This document shows, one piece after another, positions 1 through 64,000 of a stretch of DNA of 64,000 nt. A program made the translations under genes and the position numbers. The DNA lies in contig JAIXWI010000009.1 in NCBI GenBank assembly GCA_027491355.1, forward strand, positions 1-64,000, read 5' to 3'. This stretch comes from Bacteroidota bacterium (lineage in GTDB: Bacteria > Bacteroidota > Bacteroidia > UKL13-3). Every line of letters begins with the position of its first letter. The first letter of the stretch is position 1. The notes below the pieces were generated by a model, which saw only the letters and a program-made list of their open reading frames with translations, searched no databases and was not told where the DNA came from.

Positions 1-1262
1 AACATAAAACTATCTCTTTTAGGTCCTTGTACATTTCTTTGTGCAACATTGTAAAGTGGTTTAAATGTTGCGCCACTTGACGTCATTGTAATGGGATTGT
101 TCCACTTTAAATCTGTTGTATCCCAACCTTTAGTATCATCTGCCGCGGCAATAATCAAGCACAATTCTTTGTTTGCACAAGTATAAAATCTGTTACCTGT
201 AATTGGTAATCCTGTGGCAGGATCATATGTTCTGATAATGGGTGGGTTGTTTGCTGCACATGTTACACTGTAGAACTGTATGTCTCTTCGGGTAACTCCG
301 GCAATGGTTGGCACTCCATTTACATACTTCCACTGAGTCACCTCAATCACAAGGTTTGCCACAAATGCTCCGTTAGGATAAAAGCGAATGTCTCCAGTAA
401 TTGGGTCTATGCAAAATCCCATAACCGGTAACAGTGGATCGCAAACATTTATAGTTGGGATAGGAGGAGTATTGACACCCCTTACAGGAAAAGGTATGTT
501 TGCAGTGTATGGAGGTGCATACGGAACCGAAACTCCAGGCCCCGTCAATGATTGTCCAAATCTATAACTCAATGAATCTCCGTCAGGGTCAATGGCACCT
601 AAATTGTAAGTAAACTCTTGCCCAGCACAAGTAATGGCAACTGGATCATTTGTAAATGCTGGAGCAGAGTTACATGGGGCCATGCACCTGTTTAATGTAC
701 CGCCAGAATAAAAACTCAAACCACCTGGGTTTAAAAACGTGGTAATTGCTGAATTTCTACAACATTCCCCAAAACCAATGTTGAACCTACAACAAGTTGG
801 ATCTGAAGTAAGGGAGGCTAAATTAATGGTTCCCCTGAATGTATAAATTTCTATGCCTGGGGTAAATGACCCCGGTGTTCTGGTTCCACAATTTGTACAA
901 ATAGTTGTTGACATGGCGCACAACTGAATAACGTCATAAGCACTTGTGTTTGGAACAACTGTCAATTTTTGTCTACCAAAAGATTGTCCTGCACAATTTC
1001 CATCTGCTCCAACAATTTCTAAATCAATGCTGCAGGCAGGATCTAAAGGACCCGTTGCGCCACAACCACACATTGGAATACCCTGACAATCACGGTACCA
1101 TTTGTATTCTACAAAATAAACTCCGGGTGTTGAACTTACGCATTGGTACGTTAAATCACCACCTACAATGTGGGATGCTTTTAAATTTTCCGCTTTGAAT
1201 GTGAACAGCAGTAACAAAGCAAAAACGGTGAATCGACAAGTATTTTGTATTATTTTTATCAT
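1..1262 (-). CDS. Large secreted surface protein, N-terminal part only (runs off the window)
   Basis: The frame is open from ATG at 1262 to base 1 with no stop (about 420 codons), so the 3' part lies outside the window. The N-terminus is a signal peptide (basic start, hydrophobic core FALLLLFTF) followed by ASHIVGGDLTYQC. Very long Bacteroidota surface proteins often begin with this SHIVGG(D/E)xxY start, and they usually end in a gliding-motility-associated / type IX secretion sorting domain, which is not visible here. The body is rich in Cys, Gly, Pro and Thr and contains a calcium-loop-like DPDGDSLSY segment near residue 225. Role inferred: exported adhesin or surface-layer protein. A -7-like box TACATTTG lies 22 bases upstream, and the gene diverges from surA. 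Confidence 0.8.
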   Translation of the reverse strand, partial: MIKIIQNTCRFTVFALLLLFTFKAENLKASHIVGGDLTYQCVSSTPGVYFVEYKWYRDCQGIPMCGCGATGPLDPACSIDLEIVGADGNCAGQSFGRQKLTVVPNTSAYDVIQLCAMSTTICTNCGTRTPGSFTPGIEIYTFRGTINLASLTSDPTCCRFNIGFGECCRNSAITTFLNPGGLSFYSGGTLNRCMAPCNSAPAFTNDPVAITCAGQEFTYNLGAIDPDGDSLSYRFGQSLTGPGVSVPYAPPYTANIPFPVRGVNTPPIPTINVCDPLLPVMGFCIDPITGDIRFYPNGAFVANLVIEVTQWKYVNGVPTIAGVTRRDIQFYSVTCAANNPPIIRTYDPATGLPITGNRFYTCANKELCLIIAAADDTKGWDTTDLKWNNPITMTSSGATFKPLYNVAQRNVQGPKRDSFM

Positions 1263-1283
1263 AAGATACAACTTTTTCAATTT

Positions 1284-1291
1284 CAAATGTA
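1284..1291 (-). promoter_or_regulatory. -7 box TACATTTG of the large surface protein gene
   Basis: On the minus strand TACATTTG matches the Bacteroidota -7 consensus TAnnTTTG exactly and ends 21 bases before the ATG at 1262. No good TTG -33 element is seen at the usual distance, so this is a moderate call. Confidence 0.5.
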
Positions 1292-1454
1292 TGGGAATCA
1301 AATGTTAATATTCTCTTAAGAAGTAAATTTGACCCAATCTTTATTTTTTTTATGGCTGTTGCACAAAATAGATAAAAGATATCCAAAGAGCTTTGTTATA
1401 TTTACCTCCAAATTTACTCCTAACATATGGCTTGTGTGAGGAGGGTTTAACTTT

Positions 1455-2804
1455 ATGAAAAAATTACTCATTACACTTATCATTTTTATCGCTGTTGGGG
1501 GCAATTCAAAGGCACAAATATTAGATGAAATCATTGGAGTGGTTGCTGATAGAGTCATACTGAGGTCGGATATTGAAATTGCACAAGAACAAATCAGCAA
1601 ACAAACTGGAAAGGAAAACGATACACTCAAGTGTGATATTTTCAAACAAAAACTCATCGAAAACCTTATGATTATAAAGGCTTTGGTAGATAGTTTACCT
1701 GTTAATGAAGAGCGTATTGATGCTGAAATTGAAGAGCGAATTCGTTACTTTACCAAACAATACGGAGGTGAAAAAGCGTTAGAGGAAATAGCCGGAAAAT
1801 CTATACAAGAAATCAAGTCGGCACAAAGGGAAAATATCAAAAACAGCCAATTGATTCAAGATATCCAAAGCAAGATAATCAAAGATGTAAAGGTTAATCC
1901 AACAGATATTAAAAATTATTTCAATGCTATTCCTACCGATAGTTTGCCATATTACAGTGCAGAAATAGAGCTTGCTCAACTTATAATTGAGCCGAAAATA
2001 AGTGCTGAGTCTAAATTAGCTGCCTATGAAAAAATAGCTGAACTCAGAAAAAGAATTACTGAAGGCGGTGAAAAACTAAGCACTTTGGCTGTTATTTATT
2101 CAGACGATAAAGCATCTGCATCAAACGGAGGTGAGTTGGGTTATTTTGGCCGAGGCATGATGGTACCTGAATTTGAAGCAGCCGCCTTTAAACTTAAGCC
2201 AGACAGTGTTTCAAAAATTGTTGAAACCACATTTGGATACCACCTGATCCAACCCATTCAAAGAAAAGGGGAAGAAGTAAATGCAAGGCACATCTTAATT
2301 ATGCCCAAAACTTATAGTTCAGATTTAGAGCTTGCCAAACACAGAATAGACAGTATTTTACAGTTGATTAAAATGGATTCCATTTCTTTTGAAGCAGCAG
2401 TAAAAAAATTCTCTGATGACCAAGAAACAAAGGCTACAGGAGGTTTCATTGGTTCGGCAGGTATGGGCAATACAAGGGTTCCTGTTGACGAACTCGACAA
2501 GGCTATTTATTTAAGCATCTCTAATATGAAGCCGGGTGAAATTTCAGAGCCAGAGCTCATTTATTTACCTGGACCAGAAAAAAAGAAGGCCTGGAGGGTG
2601 TTTTACCTAAAAAGCGAAATGCCTCCACATATTGCTAATTTAAAAGATGATTACCAAAAATTTCAGCAATTGGCTTACAGAAAAAAACAAAATACTGTAT
2701 TGAATAATTGGATAGAGCACAACAAGAAGCAGTTTTTTATTCAAATAAATGGAGCCTATGCAACCTGCCCAGAATTAGCCAACTGGATAACAAAAGATAA
2801 ATAA
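1455..2804 (+). CDS. surA: SurA-like periplasmic peptidyl-prolyl isomerase / chaperone
   Basis: The 449-residue protein begins with a signal peptide (KKLLITLIIFIAVGGNSKAQ). Residues about 22-170 form a SurA N-terminal chaperone domain (starting ILDEIIGVVADRVILRSDIE), followed by two parvulin (PpiC) domains at about 175-275 (GELGYFGRGMMVPEFE, FGYHLIQ) and 280-385 (ARHILI, GGFIGSAGMG). The family folds outer-membrane proteins in the periplasm and isomerises Xaa-Pro bonds. The start is supported by a GGAGG-like sequence 9 bases upstream, which is unusual because most genes here have no Shine-Dalgarno. The moxR ATPase follows after one base, so the two are probably co-transcribed. Confidence 0.9.
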   Translation: MKKLLITLIIFIAVGGNSKAQILDEIIGVVADRVILRSDIEIAQEQISKQTGKENDTLKCDIFKQKLIENLMIIKALVDSLPVNEERIDAEIEERIRYFTKQYGGEKALEEIAGKSIQEIKSAQRENIKNSQLIQDIQSKIIKDVKVNPTDIKNYFNAIPTDSLPYYSAEIELAQLIIEPKISAESKLAAYEKIAELRKRITEGGEKLSTLAVIYSDDKASASNGGELGYFGRGMMVPEFEAAAFKLKPDSVSKIVETTFGYHLIQPIQRKGEEVNARHILIMPKTYSSDLELAKHRIDSILQLIKMDSISFEAAVKKFSDDQETKATGGFIGSAGMGNTRVPVDELDKAIYLSISNMKPGEISEPELIYLPGPEKKKAWRVFYLKSEMPPHIANLKDDYQKFQQLAYRKKQNTVLNNWIEHNKKQFFIQINGAYATCPELANWITKDK

Positions 2805-2805
2805 G

Positions 2806-3771
2806 ATGATGAGTTATGCAAATGACAGAGAGGCTGCAATTGCCTTAAATCAAAAGTCTGAAGCCCTACAAAATGAAATTAAAAAGGTAATCATTGGCCA
2901 AGATGAAATTATCAATAAATTACTGATTTCAATTTTTTCTAATGGACATAGCCTATTAATTGGACTTCCAGGGCTAGCAAAAACCCTTTTGGTTAAAACA
3001 ATAGCTGAAGTTTTAGATTTAAATTTCAGCCGCATTCAATTTACCCCTGATTTAATGCCAGGAGATATTACAGGTGCTGAAATATTGGGAGAAAACAGAA
3101 GCTTTAAATTTATACGTGGACCTTTATTTGCTAACATTGTATTAGCCGATGAAATTAACAGAACTCCACCAAAAACCCAAGCCGCTTTATTGGAGGCTAT
3201 GCAAGAAAAAGCTGTAACCGTTGGAGGTGTTGCTCACCAACTCGACAAACCGTTTTTTGTACTTGCTACTCAAAATCCAATTGAACAAGAGGGTACATAT
3301 CCATTACCTGAGGCTCAATTAGACCGTTTCATGTTTAATTTAAACTTATCGTACCCCAATTACACCGATGAACTTACTATCATAAAAAATACAACAGGCA
3401 ACAATGCGGCATCTGTAAATAAAATCATGTCGGCAACAGAAATTCTTTTTTTTCAAGAACTAGTAAGAAGAGTGCCCGTTCCTGACAATGTTTATGAATA
3501 CGCTGTAAAATTAGTTGCTAAAACCAGGCCACAATCTGAGTTTGCTGACAATTTAGTAAAAGAATATGTGAGCTACGGAGCCGGACCAAGGGCTGGTCAA
3601 TTTTTAATTATCGGGGCAAAGTGTAGTGCCTTGCTCAAAGGTAAATTTTCTCCTGATATAGAAGATGTAAAAGCAATTGCTGAAGCAATTTTACAACACA
3701 GAATTATCAGAAATTTTAAGGCAGAAGCGGAAGGTATTAGTGTCGAAAAGATTATTGAATCAATTCTTTAA
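2806..3771 (+). CDS. MoxR-family AAA+ ATPase
   Basis: This 321-residue cytoplasmic ATPase has a Walker A loop (GLPGLAKT, about residue 49), Walker B (IVLADEINRTPPKTQAALLE) and a sensor-1 segment (ATQNPIEQEGTYPLPEAQLDRF in two parts), then the helical lid. MoxR proteins act as chaperone-like ATPases in maturation of enzyme complexes or in envelope stress, usually with von Willebrand factor A partners; no such partner gene follows here. The start lies one base after the surA stop. Its stop codon overlaps the tail of the convergent LutB-like gene by four bases, the two stops sharing a TTTAAA palindrome, so no separate terminator fits between them. The substrate is unknown. Confidence 0.9.
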   Translation: MMSYANDREAAIALNQKSEALQNEIKKVIIGQDEIINKLLISIFSNGHSLLIGLPGLAKTLLVKTIAEVLDLNFSRIQFTPDLMPGDITGAEILGENRSFKFIRGPLFANIVLADEINRTPPKTQAALLEAMQEKAVTVGGVAHQLDKPFFVLATQNPIEQEGTYPLPEAQLDRFMFNLNLSYPNYTDELTIIKNTTGNNAASVNKIMSATEILFFQELVRRVPVPDNVYEYAVKLVAKTRPQSEFADNLVKEYVSYGAGPRAGQFLIIGAKCSALLKGKFSPDIEDVKAIAEAILQHRIIRNFKAEAEGISVEKIIESIL

Positions 3772-5147
3772 AGACCATTTCTTTCTCTCCAAAGTTGATT
3801 AAAGGTTTTTTCAGCAATTTTAGGAAGCTCTCTCTCCTCTCCCCATTGTTTTCTAAAGAAAGATTTAAAAGTAAAGTTTCTTAGAGAAGACTGCCTGTTC
3901 ATGTTCTTTCTACTCAACATCAATTTAGACCATGAATACCACGAAAAACGTTCAGATGTTTCAATAACACCCTCTGTTATTGCATCTCTTCTATTCCTTA
4001 TAAGATGGTTATGAATGTCTATTTTCATTGGGCAAACATCCGTACATTTACCACATAAAGTTGAGTGTTCACTCAAAAAACCATAATCTGCTAAACCAGA
4101 TTTAAGTGGCTTTACAACCTGTGCAATTGGTCCTGCTTGGTGATTTTGATAATGAACAGCTCCACCAATGTAATTAAATACCTGACAAACATCATTACAG
4201 GCTCCACAATCAATACAAGATAATGATTGGCGCTGGTCTTGAGCGGCTAAAACATTCGACCGACCATTGTCTAAAAGCAGCACAATAAATTCCGGTGGAC
4301 CATCTATATCATCCCTATCTGCAGGGCTTGTAACTGTCAGGTAACTTTGTAGTTTTTCGCCGGTTTTCTGAGTAGCATACAATGTTGTGAACAAATCCAA
4401 TTCGTTCAAACTTGGTAACAATTGATCAATGCCTGCAATTACTAAATGTGTCTTTGCAAATGCGTGACTCATTCTGGAAGCAGCAGAGTTCTCAGAATTT
4501 ACAACCAATCCACCATCCGCAATCAAAAAAGTGGCACCGGTAATAGCCAAATCTGTTTGATAAAAATTTTTTCTTATAGATTGACGGATATCTGAAGCCA
4601 TTTCATTTGCATCCGCCTCAATAGACATTCGAATGGAGCTGTTTAACTTGGTTCTTACTTTTTGTGGATCTAGGGCCAAAAGGGGCGTATTTTCAGTAAA
4701 AACACCTTCTTCACACTCATTCAAAATAAAATCACTGAAATCAACGGCTTTGAGCTTTAAAGATTTTGAATCAAAAAATGATTTGAGTTCAATTTCGTCA
4801 AAAATAGCTGACCTAGCATAAACAAGATTTCCTTTGCTATACTTTTGTGCAATCTGTAGTATTTCTTGCTGTGCATTTTGAACATCATATGCCCAAATAA
4901 CCTTTCCTCCCTTTCTAACAACAGATGCTTCAAAATCTATTAAAAACTTATCCAAGTTTTCAATTACTTTCCATTTTGTATAGGATGCTCTGAGTCTTGC
5001 CAATTCATAATTTCCATATAAAGTCTTGGCCTCATCCCTTTTACTTTTCAGTTGCACACTGCTCTCTCTCAAATGCGCTCTGAAGTCTATTTGTGGTAGT
5101 TTAGACTGTATGGTTTTATTAAATTTTTCTTCGGGTTGCATCTTCAA
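3768..5147 (-). CDS. LutB/YkgF-like LUD-domain iron-sulfur oxidoreductase subunit
   Basis: The 459-residue protein has an N-terminal LUD domain (about 60-300; GATFLIADGGLVVNSE) and a ferredoxin-like segment with two Cys clusters, CIDCGACNDVC (about 310) and CGKCTDVCP (about 362), suited to two 4Fe-4S clusters. In LutABC systems this subunit takes part in lactate oxidation to pyruvate. Here no lutA or lutC neighbour is present, so lactate as substrate is an inference; the rest of the complex may be elsewhere. It lies downstream of panC on the same strand with a 27-base gap and is probably co-transcribed with it. Confidence 0.85.
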   Translation of the reverse strand: MKMQPEEKFNKTIQSKLPQIDFRAHLRESSVQLKSKRDEAKTLYGNYELARLRASYTKWKVIENLDKFLIDFEASVVRKGGKVIWAYDVQNAQQEILQIAQKYSKGNLVYARSAIFDEIELKSFFDSKSLKLKAVDFSDFILNECEEGVFTENTPLLALDPQKVRTKLNSSIRMSIEADANEMASDIRQSIRKNFYQTDLAITGATFLIADGGLVVNSENSAASRMSHAFAKTHLVIAGIDQLLPSLNELDLFTTLYATQKTGEKLQSYLTVTSPADRDDIDGPPEFIVLLLDNGRSNVLAAQDQRQSLSCIDCGACNDVCQVFNYIGGAVHYQNHQAGPIAQVVKPLKSGLADYGFLSEHSTLCGKCTDVCPMKIDIHNHLIRNRRDAITEGVIETSERFSWYSWSKLMLSRKNMNRQSSLRNFTFKSFFRKQWGEERELPKIAEKTFNQLWRERNGL

Positions 5148-5174
5148 CTACCAAAATAAACCAATAAAATTGAA

Positions 5175-6014
5175 TTATGGAAGTAAAACATTATCAATGA
5201 GTCTTATTGCGCCACAATTGACAGCAATCAAACAAACAACATTTTCTTTGTCAACTGTTTCAAGTAAATTATCTGAATCAACACAATTTAAATATTCAAT
5301 TTTAATGAGTGGGTGCATTTCTAATTGTTTTCTTGCAATTGCAATCAAATTAGCAGCAGTATTTTTATGCCAATTTTGTTTAATAATACTCAATGCTTTA
5401 AAAATTTCCGTTGCTACTTTTCTTTCCTCTGCAGTTAACCGAACATTTCTACTACTCATTGCCAATCCGTCTGATTCTCTAACAATCTCTCCCATAAAAA
5501 ATTCAATGGATAAACTGTAATATGCTATGAGCTTTTTTACCAATAAACACTGTTGAAAATCCTTTTGTCCAAAGTATACCAAATTAGGTTTTACAATATC
5601 AAAAAGTCTTTTAAGGATGGTATGTACACCATCAAAATGACCAGGCCTATACGCCCCTTCAAACATCATAGTTATTGAACCAAGAACAGCCGCTTGGGAC
5701 TTTTTCAAGCCATCAGGATAAACCTCACTTATAGTTGGAACAAATACCACGTCACAATTTGATTCTGCTAATAACTTCAAATCATTTTCAATGGTTATGG
5801 GATAATTTTTAAGGTCTGATTCTTGATTAAATTGAGTTGGATTTACAAAAATACTACACACAACACAGTCAGATTTTAGCTTGGCTTGTTTAACAAGTGA
5901 TAAATGACCTGCATGCAATGCACCCATGGTTGGAACGAAACCAATTGTTTGATTGGAGGCCTTTTTGGCGTTTAAAACCCTTGTTAAATCAGAAATAGTT
6001 TTGCACAATATCAC
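5175..6014 (-). CDS. panC: Pantoate--beta-alanine ligase
   Basis: PanC joins pantoate and beta-alanine with ATP in the last step of pantothenate (coenzyme A precursor) synthesis in the cytosol. The 279-residue length is normal. The nucleotide-binding HIGH-type motif is TMGALHAGHLSLV near residue 29-41; further family blocks are SIFVNPTQFN and MSSRNVRLT (KMSKS-like). The assigned start is a GTG at 6014; a TTG two codons further in (MCKTISD) is an alternative. The gene diverges from the short GT5 gene at 6130, an arrangement common in Bacteroidota. panB and panD are not in the window. Confidence 0.93.
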   Translation of the reverse strand: MILCKTISDLTRVLNAKKASNQTIGFVPTMGALHAGHLSLVKQAKLKSDCVVCSIFVNPTQFNQESDLKNYPITIENDLKLLAESNCDVVFVPTISEVYPDGLKKSQAAVLGSITMMFEGAYRPGHFDGVHTILKRLFDIVKPNLVYFGQKDFQQCLLVKKLIAYYSLSIEFFMGEIVRESDGLAMSSRNVRLTAEERKVATEIFKALSIIKQNWHKNTAANLIAIARKQLEMHPLIKIEYLNCVDSDNLLETVDKENVVCLIAVNCGAIRLIDNVLLP

Positions 6015-6096
6015 TTTAGTATCTGTTTATCAGTTGTTTATATTTGTATGCCTATTATTAAAGATCGGAATATTAAGAAATTTCTTATCATTATCG

Positions 6097-6104
6097 TAAT
6101 TTTG
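6097..6104 (+). promoter_or_regulatory. -7 box TAATTTTG upstream of the GT5 gene
   Basis: TAATTTTG fits TAnnTTTG exactly and lies 25 bases before the ATG at 6130 in the panC/GT5 divergent region. No clear TTG -33 element is seen. Confidence 0.5.
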
Positions 6105-6129
6105 CATACTATTTTTACGTAAAGTGTGT

Positions 6130-6948
6130 ATGGCAAAAAAGAGAGTTCTTTATATCTCATCCGAGATGACGCCTTTCCTGAAAGTGAGTAATGTGGGAGA
6201 ATTGGCAAGAGTATTGCCACAAGCAACTCAGGAAAAAGACAACGAAATCAGGGTTTTAATGCCAAGGTTTGGTTGTATCAATGAAAGAAGAAATCGATTA
6301 CATGAGGTAGTTAGGTTGAGCGGGATCAATATAACAATTGATGACAACGATAATCCTTTAACCATCAAAGTAGCTTCGTTACCCGAAGCAAAAATGCAGG
6401 TTTACTTTTTAGACAACGAAGATTATTTTCATCGCAAACATGTTTATACAGATGAAAACAATACCTTTTTTGGCGACAATGATGAACGCACCATTTTCTT
6501 TTGCAAAGGTGCTTTGGAAACAGTAAAAAAACTTGGGTGGCAGCCAGACATCATCCATTGTCAAGGTTGGATGACCAGTTTAATTCCATTGTACCTGAAA
6601 ACACTCTACAAAGACGAACCTGTTTTTAGATTGGCAAAAGTGGTTTACTCGGTATTCGAAAACCAATTTGACGAAAAGCTAGGTAAAGAATTTGCGCGCA
6701 AAGCTAGCCTAAATGCCATAGACAATAAACAAGTCTCTTCACTTGCAAATGCAGGCTGTTCAGAGCTGTACATGTCGGGAATAGAACACGCCGATGCTGT
6801 TGTTAAAGCCAGCCATGAAATTGATCCGGAAATAACAAAGTTCTTGAAGAAATTGAAATCTAAACCGGTTATAGAACATCCTGATTCTGGCGAAGATGTT
6901 GACATCTACATTAATTTGTATGACACACTCCTTGAACACCAAGATTAG
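6130..6948 (+). CDS. Short GT5-type glycogen/starch synthase N-terminal-domain protein
   Basis: This 272-residue protein resembles only the N-terminal Rossmann half of GT5 glycogen/starch synthases (KKRVLYISSEMTPF, then DIIHCQGWMTSLIPLYLK). Full-length enzymes are about 480 residues and carry a second nucleotide-sugar domain, absent here. The ADP-glucose loop KxGGL is degenerate (KVSNVGEL, residues about 15-22). Short versions of this kind occur across Bacteroidota next to DUF4270 genes. Catalysis by itself looks unlikely; a regulatory or scaffold role is an inference. I chose ATG 6130 over an in-frame GTG at 6124. The gene overlaps the DUF4270 start by 29 bases, suggesting translational coupling. 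Confidence 0.8.
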   Translation: MAKKRVLYISSEMTPFLKVSNVGELARVLPQATQEKDNEIRVLMPRFGCINERRNRLHEVVRLSGINITIDDNDNPLTIKVASLPEAKMQVYFLDNEDYFHRKHVYTDENNTFFGDNDERTIFFCKGALETVKKLGWQPDIIHCQGWMTSLIPLYLKTLYKDEPVFRLAKVVYSVFENQFDEKLGKEFARKASLNAIDNKQVSSLANAGCSELYMSGIEHADAVVKASHEIDPEITKFLKKLKSKPVIEHPDSGEDVDIYINLYDTLLEHQD

Positions 6949-8251
6949 ATTCATTTCTTTAATTTGTTGTCTTGTACTCTTTGCTTGTAAAAGAGAACCT
7001 AATAACATAGGCTTAAACCTTATTGGGTCTGCTAACGATATTAATTTAGCGTTCGACACATCCATCAATTTGGTTGCCTATACCGTTCAAATGGACTCTA
7101 TAGAAACCAAGAATTTTTCTGTTTATGGATTGGGTAAAATCAATGACCCAGACATGGGCGTTACAAGGGCCGATTTGGTTTTTCAATACAACCTACCTAA
7201 TAATTCATTTTCATGGGGTGGAGCCAATAGTTTTGATTCGTTGATTTTGCAGTTGCGATTTGCAGATTTGAATGCTTTTTATGGAGATTTAAATCAAGTA
7301 CATACCCTAAAAGTATATGAACTCAATGAAGATTTAAGTTTCGATTCCAGCTATTACCATTCTAGAAAATTCAACCACAATCATACTGAAATTGGCTCTT
7401 GGACTGGTAAATTCAATTTAAACGACACAAGTATCATAAAACTCGGAAGTCAAACCTTTTATCTGCCACCTCATATTAGAATTAAAATGAACGATGCCTT
7501 TGCCCAAAAACTCATTCAAGCTGAGGCTGCGGGTAATTTTTCTAGTACCAGCAATTTTAAAAAGGCTTTCAAAGGTTTGATGGTGGTTGACGAAACAGAC
7601 TTGGGTAACAATACGGGTGGTATAGCCTACATTAGGCTCAACTCTAATGTTTCTGCTTTAACAGCTTATTACAAAGATTCACTTGAGGCTGATTTTCCAA
7701 TTATAGGAGGAAGCGAAGTAGCGGCAAACGCAGTGAGTCACTATTCAGCACCTGCAAACTTTCTACAAAAATCATTTGTAGGCACCCACAGAGACAGCTT
7801 GGCTGTTCAATCACTTTTTGGCACAAAAGTGAGAATTGAATTAGCCGATTTGTTAAACAAATTTGGAAATAAGAAAATAGCAATCAATGGAGCTGAAATG
7901 GTTTTTACTGTGTTGGGTGACAATGGCGGTTTTAAGTTGCCTGAACGCCTGCAATTGGTTGCTTCAGACACAAGTGGTTACAACATATTTACAAAAGATT
8001 TGGCATTTGAAAGTTCTGCTTACTATGGTGGTGTACTCTATGGAGGAAAAGAGTATCGATTCAATATTGCCCGTCACATGCAATATTTATTAGATGAATA
8101 CAAATCAGGTAAAAACATGGATAAATTAACTGGTTTGTTTTTATTTATTCCAGTAAACAACCCTTTTACTGCAGCTAGGTTAATGCTTGATGGCAAAAAA
8201 GACAGTGGTAAAATAAAACTAAAACTTACTTACTCTGTTTTAAAAAATTAG
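6920..8251 (+). CDS. DUF4270 family lipoprotein
   Basis: The start at ATG 6920 gives a lipoprotein signal (SLICCLVLFAC, lipid-bearing Cys at about residue 23) followed by KREPNNIGLNLIG, the typical opening of DUF4270 proteins. The mature part (about 420 residues) is beta-rich with no recognised catalytic motif. The family is restricted to Bacteroidota and probably sits in the outer membrane; its biochemical role is unknown. It overlaps the GT5 gene by 29 bases and the DAHP synthase starts 5 bases after it, so GT5, DUF4270 and the aro gene look like one operon. A longer reading from 6896 would add eight residues in front of the signal peptide and is less likely. Confidence 0.85.
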   Translation: MTHSLNTKIRFISLICCLVLFACKREPNNIGLNLIGSANDINLAFDTSINLVAYTVQMDSIETKNFSVYGLGKINDPDMGVTRADLVFQYNLPNNSFSWGGANSFDSLILQLRFADLNAFYGDLNQVHTLKVYELNEDLSFDSSYYHSRKFNHNHTEIGSWTGKFNLNDTSIIKLGSQTFYLPPHIRIKMNDAFAQKLIQAEAAGNFSSTSNFKKAFKGLMVVDETDLGNNTGGIAYIRLNSNVSALTAYYKDSLEADFPIIGGSEVAANAVSHYSAPANFLQKSFVGTHRDSLAVQSLFGTKVRIELADLLNKFGNKKIAINGAEMVFTVLGDNGGFKLPERLQLVASDTSGYNIFTKDLAFESSAYYGGVLYGGKEYRFNIARHMQYLLDEYKSGKNMDKLTGLFLFIPVNNPFTAARLMLDGKKDSGKIKLKLTYSVLKN

Positions 8252-8256
8252 CAGCT

Positions 8257-9276
8257 TTGATTATTCAACTCCATAAAAATTATACAGCAGAAAACCTTCA
8301 CCAAGTAAAGGCTGTACTAACTTTGAACCAATTTGAATATACTTTTGTTGAGGCTAAATCTTGTTTGGTAGTTCCTAAATTAAAAAGTCCAAATTTTCTC
8401 ATTGGTATTGATGGAATTGAAGGAATTGTAGAAATTGAAACCCCATTTCAGCTTTCATCAAAAAAATTCAAACACACAAGTGTTTTCGAGGTAAATGGTG
8501 TTGAAATTGGAGGAAATCATACCAACTTAATTGCTGGTCCTTGTAGTGTTGAAGACGAAAAGCAAATTTTTGAAACTGCTGCATTTCTTGGTAGAAATGG
8601 CTTGAAATTTATGAGAGGGGGCGCATACAAACCCAGAACATCTCCTTATGCCTTTAGAGGCTTAGGGTTAGAGGGTTTAAAAATGATGGCTCAAGCAGCA
8701 AAAGAAAATGGTTTAAGTGTGGTTACAGAGCTAATGGACTTGAGTCTCTTAGACCAAGTTTTGGCTCATACAGATATCATACAAATTGGCAGCAGAAACA
8801 TGAGTAATTTTTACATGCTTGCTGAGTTAGGAAAAATAGACAAGCCCATTCTTTTAAAAAGGGGAATGTCTGCCCGAATCAATGAGTGGTTATTAGCTGC
8901 CGACTATATTTTGTGTGGTGGTAATCAAAAAGTCATATTGTGTGAAAGGGGTTTAAGAAGCTTTGATACAGATGTTCGTAACCAAATGGACATAACTGCA
9001 ATACCAATGGTTCAATCCATGAGCCACTTGCCTGTATTTGCTGATCCAAGCCATGGCACAGGTTCGGCTAAATTTGTTAAGCAGCTTTCTCTTGCTTCAA
9101 TAGCAGCTGGTGTAAACGGCCTCATGATTGAAATACATCCAAATCCATCAACAGCACTTTCAGATGCTGATCAAGCACTTACATTTACTGAATTTGAACA
9201 ATTGTTACACGAAATGCGAGGATTAAGTACGTATTTCAACAAGCCAATTGAGTCGAGTTTAAGTTTGTATAAATAA
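8257..9276 (+). CDS. aroF: 3-deoxy-7-phosphoheptulonate (DAHP) synthase
   Basis: The enzyme condenses phosphoenolpyruvate and erythrose-4-phosphate, the first step of the shikimate pathway. The 339 residues comprise an N-terminal ferredoxin-like regulatory domain (about 1-75) and a TIM barrel of the AroA-beta/KDO8P-synthase type: LIAGPCSVE, MRGGAYKPRTSPYAFRG, LLKRGM, CERGLRSF, VFADPSHGTGS and the C-terminal HPNPSTALSDADQAL. The start is a TTG five bases after the DUF4270 stop; no better ATG exists upstream. No chorismate mutase domain is fused, unlike some DAHP synthases of this type. Confidence 0.92.
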   Translation: MIIQLHKNYTAENLHQVKAVLTLNQFEYTFVEAKSCLVVPKLKSPNFLIGIDGIEGIVEIETPFQLSSKKFKHTSVFEVNGVEIGGNHTNLIAGPCSVEDEKQIFETAAFLGRNGLKFMRGGAYKPRTSPYAFRGLGLEGLKMMAQAAKENGLSVVTELMDLSLLDQVLAHTDIIQIGSRNMSNFYMLAELGKIDKPILLKRGMSARINEWLLAADYILCGGNQKVILCERGLRSFDTDVRNQMDITAIPMVQSMSHLPVFADPSHGTGSAKFVKQLSLASIAAGVNGLMIEIHPNPSTALSDADQALTFTEFEQLLHEMRGLSTYFNKPIESSLSLYK

Positions 9277-9303
9277 TTCAGTCTTTTTTATTAATTTCGT
9301 CTT

Positions 9304-11145
9304 ATGTGTGGAATTGTTGCTTATATAGGCCATCAAGAGGCTTGTCCAATTATATTAAAGGGTTTAAAACGCCTAGAGTACCGAGGCTATGACAGTGCCG
9401 GAATTGCATTGTTAGACAATGAAAAAAACTTGAAAGTTTACAAAAAAACTGGTAAAGTAGTTGACCTTGAAAACGAAATAGGAAGCAAAGATATTAAAGC
9501 CTCTACGGGTATGGGACATACGCGTTGGGCAACGCATGGTGCTCCAAACGATAAAAATGCTCATCCACACCTTTCAGGAAATGCTGAGTTTGCCATTATA
9601 CACAATGGAATCATTGAAAACTATGCATCCCTCAAGGCAATGCTTATACAAAAAGGGCACACTTTCAGTAGTGAAACAGATACTGAAGTGTTGATTCATT
9701 TGATTGAAGAAGTATACCAACACAATGATGTAACCTTTGAAGAGGCCGTTAGGATGTCTTTGACCCAAGTAATAGGTGCTTATGCAATAGTCATACTTTC
9801 TAAAAGCAATCCCAATTATTTAATAGGCGCTAAAAAGGGAAGTCCTATGGTTATTGGTGTTGGTAAAGGTGAACACTTTATAGCCAGCGATGCCACTCCC
9901 ATAGTTGAATATACCAGAAATGTCATTTATTTGAACGACGGAGAAGTGGCCATTATTGATGGCGAACAACTTACCATTAAAACCATTGACAATACACTCA
10001 AAACACCTTTCATTACTGAAATAGAATTTAACCTTGAGAACATTGAAAAAGGTGGTTACGAACATTTCATGCTTAAAGAAATTTTTGAGCAACCAAAAAG
10101 TATTTTAGACTCCTTCAGGGGTAGAATCCATCTGAAAGAAGGCCATATCAGCATGGCTGGTGTAAACAAGTTTGAAGACAAACTCAAAAACATAGATAGG
10201 ATCATTATCATTGGGTGCGGCACTTCTTGGCATGCTGGATTGGTTGGTGAATACCTATTAGAAGATTTGGCCAGAATTCCAGTTGAAGTAGAATATGCTT
10301 CAGAATTCAGGTACAGAAACCCGGTTATCAGCGAAAAAGATTTTGTAATTGCTATTTCTCAATCTGGAGAAACTGCAGATACTCTAGCTGCAATTGAACT
10401 AGCAAAATCTAAAGGTGCAACTGTATTTGGCGTTTGTAATGTAGTTGGCTCGAGCATACCAAGGGCAACTCATGCTGGTGCATACACCCATGCTGGTCCA
10501 GAAATTGGTGTAGCATCAACCAAAGCATTCACCGCACAGGTTACCGCACTGATTTTAATTGCACTTTCTGTAGCACAAAAAAGGGGAACCATTTCAAATG
10601 AGCGCATGCGTGAAATTCTCAATGAAATGGAAACCATTCCAGCTAAAATAGAAGCTGTTCTTAAATCAGATGAGTTGATCAAAACATTAGCAGACAGGTA
10701 TAAAGACGCTAAAAACTTCCTCTTTTTAGGAAGGGGTTATGGCTTCCCTGTTGCTTTGGAGGGGGCTTTGAAATTAAAGGAAATATCCTACATACACGCT
10801 GAAGGTTATCCAGCTGCTGAAATGAAGCATGGTCCAATTGCTTTAATTGACGAAGAAATGCCTGTTGTTGTAATTGCCACACAACACAGTAACTACGAAA
10901 AAGTTGTCAGCAATATCCAAGAGGTAAAAGCCCGTAAAGGTAAAATTATAGTGGTTGCTACCGAGGGAGACGAAGAGTTGAAGCACATGGCAGACCACGT
11001 GATTTACATTCCATCTTGTGAAGAAATTATGCTGCCGTTAATTGCAACCATTCCATTGCAATTGCTGTCGTATCATATTGCTGTCATGAGGGGTTGCAAT
11101 GTAGATCAACCTAGAAACTTAGCTAAATCGGTAACGGTGGAGTAA
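9304..11145 (+). CDS. glmS: Glutamine--fructose-6-phosphate aminotransferase (isomerizing)
   Basis: GlmS makes glucosamine-6-phosphate from fructose-6-phosphate and glutamine, feeding peptidoglycan and LPS synthesis. The 613 residues have the usual order: N-terminal glutaminase with Cys2 after Met (CGIVAYIGHQ), then two SIS sugar-isomerase domains (GCGTSWHAG, SQSGETADTLAA; FLGRGYGFPVALEGALKLKE), ending in the conserved ...AKSVTVE. A box TAATTTCG, one mismatch from the -7 consensus, lies only four bases before the ATG, so the transcript may have a very short leader. No glmS ribozyme is seen upstream. The last codons and stop are part of a repeat found again at 12732 (see repeats). Confidence 0.96.
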   Translation: MCGIVAYIGHQEACPIILKGLKRLEYRGYDSAGIALLDNEKNLKVYKKTGKVVDLENEIGSKDIKASTGMGHTRWATHGAPNDKNAHPHLSGNAEFAIIHNGIIENYASLKAMLIQKGHTFSSETDTEVLIHLIEEVYQHNDVTFEEAVRMSLTQVIGAYAIVILSKSNPNYLIGAKKGSPMVIGVGKGEHFIASDATPIVEYTRNVIYLNDGEVAIIDGEQLTIKTIDNTLKTPFITEIEFNLENIEKGGYEHFMLKEIFEQPKSILDSFRGRIHLKEGHISMAGVNKFEDKLKNIDRIIIIGCGTSWHAGLVGEYLLEDLARIPVEVEYASEFRYRNPVISEKDFVIAISQSGETADTLAAIELAKSKGATVFGVCNVVGSSIPRATHAGAYTHAGPEIGVASTKAFTAQVTALILIALSVAQKRGTISNERMREILNEMETIPAKIEAVLKSDELIKTLADRYKDAKNFLFLGRGYGFPVALEGALKLKEISYIHAEGYPAAEMKHGPIALIDEEMPVVVIATQHSNYEKVVSNIQEVKARKGKIIVVATEGDEELKHMADHVIYIPSCEEIMLPLIATIPLQLLSYHIAVMRGCNVDQPRNLAKSVTVE

Positions 11146-11190
11146 TCCTGATACTGGGTTTTTGGTTTTGACCCCAAACCCTTTTCAACG
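11137..11190. repeat. glmS 3'-end repeat, copy 1 (functional gene end)
   Basis: Contains the last codons of glmS and the bases after it. Block GAGTAATCCTGA (11140-11151) and block GGGTTTTTG (11156-11164) are repeated identically at 12735-12746 and 12751-12759, with looser similarity up to a final AACG. The pair brackets the AT-rich lipoprotein gene like attachment-site repeats. Confidence 0.6.
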
Positions 11191-11428
11191 AACACAATTG
11201 GTATCCTAAAATTAACATCCAATTGGTAGGTTTTATTGATACAATCGAATGACAAACTAATATGGTCTACTATTGACCATAGTACTTCTCTTTTTTGTTA
11301 ACAGGCAATTGGTCGTTAACTGAAGTGATGTCCTTAAATCGTTCTATTATTCAAACCAACTAGATTCGTTTCCTATAGTTGACAGATGTGATAAACTAAA
11401 TATATTCGAATTATAACATACTTTTTAG
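11146..11428. other. Non-coding stretch between glmS and the lipoprotein gene
   Basis: No gene is seen. It holds the rest of repeat copy 1, the word CAATTGGT three times (about 11197, 11218 and 11304), and a hairpin at 11261-11281 followed by a T-run. The lipoprotein gene promoter is not clear: TATATTCG near 11400 is one mismatch from TAnnTTTG. Confidence 0.5.
11261..11297 (+). terminator. Possible terminator downstream of glmS
   Basis: A perfect 7-bp stem TATGGTC/GACCATA with a 7-base loop (11261-11281) is followed, nine bases later, by six T residues. The spacing before the T-run is longer than ideal, so this is tentative. Confidence 0.35.
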
Positions 11429-12529
11429 ATGAATAAATTACTATTAATAACGGGAGTAATGTCGATTCTCTTTGGATGCAATTCTGAAAATGATTTCAGT
11501 GAAAATGATTTAGAAAAAGAAAATTTGAAAGGGGAGGTTCTATATATACATGAATCTGAATTGAGTGAGGGTAATGATATACATGAAGAGAGGTATATCG
11601 AATATAATCAATTGGGTTACAAAGTAACCGAATTTGATAATACTTCATGGTCTCAGTGCTTTTATAATAAAAATAAATTAATAAAAGTATTATCTAAAAA
11701 GTTTAGTTATAACACCTCAAGTGAAAGTACTCAATTGTTTCTTTATGATAAAGAAGGACATTTAATTAAAAAGAGAACAACCGACAAAAATAATAAAGCA
11801 GAATCTTATTCTTCATTTTCATATGAAAATAAAAAAATAAGAAAAGAGACAAAAATCGAGAACGGCAAAGAAGTTGGTTATGTAGAATTTTATTACTCAA
11901 AAAATATAGACTCAACAATTCAAAAGGATATTATTAATTTGTCTAAGGTCGAAACTGCAAGATTTGAAGTTATTTCCTTCAATGAAAATGGTCAAAAAAT
12001 AATGTCAAAATCATATTGGTTAGAAAATGGTACCATGAATAACTTATTGATTCAAGAATTTTCATATGATAATTATGGTAATGAAGTCAAAAATATAGTC
12101 ACATTTGATGACCAAGTTACTATATTTGAAATGAAGTATGAATACGATTCACATGGAAACTGGATTAAATGTATTCGAGAGGGGGATGGTAAAATAATTT
12201 GGACTAAAACCAGAAATATATATTACATAAATGACGATATTTCTGATATCAAAAATAAACTTAAACACAATAAGAATGAATTATTCTCCAGAAACAGTCC
12301 AAACCAAAAAAATTTGAATTCGAACAAACAAGTCAAAACAAAAGTTCAACAACATCAAATTGAACAACAATTAGTCAAATGTAAATGGTGTTTAGGAAGA
12401 GGTTTTAAGGAATGTGGATATTGTCGAGGTAGCGGAATACGCACTTCGGGTGGAGGAGAGTGTTTTCAATGTCCACCAAGTGGATTGGTTGAATGTGGTT
12501 TTTGTCGAGGAACAGGTTATCGACAATAA
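11429..12529 (+). CDS. Lipoprotein with YD-repeat-like body and C-terminal DnaJ-type zinc domain
   Basis: The family is not recognised. The 366 residues start with a lipoprotein signal (LLLITGVMSILFGC). Residues about 35-270 are made of short beta-hairpin-like units resembling YD/Rhs-type repeats (YNQLGYKV, YDKEGHLIKK, YDNYGNEV, YDSHGNWIK). A Lys/Asn/Gln-rich linker follows, and then four CxxC pairs at about Cys318/321, 329/332, 345/348 and 356/359; three have the full CxxCxGxG form and one is CxxCxxxG, the layout of the DnaJ Cys-rich zinc domain. No J domain is present. Codons are clearly more A/T-rich than in glmS. It lies between two copies of the glmS gene end, which suggests acquisition. 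Function unknown; binding of unfolded or redox-sensitive partners at the envelope is only a guess. Confidence 0.75.
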   Translation: MNKLLLITGVMSILFGCNSENDFSENDLEKENLKGEVLYIHESELSEGNDIHEERYIEYNQLGYKVTEFDNTSWSQCFYNKNKLIKVLSKKFSYNTSSESTQLFLYDKEGHLIKKRTTDKNNKAESYSSFSYENKKIRKETKIENGKEVGYVEFYYSKNIDSTIQKDIINLSKVETARFEVISFNENGQKIMSKSYWLENGTMNNLLIQEFSYDNYGNEVKNIVTFDDQVTIFEMKYEYDSHGNWIKCIREGDGKIIWTKTRNIYYINDDISDIKNKLKHNKNELFSRNSPNQKNLNSNKQVKTKVQQHQIEQQLVKCKWCLGRGFKECGYCRGSGIRTSGGGECFQCPPSGLVECGFCRGTGYRQ

Positions 12530-12798
12530 ACATTTCAGAATAACTCCATAATAGACTCCCAATTTCTCATGCTGGGTTTTAATCAAATGGTACAGTTCGG
12601 TTTGGTGGAATGAACAAGTTGACATCCAAAGATTCGAAGAGGTAAGTTGTAGATTCAAAACGAGAAATTCACGTTGGGTTTTACTAATTTTGGTGTTGAA
12701 ATTATCCTGCGTGAGTAGAAATTGACATACCGTAGAGTAATCCTGACGCAGGGTTTTTGAGAATACAAACCGGTTTAACGCTTACCATAAAACTTCAA
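12530..12798. other. Non-coding stretch with degenerate glmS-end repeats
   Basis: No gene is supported. Besides copy 2 of the repeat at 12732-12780, two partial look-alikes end in (C/G)TTGGGTTTT or CTGGGTTTT near 12558-12580 and 12664-12682. CCTGCGT at 12706-12712 pairs with ACGCAGG at 12746-12752, which precedes five T residues, giving a possible loose terminator. Confidence 0.45.
12732..12780. repeat. glmS 3'-end repeat, copy 2 (degenerate)
   Basis: Read in the + direction, ACC GTA GAG TAA encodes Thr-Val-Glu-stop, the same as the end of glmS (ACG GTG GAG TAA), with two synonymous differences. The identical 12-base block GAGTAATCCTGA and GGGTTTTTG follow at nearly the same spacing. No other glmS sequence precedes it. 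Confidence 0.55.
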
Positions 12799-13035
12799 TT
12801 ATTCAATTAAATCCAACGCGTGGGCCAAGGCTCTATCCTTGCTGGTAATGGTATTTCCCTCATCATGAGTAGATAAACACACGTGTACTTTGTTGTATTC
12901 GTTAGTCCATTTTGGATGATGGTTCTGCTGCTCAATTTCAACACTTGCTTTCACCATCCATTGAATGGCATCCATGAAAGATTTGAACACAAAAGTTTTA
13001 CTCAGTTCATTGTTGTTTTCGTTCCAGTTATTCAT
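12799..13035 (-). CDS. 4a-hydroxytetrahydrobiopterin dehydratase (pterin carbinolamine dehydratase)
   Basis: This 78-residue protein keeps the diagnostic core HHPKWTNEYNKVHVCLSTHD (residues about 42-61) with the His-His and distal His of the dehydratase site, then the C-terminal ALAHALD helix. The family recycles pterin-4a-carbinolamine formed by aromatic amino acid hydroxylases and can act as a dimerisation cofactor. It is slightly shorter than the usual 95-100 residues, missing part of the N-terminal strand. No hydroxylase gene is in the window. It diverges from the histidine kinase; TACATTTA upstream (13040-13047, minus) is one mismatch from the -7 consensus. Confidence 0.9.
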   Translation of the reverse strand: MNNWNENNNELSKTFVFKSFMDAIQWMVKASVEIEQQNHHPKWTNEYNKVHVCLSTHDEGNTITSKDRALAHALDLIE

Positions 13036-13448
13036 ACCGTAAATGTAGGGTGTTTGAATGACCTTTGAATAAATGCATGAAAATCAGCAACTGTAATGCT
13101 GACTTTTAACCTAGGCATTGTTTAAAAACAGCAGAGTAAAATTTTATAAAGTAACAATTGGTGTTGAACCAAGCAGGTTACCCTATATTCATAGCACCTT
13201 TATACGTTTGAATTCTTCTGACAGTTTTCTTGGAAATAAAAGGACTAGCATATTCTCCAAAGTCACAAAACAGCGGTGGATAAGGCATTTGTTTAACACC
13301 TATTTTTTTTGTTTATTTGGTAATTGGGGAATTCAAAATACCCATTGCAAATAAAGTCTATTGAAAAAAACAGTATCATTTATGTTTGTTGTTGATTTTG
13401 TGGGATTTGATGCCAATAAAAATGTATTAAACTTATTGAATACAAGTT
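13036..13448. other. 413-bp gap between pterin dehydratase and the kinase gene
   Basis: No gene is supported. A 78-codon + frame (13118-13354) and a 36-codon minus frame (13178-13288) resemble nothing and have no initiation signal. A symmetric hairpin sits at 13080-13107. The rest is plain AT-rich sequence that presumably holds the kinase promoter. Confidence 0.5.
13080..13107. terminator. Small bidirectional hairpin with A/T flanks
   Basis: TCAGCA (13084-13089) pairs with TGCTGA (13097-13102) around a 7-base loop, with AAAA on the left and CTTTT on the right. The shape suits a weak bidirectional terminator, but it lies between divergent genes, where no known transcript ends. Confidence 0.35.
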
Positions 13449-15134
13449 ATGTTCAAAGGAATATTCAATAGGCTTTACAGAATCAATATTGGTACCCGAA
13501 CGGCTTTTAGTTTTTTAGCCGTCGTAATTGTATCGCTTTTTTTCTCTGTAGCTGCTCTTTTGTTGCTAGAATACAGTAAAAAAATAGACACTAAAATTTC
13601 CGACAAATACAGGCCTGTTATTTCAGCTCTCAAAGATTATCAAAGTCAAATTGAAACTACCATTTTGCTTAGTTCTGACATCTCATCTCAATACAACGAA
13701 AAAAAGCGGAGAGTACTTACCAAACAACTAGACCGAACTTATAACGAAAAAAAACTTACTGTTATTGGCATGAGCCAAGAAGCAAGTATGGAAGGTATTC
13801 GTTTAAACATCATTGAAATTGATGGCAAGTTCCAAAAAATCATAGAAAAAGAGCGTGCCATACTCGCGCTATTAAAGGGGCCAGATGACTACAATGACAA
13901 AGAAAAACTCAGGGTTGCCAGATTAATCAACGATGAAATAGAAATCATGAACAATCCTTTGAGTGCAAAACTAGAGGAAACCAGTATGGAGGCCATTTAC
14001 ATTTTCAGAAAACTAGAGGCGCAAAAATATGCCAGTTACCGAACCCTCTCCTATTTATTGGTTGTAATGATTGTCATTATCATTGTAGTAAGTATTTTCT
14101 CTATCTATATTACCCAAGAAACCATTATCAAACCCATCAAAGAAATCAGTAGTATTTTAGATGAGTTGAGTGAAGGAAAGGTACTCACTTTTCAATCTGA
14201 GGTTTATAGAAATGATGAAATAGGAACCATGATTGAATCTGCCAAAAAGGTAGCAGCTGGTTTCAAAACAAAAACAGAAGTTGCCAACGCCATTGGAAAA
14301 GGTAATTATTTAATCAATGTGCCACTTCTGAGTAAATCAGACAAGCTTGGAAAAGCATTGGTTGAAATGAGAAACAACCTACAAAAGGCAAAAGAAACAG
14401 AAGAAAAAAGCAGGTTAGAACTACAAGAATATACTGCCATTTTAGAAAAGAAAAATCAAGAGCTTGATCAATTTGCCTATGTAGCATCGCATGATCTTAA
14501 GAGTCCGCTCAGGGGAATTCATAACTTAACCGACTGGATTCAAGAAGAATTAGGAGACAATTTACAGGGTGTAAGTTTGGGCTATTTCAATATGCTTAAA
14601 GGTAGGGTGCAACGAATGGAGAGTTTAATCAATGCGTTATTGAAATACGCCCGTTCTGGCAAAACCCTCACCGAACAGGTTTTGTTATCAAGCAAAGATT
14701 GTATTGTTAATGTTCTCAAAAGAATCAATCCACCCAGCAATACTGCTATTTATTTAGAAGAAACGCTACCAAGTGTATTTGGCAACAAAAAAGATTTTGA
14801 AACAGTTTTGTATGTATTTATCACAAATGCCATCAAACACAATGACAAAACTGAAAAAATAGTAAATATTACTTTTAAAGAACAAGGTTCAGAAATTGCT
14901 TTTTGCATCACAGATAATGGACCTGGAATTGAACAAGAGTTTCATCAAAAAATATTTGGCATTTTCCAAACACTGAACAGAAAAGACGAGGTTGAGAATT
15001 TAGGGGCCGGATTGGCCATTGCAAGAAAAATAATTGTAGAGTATGGTGGTGCTATCTGGCTCGAATCTGAACCAGGTAAAGGATCTTCTTTTTATTTTAC
15101 TTGGCCTAAAGACAATCAAGTTAAATTGGTGTAA
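13449..15134 (+). CDS. Membrane sensor histidine kinase with HAMP domain
   Basis: The 561 residues comprise: TM1 (about 17-40), an extracytoplasmic helical segment (about 41-195) like a four-helix-bundle sensor, TM2 (about 198-220, YLLVVMIVIIIVVSIFSIYI), HAMP (220-275), a coiled coil, HisKA with the phospho-His in YVASHDLKSPLRGIHNL (about His348), and an HATPase domain with N box (NAIKHNDK), DNGPGI, FGIFQTL and GAGLAIARKIIVEYGG. The type resembles phytochrome-like kinases that signal to Rcp1-like single-domain regulators, and such a regulator is the next gene. The ligand is unknown. It is probably expressed with the next two genes as a phosphorelay. Confidence 0.92.
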   Translation: MFKGIFNRLYRINIGTRTAFSFLAVVIVSLFFSVAALLLLEYSKKIDTKISDKYRPVISALKDYQSQIETTILLSSDISSQYNEKKRRVLTKQLDRTYNEKKLTVIGMSQEASMEGIRLNIIEIDGKFQKIIEKERAILALLKGPDDYNDKEKLRVARLINDEIEIMNNPLSAKLEETSMEAIYIFRKLEAQKYASYRTLSYLLVVMIVIIIVVSIFSIYITQETIIKPIKEISSILDELSEGKVLTFQSEVYRNDEIGTMIESAKKVAAGFKTKTEVANAIGKGNYLINVPLLSKSDKLGKALVEMRNNLQKAKETEEKSRLELQEYTAILEKKNQELDQFAYVASHDLKSPLRGIHNLTDWIQEELGDNLQGVSLGYFNMLKGRVQRMESLINALLKYARSGKTLTEQVLLSSKDCIVNVLKRINPPSNTAIYLEETLPSVFGNKKDFETVLYVFITNAIKHNDKTEKIVNITFKEQGSEIAFCITDNGPGIEQEFHQKIFGIFQTLNRKDEVENLGAGLAIARKIIVEYGGAIWLESEPGKGSSFYFTWPKDNQVKLV

Positions 15135-15235
15135 AGCTGAGCTTTTAGATTTAAAAAAAATGTCTGATATTGTTATTTAATTAATGATTTACTGTTACAA
15201 TACTTGTAATAAATTCAATCTTTATTGAAAAAAAT

Positions 15236-15664
15236 ATGAACGAAAAAATCATCAACATCCTGCTCATTGAAGACGATGAAGTGGATGTAATGAATGTGAA
15301 AAGGGCTTTCAAAAAAAACAACATAACCAATCCGCTTGTAGTGGCAAACAATGGCTTGGATGCTTTACAATATTTAAGGAAAACCCAACTTGAAAAGCCA
15401 AGTGAATTGCCAAGAATCATTTTGCTTGATTTAAATATGCCCAAAATGGGTGGGATTGAATTTTTAAAGGAGCTTAGACACGATGAGCATCTCAAAAATT
15501 TAAGTGTATTTATTATGACAACTTCAAATGAAGATAGAGATAAAATAGATGCTTATAACTTAAATGTTGCCGGCTATATTCTAAAACCTTTAAGCATGGA
15601 CCGCTTTATTGAAGCAGTATCAACCTTGAACAACTATTGGAAACTGTGTGAGTTCCCCGACTAA
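15236..15664 (+). CDS. Rcp1-like single-domain response regulator
   Basis: This 142-residue protein is a lone receiver domain: acidic pair EDDE near residue 12, phospho-acceptor Asp at about 65 (ILLDLNMPKMGGIEFL), Thr/Ser switch (IMTTSNEDRD) and conserved Lys in ILKPLS. There is no output domain, as in Rcp1/CheY-type regulators that pass a phosphate or bind a partner. It lies 101 bases after the membrane kinase and 10 bases before the hybrid kinase, so it probably shuttles phosphate between them or acts by protein contact. Confidence 0.93.
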   Translation: MNEKIINILLIEDDEVDVMNVKRAFKKNNITNPLVVANNGLDALQYLRKTQLEKPSELPRIILLDLNMPKMGGIEFLKELRHDEHLKNLSVFIMTTSNEDRDKIDAYNLNVAGYILKPLSMDRFIEAVSTLNNYWKLCEFPD

Positions 15665-15674
15665 GCTATAAAAA

Positions 15675-17681
15675 ATGTCTGAGCAAGAAAACAAAATAAC
15701 CTATAGAATTTTATTGATAGAAGACGATGAAGTAGACATTCAAAGTTTTCAACGCGCAATAAAGAAAACTGACCTAATTCATAATTTAACTGTTTGTAAC
15801 AATGCTGCTGTAGGTTTAAAAACACTTCAGGAACAGCTTTTTGATTGTGTTTTTTTAGACTATCAATTACCAGGAGAGGATGGACTTCAAGTTTTACTTA
15901 AAATGCGAGAGCTTGATATAAAAACTCCTGTGGCGGTGATGACATCTCATGGTGATGAAAAAATTGCCGTAGAAATGATTAAAAGTGGTGCTTTTGATTA
16001 TTTTACCAAAACCGAAATCAATCCAGATAAAATTTCAAAAGTTGTATTAACTGGTATTCGTTTAAACATTGCTGAAAGACAAAGAATCATTGCTGAAAAA
16101 GAAATCATTGAAAACAACAACAGACTCAATGCAATTTTAGAAAGCACCAAAAACTTAATTTATGCAGTAGACAGAGATTTAAAACTGATCTCTTTTAATT
16201 CTTCTTTCAAAGAAAACATCGAACACCTACTAAAACTTCATGGCATTGTTAAAAGCGATATCAGTCTTACAGATTTACCAATAGCTTATGACAGAAAAAC
16301 CACCATCATTGCCAACGTAAATAGGTGTTTAAAAGGCGAACAATTTCAGGTATTGGAACAAATTAGTTTTAGTAACGCGCTAACAGAAATTCCATGGTAT
16401 GAAACCACTTTCAACCCTATTATCAATGAACACGGAGAAGTAACAGGCGTTGCAATCTTTTCTCAAGATGTTACAGAAAATAAAAAATTCGAGTACGAGC
16501 TTTTAGAGGCAAGAAATGCAGCCATTGCAGCTGCCAAGACAAAATCAGAGTTTTTGTCTAACATGAGTCACGAAATTAGAACCCCAATGAATGCTATCAT
16601 TGGTCTGAGTGAACTTTTACTTGAAGAGGGATATACTGGCAGTACCCTTGAAAATTTAAAATCCATTAAATACTCGGCAGACAATCTACTGGTTATAATC
16701 AATGATATTTTGGACTTTTCTAAAATTGAGGCTGGAAAAATTACGTTCGAATCCATTGATTTTGATATCAGACACCGCATGTCTGAATTAAAGCGAACTT
16801 TTGATTATCGCGCACATGAAAAGGAGCTGGCATTTGATGTAATTGTTGAAGAAGATGTTCCACCGGCTTTAATAGGTGACCCTTACAGGTTGAATCAAAT
16901 TTTATTTAATTTAGTTGGTAATGCATTGAAATTTACTTCATCTGGTAAAGTAACTGTTAGGGTTTCGCTCGAACAAAACACAGGTGCAAATGTTTACATT
17001 AAATTTGAAGTAACTGATTCTGGAATTGGGATACCAAAAGAAAAACAAGACAAAATATTTGAAAGCTTTACCCAAGCAAATACTGATACAACCAGAAAAT
17101 ATGGGGGTACAGGACTTGGTTTGGCTATCACAAAAAATCTCACCCTTTTACAGGGTGGTAGCATCGATTTAATATCAGAAATAGGCAAAGGAACAAGTTT
17201 TTATGTCATCATACCATATTCCTTAGGACACAAAGAAATTATTGAAGACAACCTAAATAAGTTCAACGATGTAGTTCATGATTTATCTAGAGTTAAAATT
17301 TTGTTGGTGGAAGACAATACCATGAACCAATATGTTGCAAAACAGTTTTTCAAGAAATGGAACAACAATGTATTGGTTGCAAACAATGGTGCAGAAGCGA
17401 TTACATATTTACAAGAGCACAACGACATTGACATTGTACTAATGGACTTACAAATGCCCGAAATGAGTGGATTTCAGGCTGCAGAAATTATACGTGCAGA
17501 CCACGATAAAATCAAAAATACAAGCATTCCAATCATCGCGCTTTCTGCAGATGCATTCATAGAAACCAGAAGAAAAGTAATAGAGGCGGGTATGAATGAT
17601 TTTGTAACAAAACCCTTTAAACCTGAAGAATTGTACCACAAAATAATGAAATATACCAGGCCGGAGGCAGCGGTGATATGA
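15675..17681 (+). CDS. Hybrid histidine kinase: REC-PAS-HisKA-HATPase-REC
   Basis: The 668 residues have no membrane segment. Domains: receiver 1 (about 8-130, Asp in CVFLDYQLPGEDG), PAS (about 150-275; IYAVDRDLKLISFNSSF), HisKA with His299 in NMSHEIRTPMNAIIGL, HATPase (about 400-520; NQILFNLVGNALKFT, DSGIGIP, GTGLGLAI) and receiver 2 (about 540-665; VLMDLQMPEMSG, KPF). Receiver 1 is very similar in its opening (LLIEDDEVD) to the stand-alone regulator before it, suggesting duplication. No DNA-binding output is present, so the relay end point is outside this locus. The stop overlaps the following thioesterase start (ATGA). Confidence 0.93.
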   Translation: MSEQENKITYRILLIEDDEVDIQSFQRAIKKTDLIHNLTVCNNAAVGLKTLQEQLFDCVFLDYQLPGEDGLQVLLKMRELDIKTPVAVMTSHGDEKIAVEMIKSGAFDYFTKTEINPDKISKVVLTGIRLNIAERQRIIAEKEIIENNNRLNAILESTKNLIYAVDRDLKLISFNSSFKENIEHLLKLHGIVKSDISLTDLPIAYDRKTTIIANVNRCLKGEQFQVLEQISFSNALTEIPWYETTFNPIINEHGEVTGVAIFSQDVTENKKFEYELLEARNAAIAAAKTKSEFLSNMSHEIRTPMNAIIGLSELLLEEGYTGSTLENLKSIKYSADNLLVIINDILDFSKIEAGKITFESIDFDIRHRMSELKRTFDYRAHEKELAFDVIVEEDVPPALIGDPYRLNQILFNLVGNALKFTSSGKVTVRVSLEQNTGANVYIKFEVTDSGIGIPKEKQDKIFESFTQANTDTTRKYGGTGLGLAITKNLTLLQGGSIDLISEIGKGTSFYVIIPYSLGHKEIIEDNLNKFNDVVHDLSRVKILLVEDNTMNQYVAKQFFKKWNNNVLVANNGAEAITYLQEHNDIDIVLMDLQMPEMSGFQAAEIIRADHDKIKNTSIPIIALSADAFIETRRKVIEAGMNDFVTKPFKPEELYHKIMKYTRPEAAVI

Positions 17682-18106
17682 GTACATTTTTAAATGTTTC
17701 AGAGAATGCACTAGAAGAAATCAATCGGCGTTGTGAAAACACACTTAGCCAATGGATTGGAATTGTTTTTACAGAAATTGGTGATGATTTTCTTTGTGCA
17801 AAAATGCCTGTTGACCACAGAACCATTCAGCCGCTTGGCGTAGTTAATGGAGGAGCTTATTGTACTTTAGCTGAAACAACTGGTAGCATGGCCGCGAACC
17901 TCTGTATTGATAGAACCAAATTTGTTGCACTGGGTTTGGATATCAATGCCAATCATGTAAGACCGGTGGGTTCGGGATTTGTTCATGCATGCGCAAAACC
18001 ACTTCATTTAGGAAAAAGAACACAAGTTTGGGAAATTAAAATGACCGATGACCATGGCAATCTGTGTTCAATTAGCCGATTAACTATGGCTGTAGTTCCT
18101 GTATAA
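17678..18106 (+). CDS. Hotdog-fold thioesterase, probable DHNA-CoA hydrolase (menaquinone)
   Basis: This 142-residue PaaI/MenI-type hotdog protein carries the core QPLGVVNGGAYCTLAETTGS, with the family's Asn-Gly-Gly and catalytic acid (Glu in AETTGS), and the strand GLDINANHVRPV. Acting on 1,4-dihydroxy-2-naphthoyl-CoA is inferred from the neighbour: the isochorismate synthase gene starts three bases downstream, and the two steps belong to menaquinone synthesis. Its ATG overlaps the hybrid kinase stop, so it may be coupled to that operon. General acyl-CoA thioesterase activity is the alternative. Confidence 0.85.
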   Translation: MSTFLNVSENALEEINRRCENTLSQWIGIVFTEIGDDFLCAKMPVDHRTIQPLGVVNGGAYCTLAETTGSMAANLCIDRTKFVALGLDINANHVRPVGSGFVHACAKPLHLGKRTQVWEIKMTDDHGNLCSISRLTMAVVPV

Positions 18107-18108
18107 AC

Positions 18109-19104
18109 ATGTCTGAGTTTGTTTTATTTAAACTTCCTAATGAACCACAAATTTATTTTTGGGAAGGTAATTTTAATTACAACGCCAAGCATTTTTTGTT
18201 TGAAAACAGCAACGATACATTTGTGCTGAGCGAATTCAATGCTGGAAATACATTGGTGTATTTGGAGCCTATGAAGAAACGTGTGGTTGGTATAGACGAA
18301 TTGTTCAATTTAGCTTTTGAATTCAGGGAGCAATCCATCAACCAAACTAACCAAGATGAATATGAACAAATGGTGCTTGAAATTCAACAAGCAATCCATA
18401 CCCATTCAAATCTCAATAAAGTGGTTTTAGCAAGGGCAACATTGGTAAATCAAAAACTAGACTTATTAGCCAGTTTTTATGCTTTATGTAAAGCTTTTCC
18501 CAATGCTTTTGTATACTTGGCAAGTAGTCTTGTTTATGGTACCTGGATTGGTGCCAGTCCAGAGGTGTTTTTATCCATTCGTGGAAATAATTTTGAAACT
18601 TATGCACTTGCAGGAACCAAAACCAATCATCAAAATTGGAGCAAAAAGGAAATTGAAGAACAAAATTGGGTAACAAAGTACATAGAGCAACAATTGTGCG
18701 AACTTGGTGTTGTTTATTCCAAAACGCCAACTGAAACAATAGCGTCGGGCCTGCTTTTTCACCTAAAGACAACTTTATTAGGGAAAGTTCAAGAACTTTC
18801 TAATTACAATGCCATTATTCAAAAAATGAACCCAACTCCAGCTGTGGCTGGCATTGAAAAAAATGAAGCAATTGCGCTTATTAAAAAACTCGAAAAAAAT
18901 AACCGTTCTCTCTATAGTGGAATCATTGGGCCTGTATTTGAAAACAAAAGTGCGCAACTTTATGTGAACCTTCGGTGTTTAGAAGCGTATGCGAATGCCT
19001 ATAGTTTATATGCTGGTGCTGGAATTACAAAGGACTCCAATCCTAGAGATGAATGGTTCGAAACCGAAAAAAAATTAGAGAACACCAAGCGGGTTCTTAT
19101 TTAA
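18109..19104 (+). CDS. menF: Isochorismate synthase / chorismate-binding enzyme
   Basis: The 331-residue enzyme has the chorismate-binding fold: KVVLARAT (about 104), YLASSLVYGTWIGASPEVFL, ETYALAGT, LHPTPAV-type block MNPTPAVAGIEKNEA, RSLYSGIIGP and the C-terminal YAGAGITKDSNPRDEW with acidic Mg ligands. It isomerises chorismate to isochorismate for menaquinone. At 331 residues it is shorter than E. coli MenF (431) because the N-terminal portion is reduced, which is usual in Bacteroidota. Its last eight bases overlap the convergent DUF2461 gene. Confidence 0.88.
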   Translation: MSEFVLFKLPNEPQIYFWEGNFNYNAKHFLFENSNDTFVLSEFNAGNTLVYLEPMKKRVVGIDELFNLAFEFREQSINQTNQDEYEQMVLEIQQAIHTHSNLNKVVLARATLVNQKLDLLASFYALCKAFPNAFVYLASSLVYGTWIGASPEVFLSIRGNNFETYALAGTKTNHQNWSKKEIEEQNWVTKYIEQQLCELGVVYSKTPTETIASGLLFHLKTTLLGKVQELSNYNAIIQKMNPTPAVAGIEKNEAIALIKKLEKNNRSLYSGIIGPVFENKSAQLYVNLRCLEAYANAYSLYAGAGITKDSNPRDEWFETEKKLENTKRVLI

Positions 19105-19765
19105 CTTCCTCCACAGCAGTAAGTAAAAAAGAGATCAAAGGATCCATCAAACTAAACGATGTGATGAGTTCTTCCTGAAAAGCCATCGGATTTTTAGTGA
19201 CACTTTCTGAAAAATTTTTTTGTAAAACAAAACTCTTGTGTTTTAAAATTTCTATCATTGGGTGATTGACGTCGAAACCTTTAGGTGCTTTTACCAATTT
19301 TTCTCCTTGTAATTGACCAAAATTGGCAATCAACTTTTTTTGACTTAAAATAGCAGTAATTGCTGCTGCATTGTAATCTATTTCTTGTCTGATTGCTGCA
19401 AGCGCATTGCTTGGAGGCATATAAATACCGCCAGCCACAAAAGTATTTTGTGGTTCAATGTGTAAGTAATAACCACAAAACAAATCTTTTCTATTCAGGA
19501 AGTTAATCTGCATGCCAAAATTAGTTTTGTAGGGCAATTTGTCTTTAGAAAATCGGATGTCTTTATTGATTCTAAAAATGCATTTTTTAGGCTCTAAATC
19601 AATTAAGACAGGGTGTGTTTTTTGCAGATGGTTCAACAAAGCGCCAACAAACTCAATCCAATCCCTTCTTAATTCTTGGTATTCGGCTTTGTGCGCATCA
19701 AACCAAGGCTTGTTATTATTGATTTTAAGCTTTGTTAAAAAGGCATATAAGTGGTTAAATTCCAT
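19097..19765 (-). CDS. DUF2461 (TIGR02453) family protein
   Basis: From ATG 19765 the 222-residue protein matches the DUF2461 family: NNNKPWFDAHKAEYQELRRD, FRINKDIRFSKDKLPYKTNF (two adjacent blocks), GYYLHIEP, AGGIYMPPS. A longer open frame reaching 19975 runs into the methyltransferase gene on the other strand and lacks the family start, so it was shortened. Biochemical role unknown; cytosolic, no signal peptide. It diverges from the methyltransferase gene, and the two promoters overlap. Confidence 0.88.
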   Translation of the reverse strand: MEFNHLYAFLTKLKINNNKPWFDAHKAEYQELRRDWIEFVGALLNHLQKTHPVLIDLEPKKCIFRINKDIRFSKDKLPYKTNFGMQINFLNRKDLFCGYYLHIEPQNTFVAGGIYMPPSNALAAIRQEIDYNAAAITAILSQKKLIANFGQLQGEKLVKAPKGFDVNHPMIEILKHKSFVLQKNFSESVTKNPMAFQEELITSFSLMDPLISFLLTAVEEVK

Positions 19766-19779
19766 TCTTTTAAAAGTAA

Positions 19780-19811
19780 TTGTTTCAAAGTTAATATAAT
19801 TGGTATTTTTG
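19780..19811 (+). promoter_or_regulatory. Promoter of the methyltransferase gene
   Basis: TTG (19780-19782), 21-base spacer, TATTTTTG (19804-19811), 20 bases before ATG 19832. Interleaved with the minus-strand promoter of the DUF2461 gene. Confidence 0.6.
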
Positions 19812-19814
19812 CAA
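19786..19814 (-). promoter_or_regulatory. Promoter of the DUF2461 gene
   Basis: Minus strand: TTG (19814-19812), 18-base spacer, TAACTTTG (19793-19786), then 20 bases to the ATG. It fits the Bacteroidota TTG-N17-23-TAnnTTTG pattern and shares sequence with the divergent promoter. Confidence 0.6.
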
Positions 19815-19831
19815 GGAAAGAATATATCAGA

Positions 19832-20608
19832 ATGTTTGATAGAGAAAGACCCAGTTTTGAAGACAGCAACAATGTTACCGTAAAGCGTTGTTTTTTTGCT
19901 TATGAATTTGCCGCAAGCTATGTTAAAGACAAAACCACTGCTGATATTGGTTGCGCAGATGGATATGGAACACAATACCTAGCTGGTTTTACCCAAAAAA
20001 CAACAGGGGTAGACTATAGTGCTGCAACCGTTAAACTGGCTAATGAAAAACACAAACACCTCTTGAATCTGAATTTTGTTTCATGCAGTGTTCCGCCGTT
20101 ACCATTTGAAAACGAAAGTTTAGATGTTGTCACAGCATTTCAATTTATTGAACACATAGAAAACCGGAAAGGCTTTATGGAAGAGGTGAAGCGGGTATTA
20201 AAACCAGGTGGTCTTTTCTTGTGTTCAACGCCTAATAGTAAAATGAGTATAGCGCGTAACCCTTTTCATGTGCACGAATACACTTTCAAAGAAATGGAAA
20301 CAGAAGCTGGATCTGTCTTTGGAAACATTGAATTAAAGGGTCTTCAGGGTAACGAAAGGGTAAACAAGTACTACAATGAAAACGCTCAATGGGCAAAAAA
20401 AATGCTCAAATTGGATCCACTTGGTTTGCATAAACTATTGCCTGCATCATGGTTGGTAATTCCTTACAATTGGCTTACATCAAAAATGAGGAGCCAACTC
20501 AATGATAAAAACAAAGATGTAGGAATAATTGGCACGTCAGATTTCTTTCTAACTAAGCAAGATTTAGACAACACCTGGGATATTTTCTTAATTGCAATTA
20601 AAGGCTAA
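19832..20608 (+). CDS. Class I SAM-dependent methyltransferase
   Basis: From ATG 19832 the protein is 258 residues. SAM-binding motif I is ADIGCADGYGTQYLA (about 36-50), motif II VDYSAATVKLA, and the post-I block LDVVTAFQFIEHIEN with RVLKPGGLFLCSTPN follows, the pattern of Methyltransf_11/UbiE-like enzymes. The start fits the SAM-fold boundary and an AAGGAAAG sequence lies upstream; an earlier in-frame start at 19751 would run through the divergent promoters. The acceptor is unknown. A GtrA-like membrane protein follows 15 bases later, which hints at modification of a surface polysaccharide or lipid, but this is inference. Confidence 0.87.
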   Translation: MFDRERPSFEDSNNVTVKRCFFAYEFAASYVKDKTTADIGCADGYGTQYLAGFTQKTTGVDYSAATVKLANEKHKHLLNLNFVSCSVPPLPFENESLDVVTAFQFIEHIENRKGFMEEVKRVLKPGGLFLCSTPNSKMSIARNPFHVHEYTFKEMETEAGSVFGNIELKGLQGNERVNKYYNENAQWAKKMLKLDPLGLHKLLPASWLVIPYNWLTSKMRSQLNDKNKDVGIIGTSDFFLTKQDLDNTWDIFLIAIKG

Positions 20609-20623
20609 AGCAGTTTCTGAGGA

Positions 20624-21142
20624 ATGAAAATTGCCATTGTGAATCGCTTTAGAAACTGGTTAAAACGTTTTCCATTGATACGGAAATTTTTAAAGTTTGG
20701 TATTGTAGGTGCAACCAGTGCTGCTGTAAGTTTAGCTGTTTTTTGGCTCATTGTTAACCAATACCCATCTCTTAACCTGTTATCCAAAGGCATAGGCTAT
20801 GTAATGGGTTTTTTTGTGGGTTTTACACTTAATAAATTTTGGACTTATATAGACCAAACTGAAGATGGCGAAAAGTATTTACTCAAATACATTTTGGTTT
20901 ACGCTATCACCTTCTTTGTGTACTTGGTTTTTAATTTTGCGTGCGACCATTTTATACACCCTAATACCTGGATTGCAGAAATGGTCACCTCTTTTGGATA
21001 TGGAAGCTACGCCAATTGGCTCAATAACAATGGCCCATTGGTTTCCAATTTGCTGGCAATTGGTTTGAATGTTTTTTTGAACTTTTTTGGCACCAACTTC
21101 TTGGTATTCAGAGTACCTGAACCCAATAAAATTTTTGATTGA
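20624..21142 (+). CDS. GtrA family membrane protein
   Basis: This 172-residue protein shows four hydrophobic segments (about 24-45, 56-75, 89-107, 138-158) and the GtrA signature: RKFLKFGIVGATSAAVSLAVF near the start, then GFTLNKFWTY. GtrA proteins help move undecaprenyl-linked sugars or take part in surface polysaccharide modification. It probably shares a transcript with the methyltransferase. The stop codon lies at a short tandem duplication (see repeat). Confidence 0.9.
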   Translation: MKIAIVNRFRNWLKRFPLIRKFLKFGIVGATSAAVSLAVFWLIVNQYPSLNLLSKGIGYVMGFFVGFTLNKFWTYIDQTEDGEKYLLKYILVYAITFFVYLVFNFACDHFIHPNTWIAEMVTSFGYGSYANWLNNNGPLVSNLLAIGLNVFLNFFGTNFLVFRVPEPNKIFD

Positions 21143-21154
21143 ACCCAATAAAAT
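21119..21154. repeat. 22-bp-period tandem duplication at the GtrA gene end
   Basis: The 14-mer GAACCCAATAAAAT occurs at 21119-21132 and again at 21141-21154. The GtrA TGA stop overlaps the first base pair of the second copy, so the gene ends exactly at the repeat junction. Confidence 0.7.
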
Positions 21155-21158
21155 CCAT

Positions 21159-23978
21159 CTACTTGCTCAGAAACATGCTCTTTTCTTTATAGAGTGTTCT
21201 AAAGTATGGGTCATTTAAATCAGCAATGAATCGAATGGCCTCACCAGTAGATTTCATTTCTGGACCCAACTCTTTGTTTACGCCAGGAAATTTCTCAAAC
21301 GAAAATACAGGCTCCTTAATGGCAAAACCAGTAAGTTTTCTTTCAAACGTAAAATCGCTGAGTTTGTGAGTTCCTAACATGATTTTAGTAGCAATGTTTA
21401 CGTATGGGATTTGATATGCTTTGGCAATAAATGGAATGGTTCTACTTGCTCTTGGATTGGCCTCTATTACGTATACCTTTTCGTTTTTAATTGCAAACTG
21501 TATGTTTAACAACCCATTGATACGCATTTTGGTTGCAAGCTTTTTGGCATAGGTTTCCATCTGTTCCGTAACTTTATTACTTAAACTAAAAGGGGGCAAA
21601 ACCGCTGAACTGTCACCACTATGAATACCTGCGGGCTCAATATGCTCCATCATTCCCACAATATGCGCTTCTGATTTGTCACAAATTAAGTCAATTTCTG
21701 CTTCTTCTGCTCTGTCTAAAAAGTGGTCAATGAGTACCCTGTTACCAGGTAAATCTCCCAACAAATCAATCACAGCTTGTTCTAAGTCCTCATCATTGAT
21801 AACAATTTTCATTCCTTGTCCACCCAATACATAACTAGGCCTTACCAACACGGGGTATCCAACTTTGTTTGCAACCTTAATTGCTTCTTCAGCATCTTCA
21901 GCTACTCCATAATCTGGGTATGGAATATCCAATTCTTTTAGCAAATCAGAGAAGCTTCCCCTGTCTTCAGATATGTCCATATCAGGAAAAGTAGTGCCAA
22001 TAATTTTAATTCCCTGTTCGTGTAGTTTTCTCGCTAGTTTAAGTGCAGTTTGACCCCCCAGCTGAACAATCACACCTTCTGGTTTTTCTAGTTCTATAAT
22101 CTCTCTTAATGTTTCCCAGAAAACAGGTTCAAAATACAATTTATCGGCCATGTCAAAATCTGTGCTGACAGTTTCTGGATTGCAATTGATCATGATGGCT
22201 TCAAATCCAGCTTCTTTAGCGGCTAATAAACCATGTACACAGCAATAATCAAACTCTATTCCCTGTCCAATTCTGTTTGGTCCAGAGCCAAGTACAATTA
22301 TCTTTTTCTTGTCTGTTGGAATGCTTTCATTTTCTCCATCAAAAGTTGAATAGAAATAGTTGGTTGGAGAGGCAAACTCTGCAGCACATGTATCTACCAT
22401 CTTGTAAATTCTGTGAATACCGAGTGATTTTCTTAAATCCCAGATATCGTCTTCTGTAGTATCACCTCCCAATAAATAAGCAATCTGAATATCACTGTAA
22501 CCTTTTTGCTTTAATTCAATGAGTAATTCTTTGGGAAGGTTCTTTGAATTAAAACGCTTCGTATCTGATTCCAATTTTACCATGTCGTTGATCTGGTTCA
22601 AAAACCAACGGTCAATTCTGGTTATTTTCTCTAATGATGAAACGGGCATTCCCATGCTCAAAGCATCTTTAACTGCAAACATCCTATCCCAACTAGGATT
22701 TTTTAGTTTTTCAACAATGTCTTCTAATTTTCTTTGTTGGTATCCATCTGCCCCCAAACCATTTCTTTTAATTTCCAAACTTTGTGTTGCCTTTTGAAAA
22801 GCCTCAACAAAGTTTCTACCAATACCCATTACCTCCCCTACTGCTTTCATTTGAAGGCCAAGTGTTTTGTTTGACCCTTTGAATTTATCAAAATTCCATC
22901 TAGGTATTTTTACAATAACATAATCAATGGCTGGCTCAAAATAGGCTGAAGTGGTTTGTGTAACAGGATTTTTTAATTCATCTAAATGGTAACCAATTGC
23001 CAACTTTGCAGCAATTTTTGCAATTGGATAACCAGTTGCTTTCGATGCCAAGGCTGAAGACCTTGACACCCGAGGATTGATTTCTACTGCTATGATTTGT
23101 TCGTCATCAGGATTAACCGCAAATTGAACATTGCAACCACCAGCAAAATTTCCAATACTTCGCATCATTTCAATGGCCATCGTTCTCATTCTTTGAAAAC
23201 AAGTATCACTCAAGGTCATTGCTGGTGCTACCGTAATTGAATCTCCTGTATGAATACCCATTGGGTCAAAATTTTCAATGGTACATATAATGGCTACACT
23301 GTCATTTTTATCTCTTAACAACTCTAACTCAAATTCTTTCCAACCGAACACCGCTTTTTCTACAAGTACCTCGTGAGTTGGAGAGGCGGTAAGCCCTTTT
23401 TGTAAAGCCCCATCTAATTCTTCTTTGCTCCATACAAAACCACCACCAGTTCCACCCAATGTGTATGAAGGCCTGATCACCAATGGAAAACCTATTTCTT
23501 GAGCTATTTCTTTACCTTCTAAAAATGAGTTTGCCGTTCTTGAGGGTGCAACACCAACCCCAATTTCAATCATTTTTTGTCTGAATTTCTCACGGTTTTC
23601 TGTCGTGTCAATTGCCTTAGTGTCCACCCCAATCATACGAACTCCGTATTTCTGCCAAATACCAATTTCTTCACATTCAATGGCCAAATTCAGGGCGGTT
23701 TGACCACCCATTGTTGGCAATACCGCATCTATTTGATGTTCTTCAAGAATTTTAACAATAGAATCTGAGTTTAACGGCAACAGATATACATGGTCTGCTG
23801 TAACCGGATCGGTCATGATGGTTGCTGGATTGCTATTAATGAGCACTACTTTAATTCCCTCCTCCTTCAATGATCTTGCTGCTTGGCTACCGCTGTAATC
23901 AAATTCACAGGCTTGACCAATAATAATAGGACCACTTCCAATAATTAAAACCGAACGAATACTTGAATCTTTAGGCAT
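21159..23978 (-). CDS. carB: Carbamoyl-phosphate synthase large subunit, lacking the allosteric domain
   Basis: CarB makes carbamoyl phosphate from bicarbonate, ammonia and two ATP for arginine and pyrimidine synthesis. The 939 residues hold both ATP-grasp halves: GSGPIIIGQACEFDYSGSQA and GGTGGGFVW in half one, the oligomerisation region (about 400-550), then GSGPNRIGQGIEFDYCCVH and VLIDHFLDRAEEAEIDLICD in half two. It stops right after the second ATP-grasp unit, so the C-terminal MGS-like allosteric domain (about 130 residues in E. coli) is absent, as in several Bacteroidota. carA is not adjacent. It converges on GtrA with a 16-base gap. Confidence 0.95.
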   Translation of the reverse strand: MPKDSSIRSVLIIGSGPIIIGQACEFDYSGSQAARSLKEEGIKVVLINSNPATIMTDPVTADHVYLLPLNSDSIVKILEEHQIDAVLPTMGGQTALNLAIECEEIGIWQKYGVRMIGVDTKAIDTTENREKFRQKMIEIGVGVAPSRTANSFLEGKEIAQEIGFPLVIRPSYTLGGTGGGFVWSKEELDGALQKGLTASPTHEVLVEKAVFGWKEFELELLRDKNDSVAIICTIENFDPMGIHTGDSITVAPAMTLSDTCFQRMRTMAIEMMRSIGNFAGGCNVQFAVNPDDEQIIAVEINPRVSRSSALASKATGYPIAKIAAKLAIGYHLDELKNPVTQTTSAYFEPAIDYVIVKIPRWNFDKFKGSNKTLGLQMKAVGEVMGIGRNFVEAFQKATQSLEIKRNGLGADGYQQRKLEDIVEKLKNPSWDRMFAVKDALSMGMPVSSLEKITRIDRWFLNQINDMVKLESDTKRFNSKNLPKELLIELKQKGYSDIQIAYLLGGDTTEDDIWDLRKSLGIHRIYKMVDTCAAEFASPTNYFYSTFDGENESIPTDKKKIIVLGSGPNRIGQGIEFDYCCVHGLLAAKEAGFEAIMINCNPETVSTDFDMADKLYFEPVFWETLREIIELEKPEGVIVQLGGQTALKLARKLHEQGIKIIGTTFPDMDISEDRGSFSDLLKELDIPYPDYGVAEDAEEAIKVANKVGYPVLVRPSYVLGGQGMKIVINDEDLEQAVIDLLGDLPGNRVLIDHFLDRAEEAEIDLICDKSEAHIVGMMEHIEPAGIHSGDSSAVLPPFSLSNKVTEQMETYAKKLATKMRINGLLNIQFAIKNEKVYVIEANPRASRTIPFIAKAYQIPYVNIATKIMLGTHKLSDFTFERKLTGFAIKEPVFSFEKFPGVNKELGPEMKSTGEAIRFIADLNDPYFRTLYKEKSMFLSK

Positions 23979-24023
23979 AGTGCTTGAATTTTGTTATTTG
24001 TGACAGTGTAGGTATAAATTGTA

Positions 24024-24031
24024 CAAATGTA
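24024..24031 (-). promoter_or_regulatory. -7 box TACATTTG of carB
   Basis: On the minus strand TACATTTG matches TAnnTTTG and lies 45 bases before the carB ATG at 23978. A TTGG is found about 21 bases further upstream, near the expected -33 distance. Confidence 0.5.
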
Positions 24032-24093
24032 CACCCAATTTTTAAGTGTTTTCCAATAGATTAAAAAGTATTTTTACACAACTTGAATTAAAA

Positions 24094-24915
24094 ATGATTT
24101 TGAGTAAAGAAGATTCAGCTATTGTAAATATTTTTGAAAACAGTGGTTTAAGGCTAAACTACTGGTATTGTGGCAAAGGAGGAATTCCCGTTGTCTTTTT
24201 TACGGGATTTGGTCAGTTGGCCCATACCTACAAAAAATTACTACCTGCATTGCCCCATAAGTACTGCTTATTGGTAATAGAAACTCCCATCTTGTTTTAT
24301 TCAAGAGACCCCTCTTGTTTGGCAAATAGTCTGTATGATTTGTTATTGAAACTTGAATTGGGCAACCAATTGTATTTGGGTGGGTTCAGTTTTGGCAATT
24401 GGGTTGCAGCTGGATTGATTAAAAGTAAGTTATTAACTGTAAAAGGATGGGTTTTGATTTCACCAGCTAACCCTTTTAATTTTAAAATGCTGCAACTTTT
24501 AAACAATTACAGCTATTTAAACAAGATTGCTTTAAAGCTGATGAGTTCTAGGTTGGCAAAACAATTAGCAATTAAACTGGTAAGCGCATTTGTTAAATCA
24601 AGGACTAAAAAAGCCTTCATATTGGGGTTGTTAAGGGGAGACAGGGCTGGGGTTTTAATGCATAACTATTTAACTTTTTGCCCACCCAAGGGTAAACTCA
24701 ACGAACTTTTCAAGCCTGCAAAAAATTTAAAGATTCCAGTTTTGATTTTAGCCTCCACCAATGACCCAATTTCGAGCTCCAATGAAACCATAAAAATAGC
24801 TCAGCATTGTATAGAAGATGTCATTGTTCAATTTGCAAACAATCAAAACCACAACCCTTTTGATGAAGAATTTATAAAACAAATTGACTCTTTTTTAGCT
24901 AGATTAAGTATTTAA
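24094..24915 (+). CDS. Alpha/beta hydrolase
   Basis: The 273-residue protein (from ATG 24094; a GTG at 24046 would add 16 residues) has the alpha/beta-hydrolase pattern: VVFFTGFGQLAHTYKKLLPAL (oxyanion strand region), nucleophile elbow GGFSFGNW (G-F-S-F-G), a cap, the acid strand LILASTNDPISSSN and a likely catalytic His in NQNHNPFDEE. Substrate unknown. It diverges from carB, and a TPR protein follows 23 bases later. Its Gly-x-Ser-x-Gly elbow is intact, so it is probably an active esterase or lipase-like enzyme. Confidence 0.82.
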   Translation: MILSKEDSAIVNIFENSGLRLNYWYCGKGGIPVVFFTGFGQLAHTYKKLLPALPHKYCLLVIETPILFYSRDPSCLANSLYDLLLKLELGNQLYLGGFSFGNWVAAGLIKSKLLTVKGWVLISPANPFNFKMLQLLNNYSYLNKIALKLMSSRLAKQLAIKLVSAFVKSRTKKAFILGLLRGDRAGVLMHNYLTFCPPKGKLNELFKPAKNLKIPVLILASTNDPISSSNETIKIAQHCIEDVIVQFANNQNHNPFDEEFIKQIDSFLARLSI

Positions 24916-24938
24916 TTGATAATTACTACATTTGAATA

Positions 24939-25511
24939 ATGGGTAAATTGTTTAGATTCATGTTTTATCCCGTATTGGGGGTTTTATTAATTGGTGGAAT
25001 CTGGTTTGTAAGTCAGCGTTTCAAGGCGCCCGAAGAGCGTTTAACTGAAATTTACGAGCAACACTTCAAACCTTGTTTAAACTATTGGACCAGTGACCCT
25101 GCATACACAGATTCAAGTGAATTGAGTCAAATGGCTATGAAGTATTTTGAAAAAGGAGAATATTCATTGTCCATTGAGGGTTTTCAAAGATTTGAACCAC
25201 GTACAGAGGATGAAGGTTTCTATAACTTTTACTTAGGAATAGCTTATTTAAAAACAGGCTTCGATAATTTAGCAATTAACCACCTAGAAAAGTCTAGTAA
25301 AGCCTTTAAGGACTTCAACAATGTACACCTGGCTAAATGGTACCTTTCTTTGGCCTACTTAAAGGCGGGCAGAGAAAAAGAAGCAATGCCTGTCTTAAAC
25401 GAAATTGTTTCGCTCAATGCCAAGCAAAAAATCCAGGCACAACAAGTTGTTCAAGAAATAGATCAGGCCAAAAACCCATTCAAGGGTTTTTTACATTTAC
25501 TTGGGTTTTAA
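24939..25511 (+). CDS. TPR-like membrane-anchored protein
   Basis: This 190-residue protein has one N-terminal membrane segment (FMFYPVLGVLLIGGIWFV) and then tetratricopeptide-like helices: AMKYFEKGEYSLSIEGFQRF, FYLGIAYLKTGFDNLAINHL, WYLSLAYLKAGREKEAMPVL. TPR domains bind partner proteins; the partner is unknown. TACATTTG lies five bases before the ATG (24927-24934), so the transcript could be almost leaderless if this is the -7 box. Its stop codon directly abuts the stop of the convergent TonB receptor gene with no base between. Confidence 0.8.
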   Translation: MGKLFRFMFYPVLGVLLIGGIWFVSQRFKAPEERLTEIYEQHFKPCLNYWTSDPAYTDSSELSQMAMKYFEKGEYSLSIEGFQRFEPRTEDEGFYNFYLGIAYLKTGFDNLAINHLEKSSKAFKDFNNVHLAKWYLSLAYLKAGREKEAMPVLNEIVSLNAKQKIQAQQVVQEIDQAKNPFKGFLHLLGF

Positions 25512-27740
25512 TTAAAAAGTAAAGTTTAAGTTCACAAAGAAATTTCTTGTTGCCGCTGGGAAATACAGTGGTGTACTACCTAAAGAACCATTTGTTGGAT
25601 CAATTGTATTGGTAAAGGGCTGAATACTTCCCATTGGACAATAACTTTCATTAAAAATATTTTGAACCCTGAATGAAAGAATTGGGTTCATTTTTTTCAC
25701 AAACCGAGATAAATTGAATTGAACCCTAAGATCGCTCACCGTGTAACTTGGTAGTAGTAGCCTTGAATTACTTGTGTTGTCAAGAAATTGTTCGCTAACA
25801 TACCTGTTTGTATACTCTAACTCTACCCATTTAAATGGTACATACCTCAACCCTTGGTTCATAATTAAAGCTGGTGAAAATGCAGCATCCGTGTTTTTAA
25901 AAACAAGAAAGGTATCAGCGTAAGTGTTTGAATTTGCATACCTCATTGTAATTGTATTGATTTTATTTTGACTCAATGCACAGGTTGCTATGAATTTTAA
26001 TTTAGGGTGTATTTTCACATTCATATCTAATTCAATTCCTGCTCTGTAACTTTCTCCCACATTAGAATTGATAGGAAAACCATATGAATTTAACATACCA
26101 GTTGCAGCAATCTGATTTTTAAAGTACATATAAAATCCGTTCAGGGCAAATTGCAAATCTGGGTGATTAACAATCATACCGCCTTCTGCATTTATAACCT
26201 GTTCAGGTAAAACAGCTGATTGACTCACATTGGTGTTGGCCAAGTCGTCGTTAAAATAATCAAAGCGTGTTGGCTCTCTCTGACTCAAACCAAAATTACT
26301 GTAAAATTTAATGTGTTGATTCAATTGATAGTTCAAACCAAATCTAGGGTTCACAAAAAACCACTTCATAGGCTCAACGAGCCAAGTGTGGTCTGGCCGA
26401 AATGCCATTTGTTTGGCTAAATAATTGAAGTTTGTTTGCCTAAGACTGATATCTAAGAAACCTGTAAGTTTAGAGTGAAATGCATATGAAATTTTAGCAA
26501 ATGCGTTCCATTCATTTTTTGTTCCAGTATTGAAATATACCTGGTGTTCCTTCCCTTTTGTTCCAGGAGGTAAACTATCGCCATCTTGAACCACCATAAA
26601 ATGGTCAGCTACAAAATTATTGACATGCATACCCACAACAGCTTGAAGGCGTTGATTGGTATAAGTCATATTGGCAAATGCACCTGTAAACACTTGATTC
26701 AGACGGTAAGATGCCATGACATTACTGGTTGTTACATTAACTGTATCATTTCCATTTAACCAAGACCAATTGGGCAGATTAAAATAGTTTAATGGTGTAA
26801 AATCGCTTTGGGGAAAGAAGTATTGAAAATCTGTGGCCTTTCCTAAAACCAAATATGTAGATGCGTTATAGCTGAACCTATTGTTGAGTTGTTTGCTCAA
26901 TTGTAATTGAAAAAAGTGCTGTTTAAATCCATCAGACTCTCCTTGGGTAAAGGGATTCATTTTTCTATTATTCTTCAAATCTGCAGCTGTTATTCCTGCA
27001 TATGCCAATTTTGAATTGGCAAAACCACCAAACATATTGAGTGCTATAACCCCCTTGGGTATGAAGTAAGCCAAAGAAAGTTGGTAATTATTTACTTGCA
27101 TACCAGATGATGCCCTGTATCCATCAGTAGCTACTTGACTAATTCTTGCATAAACTCCAAAATTTTTGTGTATACCAGATTGGTAACTAATTCCAAACCT
27201 CCTTGAACCAAAAGAACCCATTCCAGTATACACTTCTGTTTGCTGATTGGCTTGAACAGACTTGGTTAGCATCTGTATGCTTCCAGCATAAGAAGAACCA
27301 CCATTTCCAGATATACCAACACCCCTTTGAACTTGTATTTGTTCAAATCCACTTGTCATATCAGCAATGTTGTTGAAAAATACATTTTGCGACTCTGGGT
27401 CGTTTAATGGAATACCATTGATACTGTGATTAACCCGGCTTTGGTCCATCCCTCTAATGCGTAAGTAACTATAACCAAATCCTGTACCATTGTCACTGTA
27501 TGAATTCACAGAGGGTGTGGCGTTCAACAAGCTTGGCACGTCAGCACCAAAATAACGCTCAGCAAGGTCTGTTCTTTTAAGTGTTAACTGGCTCACCACC
27601 ATTGATGGTGAAGTTTTAATTCCAGAAATAATGAGCTCTTGTAAGCTTCCTTTTGACTTAGAAACACTGTCCGATTGGGCTTTCACAAGGTGGCAATAAA
27701 ATAAACACAGCACACCTAACAAGTAAGATTTTGATTTCAT
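25512..27740 (-). CDS. TonB-dependent outer-membrane receptor, probable thiamin uptake
   Basis: The 742 residues have a signal peptide (YLLGVLCLFYCHLVKAQ), a plug domain (about 45-160: LRIRGMDQSRVNHSINGIPL, IQVQRGVGISGNGGSSYAGS) and a 22-strand-type barrel ending in a Phe-terminated strand (RNFFVNLNFTF). The plug is not preceded by a carboxypeptidase-regulatory domain. A TPP riboswitch lies in its leader, so the likely cargo is thiamin or a precursor; Bacteroidota are known to place TonB receptors under this riboswitch. Unlike the known omr-pnuT operons, no inner-membrane transporter follows on this strand. The 3' end abuts the convergent TPR gene. Confidence 0.9.
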   Translation of the reverse strand: MKSKSYLLGVLCLFYCHLVKAQSDSVSKSKGSLQELIISGIKTSPSMVVSQLTLKRTDLAERYFGADVPSLLNATPSVNSYSDNGTGFGYSYLRIRGMDQSRVNHSINGIPLNDPESQNVFFNNIADMTSGFEQIQVQRGVGISGNGGSSYAGSIQMLTKSVQANQQTEVYTGMGSFGSRRFGISYQSGIHKNFGVYARISQVATDGYRASSGMQVNNYQLSLAYFIPKGVIALNMFGGFANSKLAYAGITAADLKNNRKMNPFTQGESDGFKQHFFQLQLSKQLNNRFSYNASTYLVLGKATDFQYFFPQSDFTPLNYFNLPNWSWLNGNDTVNVTTSNVMASYRLNQVFTGAFANMTYTNQRLQAVVGMHVNNFVADHFMVVQDGDSLPPGTKGKEHQVYFNTGTKNEWNAFAKISYAFHSKLTGFLDISLRQTNFNYLAKQMAFRPDHTWLVEPMKWFFVNPRFGLNYQLNQHIKFYSNFGLSQREPTRFDYFNDDLANTNVSQSAVLPEQVINAEGGMIVNHPDLQFALNGFYMYFKNQIAATGMLNSYGFPINSNVGESYRAGIELDMNVKIHPKLKFIATCALSQNKINTITMRYANSNTYADTFLVFKNTDAAFSPALIMNQGLRYVPFKWVELEYTNRYVSEQFLDNTSNSRLLLPSYTVSDLRVQFNLSRFVKKMNPILSFRVQNIFNESYCPMGSIQPFTNTIDPTNGSLGSTPLYFPAATRNFFVNLNFTF

Positions 27741-27807
27741 TTTTTAAGAGCTGATTGGTTTAAACAATTGTCATTAGGTGGCGAAGGTGGCCAAACACTT
27801 TAAACCA

Positions 27808-27823
27808 AGGACAAAAATGTCCT
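27808..27823 (-). promoter_or_regulatory. Hairpin between riboswitch and start codon
   Basis: AGGACA/TGTCCT form a 6-bp stem with a 4-base loop directly 3' of the riboswitch. It may belong to the expression platform, but a T-run after it is lacking, so control of translation or stability fits better than termination. Confidence 0.4.
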
Positions 27824-27824
27824 A

Positions 27825-27904
27825 CTTTTCCCTACGCAGGCATGATCCTGATCAGGTTAAAGGGTATAATCTCAGCTTGGATTTACCAAACACCCCTAAA
27901 GACG
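27825..27904 (-). promoter_or_regulatory. TPP (THI-element) riboswitch
   Basis: Read on the minus strand the leader holds the conserved THI parts in order: GGGGTG, CTGAGA (complement of 27870-27875), ACCCTTTAACCTGATC, ATGCCTGCGTAGGGAA. A short P1 pairs CTTT with AAAG at the ends. The aptamer binds thiamin pyrophosphate and normally lowers expression of downstream uptake or synthesis genes. It lies about 85 bases before the receptor ATG. Confidence 0.95.
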
Positions 27905-27907
27905 CAT

Positions 27908-27937
27908 CAAAAATAAGTAGATTTCAAAAAAATACAA
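27908..27937 (-). promoter_or_regulatory. Promoter of the TPP-riboswitch transcript
   Basis: Minus strand: TTG (27937-27935), exactly 19 bases, TATTTTTG (27915-27908). This is the textbook Bacteroidota spacing, and the predicted start lies only a few bases before the riboswitch. Confidence 0.75.
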
Positions 27938-27993
27938 TTGTATTCAATTAAATTTTGTTTTTATGAGCATCTTTGAAATTAGAAACAAGTTTT

Positions 27994-28075
27994 GCGCAGG
28001 TGGCGGAATTGGTATACGCGCTGGTCTCAGAAGCCAGTGGGGAAACCCTTGGGAGTTCGAGTCTCCTCCTGCGCA
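27994..28075 (+). tRNA. tRNA-Leu (anticodon CAG)
   Basis: Acceptor stem GCGCAGG (27994-28000) pairs with CCTGCGC (28068-28074), with discriminator A. The D-arm region has TGGCGGAATTGGTA, the anticodon loop is CTCAGAA with anticodon CAG, a long variable arm typical of Leu follows, and the T arm is GGGAG-TTCGAGT-CTCCT. CCA is not encoded. Confidence 0.96.
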
Positions 28076-28153
28076 CTTAAAAATTTATTGTTTTCATTGA
28101 ATCTAAGAACCCACTCAATCTTGGGAAATTTTCAGCATCTTTGATGCGCTAAA

Positions 28154-30949
28154 ATGAATCACATGCGCATATTTTGGATTATCGTATTTTTAATGTTTGT
28201 GTTTGCTGCCAATGGTCAACAAAAAACAAATGTTGTCATTGTTAAAACGCTTGATGTAAACAACAATAAAATTGAAGGTGCCAATGTTTTGTTCAAACAA
28301 AAAGGACAAAAAAACCAAAATTTCACCTCCAATCAAGATGGTATTTTTCTTATCCAAAACTTTGTTAACGATTCGTTTGAGTTGTTCTGTACAATGATTG
28401 GGTTTGAAACTTTGAAAAAAACAGGAACCATTGATGAAAACAATAAAAAAATAAAACTTGTACTTGTAGCCAATAACAAACAATTAAACGAATTAAAGGT
28501 AACAGGGAGCCAAATCAGGACAGAGCAAAAAGGAGATACAATGGTCATTAATGCATCTGCATTCAAAGTAAATCCCGATGCCAGCACGGAAGATTTGGTA
28601 AAAAAAATGCCAGGAATTACGAACGAAAGCGGTACGCTTAAAGCTCAGGGAGAAGAGGTTAAAAAAGTTTTAGTGGATGGTAAAGAGTTTTTTGGTGACG
28701 ACGCACAAATGGCCATTAAAAACCTGCCTGCAGAGGTTGTAGACAAGGTTCAGGTATACAATCGTTTGAGTGATCAATCATTGTTTTCTGGATTCAACGA
28801 TGGCAATACCGATAAAACAATGAACTTGGTAACAAGAGGTGGGGGTGTGAACGGGGTATTTGGTAAATTCTATGCGGGGTATGGAACCGACGAAAGGTAT
28901 CAAATAGGTGGAAACCTGAACCTTTTTGATGGAAATAGACGTATTACCTTATTAGGGTTGAGCAATAACATTAACATTCAAAACTTTACGGCACAAGACA
29001 TTACTGGTTCTGGAGGCTCTAGAGGGCAAACCCCACCCCAAGGTATGGGTAGGCCAGGTGGAATGGGCAGGCCAGGTGGAATGGGTGGTGGAAATGCACT
29101 TTTAAACAATTTCTTAGTTGGGCAACAAGGCGGTATAAACACCACCACCAGTGCTGGATTAAATTATTCAAATAAATTTGGTAACAAACTCGACGTCAGT
29201 GCGAGTTATTTTTTTAATGCATCTGTTAACGATACAAAAAAAGAAAGCAATAGAATCTATTTAATAGATACCGCCAACAAGCAAACATATGCTGAAGAAA
29301 GTATAAGCGGTAGCAATAATAACAATCACCGTATTGCTGGTAGAATTGAATACAACTTAGACACATCAAATAGTTTTATTGTCAGTCCAAGAATTAGTTT
29401 TCAAAACATTGAAACCAATGCAAGCATAGAGGGTATCAATGCTACAGCCGAGAATGTAATTGGAAAAATATACAGCCTTTCTGAAACGAACGCCAATGCA
29501 ATCAACCTCAACAACAACTTTTTATATAGAAGAAAATTTGCAACCACCGGCAGAACATTCTCTTTCAATCTTACAAGTGATTATGGTAATAGAGAAAACA
29601 AACAAAAACAATTGTCAAATACGGAAGGTGCAAACACCACAAAAATTAATCAACTTACAACATCAAATGCAAGCAATAATAACCAAACAGTAAACATTAC
29701 ATACACCGAACCTTTAGGAAAAAAATCACAATTGATGTTGAGCTATTCCCCAGCTATAAACTTCAATCATTCCTTCAGAGAAACCAACGGATACGACTCT
29801 ACAAAAAATGAATACAATAACTATGTAGCTACATTAAGCAACAATTTTGAAAGTAATATCTACACCAATAGAACAGCAATCAATTACAATTATAAGTGGA
29901 ACAAGCTGATGTTTGCAATAGGTGCAACACAACAAGTTGTGTCTATGCAAAATACCAATATCACAAGTTCTGAAAATTTAAATAAGCGTTTCGAAAATGT
30001 GCTACCTAACGCCATGTTTCAATATGATATCACCAATGAACATGCTGTTCGTTTGTATTACAGAACTGGAACCAATACACCATCTATTAACCAATTACAA
30101 CAAGTAACAGATAACACCAATCCGCTCATATTAAATAGGGGTAATCAAAATTTAAAACAAGATTTTTCACACATGCTCATTTTACGGTATGGCATTAACA
30201 ACTCTAAAACTGGAAAGAGTATGTACTTTTTTACCATGTTGAACCATACCAATGATTTCATAGCAAGTTCCAATACTACTTTTAAAAAAGACACACTATT
30301 AGATGGGTTAAAAATAAATGCAGGTAGTCAGTTGTCTTCTTTTCAAAATGCAAATGGTAATTTCAGTGTAAGAAGCATGCTTAATTTTTCAAGTCCACTA
30401 AAAATTATCAAAAGTAATCTCAATCTCAGTAGTGGCTTAACCTACTCAAGCCTGCCTGGATACATAAATGGCATGATCAATGAAGCTAAAACCACTAGTG
30501 CCAATATTGGGGTTGTAATTGGCAGCAATATTAGTCCAAAAGTAGACTTTAATTTCAGCTATTCAGGTAACATTAATTGGGTTAGAAACACCATCCAAGC
30601 TCAATTAAACTCTGACTTTATTACCCAAAATGCCAATGGTAAAATTAATTTAATGCCCAATACTTCTTGGGTGTTAAGCCTAGATGTTACTTATTCAAAA
30701 TACGACGGCCTTGAAGAAACCTTCAGCCAAGAATTCATACTCTTAAACGGTGGAATAGGGTATAAATTTTTGCCTAAAAAATTAGCTGAAATTCGCCTAT
30801 CTGTGTTCGATTTGTTGAATCAAAACAACAATATCAATAGAAACGTTACAGAAACATTTATTGAAGACAACAGAACCAAAATTATGCGTCAATATTTTTT
30901 ATTGACTTTTACCTATTCGCTCAGAAAATTTAATTATACAAACAAGTAA
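28154..30949 (+). CDS. Outer-membrane beta-barrel protein (carboxypeptidase-regulatory domain, OMP_b-brl_3 type)
   Basis: The 931 residues have a signal peptide (IFWIIVFLMFVFAANGQ), a carboxypeptidase-regulatory-like domain (about 25-110), a plug-like domain (about 115-225, with VLVDGKEFFGDDAQMAIKNL), and a long Asn/Ser-rich barrel to the C-terminal strand. This resembles TonB-receptor relatives of the OMP_b-brl_3 family rather than classical SusC. A Gly/Met/Pro-rich insert at about residues 296-318 is encoded by an 18-bp repeat. The substrate is unknown and no SusD-like partner is adjacent. It follows the tRNA-Leu by 78 bases on the same strand. Confidence 0.85.
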   Translation: MNHMRIFWIIVFLMFVFAANGQQKTNVVIVKTLDVNNNKIEGANVLFKQKGQKNQNFTSNQDGIFLIQNFVNDSFELFCTMIGFETLKKTGTIDENNKKIKLVLVANNKQLNELKVTGSQIRTEQKGDTMVINASAFKVNPDASTEDLVKKMPGITNESGTLKAQGEEVKKVLVDGKEFFGDDAQMAIKNLPAEVVDKVQVYNRLSDQSLFSGFNDGNTDKTMNLVTRGGGVNGVFGKFYAGYGTDERYQIGGNLNLFDGNRRITLLGLSNNINIQNFTAQDITGSGGSRGQTPPQGMGRPGGMGRPGGMGGGNALLNNFLVGQQGGINTTTSAGLNYSNKFGNKLDVSASYFFNASVNDTKKESNRIYLIDTANKQTYAEESISGSNNNNHRIAGRIEYNLDTSNSFIVSPRISFQNIETNASIEGINATAENVIGKIYSLSETNANAINLNNNFLYRRKFATTGRTFSFNLTSDYGNRENKQKQLSNTEGANTTKINQLTTSNASNNNQTVNITYTEPLGKKSQLMLSYSPAINFNHSFRETNGYDSTKNEYNNYVATLSNNFESNIYTNRTAINYNYKWNKLMFAIGATQQVVSMQNTNITSSENLNKRFENVLPNAMFQYDITNEHAVRLYYRTGTNTPSINQLQQVTDNTNPLILNRGNQNLKQDFSHMLILRYGINNSKTGKSMYFFTMLNHTNDFIASSNTTFKKDTLLDGLKINAGSQLSSFQNANGNFSVRSMLNFSSPLKIIKSNLNLSSGLTYSSLPGYINGMINEAKTTSANIGVVIGSNISPKVDFNFSYSGNINWVRNTIQAQLNSDFITQNANGKINLMPNTSWVLSLDVTYSKYDGLEETFSQEFILLNGGIGYKFLPKKLAEIRLSVFDLLNQNNNINRNVTETFIEDNRTKIMRQYFLLTFTYSLRKFNYTNK
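29051..29085 (+). repeat. 18-bp tandem repeat inside the barrel gene
   Basis: AGGCCAGGTGGAATGGG occurs at 29051-29067 and 29069-29085 (period 18), encoding repeated GRPGGM units. In-frame slippage here would change loop length without breaking the gene. Confidence 0.75.
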
Positions 30950-30985
30950 ACTGTGGTATTTGTGTAAATTTAACTGAAATATAAA

Positions 30986-31114
30986 ATGGAAGAAAAAAAA
31001 CTAACAGAAGAAGAAAAGAAAAAAGCAGTTAATGAATTTACTAAGAGAATGCTTAGTAGCGGTCCATTTGTTGTATTGCCAACGAAAGATAATTCTACAA
31101 AAGAGAAAAAATAA
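30986..31114 (+). CDS. Small basic-acidic hypothetical protein (42 residues)
   Basis: An ATG-started frame of 42 codons fills the space between the barrel gene and the convergent EEP gene: MEEKKLTEEEKKKAVNEF, then TKRMLSSGPFVVLPTKDN and a Lys-rich end. The start is highly charged and helical, and the GPFVVLP segment is hydrophobic. A TATTTG-type box lies about 25 bases upstream. Family not recognised; protein-like composition supports a real gene, but length keeps confidence moderate. Confidence 0.5.
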   Translation: MEEKKLTEEEKKKAVNEFTKRMLSSGPFVVLPTKDNSTKEKK

Positions 31115-31125
31115 TGGCAACAGTT

Positions 31126-32217
31126 TCAATATGAAATAGTACAGCTAACTATTTTATGATCACTGAAATTCAGTGCATGGGTTTTGTATTGATGGCTTTT
31201 AAAGCTTGGGTCGTGTAAAATATAGTCAATTCTAAACGAGGGCATGTTTCCAATATAGGTTGTGCTAGTTCCCTCTCCCGATTCTACAAAAGCATCTAGT
31301 AAATTTCCTTTAATTGTTTGATAAGCATAACTTGTTGGCGAATCATTAAAATCGCCACATAAAATAATTGGATACGGAGAATCATTGAGTTTTTCTCTGA
31401 TTGTTTCCACTTGTGTACAACGCAGGATGAAGGCGTTTTTAAGTTTTGACAGTATTCGCTTTATGTTCATCCAACCATATGCTTTGCTTTCTGCTTTTGA
31501 AATGTATTCAACAGTTTTGTAATCTTGTTTTTCAAAAACAATAGATTTTAAATGTGTATTTACTATCCTAATTGTTTTGCCATCTATCAGCACGTCGGCA
31601 AAAACAGTAATGTTGGCACTTTGGTTGAGTTGCTCTAAATAACCACTTTTAAGAATTGGATATTTTGATACAATGCACACCCCGTATCCTGTAGGATAGG
31701 TTTGACTCAATCCATCTGCATTAACGGTTTTATAATGTTTGTATTCTTTGAAAAACTGTCTAAACATGGGTTTCTCAAAACTGCCACCTAAATTGGCAAA
31801 CTCTTGAAGACACATGATATCTGGTTGAATTTCTCTGAGTTTATTGATAAAAAAACTGGTGTCTTGGTCTTTCCTGTCAAACGCTCCCATATAGTGGGTA
31901 TTAAAACTCAATACATTGATTGAATGTGTACCACTTGTTACTTCCGAGCCCTTACCAATTCTAAAAAACTTAGGTACGTGTACAAGACTCAAAAAAAGCA
32001 CAAACAGCGACAACCAAAAACGTTTGTCTAAAACAAAAGACCAAAACAGGAAAAACAACACATTTAAAAACAACAAAACAGGAAAAGCCAATCCCATGAA
32101 AGCAATTGGCCAAAAACTTTTAGGACTGATGTATGGGGCCAAAATAGCCATACCAAGGGCTATGGCTGTAATCAGGTTAAACGTAAACACTATCCAAAAA
32201 AACAAACCAGGTCTCAT
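31126..32217 (-). CDS. Membrane-anchored endonuclease/exonuclease/phosphatase (EEP) family protein
   Basis: The 363 residues start with three hydrophobic segments (about 1-85) and then an EEP domain: LSFNTHYMG, DIMCLQEFANLGG (metal-binding Glu), VNTHLKS, PIILCGDFNDSPTSYAYQTI (catalytic Asp-Asn), FRIDYILHD and SDHKIVSCTI (catalytic Asp-His). The active-site set is complete. EEP enzymes cleave nucleic acids, phospholipid head groups or inositol phosphates; the substrate here is not predictable. It follows the rhomboid genes on the same strand with a one-base gap, in a mutL-rhomboid-rhomboid-EEP run common in Bacteroidota. Confidence 0.88.
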   Translation of the reverse strand: MRPGLFFWIVFTFNLITAIALGMAILAPYISPKSFWPIAFMGLAFPVLLFLNVLFFLFWSFVLDKRFWLSLFVLFLSLVHVPKFFRIGKGSEVTSGTHSINVLSFNTHYMGAFDRKDQDTSFFINKLREIQPDIMCLQEFANLGGSFEKPMFRQFFKEYKHYKTVNADGLSQTYPTGYGVCIVSKYPILKSGYLEQLNQSANITVFADVLIDGKTIRIVNTHLKSIVFEKQDYKTVEYISKAESKAYGWMNIKRILSKLKNAFILRCTQVETIREKLNDSPYPIILCGDFNDSPTSYAYQTIKGNLLDAFVESGEGTSTTYIGNMPSFRIDYILHDPSFKSHQYKTHALNFSDHKIVSCTISY

Positions 32218-32218
32218 G

Positions 32219-33103
32219 TTATATTTTATTGCTCAGTTTTTTTAAAATCTCTTTCTCTGTTTCACTCAAGGCATGAATGCCATTGGCATTAATCTTGTCT
32301 AAAATCGTATCAATTTCTTTTTGATAATTTATCTGAGAATCCTCGAGTTTCATAAATTTTGATTTATAATGAATTTTGAGGTTTGACTTAGGTTTTCTCA
32401 ATTTCTTCAAAATCAAATCAAAGAGGTTTAAATTATAGAATAACTTCACATAGATTAAACCAAAAATTGCACCTCCCAAATGTGCTAAATGTCCACCAGT
32501 GTTGCTGTATGGAATGCTTACCAAGTCAAATAAAACTACAAAAAAAACAATCAATTTAAGTCGAACCCATCCCACAAAAAACAATTCAATTTCATAATTG
32601 GGTAATAGCGTGGCGGATGCTACAGCAATAGCCAAGACTCCCGCACTTGAGCCAGCCGCTAAGGATGTTGATGCTGATGGAATCAGATAAGGAAAAGTAT
32701 TGTATGACAACACAAACAACAATGCTCCTATGAAGCCACCCCCTATATATACACGCCACACCCTTTTATTGCCCAAATAAGTAATGAATAGCTGCCCAAT
32801 CCAATGTAACCACAACATATTAAACAAAAGGTGGATAAAACCTTCATGTATAAACATATAAGAGATCATTGTCCATGGTCTAAAAATCAATGATTGAAAA
32901 GACGCGGGAAGTAGAAAAAGATTGCGAAATACACCAACAGCATCTATGCCAGAAACAATTTCTATTAGTTCAATACATTTCCACAACAAAAATACCAACA
33001 CATTCAGTGCAACAATTTGCCAAATAGCGTTGTTTTTATATGTAGAAATGTGGTGTTGCAATTTGATAATTAGAAAAAATTTACTCGGTCTGTTTTGTTC
33101 CAA
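32219..33103 (-). CDS. Rhomboid-family intramembrane serine protease (variant GSSA motif)
   Basis: The 294-residue protein has about six membrane segments. The catalytic Ser sits in GSSAGVLA, where the usual GxSG reads GSSA, and the His in HLAHLGGAIFG; HEGFIHLLFNMLWL is the conserved H-x-x-x-H/N region of TM2. A cytoplasmic tail of about 70 residues, Lys-rich, follows the last TM. It overlaps the upstream rhomboid gene by 34 bases, so the two are translated from one message. Substrate unknown. Confidence 0.85.
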   Translation of the reverse strand: MEQNRPSKFFLIIKLQHHISTYKNNAIWQIVALNVLVFLLWKCIELIEIVSGIDAVGVFRNLFLLPASFQSLIFRPWTMISYMFIHEGFIHLLFNMLWLHWIGQLFITYLGNKRVWRVYIGGGFIGALLFVLSYNTFPYLIPSASTSLAAGSSAGVLAIAVASATLLPNYEIELFFVGWVRLKLIVFFVVLFDLVSIPYSNTGGHLAHLGGAIFGLIYVKLFYNLNLFDLILKKLRKPKSNLKIHYKSKFMKLEDSQINYQKEIDTILDKINANGIHALSETEKEILKKLSNKI

Positions 33104-33894
33104 TACTTTATTGCAAAAAAGCCAAATAACATGCCCCCTAAATGAGCAAAGTGAGCTACTTGGTCTCCAGGATTATTGCCCAAACCTTCCCATAATTCCA
33201 TGGCACCCAAAAACACAACCATGTATTTTATTTTAATTGGTATAGGTATAAAAAACAAAAAAACCTCCCTGTTTGGAAAAAGCATTCCGTTAGCAAGTAA
33301 CAAACCAAAAACAGCACCACTTGCCCCAACCATTGGAATGTTTAATTTTCGTTGAATCAAAACACCTGAAATTTCTCTTGCAAAATCAAGAAACTTGGGG
33401 TTTGAAATGTCTTGTGACCACTGATAAATAAAACTAGAAATTTGGTCTGTTGCTAACAAATCGGGGTCCGTTTTCATTAAATTCAAAAACTGGTCATATC
33501 CTGGTGCAGTATTGAATGCATCTATGGCCGATTGAATACTTTGAACCTCAAAATAGTTGATGGTTAAATAGGTTACTGCAGCACCTAAAGTAGTAATCAT
33601 ATAAAATGTTAGGAAGCGTTTTGGACCCCAAAAATGCTCTAAAATGGTTCCAAACATCCACAAAGAAAACATATTGTAAACCAAATGATTAATTGATGCA
33701 TGCATGAACGCATAACTTACCAATTGGAATGGCCTAAAATAACTTGATGCAGGATAATACAATCCCAAAACCTGGTTCAGGTTTACCCAGTTTCTATCTT
33801 GAAAAACAAAGGCAGCGAAAAAAAACAAACCATTTATGATGAGTAAGTTTTTAACGATGTTTGGGAGTGCAGAAAATGGAGATCCGGTTTGCAT
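33070..33894 (-). CDS. Rhomboid-family intramembrane serine protease
   Basis: This 274-residue rhomboid keeps the standard motifs: HASINHLVYNMFSLWMFG in TM2, GASGAVFGLLLANGML around the catalytic Ser in TM4, and AHFAHLGGMLFGF with the catalytic His in TM6. A loop of about 60 residues between TM3 and TM4 (about 118-180) is an insertion. It starts five bases after the mutL stop, on the same strand, and overlaps the second rhomboid. Tandem paralogues suggest different substrates or a heteromer. Confidence 0.9.
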   Translation of the reverse strand: MQTGSPFSALPNIVKNLLIINGLFFFAAFVFQDRNWVNLNQVLGLYYPASSYFRPFQLVSYAFMHASINHLVYNMFSLWMFGTILEHFWGPKRFLTFYMITTLGAAVTYLTINYFEVQSIQSAIDAFNTAPGYDQFLNLMKTDPDLLATDQISSFIYQWSQDISNPKFLDFAREISGVLIQRKLNIPMVGASGAVFGLLLANGMLFPNREVFLFFIPIPIKIKYMVVFLGAMELWEGLGNNPGDQVAHFAHLGGMLFGFFAIKYWNKTDRVNFF

Positions 33895-33899
33895 AGATT

Positions 33900-35723
33900 T
33901 TAGTTTTTATGTTCAAATAGTTTAGCAACTTCCTCGAGGCTTAACATTTTAACACAGGTTTTGCCAAGAGGAGATTTAAGGGGTTCAGCACAAGCAAATA
34001 AATCATCAATTAAAGAATTCATTTCTTCCGGACCAAGAGGTGTTCCTGACTTGATAGATGCTTTTGATGCCAGGGTTCTTGCTATCAAATCGTTTTTTTG
34101 AGAAATGGATTGCTTGCCATTTTTATATGCTTCAACCACTTCTTCTATCAATTTTTGTTCATTGTAAAGGTGTAGTTCTGCCGGTAACCCATTAACAACA
34201 AAAGTCTGCTTACCAAAATGATTGATATGAAAACCAAGTTTGTTTATTTCTTCAATTATTTCCAACAAAACTGTTTCGTCAGCAATTGAAAGTTGAATGG
34301 TTTTTGGAAAGAGCAATTGTTGGCTTGAAACAGGTTTATCGGCTAATGCTAATTGGTATCTTTCAAACAAAACCCTTTCGTGAGCAGCTTGTTGATCTAC
34401 CAGCATTAAACCCCTTTTTATTTGAGTAACAATGTACTGATTGTGAATTTGGAAAAAGTGTTTTATTGATGATACAACTTTATTTGTTTCAAACACATTG
34501 TTGTCTAGGTATTGTTCGTTGTTGGCCGGAAAGATAAGCTCCCAGCCTTGCTGAACCTCTTTACGCTTTTGTTGGTAGTCAAACTTAAAACCATCTAATG
34601 AAGACTTAAAACCCGATCCAACTGTTTCATTATTTACGGAGGTATAACGCAACCCATCTTCTACAGTTCTACTGATTTCTTGTTCAACAAATCGGTTATC
34701 GTCAAACACATTCATCATTTGCTCTCCCGCTCCAAAAGCTGTAACAATGGCCTTTCTAACAACCGCTCTAATTATTTGGTAGCAGTTTTTTTCGTCTTCA
34801 AACTTTACTTCAGTTTTTGTTGGATGCACATTGACATCAACCATTTTAGGATCAATTTCAATTTTTAATACATAAGCAGGATAGGTTTCATTTGCAATTA
34901 ACCCTTCGTACGCAGACATTACTGCGTGGTTAAAATACGGGTCTTTGAAATACCTGTTGTTTACGAAAAAAAATTGATCACCCCTGTTCTTCTTTGATTT
35001 CTCTGGAGCAGAACAAAATCCTGTTATTTTTAAAATACTTGTTTCTTCATTAATTTCCATCCAATCTTTTGTCTGTAAACCATGTACAACCGCCTCAATA
35101 CGTTCTTTCAATGAAGCAAAGGGATAGAATGCTGCTTGTTTCTCGTCCTGATACAATTCAAATTGAATGTGTGGATTTGCCAAAGCACTTCTGTTAAATT
35201 CATCTAAAATGTGACGAAATTCCAGGGTGTTAGACTTTAAAAAATTGCGTCTTGCGGGAATGTTATAAAACAGGTTTTTTACAGCAACAACTGTTCCTTT
35301 TTCAGCAGCCACCAGCTCTTTAGAAACAAGTTTTGAACCCTCCATTACCACAGCTATACCTAGCGCTGCATCGCTTGTTTTTGTTTTTAACTCCACCCTA
35401 GCCACCGAGGCAATACTTGCCAATGCCTCTCCCCTAAAACCAAGTGTATGAATCCGAAAAATGTCTTCTGTTTTTGAAATTTTAGAGGTTGCGTGACGCT
35501 CCCAACACATCAATGCGTCAGCCTCTGACATGCCTGTTCCGTTATCAATTACCTGAACCAGTGCCTTACCAGCATCTTTAATGATGAGTTGAATTTGTGT
35601 TGCATCCGCATCTACTGCGTTGTCTAACAACTCTTTTACCAAGGAAGCTGGCCTTTGTATAACTTCTCCTGCGGCAATTTGACTTGCAACATGGCTTGGT
35701 AATTTTTTAATGGTGTTTGACAT
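33900..35723 (-). CDS. mutL: DNA mismatch repair protein MutL
   Basis: The 607 residues have a GHKL ATPase start (IAAGEVIQRPASLVKELLDNAVDA in two blocks, DNGTGM, TSKI..., TLGFRGEALASIASV), the transducer domain (to about 330; DVNVHPTKTEVKF), a variable linker, and a C-terminal dimerisation domain (about 425-600) with LVDQQAAHERVLFERYQ. The endonuclease motif DQHAxxExxxYE of MutL nucleases appears here as DQQAAHERVLFE, and CSAPxPLKSPLGKT-like end block ACAEPLKSPLGKT. It coordinates MutS-directed repair. It is the first gene of the mutL-rhomboid-EEP run. Confidence 0.95.
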   Translation of the reverse strand: MSNTIKKLPSHVASQIAAGEVIQRPASLVKELLDNAVDADATQIQLIIKDAGKALVQVIDNGTGMSEADALMCWERHATSKISKTEDIFRIHTLGFRGEALASIASVARVELKTKTSDAALGIAVVMEGSKLVSKELVAAEKGTVVAVKNLFYNIPARRNFLKSNTLEFRHILDEFNRSALANPHIQFELYQDEKQAAFYPFASLKERIEAVVHGLQTKDWMEINEETSILKITGFCSAPEKSKKNRGDQFFFVNNRYFKDPYFNHAVMSAYEGLIANETYPAYVLKIEIDPKMVDVNVHPTKTEVKFEDEKNCYQIIRAVVRKAIVTAFGAGEQMMNVFDDNRFVEQEISRTVEDGLRYTSVNNETVGSGFKSSLDGFKFDYQQKRKEVQQGWELIFPANNEQYLDNNVFETNKVVSSIKHFFQIHNQYIVTQIKRGLMLVDQQAAHERVLFERYQLALADKPVSSQQLLFPKTIQLSIADETVLLEIIEEINKLGFHINHFGKQTFVVNGLPAELHLYNEQKLIEEVVEAYKNGKQSISQKNDLIARTLASKASIKSGTPLGPEEMNSLIDDLFACAEPLKSPLGKTCVKMLSLEEVAKLFEHKN

Positions 35724-35852
35724 TCTTCAACAAAAAACCTAATAATATTTATAAAATGTAAGCCTGTGGAGAACTTTCAACCAATTAAGCGTGAATAATT
35801 AATTGAAAGCCGTGGCAGAAATAAGCAAATGTTTCAAGTTATTTGCTAATTC

Positions 35853-38789
35853 ATGATAAACTCGAAACACTTCTTAAAAGTAATTTTTTACGGATTGCTG
35901 TTTTTAATCTGGGGACGCACTCCCGCTAAAGCACAGAGCATTGATTGGAAAGCGCCGAATCATTGGGTAGATTCTATTCTTGCAGCCATGACTGAAGATG
36001 AAAAAATTACACAGTTAATGACAGTAGCTGTATGGACCCAAAGAGATGCCTCTCACGAAAAAGAAATAGAAAAATTAATTTTAGATTACAAAGTGGGTGG
36101 TTTAATGTTTATGAAGGGTGGTCCAATCAAACAAGCCAATCTTTGTAACCGTTTTCAATCAAAATCAAAGATACCCCTTCTTATCAGTATAGATGGTGAA
36201 TGGGGTTTAAACATGCGCTTAGACAGCACACCCGTCTTTCCAAGACAAATGGTTTTAGGTGCGGCCAATAACCTTGAACTCACCAAACAAATGGGACAAG
36301 AAATTGCCAAACATTGCAAGAGAATTGGAATTCAACTCAATTTTGCACCAGATGTTGACATCAATAACAATGCACTCAATCCTGTCATCAATGACCGAAG
36401 CTTTGGTGAAAATAAATATACTGTGGCTAAACATGGTTTGGCCTATGCAAGAGGCCTTCAGGAGCTTAGAATAATGCCTACCGCTAAACATTTTCCCGGC
36501 CATGGCGATACCGAAAGCGACTCTCACCACTCATTGCCAATGATCAATGCAAATACCAACCGGCTTGATTCACTAGAGTTGTATCCGTTTAAAGAGTTAA
36601 TCAATAACGGCGTATTGGGAGTAATGGTTGGCCACCTTTTTGTTCCCTCCATTGATACCACAAACAATACCGCTTCAAGCATTTCAGTTAAGGCGGTAAC
36701 AGAATTATTGAAAAACAAATTAGGATTTGAGGGGCTTGTTGTCTCAGATGGCCTTAACATGAAAGGTGTAGCTAATTATGCCGCGCCAGGAGAGGTTTGT
36801 GCCAAAGCTCTGGCTGCAGGTGTAGACTTATTGCTTTTTGTTGAAGATGTTCCACAATCGTTGTATTGGATCAAAGATTATATTAGTCGAGGCCTGATCA
36901 GCAAAGAGCGGCTAGATGAAGCTTGTCGTAAAATTTTAAAAACAAAATATTGGTGTGGATTAAACCGATATGAGCCCATTCAAACCAATCAACTTGTTGA
37001 AGACTTAAATTGTTGTTCAACAGATATGTTAATTAAAAAAATTGTTAAAAATGCTGTTGTTGTTGCAAAAAACGTAGATGGTCTTATTCCATTAGTTCAC
37101 CCAGAACTTGACAAGATAGCTGTTGTGTCGGTTGGTTATTCAGGCTTTTCAGTATTTCAACAGACCCTCAATAACTATTTACATGCAGATTATTTTAACA
37201 TAGATAAAAACGACTCTGTTACTGCTTTTAATGAGCTTAAAGCTAAATTGATGAGGTATAGCCTGGTAGTTTTAAGTCTTCAAAACACCAGTAGGTTTAT
37301 CAGTAAAAAGCTTGGCATTACACAACAAGAAATTGACTTCATCAACCAGGTAATGAATGAACAAAAATGCGTGTTGGTGGTTCACGGAAATCCCTATATC
37401 CTTAAACATTTTCAAGGAGCAAGGAACGTGATCTTGGCATTTGAAGATTTACCTGTATATAATTCCGTTTCAGCTCAAATTTTAGTAGGAGCAATAAGTG
37501 CTTCGGGTAAAATGCCGGTTTCTATTTTACCCGCTTTTGGGTTAAATGTTGGTACTAAAACACATTTAACAGAAAGAAATGAATTGGTTATGCCTGAAGA
37601 GATTGAAATTGACCATACGCCACTCCAACAAATAGATAGTTTAATTTCACAAGCAATCCGTGCTGGAGCCACACCTGGTTGTCAAATTTGGGCAAGTAAA
37701 AATGGTAAGGTTTTTTACCAAAAATCTTTTGGTCGGCATATATACGACACCCTATCACCTGAGGTTCAAAATCACCATTTATATGACATTGCCTCTCTAA
37801 CTAAAATCATGTCAACAACCCTGGCCATGATGAAACTATATGAAGATGGTAAAATTGGCTTGAATGATAAATTAAGCTTGTATTTGCCGTTTTTAAGGGG
37901 CTCTAACAAAGAAAATTTAACCATCAGAGAGGTGTTGTTGCACGAGGCTGGGTTAATTCCTTTTATCCCGTTTTATAAGCAAACAATTATTGATGGCCAA
38001 CTAGACACCAATGTATATCGTTTTAACAAACAAGCGGGCTTTGAAAAACAAGTGTGTGATGATCTTTTCATCAGAAACAATTATGAGGAAACGCTATTCG
38101 AAGCCATTGCTAAATCTGAACTCAAAACTCCCGGAAACTATGTATACAGCGACCTGGGTTTTATTTTACTGAGAAAACTGGTTGAAGTTGTTGCACATGA
38201 TGAATTTGAAAATTTCTTGCAAAGAAACTTTTACAAGCCGTTAAATTTAGCCAACATGGTATATAATCCTTTATCAAAAGGTTTAAATCCCGGTTGGATT
38301 GTACCAACTGAGAACGATCAATATTTTAGGGCACAACTTATCAATGGTTATGTTCATGACCCTGCCGCCGCTATGATGGGTGGAGTAAGTGGTCATGCAG
38401 GACTATTTGCAAACGCAAATGATGTTGGTGTGGTTATGCAGCTTTTATTAAACGGAGGAACATATGGTGGAAGACGTTTGTTAAAAGCCACTACCATTGA
38501 ACTTTTTACTAAAAAAAGTGGTAAAAAATCAAGAAGGGGATTGGGTTTTGACAAGCCCGAAACTACCAACGGTAAAAGCTCCCCTGCTGGAAATGGAGCA
38601 TCTGCCTTGTGTTTTGGTCATACTGGGTTTACTGGCACTTGTACGTGGGCTGACCCTAAAAATGAACTTGTGTTTGTGTTTTTATCTAACAGGGTTTATC
38701 CTACGGCTGAAAACAAAAGATTATCCGAACAAAACATCCGCACATCTATCCATGATATTTTAATTGAAGCGTGCAAAAAGAAGTTTTAG
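35853..38789 (+). CDS. Fusion: GH3 beta-N-acetylhexosaminidase plus class C beta-lactamase-like serine hydrolase
   Basis: The 978 residues have a signal peptide ending near AKAQ. The GH3 barrel (about 35-370) carries KHFPGHGDTESDSHHSLP (about 210), the NagZ-type His/Asp general-acid loop, and the nucleophile Asp in VVSDGLNMKG (about 299); a GH3 C-terminal Rossmann-like domain follows (to about 570). Residues about 590-975 form a beta-lactamase/penicillin-binding domain with SLTK (about 647), YSD (about 763) and HTG (about 922). Together they suit trimming of muropeptides: sugar cleavage and a peptidase or esterase action in the periplasm. The architecture is known in Bacteroidota; the serine-hydrolase substrate is inferred. 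Confidence 0.93.
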   Translation: MINSKHFLKVIFYGLLFLIWGRTPAKAQSIDWKAPNHWVDSILAAMTEDEKITQLMTVAVWTQRDASHEKEIEKLILDYKVGGLMFMKGGPIKQANLCNRFQSKSKIPLLISIDGEWGLNMRLDSTPVFPRQMVLGAANNLELTKQMGQEIAKHCKRIGIQLNFAPDVDINNNALNPVINDRSFGENKYTVAKHGLAYARGLQELRIMPTAKHFPGHGDTESDSHHSLPMINANTNRLDSLELYPFKELINNGVLGVMVGHLFVPSIDTTNNTASSISVKAVTELLKNKLGFEGLVVSDGLNMKGVANYAAPGEVCAKALAAGVDLLLFVEDVPQSLYWIKDYISRGLISKERLDEACRKILKTKYWCGLNRYEPIQTNQLVEDLNCCSTDMLIKKIVKNAVVVAKNVDGLIPLVHPELDKIAVVSVGYSGFSVFQQTLNNYLHADYFNIDKNDSVTAFNELKAKLMRYSLVVLSLQNTSRFISKKLGITQQEIDFINQVMNEQKCVLVVHGNPYILKHFQGARNVILAFEDLPVYNSVSAQILVGAISASGKMPVSILPAFGLNVGTKTHLTERNELVMPEEIEIDHTPLQQIDSLISQAIRAGATPGCQIWASKNGKVFYQKSFGRHIYDTLSPEVQNHHLYDIASLTKIMSTTLAMMKLYEDGKIGLNDKLSLYLPFLRGSNKENLTIREVLLHEAGLIPFIPFYKQTIIDGQLDTNVYRFNKQAGFEKQVCDDLFIRNNYEETLFEAIAKSELKTPGNYVYSDLGFILLRKLVEVVAHDEFENFLQRNFYKPLNLANMVYNPLSKGLNPGWIVPTENDQYFRAQLINGYVHDPAAAMMGGVSGHAGLFANANDVGVVMQLLLNGGTYGGRRLLKATTIELFTKKSGKKSRRGLGFDKPETTNGKSSPAGNGASALCFGHTGFTGTCTWADPKNELVFVFLSNRVYPTAENKRLSEQNIRTSIHDILIEACKKKF

Positions 38790-38840
38790 CCTGTTTTACT
38801 AACTTATTTTTTGTAAGCCATAATAAATTATTAGAATCGC

Positions 38841-38871
38841 TTTGCAAATGAGGGAATTATGCTTAGATTTG
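38841..38871 (+). promoter_or_regulatory. Promoter of the RRM gene
   Basis: TTTG (38841-38844), exactly 19 bases, TAGATTTG (38864-38871): a perfect match to the Bacteroidota consensus TTTG-N19-TAnnTTTG, 18 bases before ATG 38890. Confidence 0.8.
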
Positions 38872-38889
38872 ATTTTTCTAATAATTTTT

Positions 38890-39171
38890 ATGAACATCTA
38901 CATCGGAAACTTAAATTGGTCAGCTAGTTCAGAAGACCTCAAAAACTTGTTTTCAGCCTACGGCGAAGTATCATCAGTAAACATTGTAAACGATAAATTT
39001 ACAGGCAGAAGCAAGGGCTTTGGCTTTGTTGAAATGCCGGATGCTGGAAGTGCGCAACGCGCAATTGATTCTTTAAATGGTCAATCGTTTATGCAAAGAA
39101 ACATTACCGTCAATGAGGCTCGTCCTAGAGAAGACAAACCACAAAGAGAAAGACGTCAGTACAACGACTAA
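38890..39171 (+). CDS. RRM-type RNA-binding protein
   Basis: The 93-residue protein is a single RNA-recognition motif with RNP2 (IYIGNL) and RNP1 (KGFGFVEM), followed by a short Arg/Glu-rich tail (EDKPQRERRQYND). Such small RRM proteins in Bacteroidota and cyanobacteria bind single-stranded RNA and often change with cold or stress. The start at 38890 is set by the promoter and the RNP2 position; an upstream in-frame ATG at 38842 lies inside the -33 element. It is a one-gene unit with a strong promoter and a strong terminator, suggesting high expression. Confidence 0.93.
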   Translation: MNIYIGNLNWSASSEDLKNLFSAYGEVSSVNIVNDKFTGRSKGFGFVEMPDAGSAQRAIDSLNGQSFMQRNITVNEARPREDKPQRERRQYND

Positions 39172-39179
39172 CTAAAATT

Positions 39180-39205
39180 AAAACCCGCCTAGGCGGGTTT
39201 TTTTA
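39180..39205. terminator. Strong bidirectional Rho-independent terminator
   Basis: AAACCCGCC (39181-39189) pairs perfectly with GGCGGGTTT (39192-39200) around a two-base TA, followed by TTTT on the + strand and A-rich sequence on the other side. It ends the RRM gene and also the LysM gene on the minus strand, which stops at 39212. Confidence 0.9.
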
Positions 39206-39211
39206 TGCAAT

Positions 39212-40459
39212 TTAATCTCTCTTTCTCAACCTTTTCTTTTGTGCAGCAGACATGCTATTGATTCTTCTGTAATAACCCGTCTTATTGGCTTGAACATATA
39301 TTTTCAATACCGCTCCTCTTTTTACCTTACCCCTGGTTGTTTGCTTTTTATTCCAACCTTTAATGTCTTGTACAGATACATCAAACCAATCTGCAATGTC
39401 AGTTAAAACATCTCCCCTTTTTATAGTGTACCTTACAGGTTTTAGAGATTGAGCTGTTATTTTTTGCGTTCTTGAATCTTTTTTAGAATCTGTAACAATT
39501 GGATCGCCCTTTAATTCAGAAGAATCTTTTTCTATAGCAATTGGTTGAATTTCCAATGCGTGGTATTGTTTGTATACCGTATCCCTTAAAAGACTAAATT
39601 TAGCAACCTTATCAGAGGGAATTCTCAAAAAATAAGGTTCTTGAGAGAAGGGTATGATGTCTTTTTTAAAAATCGGGTTTAGGTCTCTTAATAATTCAAC
39701 CGGAACAGCTGTTGCGGTTGAAATTTGTTGAAAAGACAACCACTTTGAAATCCAAACAGTATCACTATTTGGAAGTTGTAGCGACTCTATGTATCGAATA
39801 CCATGCTCTTTGTAATAATTTAAAACGTAAACAGTTGCAATTACTTTTGGGTATAGGTCCCTGCAGCTAGCGGGCATCACTTTATAGATATCCCAAAAAT
39901 AAAAACTATTTCCTGCAGCATGTATTCCTTTGTTTAGTTGTACCGGTGAACATCCGTATGCGGCTATTGCCAGTGGCCAGCTCTTGTAAATTGCATACAA
40001 ATCTTTAAGGTTTTGGGCTGCAGCAAGGCTTGACTTAACTGGGTCTCTACGTTCGTCGATATATGTATTTTGTTTTAATTTATACATTTTGGCAACCGCA
40101 TACGACATCATCCAAACACCACTGTTACCATTTGGGTTCAATGCAGTAGGGTCTAAACCCGAAGCTGCAGCAGCAATGTATTTGAGGTCGGTTGGTAGGT
40201 TTTTTTGTCTGAGAGACTTTTCTATAGGAGGAAAATAAAACTTACTCCTGCTTATCAGTGACTTTATTAGCTCTGGATTGGCTAAATATTGTTCTATGTA
40301 TGTTCTTACTGAAGGATTATAGTTGACTTCAATAGTGGTTTTTAGTGCTGCTAATCTTGATTGATACAGTTCATCATTGTTTGCAATTGCATGAAGAGAT
40401 AACAATTCAAGAAACAGAAAAAAACCAAAAAAATATTTAATACGAATATTCAAATGCAT
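39212..40459 (-). CDS. LysM protein with degenerate MltD-like transglycosylase domain
   Basis: The 415 residues have a signal peptide (FFGFFLFLELLSLHAIAN), an SLT/MltD-like domain (about 65-210) and a C-terminal LysM (about 333-380: YTIKRGDVLTDIADWFDVSV), which binds peptidoglycan. The fold is clear (LPTDLKYIA, DERRDPVKSSLAAAQNLKDLY, WPLAIAAYGCSP, FWDIY), but the catalytic Glu normally found just before Ser in VESxxxP is Ala99 here (AAAASGLDP), and the active-site AYNxG block reads AYGCS; GLWQF reads GVWMM. The protein is thus probably a non-catalytic peptidoglycan-binding relative. It shares a terminator with the RRM gene and follows gatA on the same strand. Confidence 0.88.
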   Translation of the reverse strand: MHLNIRIKYFFGFFLFLELLSLHAIANNDELYQSRLAALKTTIEVNYNPSVRTYIEQYLANPELIKSLISRSKFYFPPIEKSLRQKNLPTDLKYIAAAASGLDPTALNPNGNSGVWMMSYAVAKMYKLKQNTYIDERRDPVKSSLAAAQNLKDLYAIYKSWPLAIAAYGCSPVQLNKGIHAAGNSFYFWDIYKVMPASCRDLYPKVIATVYVLNYYKEHGIRYIESLQLPNSDTVWISKWLSFQQISTATAVPVELLRDLNPIFKKDIIPFSQEPYFLRIPSDKVAKFSLLRDTVYKQYHALEIQPIAIEKDSSELKGDPIVTDSKKDSRTQKITAQSLKPVRYTIKRGDVLTDIADWFDVSVQDIKGWNKKQTTRGKVKRGAVLKIYVQANKTGYYRRINSMSAAQKKRLRKRD

Positions 40460-40534
40460 GTTGCAAACTACTGAATTAACAACTCATCAATTGATAAAGT
40501 AATTAAGATGTCAACACCTCGCTAAAAGAATTGA

Positions 40535-41962
40535 CTAAAATTGCACGGAAAGGCTCTCGGTAAATGCAAGCAAATCTGCATCTTTGCTTCTGCTTGCCAT
40601 CAATTGCATACCTATTGGCATACCCATTTCATCCGTACCAAAAGGAATTGAAATGGCTGGGTTTCCCGATATATTGGCGTGTACAGTAAATATATCTGCC
40701 AAATACATGGCTAGGGGGTTAGAGGCTTTTTCACCAATACCAAAAGCAACGGTTGGTGAGGTTGGCGATACAATAAAATCAACTTCTTCAAACAACGAAT
40801 CTGTATAATTTTTAACCAATCTTCTTACTTTTTGAGCCTTACTATAGTATGCATCATAATATCCTGATGACAACACAAAAGTACCGGTCATGATTCTTCT
40901 TTTCACTTCGGCACCAAAACCCTCTGATCTTGAAAATTTAACTGTAGTTTCTAGGTCTTTTGCTCGTTCACTTCTTCTACCATAATGCATTCCAGCAAAT
41001 CTGCTTAAGTTAGAGGATGCCTCGGCTGTAGTTAAAGTATAATAAACTGGAACCAGTACATCTAAGTAGGGAAAACTAACTTGTTTCACTTCATGTCCAA
41101 GTTCTTTTAACTTTTCTATGAAAGCAATTGTTTGTTGCTTAACCGCTGGTGCTATACCCTCAGAATCAATTGCTTCTTTGAAATAAGCAATTTTCATCTT
41201 CTTAGTCATTTTTTCTGGTGATTTGGGCAATAACACTTTTGTATTCAGAGCTGTAGCATCATGCCCATCAGGACCTGATATTACCTCCATTATACTTGAA
41301 GTATCGCCTACTGATTGAGTAATTGGACCAATGATGTCAAATGATGAAGCATAGGCAATCAAACCCCATCTAGAGATTGCGCCATAAGTAGGTTTATAAC
41401 CAACCAGGCCACAAAAAGAAGCAGGTTGTCTGACCGAACCACCTGTGTCGCTTCCCAGGGCGGCCAAACACATATTTGCTTGAACAGAAACAGCAGCACC
41501 CCCTGAAGAACCTCCAGACACTTTCGATGGATTAATTGCATTTAAAACCGGTCCATAAACAGAAGTTTCATTTGAAGCCCCCATTGCAAACTCATCGCAA
41601 TTACTTCTGCCAATAATGATGGCATCTTCCGCTAAAATACGCTCAACAGCTGTTGCGGAAAATAACGACTCAAACCCCTTTAAAATTGCTGAAGATGCGC
41701 TTGATTGATGCCCTTTGTAACAGATGTTGTCTTTGATTGAAACAACCATACCTGCAAGTTTACCTGCTTGGCCATTGTTGAGTTTTGTTTGAATTTTGTC
41801 TGCTGCTGCTAATGCCTCTTCACCATACACCTCTACAAGTGCATTTAGTTGTGGATTGTGGATTTCGATGTTTTTCAAATACATCGCAACTAAGCCCGGT
41901 AGGGTTATCAATCCAGCAGTCAAATCTGCCTGTATAGCCTTTAAGGAATTGTATTGGTTCAA
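40535..41962 (-). CDS. gatA: Asp-tRNA(Asn)/Glu-tRNA(Gln) amidotransferase subunit A
   Basis: The 475-residue amidase of the GatCAB complex releases ammonia from glutamine for transamidation of misacylated tRNAs. The amidase-signature triad is visible: Lys in VVSIKDNI, Ser in SGGSSGGAA and Ser in GSDTGGSVRQPASFCG. Length is normal. gatB and gatC are not adjacent. It starts 23 bases after tatA on the same strand and probably shares its promoter. Confidence 0.95.
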   Translation of the reverse strand: MNQYNSLKAIQADLTAGLITLPGLVAMYLKNIEIHNPQLNALVEVYGEEALAAADKIQTKLNNGQAGKLAGMVVSIKDNICYKGHQSSASSAILKGFESLFSATAVERILAEDAIIIGRSNCDEFAMGASNETSVYGPVLNAINPSKVSGGSSGGAAVSVQANMCLAALGSDTGGSVRQPASFCGLVGYKPTYGAISRWGLIAYASSFDIIGPITQSVGDTSSIMEVISGPDGHDATALNTKVLLPKSPEKMTKKMKIAYFKEAIDSEGIAPAVKQQTIAFIEKLKELGHEVKQVSFPYLDVLVPVYYTLTTAEASSNLSRFAGMHYGRRSERAKDLETTVKFSRSEGFGAEVKRRIMTGTFVLSSGYYDAYYSKAQKVRRLVKNYTDSLFEEVDFIVSPTSPTVAFGIGEKASNPLAMYLADIFTVHANISGNPAISIPFGTDEMGMPIGMQLMASRSKDADLLAFTESLSVQF

Positions 41963-41985
41963 CTTTGGAGAATTTATAAAATTCC

Positions 41986-42195
41986 TTATTTCTTTTCGTT
42001 GTCTTTGGTTTTCATTCCCTCTTCAATCTGATCTTTAACGTTCTTTTTAGCATCATTAAATTCACGAACGCCCTGACCAATCCCTCTCATCAACTCAGGA
42101 ATTTTTTTACCCCCAAAAAGGAAAACCAATGCCAACAAAATAAGTATCCATTCTCCGCCACCTAGGTTACCGATAAATAAAAAAGTAGTATTCAT
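41986..42195 (-). CDS. tatA: Sec-independent translocase subunit TatA/E
   Basis: This 69-residue protein has the TatA plan: one N-terminal membrane helix (EWILILLALVFLF), the hinge FGGKKIPEL, an amphipathic helix (MRGIGQGVREFNDAKKNV) and a charged tail. It forms the pore part of the Tat system that exports folded proteins. tatC is not in the window. It is the first gene of the tatA-gatA unit. Confidence 0.95.
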   Translation of the reverse strand: MNTTFLFIGNLGGGEWILILLALVFLFGGKKIPELMRGIGQGVREFNDAKKNVKDQIEEGMKTKDNEKK

Positions 42196-42214
42196 TTTAT
42201 GAATTGTTAAGTTG

Positions 42215-42222
42215 CAAATTTA
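42215..42222 (-). promoter_or_regulatory. -7 box TAAATTTG of the tatA-gatA unit
   Basis: On the minus strand TAAATTTG matches TAnnTTTG, 19 bases before the tatA ATG. A TTTG lies 24 bases further upstream, slightly beyond the usual distance. Confidence 0.55.
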
Positions 42223-42259
42223 GTTAATAAATCTATTTTAAAACACCAAATGGGTTTAA

Positions 42260-43666
42260 TTATTTCATTTTTAGAAGACGTTTCAAGGACTTCACCTCTT
42301 TTTCTGTCAAGTGTCTCCACTCTCCGCGTTTTAACTTGCCCTTTTCAAGATCGGCATACAATACCCGATCTAACTTATCAACTTTGTATTCCAAGTGCTC
42401 GAACATTCTATGAATGATTCTGTTCTTACCACTATGAATTTCAACACCTACCACTTTTTTGTCTTTGGGGTCAGACATGGCTATGGCATCTGGTTTTATA
42501 GGCCCATCTTCTAAAACAACACCGTTCGACAGCGTCCACATATCTGTTGGCTTGAATGGTTTGTCAAGTGTAGCACGGTAAACCTTGAAAACCTCGTATT
42601 TAGGGTGCATCAATCGTTGGGCAAGTTCGCCATCATTTGTAAGCAATAAAACGCCGGTAGTATTTCTATCTAAACGCCCAACCGGAAAAATGCGTTCTTT
42701 CATTTTTCCATCAAATAATTCCATTACGGTGTTTCTGCCCTCTGGATCATCAAAGGTGGTAATGGTATCTTTTGGTTTATTTAGCAAAACATAAACACGC
42801 TCTTCAACCGATAATTTAGAACCATTAAATTTAACTACATCTCCTTGATTTACTTTTGTTCCTAGTGTTGTGATAATTTTATCATTTACGCTTACCAAAC
42901 CAGCATTAATCAATTCATCAGCCTCTCTTCTACTGCATATTCCTGCATTTGATATGTACCTATTCAAGCGAATACCCGAACCACTGTCTAAATCAGATTC
43001 GGCTGTGTTTTTCTTTTGTTTACTTGGCTTTTCATCTGTTTTTGATGAAGCAATTCTACTGAACTTATTGAATGGCTTTGTTCTTTCTGGTTTTGCACCA
43101 TATTCGCCGCTTTCTGAACCCTTGGTGTATTGTTTACGGGCCTTATTGGTACCAGGGTTTGTTCTGGTAAATTTCTTAGAAACATCAAACCCTCCGTCGG
43201 TTTCTGATCCAGGTCTTGCTCTTTCTGGTTTTGTAACATATCCACCCTTTTCAGAATTGCGAGTATTTCGCTTATATCTGCTTGTATTGGTATCTGTTTT
43301 ATGGTATCTGTTATTGCTATCAAACCCATTCTCTTTGTCTTGAATTGGCCTTCTTCTTTTGTCAAACATGGGTTTTTCACCCATATCTGTTGGTTTTGCA
43401 GCATATCTAGAAGAAGCTTTATTCAAATTTGATGTAGTTCTGTTGGTTTTTTTCTTAGAAAAATCAACATCTTTCCCTTTGCTTCCAGGCTTAGCAAATC
43501 TGTAATCAACGGGCTTGTCATCCGTTTTCTTACTCCAACCCTTCATTTCAGATTTTTTTGTAAAGCCCTTTCTGGGCTTAGCGCTTCTTCCCTTTTTGGC
43601 AAATGCGGGCTTTTCGCCCGATTTATTGACTGTTCTACTTCCAGAACCTTTTGCTTCTCTTTTCAT
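42260..43666 (-). CDS. rluB: RluB-type 23S rRNA pseudouridine synthase with a long basic N-terminal extension
   Basis: Of the 468 residues, about 230-290 form an S4 RNA-binding domain (IRLNRYISNAGICSRREADE) and 295-460 a RsuA-family synthase with catalytic Asp in PVGRLDRNTTGVLLLTNDG. The enzyme makes pseudouridine in 23S rRNA. The first 225 residues are a disordered tail rich in Lys, Arg, Gly, Ser, with loose repeats built on KPERxxP (YVTKPERARP, YGAKPERTKP) and GG.F or GFD. Such basic tails are frequent in Bacteroidota rRNA enzymes and may help bind rRNA. It has its own -7 box. Confidence 0.9.
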   Translation of the reverse strand: MKREAKGSGSRTVNKSGEKPAFAKKGRSAKPRKGFTKKSEMKGWSKKTDDKPVDYRFAKPGSKGKDVDFSKKKTNRTTSNLNKASSRYAAKPTDMGEKPMFDKRRRPIQDKENGFDSNNRYHKTDTNTSRYKRNTRNSEKGGYVTKPERARPGSETDGGFDVSKKFTRTNPGTNKARKQYTKGSESGEYGAKPERTKPFNKFSRIASSKTDEKPSKQKKNTAESDLDSGSGIRLNRYISNAGICSRREADELINAGLVSVNDKIITTLGTKVNQGDVVKFNGSKLSVEERVYVLLNKPKDTITTFDDPEGRNTVMELFDGKMKERIFPVGRLDRNTTGVLLLTNDGELAQRLMHPKYEVFKVYRATLDKPFKPTDMWTLSNGVVLEDGPIKPDAIAMSDPKDKKVVGVEIHSGKNRIIHRMFEHLEYKVDKLDRVLYADLEKGKLKRGEWRHLTEKEVKSLKRLLKMK

Positions 43667-43677
43667 ATTACGACCTA

Positions 43678-43685
43678 CAAAGATA
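43678..43685 (-). promoter_or_regulatory. -7 box TATCTTTG of rluB
   Basis: Minus-strand TATCTTTG fits TAnnTTTG and lies 11 bases before the ATG at 43666, implying a short leader. No clear -33 TTG. Confidence 0.5.
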
Positions 43686-43750
43686 GGTTTTTATAAACAG
43701 AACCTTGTAAAAATATAAAAGCAGGTTTTGAAAAGCAGGTTTTGTGGAAT

Positions 43751-44542
43751 TTATTTACGTCTTACAACGGTATGGGTTTTTCCGTTAGACGAAACAGTAA
43801 AGGTTGCATCACATGTTCCTGTTCCAAAATCGATTGTTTTTGGGAATCCACCTTCTCTCATCAGTTCAATTGTTCCTGAAACTATTCTCCATTGACAAGC
43901 AATTACAACCCTCAATGGATTGGTGATTGTTGAAGTGTAATTTTTACCCCTTCTATTGACCCCATTTGTACTTCCTGTTACCGTGTAAATATCATCTGAG
44001 TTACTTTGTGTTTGCTCGCCTTGTATCCAGGTTCTGGTCCTAGTTGATGTCCAATTGATACTTTCACCAGATGTATTGGTGATTTTTATCATGGAAACAA
44101 CATTAAACGCTAACTGTTCAGCAGCGTTTCTTCCCATATTTGTTACTGTTTTGGTTCCTTCAACTTTGTTATCATTTTGGTAAAAGGAATCAAAAGTAAT
44201 GGTTTTTACAGAGCCGGTTTCTCTGTATTTTCCTGTCCAACTAACCAATATTTTACCGCGTCTGTATTGTCCATCATCACATAAAAAATTAGCGGTACCG
44301 TAATCTATTGATATGGTTCTGGTACTAGCAATTGTATCAAAAACAAGAATCGGAAATGTAGATTTTCCCAATCCCGTATTTTTTGCAGCATTTTCAACTT
44401 CTTTCATAATCAAATCACTGTTTAAATCTGCAGTGTTTTGGTCTTGCATACTTGTCCAATCTGTGTCTTCGGCTGTTTGCTTTTTACATGAAGCTATTGC
44501 AAAAACAAGCAGGGTTGCTAAAATAATTTGGGTGAATTTCAT
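43751..44542 (-). CDS. Hypothetical lipoprotein
   Basis: The 263-residue protein has a lipoprotein signal (IILATLLVFAIASC, Cys at about 19, then KKQTAED). The rest is Thr/Ser/Asn-rich and beta-strand-like (RTISIDYGTANFLCDDGQYRRGKILVSWTG), with three further Cys (about 99, 224, 253). Such domains occur in Bacteroidota lipoproteins but I do not recognise a family. A single gene between rluB and the divergent symporter gene; TATCTTAG upstream is one mismatch from the -7 consensus. Confidence 0.75.
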   Translation of the reverse strand: MKFTQIILATLLVFAIASCKKQTAEDTDWTSMQDQNTADLNSDLIMKEVENAAKNTGLGKSTFPILVFDTIASTRTISIDYGTANFLCDDGQYRRGKILVSWTGKYRETGSVKTITFDSFYQNDNKVEGTKTVTNMGRNAAEQLAFNVVSMIKITNTSGESINWTSTRTRTWIQGEQTQSNSDDIYTVTGSTNGVNRRGKNYTSTITNPLRVVIACQWRIVSGTIELMREGGFPKTIDFGTGTCDATFTVSSNGKTHTVVRRK

Positions 44543-44638
44543 ATTAATTGAATTTGTTACTAAGATACGGTTTGAGTGGATTGGTTTAATGATTTTGAAT
44601 TTTTTTTGTTATTCCTTCTCAAAATGAGCCTTGGTTCT

Positions 44639-44646
44639 TATGTTTG
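44639..44646 (+). promoter_or_regulatory. -7 box TATGTTTG of the symporter gene
   Basis: TATGTTTG fits TAnnTTTG, 16 bases before ATG 44663. The upstream T-rich stretch has no TTG at exact distance. Confidence 0.5.
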
Positions 44647-44662
44647 AACAAATCAAAAAAGC

Positions 44663-46033
44663 ATGAAAAAGAATCTTATTGCAATCTTTGGAACCTCCTT
44701 GTTAGCTGCTTCAGCTTTTTTGCATTTATATACCACGCATTTTCTGTTAGGTTTTTGCATTGACCTTTTGATCTTGATACTAATGGGATACCACGCATTT
44801 GTCAGAAAGAGTTTAACCTGGTTTATTTTGTTGGGAATGGCATTTGGTTTAATACTTGGTTCGGGGGCAAAACAATTGTCTGAAATCAGTGGTATAAATT
44901 TTATTGAGTTTTGTAGGGGTTCAAAATTATTCAGTGATGTTTTTCTTCGTTTAATTAAGTGCATTATTGCCCCCCTATTGCTTTCAACATTGGTTTTTGG
45001 TATTGCTGGGCATGCAAATCTGAAACAGGTTGGAAGGATGGGAATAAAATCCATCATTTATTTTGAATTGGTTACAACTTTGGCTTTAGTTATTGGCTTA
45101 ATAGCTATCAATTTCACTGGTGCTGGAAGAGGAACAAGTCTTATTCCAGAAACGGATCAAATAGTTAAAGCAGAAAAAATTATCGAACAAAAACAGAGTC
45201 ATAATTTTATTCTAGAGGCCTTTCCAGAAAACATTGCTAAATCAATAGCCGACAATCAAGTGCTTCAAGTGGTTATTTTCAGTATTTTACTGGGAATGGG
45301 TCTTGCAATGGTAAAGAATGATGAAAAAAAGAAGCCACTGCTTGCACTTATGGAAAGCCTTGGAGAGGCAATGTTTAAGTTTACAAACATCGTTATGTGG
45401 TTAGCACCTTTTGCTGTGTTTGGAGCAATGGCTTTTGCTGTCTCAAACATGGGTATATCGGTTATTGGGCCCCTGTTAAAACTTGTTGGTACACTATACT
45501 TAGCATTGATGGCATTGGTGATTTTAGTTTTCTTGCCTGTTTCATTGTTGGTAAAACTTCCAATATCAAAATTCTTTCAAGCAATTTCAGAGCCAGTATC
45601 CATAGCTTTTGCCACAGCAAGTTCGGAAGCTGCACTACCTAAGGCTATGGAGAACCTTGAAAAAATGGGCATCCCAAGAAAAATTGTCGCCTTTGTTTTA
45701 CCAACAGGGTACAGCTTTAACCTAGACGGAACAACCCTTTACCTTTCTTTGGCTTCTGTTTTTATTGCTCAAGCAAGTGGACTAGAGCTTAGTTTGGCGG
45801 AACAAATTCAAATGTGCTTGTTGCTAATGCTAACCAGTAAGGGGGTGGCAGGTGTAAGGGGTGCATCCTTTTTGATTTTAGTTGGTACCGTATCTACTTT
45901 GGGCTTAGATCCTCAAAAAGCATTCGCAATTTTGGCGGTTGACGCACTCATGGATATGGGCAGAACCACTATTAACGTAGTAGGAAACTGCCTTGCAACC
46001 TATGTCATTGCTAAGTGGGAAAAAGAGGTGTAA
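44663..46033 (+). CDS. Dicarboxylate/amino acid:cation symporter (DAACS family)
   Basis: This 456-residue inner-membrane protein has the GltP/GltT layout: N-terminal TM helices, KCIIAPLLLSTLVFGIAGH, the re-entrant hairpin region FATASSEAALPKAMENLE (HP1 serine-rich loop), the TM7 block PTGYSFNLDGTTLYLSLASVF with NMDGT-like NLDGT, and TM8 ALDALMDMGRTTINVVGNCLATY-type end. It imports dicarboxylates or acidic amino acids with H+ or Na+. Two extra hydrophobic segments precede the core. The exact substrate cannot be assigned. Confidence 0.93.
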   Translation: MKKNLIAIFGTSLLAASAFLHLYTTHFLLGFCIDLLILILMGYHAFVRKSLTWFILLGMAFGLILGSGAKQLSEISGINFIEFCRGSKLFSDVFLRLIKCIIAPLLLSTLVFGIAGHANLKQVGRMGIKSIIYFELVTTLALVIGLIAINFTGAGRGTSLIPETDQIVKAEKIIEQKQSHNFILEAFPENIAKSIADNQVLQVVIFSILLGMGLAMVKNDEKKKPLLALMESLGEAMFKFTNIVMWLAPFAVFGAMAFAVSNMGISVIGPLLKLVGTLYLALMALVILVFLPVSLLVKLPISKFFQAISEPVSIAFATASSEAALPKAMENLEKMGIPRKIVAFVLPTGYSFNLDGTTLYLSLASVFIAQASGLELSLAEQIQMCLLLMLTSKGVAGVRGASFLILVGTVSTLGLDPQKAFAILAVDALMDMGRTTINVVGNCLATYVIAKWEKEV

Positions 46034-46116
46034 ACCTGCGCAATGTATTTAGTACAATTCACATATTCTGATGAAATGTTGTGAACTTAGCCCAATCTAA
46101 TCTATTCAACAGGGGT

Positions 46117-46124
46117 TAAATTTG
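46117..46124 (+). promoter_or_regulatory. -7 box TAAATTTG of the M16 operon
   Basis: TAAATTTG matches TAnnTTTG. It lies 18 bases before the TTG start at 46143 and overlaps the alternative TTG at 46122, which argues for the later start. Confidence 0.55.
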
Positions 46125-46142
46125 TGGTTAAACTTCCTTATT

Positions 46143-47393
46143 TTGATTGAATACACAAAATTTATTCTAGACAACGGGTTAACGGTCATTCATCATCAAG
46201 ACACCTCAACAGAGTTGTGTGTGTTGAATTTACTATATAAAGTTGGTTCAAAGAATGAAGAAGCCAATAAAACCGGTTTTGCTCACTTATTTGAACACCT
46301 TATGTTTGGTGGTTCTGTTCACATACCTAGTTACGATGAACCACTCCAATTAGCAGGAGGCGAAAACAACGCCTTTACATCTAACGACATCACCAATTAT
46401 TATTTAAGCCTACCAGCAAATAACGTAGAAACGGGCTTTTGGCTTGAAAGTGATCGAATGCTCGGTTTGGCTATTAACCCTAAAAGTTTAAGGGTTCAGA
46501 AGGGTGTTGTCATTGAAGAATTTAAAGAGCGGTACCTGAACCAACCATACGGTGATATTTGGTTAAAGTTACTGCCATTAGCATATAAAAAACATCCATA
46601 TAAGTGGCCAACAATAGGTAAGGCAATTGCCCATATAAAACAAGCCAAACAAGAAGATGTGAACGCATTTTTTAAACAAAATTATGCACCTAATAACTGT
46701 ATTTTAGTTGTTGGTGGAAACATTGATCTTGATAAAACAAAAGCGCTTTGCAATAAGTGGTTTCTTCCCATACCCGCTCAGCCCATCCAATTGCACGTAC
46801 TTACAAAAGAGCCAACACAAAAGAAAATGAGGCGCAAAGAGGTCTATGCTGATGTGCCAGCAAACTTAATCGTAATGGCATTTCACATGGATCAAAGACA
46901 AAGTAAAAACTTCTATGCAATGGATTTACTCTCTGATATAATGGGAAGTGGAAAGGGTTCAATTTTATACCAACAATTGGTAAAAAACAAAACCCTGTTT
47001 TCAGAAATTGATGCTTACATAACAGCTGATGCAGAACCTGGTCTTTTTATTGTGGAGGGAAGGTTACTTCCGCATACAACATTTGAACAAGCGGAAGAAG
47101 CTATTTGGTTGGTTTTAGATCAAATTAAAAGTAAAAAAATGGAAGAAGATGATTTAAAAAGAGCACAACATAAAAACGAAACTTCTATCCGATTTGGTGA
47201 CATTAATCCACTCAACAGGGCCATGAAGCTTGCCTATGCAGAATACCTTGGCGATGTAGAATTGGTTAACAAAGAAATAGATAACTACCTTTCTATCAAT
47301 ACCCAAGAAATCTGCATTGAAGCAAAGAAGGTTTTTAAAAAATCAAACTGCTCTGTCTTGAGCTATAAAAAGAAAAATGATGAGTCTAAATAG
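46143..47393 (+). CDS. M16 family zinc metallopeptidase (catalytic subunit)
   Basis: From TTG 46143 the 416-residue protein starts IEYTKFILDNGLTVIHHQD, the usual opening of this family. The inverted zinc motif HLFEH (HxxEH) is in FAHLFEHLMFGG, and the downstream Glu is in the helix EEFKER. There is no signal peptide, so it may be cytosolic or exported by another route. The next gene encodes an M16 protein without the motif; such pairs form a clamshell peptidase in which one half is catalytic. The 3' end overlaps the partner gene by 17 bases. Confidence 0.9.
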   Translation: MIEYTKFILDNGLTVIHHQDTSTELCVLNLLYKVGSKNEEANKTGFAHLFEHLMFGGSVHIPSYDEPLQLAGGENNAFTSNDITNYYLSLPANNVETGFWLESDRMLGLAINPKSLRVQKGVVIEEFKERYLNQPYGDIWLKLLPLAYKKHPYKWPTIGKAIAHIKQAKQEDVNAFFKQNYAPNNCILVVGGNIDLDKTKALCNKWFLPIPAQPIQLHVLTKEPTQKKMRRKEVYADVPANLIVMAFHMDQRQSKNFYAMDLLSDIMGSGKGSILYQQLVKNKTLFSEIDAYITADAEPGLFIVEGRLLPHTTFEQAEEAIWLVLDQIKSKKMEEDDLKRAQHKNETSIRFGDINPLNRAMKLAYAEYLGDVELVNKEIDNYLSINTQEICIEAKKVFKKSNCSVLSYKKKNDESK

Positions 47394-48654
47394 AGTTTTG
47401 CAACCCAATATTGAAAAAATTAAATCGCTTAATTTTAAATATTTTGAGCACATAGAATTAGCCTGTGGTGCACCAATTTATTACCTATCAGGAGGTACAG
47501 AACCAGTAATAAAATTTGAGTTGGTGTTTGATGCGGGAAAAGCAAAAGAATTAAAGCCATCTGTTGCATCTTTCACAGCTTCAATGATGAATGAGGGAAC
47601 TCAAAAAAGAAGTGGTAAAACCTTAATCGATGATCTTGATTATTGGGGCGCACATTTTCAGGTAAAAACCTTCAATGACGATGCAGTTGCAACTTTATAT
47701 TGTTTAGAAAAATATTTAGATGGTGCGTTGCCCTTATTTATAGAGGCTTTGACCGAGTCTGTGTTTCCAGAAAAAGAGCTAGCGGTATTAAAAAGAAATG
47801 CTGTTGAAAGACTAAAAATCAATAATAAAAAAAACGAATACATCTGTAGAACATCATTCAATGAGCTCATTTACGGAATTAAGCACCCATTAGGCAAAAA
47901 AAATACAGTTGAAAATGTGCTTAATATTGATCGTAATGAACTTTTTTCTTTTTACAATGATAACTATTCATCTGGCTTTAAATATGCAATACTAACGGGT
48001 AAATTTAGTCAAGAAACCCTGAATAAAACACAAAATGTACTGAATGGGTCGGCGCTCAAATACAAAGCTAAAAAAAGTGCTATAACGGAAATCACAGTAC
48101 AAGAATTTGGTAAACACCGCGTTGAGGCGCCCAACAAATCACAAGCAAGCCTTAAAATAGGTAAAATTGCTCCAGAAAGAAATAACCATCTATTCACTGA
48201 TTTTCAAGTACTTAATCTTGTATTTGGTGGTTTTTTTGGCTCAAGATTGATGAAAAAAATTAGAGAAGACCTGGGTTTAACGTATGGCATTCATTCATAT
48301 TACGAAGCTGGTAAAATTTTAAATATCTGGAGTATAGAAGCTGAAGTAAACAATAAAAACAAAGAACTTGCCGTTTCTGAAATACATAAGGAATTGGAAA
48401 AAATAATAAACGATGCCATTCCAAGTAAAGAAATTGAGGTAGCCAGAAATTATTTATGTGGGGCAATTTTAAAGAGTTTAGACAATCCGCTTTCAATGTC
48501 ATCTAGAATGAAAACACATATAGATTACGATTTGGATTCCAATTACATGAAAAGATACATTGATGAAATTTATAGTGTTAACGCCGTTTCGTTAACAGAG
48601 GTAGCTGCTAAATATTTGTCAAATGAACAGCTCATTGAAGTTATTGTTTCATAA
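47377..48654 (+). CDS. M16 family peptidase-like partner (no HxxEH)
   Basis: The 425-residue protein has the two M16 domains (about 20-230 and 235-420; FFGSRLMKKIREDLGLTYGIHSYYE is diagnostic of the C-terminal half in two blocks) but lacks HxxEH: the position reads FTASMMNEGTQKRS. It is the non-catalytic subunit of the pair with the gene upstream. It overlaps the upstream gene by 17 bases and the following secreted-protein gene by 32 bases. Confidence 0.88.
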   Translation: MMSLNRVLQPNIEKIKSLNFKYFEHIELACGAPIYYLSGGTEPVIKFELVFDAGKAKELKPSVASFTASMMNEGTQKRSGKTLIDDLDYWGAHFQVKTFNDDAVATLYCLEKYLDGALPLFIEALTESVFPEKELAVLKRNAVERLKINNKKNEYICRTSFNELIYGIKHPLGKKNTVENVLNIDRNELFSFYNDNYSSGFKYAILTGKFSQETLNKTQNVLNGSALKYKAKKSAITEITVQEFGKHRVEAPNKSQASLKIGKIAPERNNHLFTDFQVLNLVFGGFFGSRLMKKIREDLGLTYGIHSYYEAGKILNIWSIEAEVNNKNKELAVSEIHKELEKIINDAIPSKEIEVARNYLCGAILKSLDNPLSMSSRMKTHIDYDLDSNYMKRYIDEIYSVNAVSLTEVAAKYLSNEQLIEVIVS

Positions 48655-50353
48655 GTTTTTATTAGCAACATGTTTAACAATAAGCATGTTAAATAATGTC
48701 AATGCTCAAGAAACAATCTTTATTAGAAGGGTTTGTCAAGACACGGTAAATAATAAAAATAACACAATATATTGGTCATTCAACCAGGATAGCTGTAAGA
48801 TTATTGGCGACTTAACTTTATGGGGTAGAGATGGTTCTTTGGCAAGCCCATTTCAAATTGTAAATGCAGGTATTAACCCAACAAACTTTGAAACCACACA
48901 CGCGCTAATGGCTTCTAGTACTTGGGAATACTATATAGAAGCAACAATAAATTGCGGAACAGCTAACAAAAGTTACAACTCAAAAATTGTAAAAGTTGAT
49001 AATAACAACCCATCTAAAACCGAGATAGATTCTGTATCTGTAGATATAAAAACCAACACCCCTGTAATAGGATGGAAGAAGGGCTTAGAGGGTGATATAC
49101 ACAAATATGAAGTATACTTCACCCCCAATTCAGGTGCGGGTTTTATGATAGGCTCTACCGTTCAAAGTGCGTACATGGACTTGGGTGGCCGAAACCCCAA
49201 ACTAAGCAAACTCACCTATCAGATTACCGCTGTTGATAGTTGTGGCAATAGGCCAGCAACAGGACTTCCACATACCTCCATTTTTTTAAAGGGACAAAGC
49301 GACACCTGCAAAATGGAAACCCTATTAACATGGGAAAATTACAGGGGTTGGGGAACAGGTATTAAAACCCAAATTTATCAATTCAGAAATGATTCCTTTT
49401 TATTGTTAGGAGAGGTTCCTTTTGATACAACCCGATTCATTGCCGAATGCCATGAAAGAATGAATCCTTGTAAATATTTTATAAGATCAATAAAATCAAA
49501 TTCACCACAAGTATCTTCAAGTTCAAACTTGATTGAAAGTACTCCTGTTTATAGACTAGATACAAAAGCACCAGTCATTAACTTTGTTACAACAGACCCA
49601 ATTTCTGGAAACAGCGCAATTTCTATTTCAACCCAAAACACAAAAGATAGCTCAATTGTATACAGTTTTCGTGCAAACGGGGGGTTAGTTGGGGGTCAAA
49701 AAACAAGTGGGAGCTCGGAAATTAATCTTGGCTTGTTAAGCGGGGTGCAACAATTTGTGGCTGTTAGCTATGGGGATTGCCCAACTGATTCAACAGCTAG
49801 CCCTACTTCTAATAATATTTATTTAAAATTAAACGGAGGCTTGCTAGAGTGGAATCCTTATTTCACGTGGAACATGGGGGTTGAAAAGTATGTAATAAGC
49901 TCTTTTTCTGGAGATTATGTACCCTCTATGATAGATTATAAGGAAGTGGGTTACACCAAAGACACAAATTATGTGGTATCAAGTGAACCAGGGGTGAGGC
50001 TTCATTGTTATTATATTGAGGGTATAGAATTGGGGGGTAGTAAAACAAGTAAAAGCAATAGTGTTTGTGTTGGTAAAAATTCTGATGAAATATACTGGCC
50101 AAATGTAGTAAGAATTGGGTCGGGTAATTCGGGATTAAGGTTTTATGGTGTAGGTGTAGTAGATGAGACAGCATTAAAGGTAAGCGTATACAATCGCTGG
50201 GGAGAGGAAGTATATGCTTCAACTAATGAAGATTTTGTTGGTCGTGATGCAAATGGAAGAGATCTAGATTCAGGGGTATATTTATTCAAAGCAATGGTAA
50301 AACAATTCAATGAGACAAAAGAAATCACAGGAACAATCAGTATTATCAGGTAA
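48623..50353 (+). CDS. Secreted protein with gliding-motility-type C-terminal (T9SS) domain
   Basis: The 576-residue protein begins with a signal peptide ending near NVNAQ and ends with the T9SS-linked sorting domain found in gliding-motility-associated proteins: LKVSVYNRWGEEVYAS, FVGRDANGRDLDSGVYLFKA, and a terminal strand. The middle (about 30-480) looks like two or three fibronectin/Ig-like beta domains. It is predicted to cross the outer membrane by the type IX system and stay surface-bound or be released. It overlaps the M16 gene by 32 bases and ybeY by 44 bases, an unusual tight packing for an exported protein among cytosolic genes. Confidence 0.87.
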   Translation: MNSSLKLLFHKFLLATCLTISMLNNVNAQETIFIRRVCQDTVNNKNNTIYWSFNQDSCKIIGDLTLWGRDGSLASPFQIVNAGINPTNFETTHALMASSTWEYYIEATINCGTANKSYNSKIVKVDNNNPSKTEIDSVSVDIKTNTPVIGWKKGLEGDIHKYEVYFTPNSGAGFMIGSTVQSAYMDLGGRNPKLSKLTYQITAVDSCGNRPATGLPHTSIFLKGQSDTCKMETLLTWENYRGWGTGIKTQIYQFRNDSFLLLGEVPFDTTRFIAECHERMNPCKYFIRSIKSNSPQVSSSSNLIESTPVYRLDTKAPVINFVTTDPISGNSAISISTQNTKDSSIVYSFRANGGLVGGQKTSGSSEINLGLLSGVQQFVAVSYGDCPTDSTASPTSNNIYLKLNGGLLEWNPYFTWNMGVEKYVISSFSGDYVPSMIDYKEVGYTKDTNYVVSSEPGVRLHCYYIEGIELGGSKTSKSNSVCVGKNSDEIYWPNVVRIGSGNSGLRFYGVGVVDETALKVSVYNRWGEEVYASTNEDFVGRDANGRDLDSGVYLFKAMVKQFNETKEITGTISIIR

Positions 50354-50780
50354 TATCCAAATTAACAAGAACTCATATACAGTAAAAATAAACAAACCTG
50401 TTGTAGTAAATTGGTTGAGGCAGGTGGCTAACCATCATGGTAAAAAAATAGAGGACCTTGAGTACAACTTTATGAGTGATGAGGAGCTACTTGTATACAA
50501 TATTGAATACCTTGGACACGACAATTATACCGATATAATAACTTTTGATATATCCGAAAACGAATGTATCAACGGAAGCATATTGATAAGCATTGACAGG
50601 ATTAAAGAAAATGCCAAAGCTTATAAGTGTTCACAAACAAAAGAGTTGATGAGGGTAATGGCACACGGCTTATTACACCTAATAGGGTTTAAAGATAAGT
50701 CAATAAACCAGCAAAAGGAGATGAGGGCAGAAGAGGATAATGCACTATATTTGTATGAAAAGTTAAAAAGTTCCACGTGA
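50310..50780 (+). CDS. ybeY: Endoribonuclease YbeY (16S rRNA maturation)
   Basis: The 156-residue protein holds the YbeY core: [17 protein letters not shown] and the zinc site [13 protein letters not shown]. The third canonical His (G-Y-D-H) is replaced by Lys-Asp-Lys, a difference common in Bacteroidota YbeY. It processes the 3' end of 16S rRNA and takes part in ribosome quality control. The ATG at 50310 lies inside the end of the preceding gene (44-base overlap); there is no other ATG before the core. It ends in an overlap region with mnmG. Confidence 0.9.
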
Positions 50781-50784
50781 AAAT
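50769..50784. other. Near-palindromic parS-like sequence
   Basis: AGTTCCACGTGAAAAT agrees with 13 of 16 positions of the ParB site TGTTNCACGTGAAACA, including the CACGTG core. It spans the end of ybeY and the start of mnmG. Whether it is bound by ParB is unknown; coding constraint could also explain it. Confidence 0.3.
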
Positions 50785-52648
50785 GATGAATTCAACATAT
50801 GATTTAATAGTTATTGGGGCGGGTCATGCGGGGTGTGAGGCTGCAAATGCCGCAGGCAAAATGGGGTCAAAGGTGCTTTTGATAACAATGGATATGAATA
50901 AAATTGCCCACATGAGTTGTAATCCGGCTATGGGGGGAATAGCAAAGGGGCAAATTGTTAGGGAAATAGATGCACTTGGAGGTGGCTCAGGGATAGTTAG
51001 TGACAAATCAACGATACAATTTAGGATGTTGAACAGGTCAAAGGGTGCAGCAATGTGGAGTCCAAGGACACAAAACGACAGATTTGTATTTAGTTACGAA
51101 TGGAGGATGATACTTGAAAAAAATCCAAATGTTGATTTTTGGCAAGACAATGTAAACGAGATTATAATAGAAAATGGTAAAGCAAGGGGAGTAAAGGTTT
51201 CACTAGGCCTTTCTTTCTATTCAAATGCTGTCGTTGTTACAAGCGGTACATTTTTAAACGGAAAAATTCACATTGGTGAAAAAAACTTTGGAGGTGGTAG
51301 GGTTGGAGAGAGCGCATCGAAGGGTATTACAGAACAGCTAGTTGGTCTTGGCTTTGGAGCAGGAAGAATGAAAACGGGTACACCGCCAAGAATTGATGGT
51401 AGAAGCTTAGATTATTCTAAAATGGAAATTCAGGAGGGTGATGAGAATCCTGGTAAATTTTCTTTTTCGGATGAAACCAATAAGGTAAAAAATCAAAGAC
51501 ATTGTTGGATAACATATACAAACGAATTGGTGCATGAAATTTTAAAAGAGGGTTTTGATAAATCACCAATGTATGCAGGAAGAATAAGTGGTTTAGGACC
51601 AAGGTATTGTCCATCTATAGAAGATAAAATCAATAGATTTGCTGAAAGGGAAAGACACCAACTTTTTGTAGAACCTGAAGGTTGGAGTACGATTGAAATT
51701 TATGTAAACGGCTTTAGTACATCTTTACCTGAGGATATTCAAATGAAAGCCCTCAGAATGGTTCCTGGTTTTGAACAAGCAAAAATGTTCAGGCCAGGGT
51801 ATGCAATTGAATATGATTATTTTCCACCAACACAATTGAAATTAACTTTAGAGACAAATCTAATTGATAATCTTTACTTTGCTGGACAAATCAATGGAAC
51901 AACAGGTTATGAAGAAGCTGCTTGTCAGGGCTTAATGGCTGGAATCAATGCTCACCTCAAAATAAACAACAAGGAACCATTTATTTTGGGGAGAGAAGAG
52001 GCTTACATTGGTGTTTTAATAGATGATCTTGTTACAAAAGGAACTGATGAACCCTATAGGATGTTTACCTCTCGGGCTGAGTATAGAATTTTATTGAGAC
52101 AAGACAATGCTGACATTAGATTAACAGAAAAGGGACAACAAATTGGTTTAGCTAGTATTGATGCACTAGAAAAGGTAAATACAAAAATAAGTCAAACAGA
52201 AAAACTGATTAGAGCATTTAAAGAAACATCTATTAAGCCAATAGCAATCAATGCTAAATTAGAAGAATTGGGAACATCTGGCATACCTCAAAACTATAAA
52301 ATTGACCAAATTATTGCCAGACCACAGGTATCAGTAACAGATTTATTGGCAATAGACCCTATTAATCAACTTACTTCGGGATTAGATGATGAAGTTTTAC
52401 TTCAAACAGAAATAAGAATAAAATACGAGGGTTATTTAGAGAAGGAGGTAGAGCAGGCAAATAAAATGAAAAAATTAGAGTTCATTAAGCTTGGGAAAAA
52501 CCTTGATTACAACCAAATCAATTCATTGTCTATAGAAGCAAGAGAAAAACTAAGTAAACACAAACCAGAAACTTTGGGTCAAGCTTCCAGAATCAGTGGA
52601 ATTTCACCTTCTGATATTTCTATTTTAATGGTACATTTGGGTCGTTAA
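50783..52648 (+). CDS. mnmG: tRNA uridine 5-carboxymethylaminomethyl modification enzyme MnmG
   Basis: MnmG with MnmE modifies U34 of tRNAs using FAD, NADH and methylene-THF. The protein is 621 residues from ATG 50783 (GTG 50777 would add two). FAD dinucleotide fold [15 protein letters not shown] near the start; [30 protein letters not shown]-like [12 protein letters not shown], and the C-terminal [22 protein letters not shown] block mark the family. Adjacent to ybeY (overlap) and a methyltransferase 12 bases downstream, the usual Bacteroidota order. The coding strand is strongly G-rich here. Confidence 0.96.
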
Positions 52649-52660
52649 TAATTATAACAA

Positions 52661-53563
52661 TTGGAAAAACTGAACACCTGTCCAATATGTGACGGAAAAA
52701 AATTAAAGTATGTACACAGTTGTACTGATTACGTAGCAACAAACGAGCATTTTGACATCAACAGCTGCACAAATTGTACACATAAGTTTACTAATCCAAG
52801 ACCTAAGAATGAATCAGTAGGTATCTATTATCAATCTTCTAATTATATATCTCACTCTGGAAATGAAAAAAACAACCTGGGTATAACGTATCGGTTGTAC
52901 GATTTGATAAGAAATCTTAGTATTCAAAATAAATTAAGGGTAATTAAAAGATATAATGATACAGGAAAATTATTAGATCTTGGATGTGGTTTAGGGTATT
53001 TTTTGAATGGTGCCAAAATAGATAATACGTTCGTTGTGGAGGGCATAGATATATCGGAAGAGGCGCGAAAATATGTTAAGCAGAACTTCAATATAACAGT
53101 AAAAGAAGAAGTGGCATTAACAGAATATGAAACTAACTCCATTGACGTAATAACACAGTGGCATGTGTTAGAGCATGTATATGATTTGGAAAGAAGAATG
53201 TTGGACCTTAAAAGGGTATTATCAATAAATGGTACCCTGTTCATTGCTGTTCCTAACTCCAACTCTTTTGATGCTAAAATGTACGGAAAATATTGGGATG
53301 GATATGATGTACCAAGACATATTCATCATTTCAATAGAGTTAGTTTGAAAAGATTGTTAGAGCAATCGGGTTTTGAAATTATTAAAATAAAACCAATGTG
53401 GTTTGATGCTCCTTACATATGTATGAGAAGTGAATACCATAAAGGAAACAAAACTTTAGGTTTCTTATTGGGTGGATTAAAGGGTATGTTTTCCAACTTG
53501 ATTGGTTTATTTTCAGGAAACTATTCAAGTATTTTAGTGATAGCTAAACACAATGCAAAATAA
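52661..53563 (+). CDS. SAM-dependent methyltransferase with N-terminal zinc ribbon
   Basis: The 300-residue protein starts with TTG at 52661, twelve bases after mnmG. An N-terminal zinc-ribbon-like segment (CPICDGKKLKYVHSC, CTNCTHKF) precedes a class I methyltransferase domain (Methyltransf_23 type): LLDLGCGLGYFL, VEGIDISEEARKYV, VITQWHVLEHVYDLERRM. The acceptor is not known. The order ybeY-mnmG-methyltransferase-Ig-like lipoprotein recurs in Bacteroidota. It overlaps the lipoprotein start by 11 bases, so the genes are probably coupled. Confidence 0.88.
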   Translation: MEKLNTCPICDGKKLKYVHSCTDYVATNEHFDINSCTNCTHKFTNPRPKNESVGIYYQSSNYISHSGNEKNNLGITYRLYDLIRNLSIQNKLRVIKRYNDTGKLLDLGCGLGYFLNGAKIDNTFVVEGIDISEEARKYVKQNFNITVKEEVALTEYETNSIDVITQWHVLEHVYDLERRMLDLKRVLSINGTLFIAVPNSNSFDAKMYGKYWDGYDVPRHIHHFNRVSLKRLLEQSGFEIIKIKPMWFDAPYICMRSEYHKGNKTLGFLLGGLKGMFSNLIGLFSGNYSSILVIAKHNAK

Positions 53564-55154
53564 GGTACTTTATATTTGCTTAGTGTGTATGAGTGTTTTG
53601 ATTGCATGCGCACAAATAGTAAACCCAACTGGCGGAAGAAAAGATGAAGAAAACCCAATTGTTGTTCAAAGTGAACCAATAAACGAATCAGTTAATTTTG
53701 ATGCTGATGCAATCATCTTGAACTTCAATGAATTCATTGAGCTTAAGCATCCAGAAAAGGTTATCATTTCACCACCTTTAAAAGAAAAACTCTCCATTGA
53801 CTATAGAAGAAAACAAATAATTGTATCACTTAAAAACCAAAAACTTGATAGCTCAATTACGTATTCAATAAACCTTAGTGGTAGTATAACCGACATACAC
53901 GAGGGATTACCATTAAAGAATTTCACTTATTCTTTTAGTAAGGGTGACCATATTGATAAAGATAGTATTTATGGAACCGTCGTTGATGCTTTTACAACAA
54001 AACCACGCAAAGAATTTACAGTAGCTTTGTATGATACAACAGGTTTTAATGATTCTATTCCTTTCAACACAAAACCCAGCTTTTACTGCATCTCTAATGA
54101 TTCTGGTTATTTTGAAATAAAGAATTTGCCAAAAAAACTTTTTTGGGTTTTTTGTTTCAATGATGCTAACAAAAACATAAGGTTTGACAACAATGAAGAA
54201 TATGGGTTCATAGATAAACCACTTAGTAGTACAACTTCAATTAGCCAGCGATTGAGGATTAATAAGTCAGACTTGTTTCCGAAAAATAAAAAATTAGATG
54301 CATTTAAAATTGGAAGTAATTCATATGCTTTTGTAATCTATCAACCAGAAAAAATTAACGTAGCGCACATAGGTAAAGATTTGGGTAAAACAAGTAATGT
54401 ATACAAAGAGGGAGTACAACAATTTGATACAATATTCTTTACTTCAGAAAATCAAACACCAGATTCATCTGTTGATTTTGTTATCAAAGTGGAAAGATTA
54501 AAATCAGATACTGTCTCTTTAAATAATTACAAAAAAGTAAAAAATAGAAAACCTTTCATCAATACTCAAACACTTATAAAAGTTGAAGATACTGTAAAAA
54601 TAATCTTAAATCATCCGTGTTTGTTTTTAGATACAAATAGAATTAAAATATTACTTGATTCCACTGAGATAAAATATAAAACCATCAATTCATCGGCTTT
54701 GATTAAGCACCTTTTATTTAAAAAAGAAGAAGGAAAACTATACAAAATTACATTCAAAGATTCTTCTTTATTATCTGTTGATGGTGAATACAATGCTAAT
54801 AAAATAATAGAAGTTAAAACTTATTCAAGTAATCAAACTGGTGAAATAAAATTAAACATCATAAATAATAAACAAGTTCCATTAATTATAAGTTTGGTTT
54901 CTAATAATGAAAAAGAAGAAGAATTATTTAGTATTCCAAATAATAGAAATCAAGAAAATACAATCAAATATTGTAACCCAGGTGAGTACAAAATAAAAGT
55001 AGTTATAGATACAAATAAAAATGGTAAATGGGATAAAGGAAATTGGTTTACAAAAATAAATCCTGAGCCTATTTATTACCTAAATGAAGTAATTGCTGTT
55101 CGTGTATTGTGGGAAATTGAACAATCTATTTCTATAGATAACATTTTAAAATAA
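53553..55154 (+). CDS. Ig-like (Big_5) domain lipoprotein
   Basis: The 533 residues begin with a lipoprotein signal (YICLVCMSVLIAC, Cys19) and the family start AQIVNPTGGRKDEENPIVV, with an N-terminal Big_5-type Ig-like domain (about 35-130: DADAIILNFNEFIEL). The rest is beta-rich, with a segment near the C-terminus NPGEYKIKVVIDTNKNGKWD(KGNW) that resembles calcium-binding EF-like loops. Predicted outer-membrane lipoprotein of unknown function, conserved beside mnmG in Bacteroidota. It is the last gene before the AT-rich gap. Confidence 0.85.
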   Translation: MQNKVLYICLVCMSVLIACAQIVNPTGGRKDEENPIVVQSEPINESVNFDADAIILNFNEFIELKHPEKVIISPPLKEKLSIDYRRKQIIVSLKNQKLDSSITYSINLSGSITDIHEGLPLKNFTYSFSKGDHIDKDSIYGTVVDAFTTKPRKEFTVALYDTTGFNDSIPFNTKPSFYCISNDSGYFEIKNLPKKLFWVFCFNDANKNIRFDNNEEYGFIDKPLSSTTSISQRLRINKSDLFPKNKKLDAFKIGSNSYAFVIYQPEKINVAHIGKDLGKTSNVYKEGVQQFDTIFFTSENQTPDSSVDFVIKVERLKSDTVSLNNYKKVKNRKPFINTQTLIKVEDTVKIILNHPCLFLDTNRIKILLDSTEIKYKTINSSALIKHLLFKKEEGKLYKITFKDSSLLSVDGEYNANKIIEVKTYSSNQTGEIKLNIINNKQVPLIISLVSNNEKEEELFSIPNNRNQENTIKYCNPGEYKIKVVIDTNKNGKWDKGNWFTKINPEPIYYLNEVIAVRVLWEIEQSISIDNILK

Positions 55155-55587
55155 CCAATAATTAAATCATTTATTTATACCCAATTTTGTTGATATTAAA
55201 GTGGATGAACCTGTTTTAAAATGTAGGTAAGTTTTTTAGTCCAGTAGAATGTGAATGAGTGTTTGTAAGTTTTGGCTTTATGATAAGTTTACCAACATTA
55301 AAATAAATAAGAAGTTATGTTCATTATACATGGTATAAATAAAACTTGTTATGTGAATTAAGTTCTTACTAATATGATTTACAAGCGTTTAATATGTTAA
55401 GTATATGTAAATAAAAGCTTAGTAAAAAAAAGTCAAGAAAGAAAATAATAAGAAATCAACGTAATTCACATGACATTAATATATACATTATATAAGTAAA
55501 TAAGTATATAATATTTATTGAAGTGGATGAATTGAAAATGAGAGAGGAGTTAAATTACTTACCTTTGAAAAGTTGATGATAAAATAA
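55155..55587. other. 433-bp very AT-rich gap with repeats before pheS
   Basis: No gene is supported. Direct 11-mer AAGTGGATGAA at 55199-55209 and 55521-55531. Inverted 10-mer ATGTGAATTA (55351-55360) with TAATTCACAT (55462-55471). A further inverted repeat TTATATA/TATATAA lies near 55490-55512. A -7 box TACCTTTG at 55560-55567 serves pheS. There are no exact DnaA boxes and no leader peptide rich in Phe. Confidence 0.6.
55560..55567 (+). promoter_or_regulatory. -7 box TACCTTTG of pheS
   Basis: Exact TAnnTTTG match, 20 bases before ATG 55588. The nearest TTG upstream is 25 bases away, a little long. Confidence 0.55.
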
Positions 55588-56604
55588 ATGAAAGCTAAAC
55601 TTCAAGAATTAATAGAAGAAATGAAAAATGTTGTCATTTACTCAAATGACGATATAGAAAATTTTAGATTAAAGTATTTAAGTAAAAAGGGTGTGATTAA
55701 TGATTTTGTTTCACAATTCAGAGATATAGATCCTTCTCAAAAAAAAGAAATTGGTCAGTTACTAAATACAGTAAAGCAATTTGCTCAAAATAAATGGGAA
55801 GAAGCATGCCTAAATATTTCTAGTAAATCTTTAAATAATGAATCAGAAAAAATAGATTTTACTTTACCGTCAGAACCAGATTTTTCTGGATCTAGACACC
55901 CACTATCAATTATTGAAAATAGAATCATTGGTATTTTTAGACAATTAGGATTTGTTTTACATGAAGGTCCTGAAATAGAAGATGATTGGCATAATTTCTC
56001 AGCATTGAATTTTCCTAAAAATCATCCAGCAAGAGATATGCAAGATACTTTCTTCATTGCTGAAGAAATTGCACTGAGAACTCATACATCATCTGTACAA
56101 GTAAGGTTGATGGAAAAACAAAGTCCACCTATAAGAGCAATAATGCCAGGTAGGGTTTATAGAAATGAGGCTGTTTCAGCAAGAGCTAATTGTTTTTTCC
56201 ATCAAATTGAAGGTATTTACATTGATAAAAAAGTTAGTTTCAAAGACTTAAAACAAACTTTATATATTTTTGTCCAACAACTTTTTGGAGAAAAAATTCA
56301 AGTTAGGTTTAGACCAAGTTATTTCCCATTTACAGAACCAAGTGCAGAGATGGATATTAGTTGTCAATTGTGTCACGGAGAAGGTTGTAATGTTTGTAAA
56401 CATTCAGGCTGGTTAGAAATTCTTGGATGTGGAATGATTGATCCTAATGTTTTAAAAATGAACGGAATTAACCCAGATGAGTATTCAGGATTTGCATTTG
56501 GAATGGGAGTAGAGCGCATAGCAATGCTACAATTTGATGTAAAAGATTTAAGAACATATTTTAATAACGACTCAAGATTTTTATCACAATTTAAAAACTA
56601 CTAA
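55588..56604 (+). CDS. pheS: Phenylalanyl-tRNA synthetase alpha subunit
   Basis: The 338-residue subunit holds the catalytic core that charges tRNA-Phe with PheT. An N-terminal coiled coil (about 1-85) is followed by the class II core: motif 1 region, FALNFP-like SALNFPKNHPARDMQDTF, motif 2 PGRVYRNEAVSARANCFFHQIEG in two blocks, and motif 3 FAFGMGVERIAML. The CQLCHGEGCNVCKHSGW segment is the usual Cys-rich insert of many PheS. pheT is not next to it. A -7 box lies just upstream. A deoxyhypusine-synthase-like gene follows after two bases. Confidence 0.95.
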   Translation: MKAKLQELIEEMKNVVIYSNDDIENFRLKYLSKKGVINDFVSQFRDIDPSQKKEIGQLLNTVKQFAQNKWEEACLNISSKSLNNESEKIDFTLPSEPDFSGSRHPLSIIENRIIGIFRQLGFVLHEGPEIEDDWHNFSALNFPKNHPARDMQDTFFIAEEIALRTHTSSVQVRLMEKQSPPIRAIMPGRVYRNEAVSARANCFFHQIEGIYIDKKVSFKDLKQTLYIFVQQLFGEKIQVRFRPSYFPFTEPSAEMDISCQLCHGEGCNVCKHSGWLEILGCGMIDPNVLKMNGINPDEYSGFAFGMGVERIAMLQFDVKDLRTYFNNDSRFLSQFKNY

Positions 56605-56606
56605 AA

Positions 56607-57581
56607 ATGACAAAAGGACCAGTTTCACAATTTATCGAGAAACACTATAAACACTTTAATGCTGCTGCACTTATAGATGCAGCTAAAGGATATGAAACAC
56701 ACCTATTAGAAGGCGGTAAAATGATGATAACCTTGGCAGGTGCTATGAGTACCGCTGAATTAGGTAAATCGCTTGCAGAAATGATTAGAATGGGTAAAGT
56801 TGATATTATCAGTTGTACTGGCGCGAACCTGGAAGAAGATATCATGAATTTAGTTGCACACAGTCATTACAAAAGGGTTCCTAATTACAGAGATTTAAGT
56901 CCACAGGAAGAATGGGATTTATTAGAGAACCATTACAATAGGGTAACTGATACATGTATTCCTGAAGAAGAAGCTTTTAGAAGGCTACAAAAACATATTT
57001 ATAATGTTTGGAAAAACGCAGATGAAAAAGGCGAACGCTACTTTCCTCATGAATTTATGTATAAAATTCTCTTATCAGGAGAACTTGAACAATACTATGA
57101 AATTGATCCAAAAGATAGCTGGATGTTAGCAGCTGCACAAAAAAACATTCCTATTGTAGTACCTGGTTGGGAAGACAGTACAATGGGTAATATTTTTGCT
57201 TCTTATGTAATTAAGAATGAAATAAAAGCAGTAACCATGAAAAGTGGTATAGAATACATGGTATGGCTTTCAGATTGGTATAGAAATAATTCAGCTGGTA
57301 AAGGGGTTGGATTCTTTCAAATAGGTGGTGGAATAGCAGGTGATTTTCCTATTTGTGTTGTGCCTATGATGTACCAAGATTTAGAATGGCATGATGTACC
57401 TTTTTGGGGGTATTTTTGCCAAATATCAGACTCTACAACATCATATGGATCATATAGTGGAGCTGTACCCAATGAAAAAATAACTTGGGGAAAATTAGAT
57501 ATTCAAACGCCAAAATTTATTGTAGAAAGTGATGCCACAATTGTTGCACCTTTAATTTTTGCTTGGATTTTGGGTTGGTAA
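56607..57581 (+). CDS. Deoxyhypusine synthase family protein
   Basis: This 324-residue protein matches the deoxyhypusine synthase fold (NAD-dependent aminobutyl transfer): TLAGAMSTAELGKSLAEMIR, ISCTGANLEEDI, VVPGWEDSTMGNIF, and the Lys-bearing ITWGKL (catalytic Lys of the Lys-imine). Bacteria lack eIF5A, so the substrate differs; related bacterial enzymes act in homospermidine or other polyamine synthesis, which is inference here. It follows pheS by two bases and ends ten bases from the convergent pyrF. Confidence 0.88.
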   Translation: MTKGPVSQFIEKHYKHFNAAALIDAAKGYETHLLEGGKMMITLAGAMSTAELGKSLAEMIRMGKVDIISCTGANLEEDIMNLVAHSHYKRVPNYRDLSPQEEWDLLENHYNRVTDTCIPEEEAFRRLQKHIYNVWKNADEKGERYFPHEFMYKILLSGELEQYYEIDPKDSWMLAAAQKNIPIVVPGWEDSTMGNIFASYVIKNEIKAVTMKSGIEYMVWLSDWYRNNSAGKGVGFFQIGGGIAGDFPICVVPMMYQDLEWHDVPFWGYFCQISDSTTSYGSYSGAVPNEKITWGKLDIQTPKFIVESDATIVAPLIFAWILGW

Positions 57582-57591
57582 AACCAGTTGT

Positions 57592-58395
57592 TTAAATATA
57601 GAAAGACATTTCATTTTGGATTGATTTTGCTGCATCATGTGCTGCTGTGGCAAAATCAGCACCAGAACTGGCATATATTATAGACCTGGAAGCATTAACC
57701 AATAATCCAATTTCACTATTTAATCCATTTTCACAAACACTTTTTAAATTTCCTCCCTGCGCACCAATTCCGGGTACTAGAAAGAAAGAATAAGGCGCCA
57801 GCTTCCGAATTGTTGCGATGTCTTTATCATTGGTAGCACCAACAACAAACATAAGATTTTCAGTTCCATAGCGGCTATACAAGTCTTTAACAACCCTTTC
57901 ATAAAGTTTTTCACCTGTTGTTAATTCAAGTTTTTCAAAATCATTGCTTCCCTTGTTAGAAGTAAGAGCCAACACAATACTCCATTTGTTTTTTACGGCT
58001 AAAAAGGGGTCTATAGAATCGAACCCCATGTATGGAGAAAGCGTGATTGCATCAGCTTTTAAATTGTCGAAAAAGGCAGTAGCATATTGTGAACTTGTAT
58101 TGCCAATATCACCTCTTTTTGCATCAGCAATTTTTAAACAATTGTCTGGTATATAAGAAAAAATTTCTTCCATTAAATCCCATCCACGAGCACCCTGAGC
58201 TTCAAAAAATGCAGTATTTATTTTATAAGAAACACACAAATCTTTTGTTGCGTCAATAATGGCTTTATTGAATGCCAGCACCCCATTCTTTTGATTTTTT
58301 AAATGTTCAGGAATTAAGTTTGGATCAACATCTAAACCTACACATAAAAATGTCTTTTTTTGTTTGATTTGGGCAATTAAACTAGATTTATTCAA
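57592..58395 (-). CDS. pyrF: Orotidine-5'-phosphate decarboxylase
   Basis: This 267-residue enzyme makes UMP from OMP, the last step of pyrimidine synthesis. The family 2 pattern is clear: FLCVGLDVDPNLIP, the catalytic Lys-Asp block DAKRGDIGNTSSQYA, ALTSNKGSNDF, and FLVPGIGAQGG. It lies four bases after the outer-membrane protein gene on the same strand, so it may share its message. The 3' ends of pyrF and the deoxyhypusine-synthase-like gene face each other over ten bases. Confidence 0.94.
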   Translation of the reverse strand: MNKSSLIAQIKQKKTFLCVGLDVDPNLIPEHLKNQKNGVLAFNKAIIDATKDLCVSYKINTAFFEAQGARGWDLMEEIFSYIPDNCLKIADAKRGDIGNTSSQYATAFFDNLKADAITLSPYMGFDSIDPFLAVKNKWSIVLALTSNKGSNDFEKLELTTGEKLYERVVKDLYSRYGTENLMFVVGATNDKDIATIRKLAPYSFFLVPGIGAQGGNLKSVCENGLNSEIGLLVNASRSIIYASSGADFATAAHDAAKSIQNEMSFYI

Positions 58396-58399
58396 TGGA

Positions 58400-59089
58400 T
58401 TAAAAAATTAATTGAAAGGTGAGTGTTTGGTTATAAAAAGTACCGCCTTTATTGGTAGGTTTAATGACAGAAGCGTTATCTCCTGAAGGCCAAGATTGGG
58501 CATTGTTGATATTTGAAAGCCCAATACTGTAACTTGTTTGTAGGTAAAAATAATTGAATTTTATTAGCCATGAAGTTACAATACCCCAATCATATTCTTT
58601 AATTGGAAGTGCACTTTGATTTGCTGTTAATGAACCACCATTAGAAGACAGGCTAGCGTTTATAAGTCTGGCCATGTAAAAACCAGTACCTATTTGGTTT
58701 TTTTGTGCTTGTTGGTATGTGTAAAATATTTGCAAGGGGGTCTCTAAATATAGAAGTTTTAAAGAATTGTAATAATCAGGTTCTGAACGGTTGAACCTGC
58801 TTCCTTTAAATCCAATATTAATTGCTGGCTGGAGCGTCAATCTTTTGCTGAAATTATACCTTAAATAGGTTCCACCAGTAATGCCAACAAATGGGGTTGC
58901 TCTTTCTGATTCTGATCCACTTAAAATAGACACCTGTGCACCTAAACCAACACCAATTTTAAGTTTACCTTCGCTTGGTGGGCTAATTTTGTAAAATAAA
59001 GTATCTGATTCTTGATCAGTATCGTCTTGTGCTTGCAATAAACCGGTTAAGCCAAGAAAAATATAAAAGAATAACAGAAACCTTTTCAT
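58400..59089 (-). CDS. Outer-membrane beta-barrel protein (PorT-like size)
   Basis: This 229-residue protein has a signal peptide (LFFYIFLGLTGLLQAQ) and alternating beta-strands typical of an 8-stranded barrel, ending in an aromatic-rich strand (FYNQTLTFQLIF). No family beyond outer-membrane beta-barrel can be stated. It is followed closely by pyrF and preceded by the DUF4249 lipoprotein gene, and has its own -7 box, so it may be transcribed separately from the receptor pair. Confidence 0.78.
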   Translation of the reverse strand: MKRFLLFFYIFLGLTGLLQAQDDTDQESDTLFYKISPPSEGKLKIGVGLGAQVSILSGSESERATPFVGITGGTYLRYNFSKRLTLQPAINIGFKGSRFNRSEPDYYNSLKLLYLETPLQIFYTYQQAQKNQIGTGFYMARLINASLSSNGGSLTANQSALPIKEYDWGIVTSWLIKFNYFYLQTSYSIGLSNINNAQSWPSGDNASVIKPTNKGGTFYNQTLTFQLIF

Positions 59090-59096
59090 AAGTAAA

Positions 59097-59129
59097 CAAA
59101 TCTACTATTCTTTATACATTTTGAAACAA
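59097..59129 (-). promoter_or_regulatory. Promoter of the small barrel gene
   Basis: Minus strand: TTG (59129-59127), 22 bases, TAGATTTG (59104-59097), then seven bases to the ATG at 59089. Spacing is within the 17-23 range; the leader would be very short. Confidence 0.55.
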
Positions 59130-59136
59130 TTAGATT

Positions 59137-59934
59137 TTATTTTACCATGTAGCGAAAACGCTTTACATCAAAGGTTGCAAAGTAACCAACAGCACCACCT
59201 TTTATGTTTGTGGGTAGGTTTGCTGGTTGTTGTCTAAATGGACCTGGTGCCCCTGAAGATTGACTGCCATACTCTTTTAAGAAATCAAACATGTCTTTGT
59301 CTATTGATCGGAAGGTACAAAAAAACAGGGTACCACTGTTGAATCGGGTAAATGGAAGTTCAAAAGCATATTGTCGTCCGAGTGGAATAGAATTGTTATC
59401 AAACAAAACCAAATTGTTTTGGGTTGAGTCTTTTCCCTTATCAGCATCAAAGAAACCAGATTGAAAATAGGTATATTTTATAGGCTTACGGTCGTCAAAC
59501 CCCCAATAACTTATACTGTAGCCTTCTGGTAAAAAACCTTCTTTTGGCTTGAAGGTTTGTGATAAAGAGTCTACCCTAAACATAGGAACCATTGTAGATG
59601 TTGAGGTGTAGTTTTTATCTTCATAATTGATACTGAGGTTATATGTAGAATCAACTTTTCCAATAAAACCATCATAAGGGCGATAAATGCCACTTCCTTT
59701 ATGAATAAAATCAATGCCATTAACCCTTACCACTGCTGTTTCTACAGTTTTGTAGTTTGGACTGGCATAATAATTAGAGCTCAAGGATAATTTTACAAAA
59801 GAACTGTCAAGTTCTGAACTCACAACACCCTCAACTACTAAAAGTGGGTTGTTATTTGGAATGTCTATGACGATAGGGTCTTTGCATGATGCCATGAGCA
59901 ATACACCCATACAGAGTTTAAATAACTGCTTCAT
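59137..59934 (-). CDS. DUF4249 family lipoprotein
   Basis: This 265-residue lipoprotein (LCMGVLLMASC, then KDPIVIDIPNNNPLLVVEGVVSS) matches the DUF4249 family, which is found almost always next to a TonB receptor. It probably sits on the outer membrane and cooperates with the receptor, much as SusD does with SusC, though its ligand is unknown. Its ATG shares one base with the receptor stop, so translation is coupled. Confidence 0.9.
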   Translation of the reverse strand: MKQLFKLCMGVLLMASCKDPIVIDIPNNNPLLVVEGVVSSELDSSFVKLSLSSNYYASPNYKTVETAVVRVNGIDFIHKGSGIYRPYDGFIGKVDSTYNLSINYEDKNYTSTSTMVPMFRVDSLSQTFKPKEGFLPEGYSISYWGFDDRKPIKYTYFQSGFFDADKGKDSTQNNLVLFDNNSIPLGRQYAFELPFTRFNSGTLFFCTFRSIDKDMFDFLKEYGSQSSGAPGPFRQQPANLPTNIKGGAVGYFATFDVKRFRYMVK

Positions 59935-62324
59935 TAGAATTTAAAATTGTAAGTTACCGATGGAACAAAAGTAAACAAGTACCATTTTTGAATAATTGGA
60001 TTACCAGATTGGTCATTTTCATAGCTCAATGTGTAGGCGTTTTTGCGCCCATAAACATTGTAAATTGAGAACACCCAATTGGATTCATTTTTATAATTGA
60101 CACCGGGCCTTTTCTTTCTATTAATAGTTACTGAAACATCCATCCTGTGGTAATCTGGTAACCTTGCACCGTTTCGTGCCCCGTAAAATATGGATGGTTG
60201 ACTTGAGCCCAATATTTGATAACGTTGACTGGCCTCTGTGTAGGCTTCACCTGTAGCATAAACAAAATTTGCGCCCAGGCTGATTCTTTTACTCAAATCA
60301 TGGTTGACCACAACTGTTAGGTAATGCCTTCTATCAAACCTAAAATTGAACCAATCACCGTTGTTTATAAAATTTGCTTTGCGTTCAGATTTAGAGAGTG
60401 CGTAGCTAATCCAACCCGTTGTTTGGCCGTTCTGTTTTCTGGCAAACAACTCAATACCGTATGACCTGCCAATTCCAGCTACAACCTGTGACTCTATCGC
60501 CTCATTGAATTGGATGTCTGCACCATTTCTGAGTTCTACAGTATTGTTCATCCATTTGTAATATACTTCAGCACTCAATTCGATGGTATTGTCTTGCATG
60601 TTTTTAAAATAGCCAAACGCAACCTGATCGGCCGACTGCGGCTTGATATACCTGTCTGTTGGTGTCCAAAACTCCTGTCCTGTTGATGCTGTAACGTTTT
60701 GAATTAAATGCATATATTGATACATTCTGTTGTATGAAGCCTTGAGAGAGCTTACGGAATTCAATTGATATACCATGTTGATTCTGGGTTCTATTCCCCA
60801 GTTAGTTTGATAGACATCCCCTGCCTTATAATTGGTAAATTGTGCATCTCCAGTTAACGGTGTTCCTTCTTTTAAGAATCCGTTCTCTAATACAACAGTT
60901 TGGTTGTTTAAGTAATTGATAGACCTACCTTCACCAATATTTGAAAACAGCGTCAACCTGGCACCATATTCAGCACTAAACCTTGCGTTGATTTGTAGGT
61001 TGTGACTGACAAAATAATCTTGTTGAAAAGCTCTTTTTGCGGGTAAACTGGCATCATTGATGGTAGAGGCTGCAGTTATTTTAGTTCTAACCCCTGGTTC
61101 AAATTTTAAATAGCTCGCCTTTGCCCCAAATTTCAGGCTGTTTTTAGGTGATAGGTAATAGTTCCCTTCAACTTTTAGGTTCAAATCATTGATGTAATTA
61201 GAGCGTCTAAAGTTTAAGTTATCGGAGATGTTTAAATCAAAACCATAGTCGTATTTGCTATAAACCAAACTAGTATTGAAGAAGAGTTTGTCGTTGTATA
61301 GGTGGTTCCAGCGAATGGTACCTGTATAATTACCCCAACCAAATCCAAAGAACTTTCCAAATCCAAGTTTGTCTCGTCCAGCATAACCAGAAACAAAAAT
61401 CTTGTCGTTTTTACCCAGGGTCATGTTAGCCTTCAAATTGATATCACCAAAAAAAGCAGTGGCATCTTTTGTTGCCTCGCTAAACGGAAAAAAGACATCA
61501 AAATAGCTACGTCTTCCAGAAATCATAAATGAACCTTTGTCTTTGACAATTGGACCCTCTAATGTTAGCCTAGAAGAAAGCAACCCAATACCACCCGATG
61601 CAGAAAATTGCTTATTGTTCCCATCTTTCATCCGAACATCTAAAACAGAAGCCAATCGCCCACCAAAATTCGAAGGAATTCCACCCTTGTAGATTTCAAA
61701 ATCTTTGATGGCATCACCATTGAAGACTGAAAAGAAACCCAATACATGGGAAGGGTTGTACACTACCGCTTCGTCTAACAATACCAAGTTGTGGTCTACA
61801 TTGCCACCCCTTACCACAAATAGCGTATTGCCATCTCCAGCTTGCTGTATCCCTGGTAGGAGTTGGACTGCTTTAACAATGTCTAATTCGCCCAATAACA
61901 ATGGAATTTTTTTAACCTGTTTGATATCAAGCTTAACAACACTCATTTTGGTTGATTGCACATTGACCGCATCTGGTTTATCTGTTTTTACTACAATTTC
62001 ATTCAATTCACTTTCTTTTACTTTTAATGAAACTGGAAGTCGGGTGTTTTCGTTTAGGTCGATGGTAATTTTTTGTGTCTGGTAGCCTACATAACTAATT
62101 TCAAGATCATATTTGCCTGGAGCCAAACTCAATGAGTAAAATCCATACGCATTTGTAGAAACTCCAAGTTTCAATGAAGGAACAGCTACCACAGCCCCAA
62201 TTAAGTCTTCACCATTTTGGGCGTCTTTAACTTCACCACTGATGCTTATTTTTTTGTTCTGAGCGCTGAGGTTGATGGAAAAAATTATTAAAAAAAATAC
62301 TTGTAAAAAGCGAAAAATATTCAT
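59934..62324 (-). CDS. TonB-dependent receptor with carboxypeptidase-regulatory domain
   Basis: The 796-residue protein has a signal peptide (FLQVFFLIIFSINLSAQ), a carboxypeptidase-regulatory-like domain (about 27-110: GEVKDAQNGEDLIGAVVAVP, GKYDLEISYVGYQTQ), a plug (about 115-230: LLPGIQQAGDGNTLFVVRGG, EIYKGGIPSNFGGRLASVLD) and a long barrel ending YNFKF. It is the receptor half of the pair with DUF4249 and needs TonB-ExbBD for transport. The substrate is unknown. The upstream TATCTTTA is one mismatch from the -7 consensus. Confidence 0.93.
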   Translation of the reverse strand: MNIFRFLQVFFLIIFSINLSAQNKKISISGEVKDAQNGEDLIGAVVAVPSLKLGVSTNAYGFYSLSLAPGKYDLEISYVGYQTQKITIDLNENTRLPVSLKVKESELNEIVVKTDKPDAVNVQSTKMSVVKLDIKQVKKIPLLLGELDIVKAVQLLPGIQQAGDGNTLFVVRGGNVDHNLVLLDEAVVYNPSHVLGFFSVFNGDAIKDFEIYKGGIPSNFGGRLASVLDVRMKDGNNKQFSASGGIGLLSSRLTLEGPIVKDKGSFMISGRRSYFDVFFPFSEATKDATAFFGDINLKANMTLGKNDKIFVSGYAGRDKLGFGKFFGFGWGNYTGTIRWNHLYNDKLFFNTSLVYSKYDYGFDLNISDNLNFRRSNYINDLNLKVEGNYYLSPKNSLKFGAKASYLKFEPGVRTKITAASTINDASLPAKRAFQQDYFVSHNLQINARFSAEYGARLTLFSNIGEGRSINYLNNQTVVLENGFLKEGTPLTGDAQFTNYKAGDVYQTNWGIEPRINMVYQLNSVSSLKASYNRMYQYMHLIQNVTASTGQEFWTPTDRYIKPQSADQVAFGYFKNMQDNTIELSAEVYYKWMNNTVELRNGADIQFNEAIESQVVAGIGRSYGIELFARKQNGQTTGWISYALSKSERKANFINNGDWFNFRFDRRHYLTVVVNHDLSKRISLGANFVYATGEAYTEASQRYQILGSSQPSIFYGARNGARLPDYHRMDVSVTINRKKRPGVNYKNESNWVFSIYNVYGRKNAYTLSYENDQSGNPIIQKWYLFTFVPSVTYNFKF

Positions 62325-62391
62325 TCTGTGATTAAAGATAATTTATAGATTAAATGCCAAAATGGGGAAATTGTTTTGATTCTGTGTTGTT

Positions 62392-64000
62392 TTATTGTGG
62401 CAGAGCCGATTTGCTGTTCTTGTATCCGTACAAAAAGTAGATGGCTAAACCAATGACCAGCCAAACACCAAAACCAATCCAATTACTGAGCCCAAGTTGG
62501 GTCATTAAATAGAAATTTGCGATTAAACCCAAAACGGGAATCAGCGAAAAGTGGTATAGAACCCCCAACACATTGAACCCTAAAACCAATAACAGCGTGA
62601 GCGCTGTTGGCACATCAAGTGCCCTACAATTTTCTAAGAAAACGCCGATGTCCCCACAAAACCAAACGGCCCCAATTAAAGCTAAGGAAGTAAGGATTGG
62701 TAAATAAAGTGCACTGTTAAAATAAGGAACTTTAAAACCCTGATGTTCTTTGTTTGTGTGACTTTTCATTTGTATAACTCCTGCGCATACTGCTGCAAAA
62801 GCAAACAGGGTTCCAATACTACTTAAATCGGTCACCTCTTTCAGGTTCATAAACAATGCAGGAATTGAAACAAAAGCCCCCGTAACCAAAGTTGAAAAGG
62901 TGGGTGTTTTGAAGCGTGGGTGTATTTTAGAAAACTTTTGAGGCAACAACCCATCCCTACTCATGGTCATCCAAATTCTAGGTTGACCATTTTGGAACAC
63001 CAATAATACGCTTGCCATTGCAATAACGGCACTGATAGCAACAATTCCACTGATTTGTTTCAACCCAATTTTATCAAATACAAACGCCAAAGGATCACCA
63101 ACAGCCAACTCTTTGTAGCTTACGAGCCCAGTTAAAACCAAAGCGATTAAAATGTATAAAACAGTACAAACCAACAAGGAAACAATCATACTTATTGGAA
63201 GGTCTTTTCTTGGATTTTCACACTCTTCTGCGGTTGTTGCAAGTGCGTCGAAGCCAATGTATGCAAAAAACACAGAACTCACACCCATTAAAACCCCCTT
63301 TATACCGTTGGGTGCAAATGGGCTCCAGTTTTCGGGGTTTACATAAAACGCACCAACTACTATTACCAAAACAATTACAGATAATTTAATGAGCACCATT
63401 ATGTTTGACGCAATTTTGGTTTCTTTAACCCCCCTATAAATTAACCACGTTATTGCCAATACAATTAACAATGCGGGTAAGTCTGCAATGAATTTTAAAT
63501 TGCCAATAATGGGTGCATTAGACCAAGCTTTATAAGCTTGTTGTTGAAAGGTACTGAGTTGATCAAAGCCCAGAGAACCATTTTTTAGGAGATAATTTGC
63601 TTCTTTAAAACCTGTTTTGGCACTGAAATAATCCATGGTAAAGTGCTCGGGAATGTGTAATCCAAGGCCATCCATCAACCCGGTAAAGTAATCGCTCCAA
63701 CTAATTGCCACCACAATGTTGCCTATGGCATATTCTACAATTAGGGCCCAACCTATAATCCATGCCACCAACTCACCAAACGCCAGATAGGCGTATGTAT
63801 AGGCACTACCACTTATTGGAATAACCGAGGCAAATTCTGCGTAACACAATGCAGAAAAGCCACAAGCAAATGCGGTAAATATAAATAGTAAAATTACTGC
63901 CGGACCCCCATTAAAACTTGCATTTCCGATGGTTGAAAATATACCCGCACCAATGATAGCGGCTATACCCATTGCTACCAAGTCTTTTACCCCAAGTGTT
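62392..64000 (-). CDS. APC-family amino acid permease, 5' end outside the window
   Basis: The frame stays open past 63981 to the window edge: upstream of the TTG at 63981 the codons read TLGVKDL, continuous with LVAMGIAAIIGAGIFSTIG, the conserved TM1 of the APC superfamily (the substrate-binding GAGIF loop). So the start lies beyond base 64000 and the visible part is about 535 residues. About 12-14 membrane helices are visible, with EYAIGNIVVAISWSDY, FAYIGFDALATTAEECENPRKDLP (two adjacent blocks) and MSRDGLLPQKFSKIHPRFKTP. The family imports cationic or neutral amino acids by proton-coupled transport. Confidence 0.9.
   Translation of the reverse strand, partial: TLGVKDLVAMGIAAIIGAGIFSTIGNASFNGGPAVILLFIFTAFACGFSALCYAEFASVIPISGSAYTYAYLAFGELVAWIIGWALIVEYAIGNIVVAISWSDYFTGLMDGLGLHIPEHFTMDYFSAKTGFKEANYLLKNGSLGFDQLSTFQQQAYKAWSNAPIIGNLKFIADLPALLIVLAITWLIYRGVKETKIASNIMVLIKLSVIVLVIVVGAFYVNPENWSPFAPNGIKGVLMGVSSVFFAYIGFDALATTAEECENPRKDLPISMIVSLLVCTVLYILIALVLTGLVSYKELAVGDPLAFVFDKIGLKQISGIVAISAVIAMASVLLVFQNGQPRIWMTMSRDGLLPQKFSKIHPRFKTPTFSTLVTGAFVSIPALFMNLKEVTDLSSIGTLFAFAAVCAGVIQMKSHTNKEHQGFKVPYFNSALYLPILTSLALIGAVWFCGDIGVFLENCRALDVPTALTLLLVLGFNVLGVLYHFSLIPVLGLIANFYLMTQLGLSNWIGFGVWLVIGLAIYFLYGYKNSKSALPQ

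Follow-up and report, generated by a model that had tools for sequence, protein, structure and literature searches.

Catalytically dead MltD-type proteins of Bacteroidota and their possible ancestral tie to envelope O-acylation

Introduction

What might a lytic transglycosylase (LT) do for a cell once its catalytic glutamate is gone? The question is raised by a gene in the window, the stretch of 64,000 nucleotides of Bacteroidota DNA analysed here, whose product combines an SLT domain with a LysM domain and carries alanine where the enzyme MltD has its glutamate. Dead regulators of wall hydrolases are already known on the LytM fold, EnvC and NlpD being degenerate LytM regulators, and a conserved pseudoenzyme family on the LT fold may be new. 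Open-licence papers, in which absence counts for little, describe no conserved family of dead proteins with the transglycosylase fold, and they likewise yielded no account of a dead MltD/LysM family associated with MBOAT/SGNH proteins or O-acetylation in Bacteroidetes.

The gene and its domains

The pseudo-MltD reading frame runs unbroken from ATG to TAA on the minus strand and encodes 415 residues (Table 1). An AlphaFold model of the protein (pLDDT 81.5, pTM 0.63) adopts the MltD fold, and its best match in the PDB is chain 8rhe_B (Z 24.3 over 250 residues, rmsd 3.3). Together with the Pfam matches to SLT and LysM, this agrees with a preliminary description of the locus, made from the DNA letters alone, which held that the fold and the LysM domain are kept. 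Domain order, fold and LysM are thus those of MltD as solved for Pseudomonas aeruginosa (8RHE/8RHF/8RHI), but the catalytic glutamate is missing and motifs II and III are altered. The protein scores 110 bits against the NCBIfam MltD model, whose cut-off is 508. A strand-helix-helix-strand unit in the predicted structure possibly represents a first LysM that has degenerated. The model also shows a helical C-terminal tail, whose motif was considered as a hallmark of dead copies and rejected, since a similar motif lies between the LysM domains of some active copies.

Table 1. Features of the pseudo-MltD locus, in positions of the window
Feature	Position	Strand	Basis or remark
Pseudo-MltD gene (415 aa), SLT fold lacking the catalytic Glu, with LysM	39212..40459	-	
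Signal-peptide-like hydrophobic N-terminus, residues 1-26	40382..40459	-	Predicted from sequence; no lipobox Cys seen
SLT domain PF01464, residues 79-183	39911..40225	-	Pfam 1.2e-14
Codon 99, GCT = Ala, catalytic-Glu position	40163..40165	-	
Motif II GVWMM, residues 114-118, against G-L/M-WQF	40106..40120	-	
Motif III AYGCSP, residues 167-172, against AYNCGP	39944..39961	-	
Possible degenerate first LysM, residues 232-281	39617..39766	-	Predicted from strand-helix-helix-strand in the model; no Pfam match
LysM domain PF01476, residues 344-387	39299..39430	-	Pfam 3.2e-7
Helical C-terminal tail, residues 391-415, ending QKKRLRKRD	39215..39289	-	Kept across the order's dead clade
gatA-type amidase PF01425, directly upstream, 75 nt gap	40535..41962	-	Conserved neighbour
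Intrinsic-terminator-like hairpin 3' of the pseudo-MltD gene	39180..39201	-	2 such sites in the region against a shuffle mean of 2.2

Loss of the catalytic site

Ala99 aligns with the catalytic glutamate of P. aeruginosa MltD (8rhe), the nearest solved relative by sequence, and both SLT paralogues encoded in the same genome (L001 and L002) have glutamate opposite it. Across the homologues, glutamate fills the site in 105/105 active rows and in 0/59 dead rows of the window's family (f1), the two groups being defined by that residue. The neighbouring motifs part along the same groups. Gln117 is present in 105/105 active rows and is not one of the five most frequent states at this position in the 59 dead f1 rows; Gly171 is found in 105/105 and 0/59 rows, respectively, and Phe118 in 102/105 and 0/59. 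With Met117, Gly169 and Ser171, the window protein lacks the glutamine of motif II and the asparagine and glycine of motif III, which reads AYGCSPV against AYNCGPG in MltD. The preliminary description had named the replacement of the catalytic glutamate by Ala99 and the deviation of GVWMM and AYGCSP from the MltD blocks, and these alignments bear out both. It had named as a refutation an alignment placing another glutamate in the catalytic position; no other glutamate aligns there. A glutamate at residue 101 of some relatives was considered as a replacement and rejected, being two residues downstream and not conserved. A base-call error is ruled out because GCT is two substitutions away from either glutamate codon and because two relatives of the same genus, independently assembled (L005 and L006), also have alanine.

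Conservation and selection in the order

The window's order was sampled through 64 genomes of 14 genera, all in the single family f1. A search with the window protein finds homologues in 64/64 of them, and 58/64 hold a full-length copy without glutamate; not one of those 58 has glutamate at the site. The residue there is Ala in 18 genomes, Leu in 15, Val in 10, Ser in 10 and Ile in 5, with G032 entered as Ile once a false positive had been taken out. The six genomes that lack a full copy (G028, G030, G059, G067, G070 and G079) are 65-88% complete; in G079 just a piece of the tail is present, at the end of a contig, and it was left out of the full-length count. The conservation of Ala99 in relatives, which the preliminary description had proposed as a check, therefore has two sides: the site is never glutamate, but its residue varies (A, S, V, I or L within the order, with C, N, T, Y, F or W added beyond it).

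The dead MltD-type protein is under purifying selection. Pairs of dead f1 copies with dS below 1 give dN/dS of about 0.02-0.09, the restriction being made because dS is saturated in many pairs, and two comparable active pairs (dS below 1) give similar values of 0.017 and 0.076. The domains are retained as well: in an alignment of 28 members (A1), all 28 match SLT and 26/28 match LysM (PF01476). The preliminary claim of protein-level selection thus stands on dN/dS, while the ground originally offered for it, the absence of a frameshift, is weak. Its proposal that the protein is a pseudoenzyme is well supported by a loss that is kept across the order and beyond, together with the purifying selection.

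A wider family and its tree

The family extends outside the order. A class-wide search over 395 genomes, followed by searches of the orders around two of its matches, returned homologues lacking the glutamate in f53, f60 and f33, and loci collected around SGNH genes add others in f5, f9, f12, f14, f23, f30 and f52. Altogether 230 distinct LT sequences of at least 300 aa were gathered, 105 with the glutamate and 125 without. Two SGNH2 proteins with LysM stretches (L328 and L345) also matched the LT profile and were excluded from the dead-LT counts after inspection.

In a tree of 67 LTs computed with the active-site columns removed, one branch parts 35 dead from 32 active sequences (UFBoot 100, SH-aLRT 99); this tree is unrooted, with many weak deep forks inside each side, and omits 28 of 95 rows, of which 19 were distant or on long branches and 9 were thinned out. 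The full 95-row tree likewise has one dead/active split (SH-aLRT 99); it came from a quick search in which long branches were flagged as meeting. As far as is known, the catalytic glutamate is universal among characterised LTs, and with one branch dividing dead from active sequences, a single loss is the simplest account. The window protein belongs to a large, old clade of dead MltD-type proteins and is not a one-off.

Neighbouring genes in relatives

A gatA gene lies directly upstream on the same strand, at less than 400 nt, in 48/58 f1, 12/18 f53 and 3/12 f60 genomes. Sharing of this neighbour across orders suggests that the locus is the same and the genes are orthologous. A functional linkage to gatA was rejected; the gene is more probably a housekeeping one that anchors the locus.

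Downstream, where the flank is long enough, the dead copy is followed directly by an SGNH/GDSL protein (SGNH1) in 17/17 f53 and 20/20 f33 genomes, and all these loci were located with the dead protein or its profile as query. The same gene follows the active copy in 0/15 f33 genomes, and 0/12 dead copies of f60 are SGNH-linked. Seven of eight f33 loci continue into a run of dead LT, SGNH, second SGNH and MBOAT, and in five of those seven runs a HAD-like gene (identified by eye) is interposed. A run of SGNH, in part a second SGNH, and MBOAT led by a dead LT recurs in f5, f9, f12, f14, f23, f30 (here without the second SGNH) and f52, at one or two loci per family. These loci were found through SGNH and so are biased to linkage and allow no rate to be derived. 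The run is known from eight families in all.

The SGNH and MBOAT identities in these loci are backed by Pfam. All 15 MBOATs linked to a dead LT have the C-terminal end FIYFQF, and FXYXXF is described as the acyl-shuttle motif of PatA and related enzymes (PMC12148441). The SGNH1 examples inspected have the expected GDS and DxxH blocks, and simple GDS/DxxH patterns are matched by 55/72 SGNH1-profile matches, a set that includes paralogues.

The association is not obligatory. Many other SGNH operons contain no LT at all, and the LT linked to SGNH in f62 and f11 retains its glutamate, so the system can do without a dead LT. One f11 locus has a 948-aa GDSL-MBOAT fusion (L320:1657-4500) adjoining the glutamate-retaining LT. 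In related operons, two SGNH2 proteins (L328:6746-8554 and L345:4476-6221) carry two C-terminal LysM stretches each, and the presence of LysM on some SGNH2 proteins hints, at the level of domain content, at peptidoglycan as the acyl acceptor.

Three f60 loci (L276, L277 and L279) have, after the dead LT, an outer-membrane-like protein of up to 750 aa in the place of the SGNH gene, split in L279.

The window's own genome

No SGNH1 or SGNH2 match appears in the window's genome (G000) in a profile search that matches 29/64 genomes of the order. The full-length, LT-linked form of SGNH1 occurs in the order only in genus g13 (3/56 genomes). A single MBOAT is encoded in G000, unlinked to the dead LT and ending in FIYFQF. 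Next to it lies a gene for a protein of 324 aa that has a GDS motif but matches nothing in Pfam, and the two (L356:1240-3613, contig C23) possibly form an unrelated acyltransferase pair. Five other genomes have the dead gene and no MBOAT match (G011, G022, G013, G027 and G065), so that acylation cannot be its sole role there. Taken with the absence of the partner from the window's genome, these MBOAT-less relatives suggest that the role of the dead protein outlives its acylation partner, or that it has another partner.

Proposed function and alternatives

As a member of an old dead MltD-type family, the window protein somewhat more probably than not works as a non-catalytic, peptidoglycan-binding adaptor with an ancestral tie to envelope O-acylation. 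The protein would be exported to the periplasm, where its LysM domain or domains and the inactive SLT groove would hold glycan strands; a dead LT of this kind would serve as an adaptor that does not cut. Ancestrally, it may have presented or anchored peptidoglycan so that an MBOAT-SGNH O-acyltransferase could act on it. The window's lineage, which no longer has the SGNH partner, would retain the protein as an adaptor in some other envelope process. That a protein with the LT fold could be an adaptor for SGNH enzymes is made plausible by LtgA of Neisseria, an LT reported to bind and stimulate the SGNH peptidoglycan esterase Ape1 (PMC7083599). The suggestion of the preliminary description that the protein may guide other envelope machines draws indirect support from the linkage of its relatives to an SGNH-MBOAT operon of acyltransferase type, a partner missing from the window's genome. 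A fuller history can be put forward only tentatively, with the chances leaning against it: after one ancient loss of catalysis, an MltD in Bacteroidota would have become the dedicated, non-cutting subunit that presents glycan within a cell-wall O-acyltransferase of the MBOAT-SGNH type, and this subunit would later have outlasted its first partner in several lineages, including that of the window. As a counterpoint to the adaptor reading, the altered motifs II and III could imply that glycan binding has been lost too.

The dead protein might instead have nothing to do with O-acylation and regulate active hydrolases of its own genome, such as the MltD paralogue L001, by binding or activating them as degenerate LytM factors do. 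Active paralogues are indeed present in the same genome, several genomes of the order have kept the dead gene in the absence of SGNH or MBOAT, and DipM, a dead hydrolase fold reported to regulate several autolysins (PMC10336132), provides a precedent. Yet no linkage of the dead gene to an active LT was seen, and its constant neighbour in f33 and f53 is SGNH1 rather than a hydrolase of wall glycan or peptide; such a regulator is an unlikely explanation, though one with a serious claim.

The strong constraint on the protein (dN/dS), two conserved acidic residues (Asp135 and Glu136) and a cysteine at the site in many f33 and f23 members could be taken to mean that the SLT fold has gained a new catalytic activity through other residues. 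This is improbable: Asp135 and Glu136 are about equally conserved in active copies and so do not mark a new site, the site residue varies widely both within f1 and elsewhere, and no new invariant polar residue appears at it. Weak residual cleavage of peptidoglycan, assisted by the substrate and independent of glutamate, would fit the retained fold and the retained groove residues Tyr168, Trp116 and Arg137. But the window's clade has lost the motif II glutamine, the motif III asparagine and Gly171/Gly173 along with the glutamate, and mutation of the catalytic glutamate inactivates characterised LTs, leaving residual cleavage very improbable. A decaying gene or an assembly artefact, for which nothing speaks beyond the lost site itself, can be dismissed, as the frames are unbroken in 58 genomes, independent assemblies agree and dN/dS lies far below 1.

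Relation to known systems

The adaptor reading sets the family beside several described systems. The loci of the relatives share an FXYXXF MBOAT and two SGNH proteins with the PatA/PatB/Ape1 O-acetylation operon as described in PMC12148441. They differ from it in that an LT-fold protein leads the operon and in that peptidoglycan is a putative acceptor; the window's copy lies outside any such operon. In the LtgA-Ape1 pair, by contrast, the LT is catalytically competent, and the available text of PMC7083599 mentions no comparable conserved operon link. Degenerate LytM regulators such as DipM likewise keep an inactive hydrolase fold, a metallopeptidase in their case and a transglycosylase here.

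Annotation would tend to label the dead proteins as transglycosylases, so that the number of LTs credited to Bacteroidota genomes may be too high. The linkage to SGNH and MBOAT genes, for its part, offers a direct hypothesis for how wall O-acylation could be targeted in Bacteroidota.

Other genes of the window

Three further loci of the window stood out by eye. A 978-aa reading frame (35853-38789, plus strand) reads as a fusion of a GH3 glycosidase with a serine beta-lactamase-like domain. On the minus strand, an RluB-like pseudouridine synthase (42260-43666) bears a long, basic, low-complexity N-terminal extension, and two adjoining rhomboid-like reading frames form a tandem pair (32219-33894).
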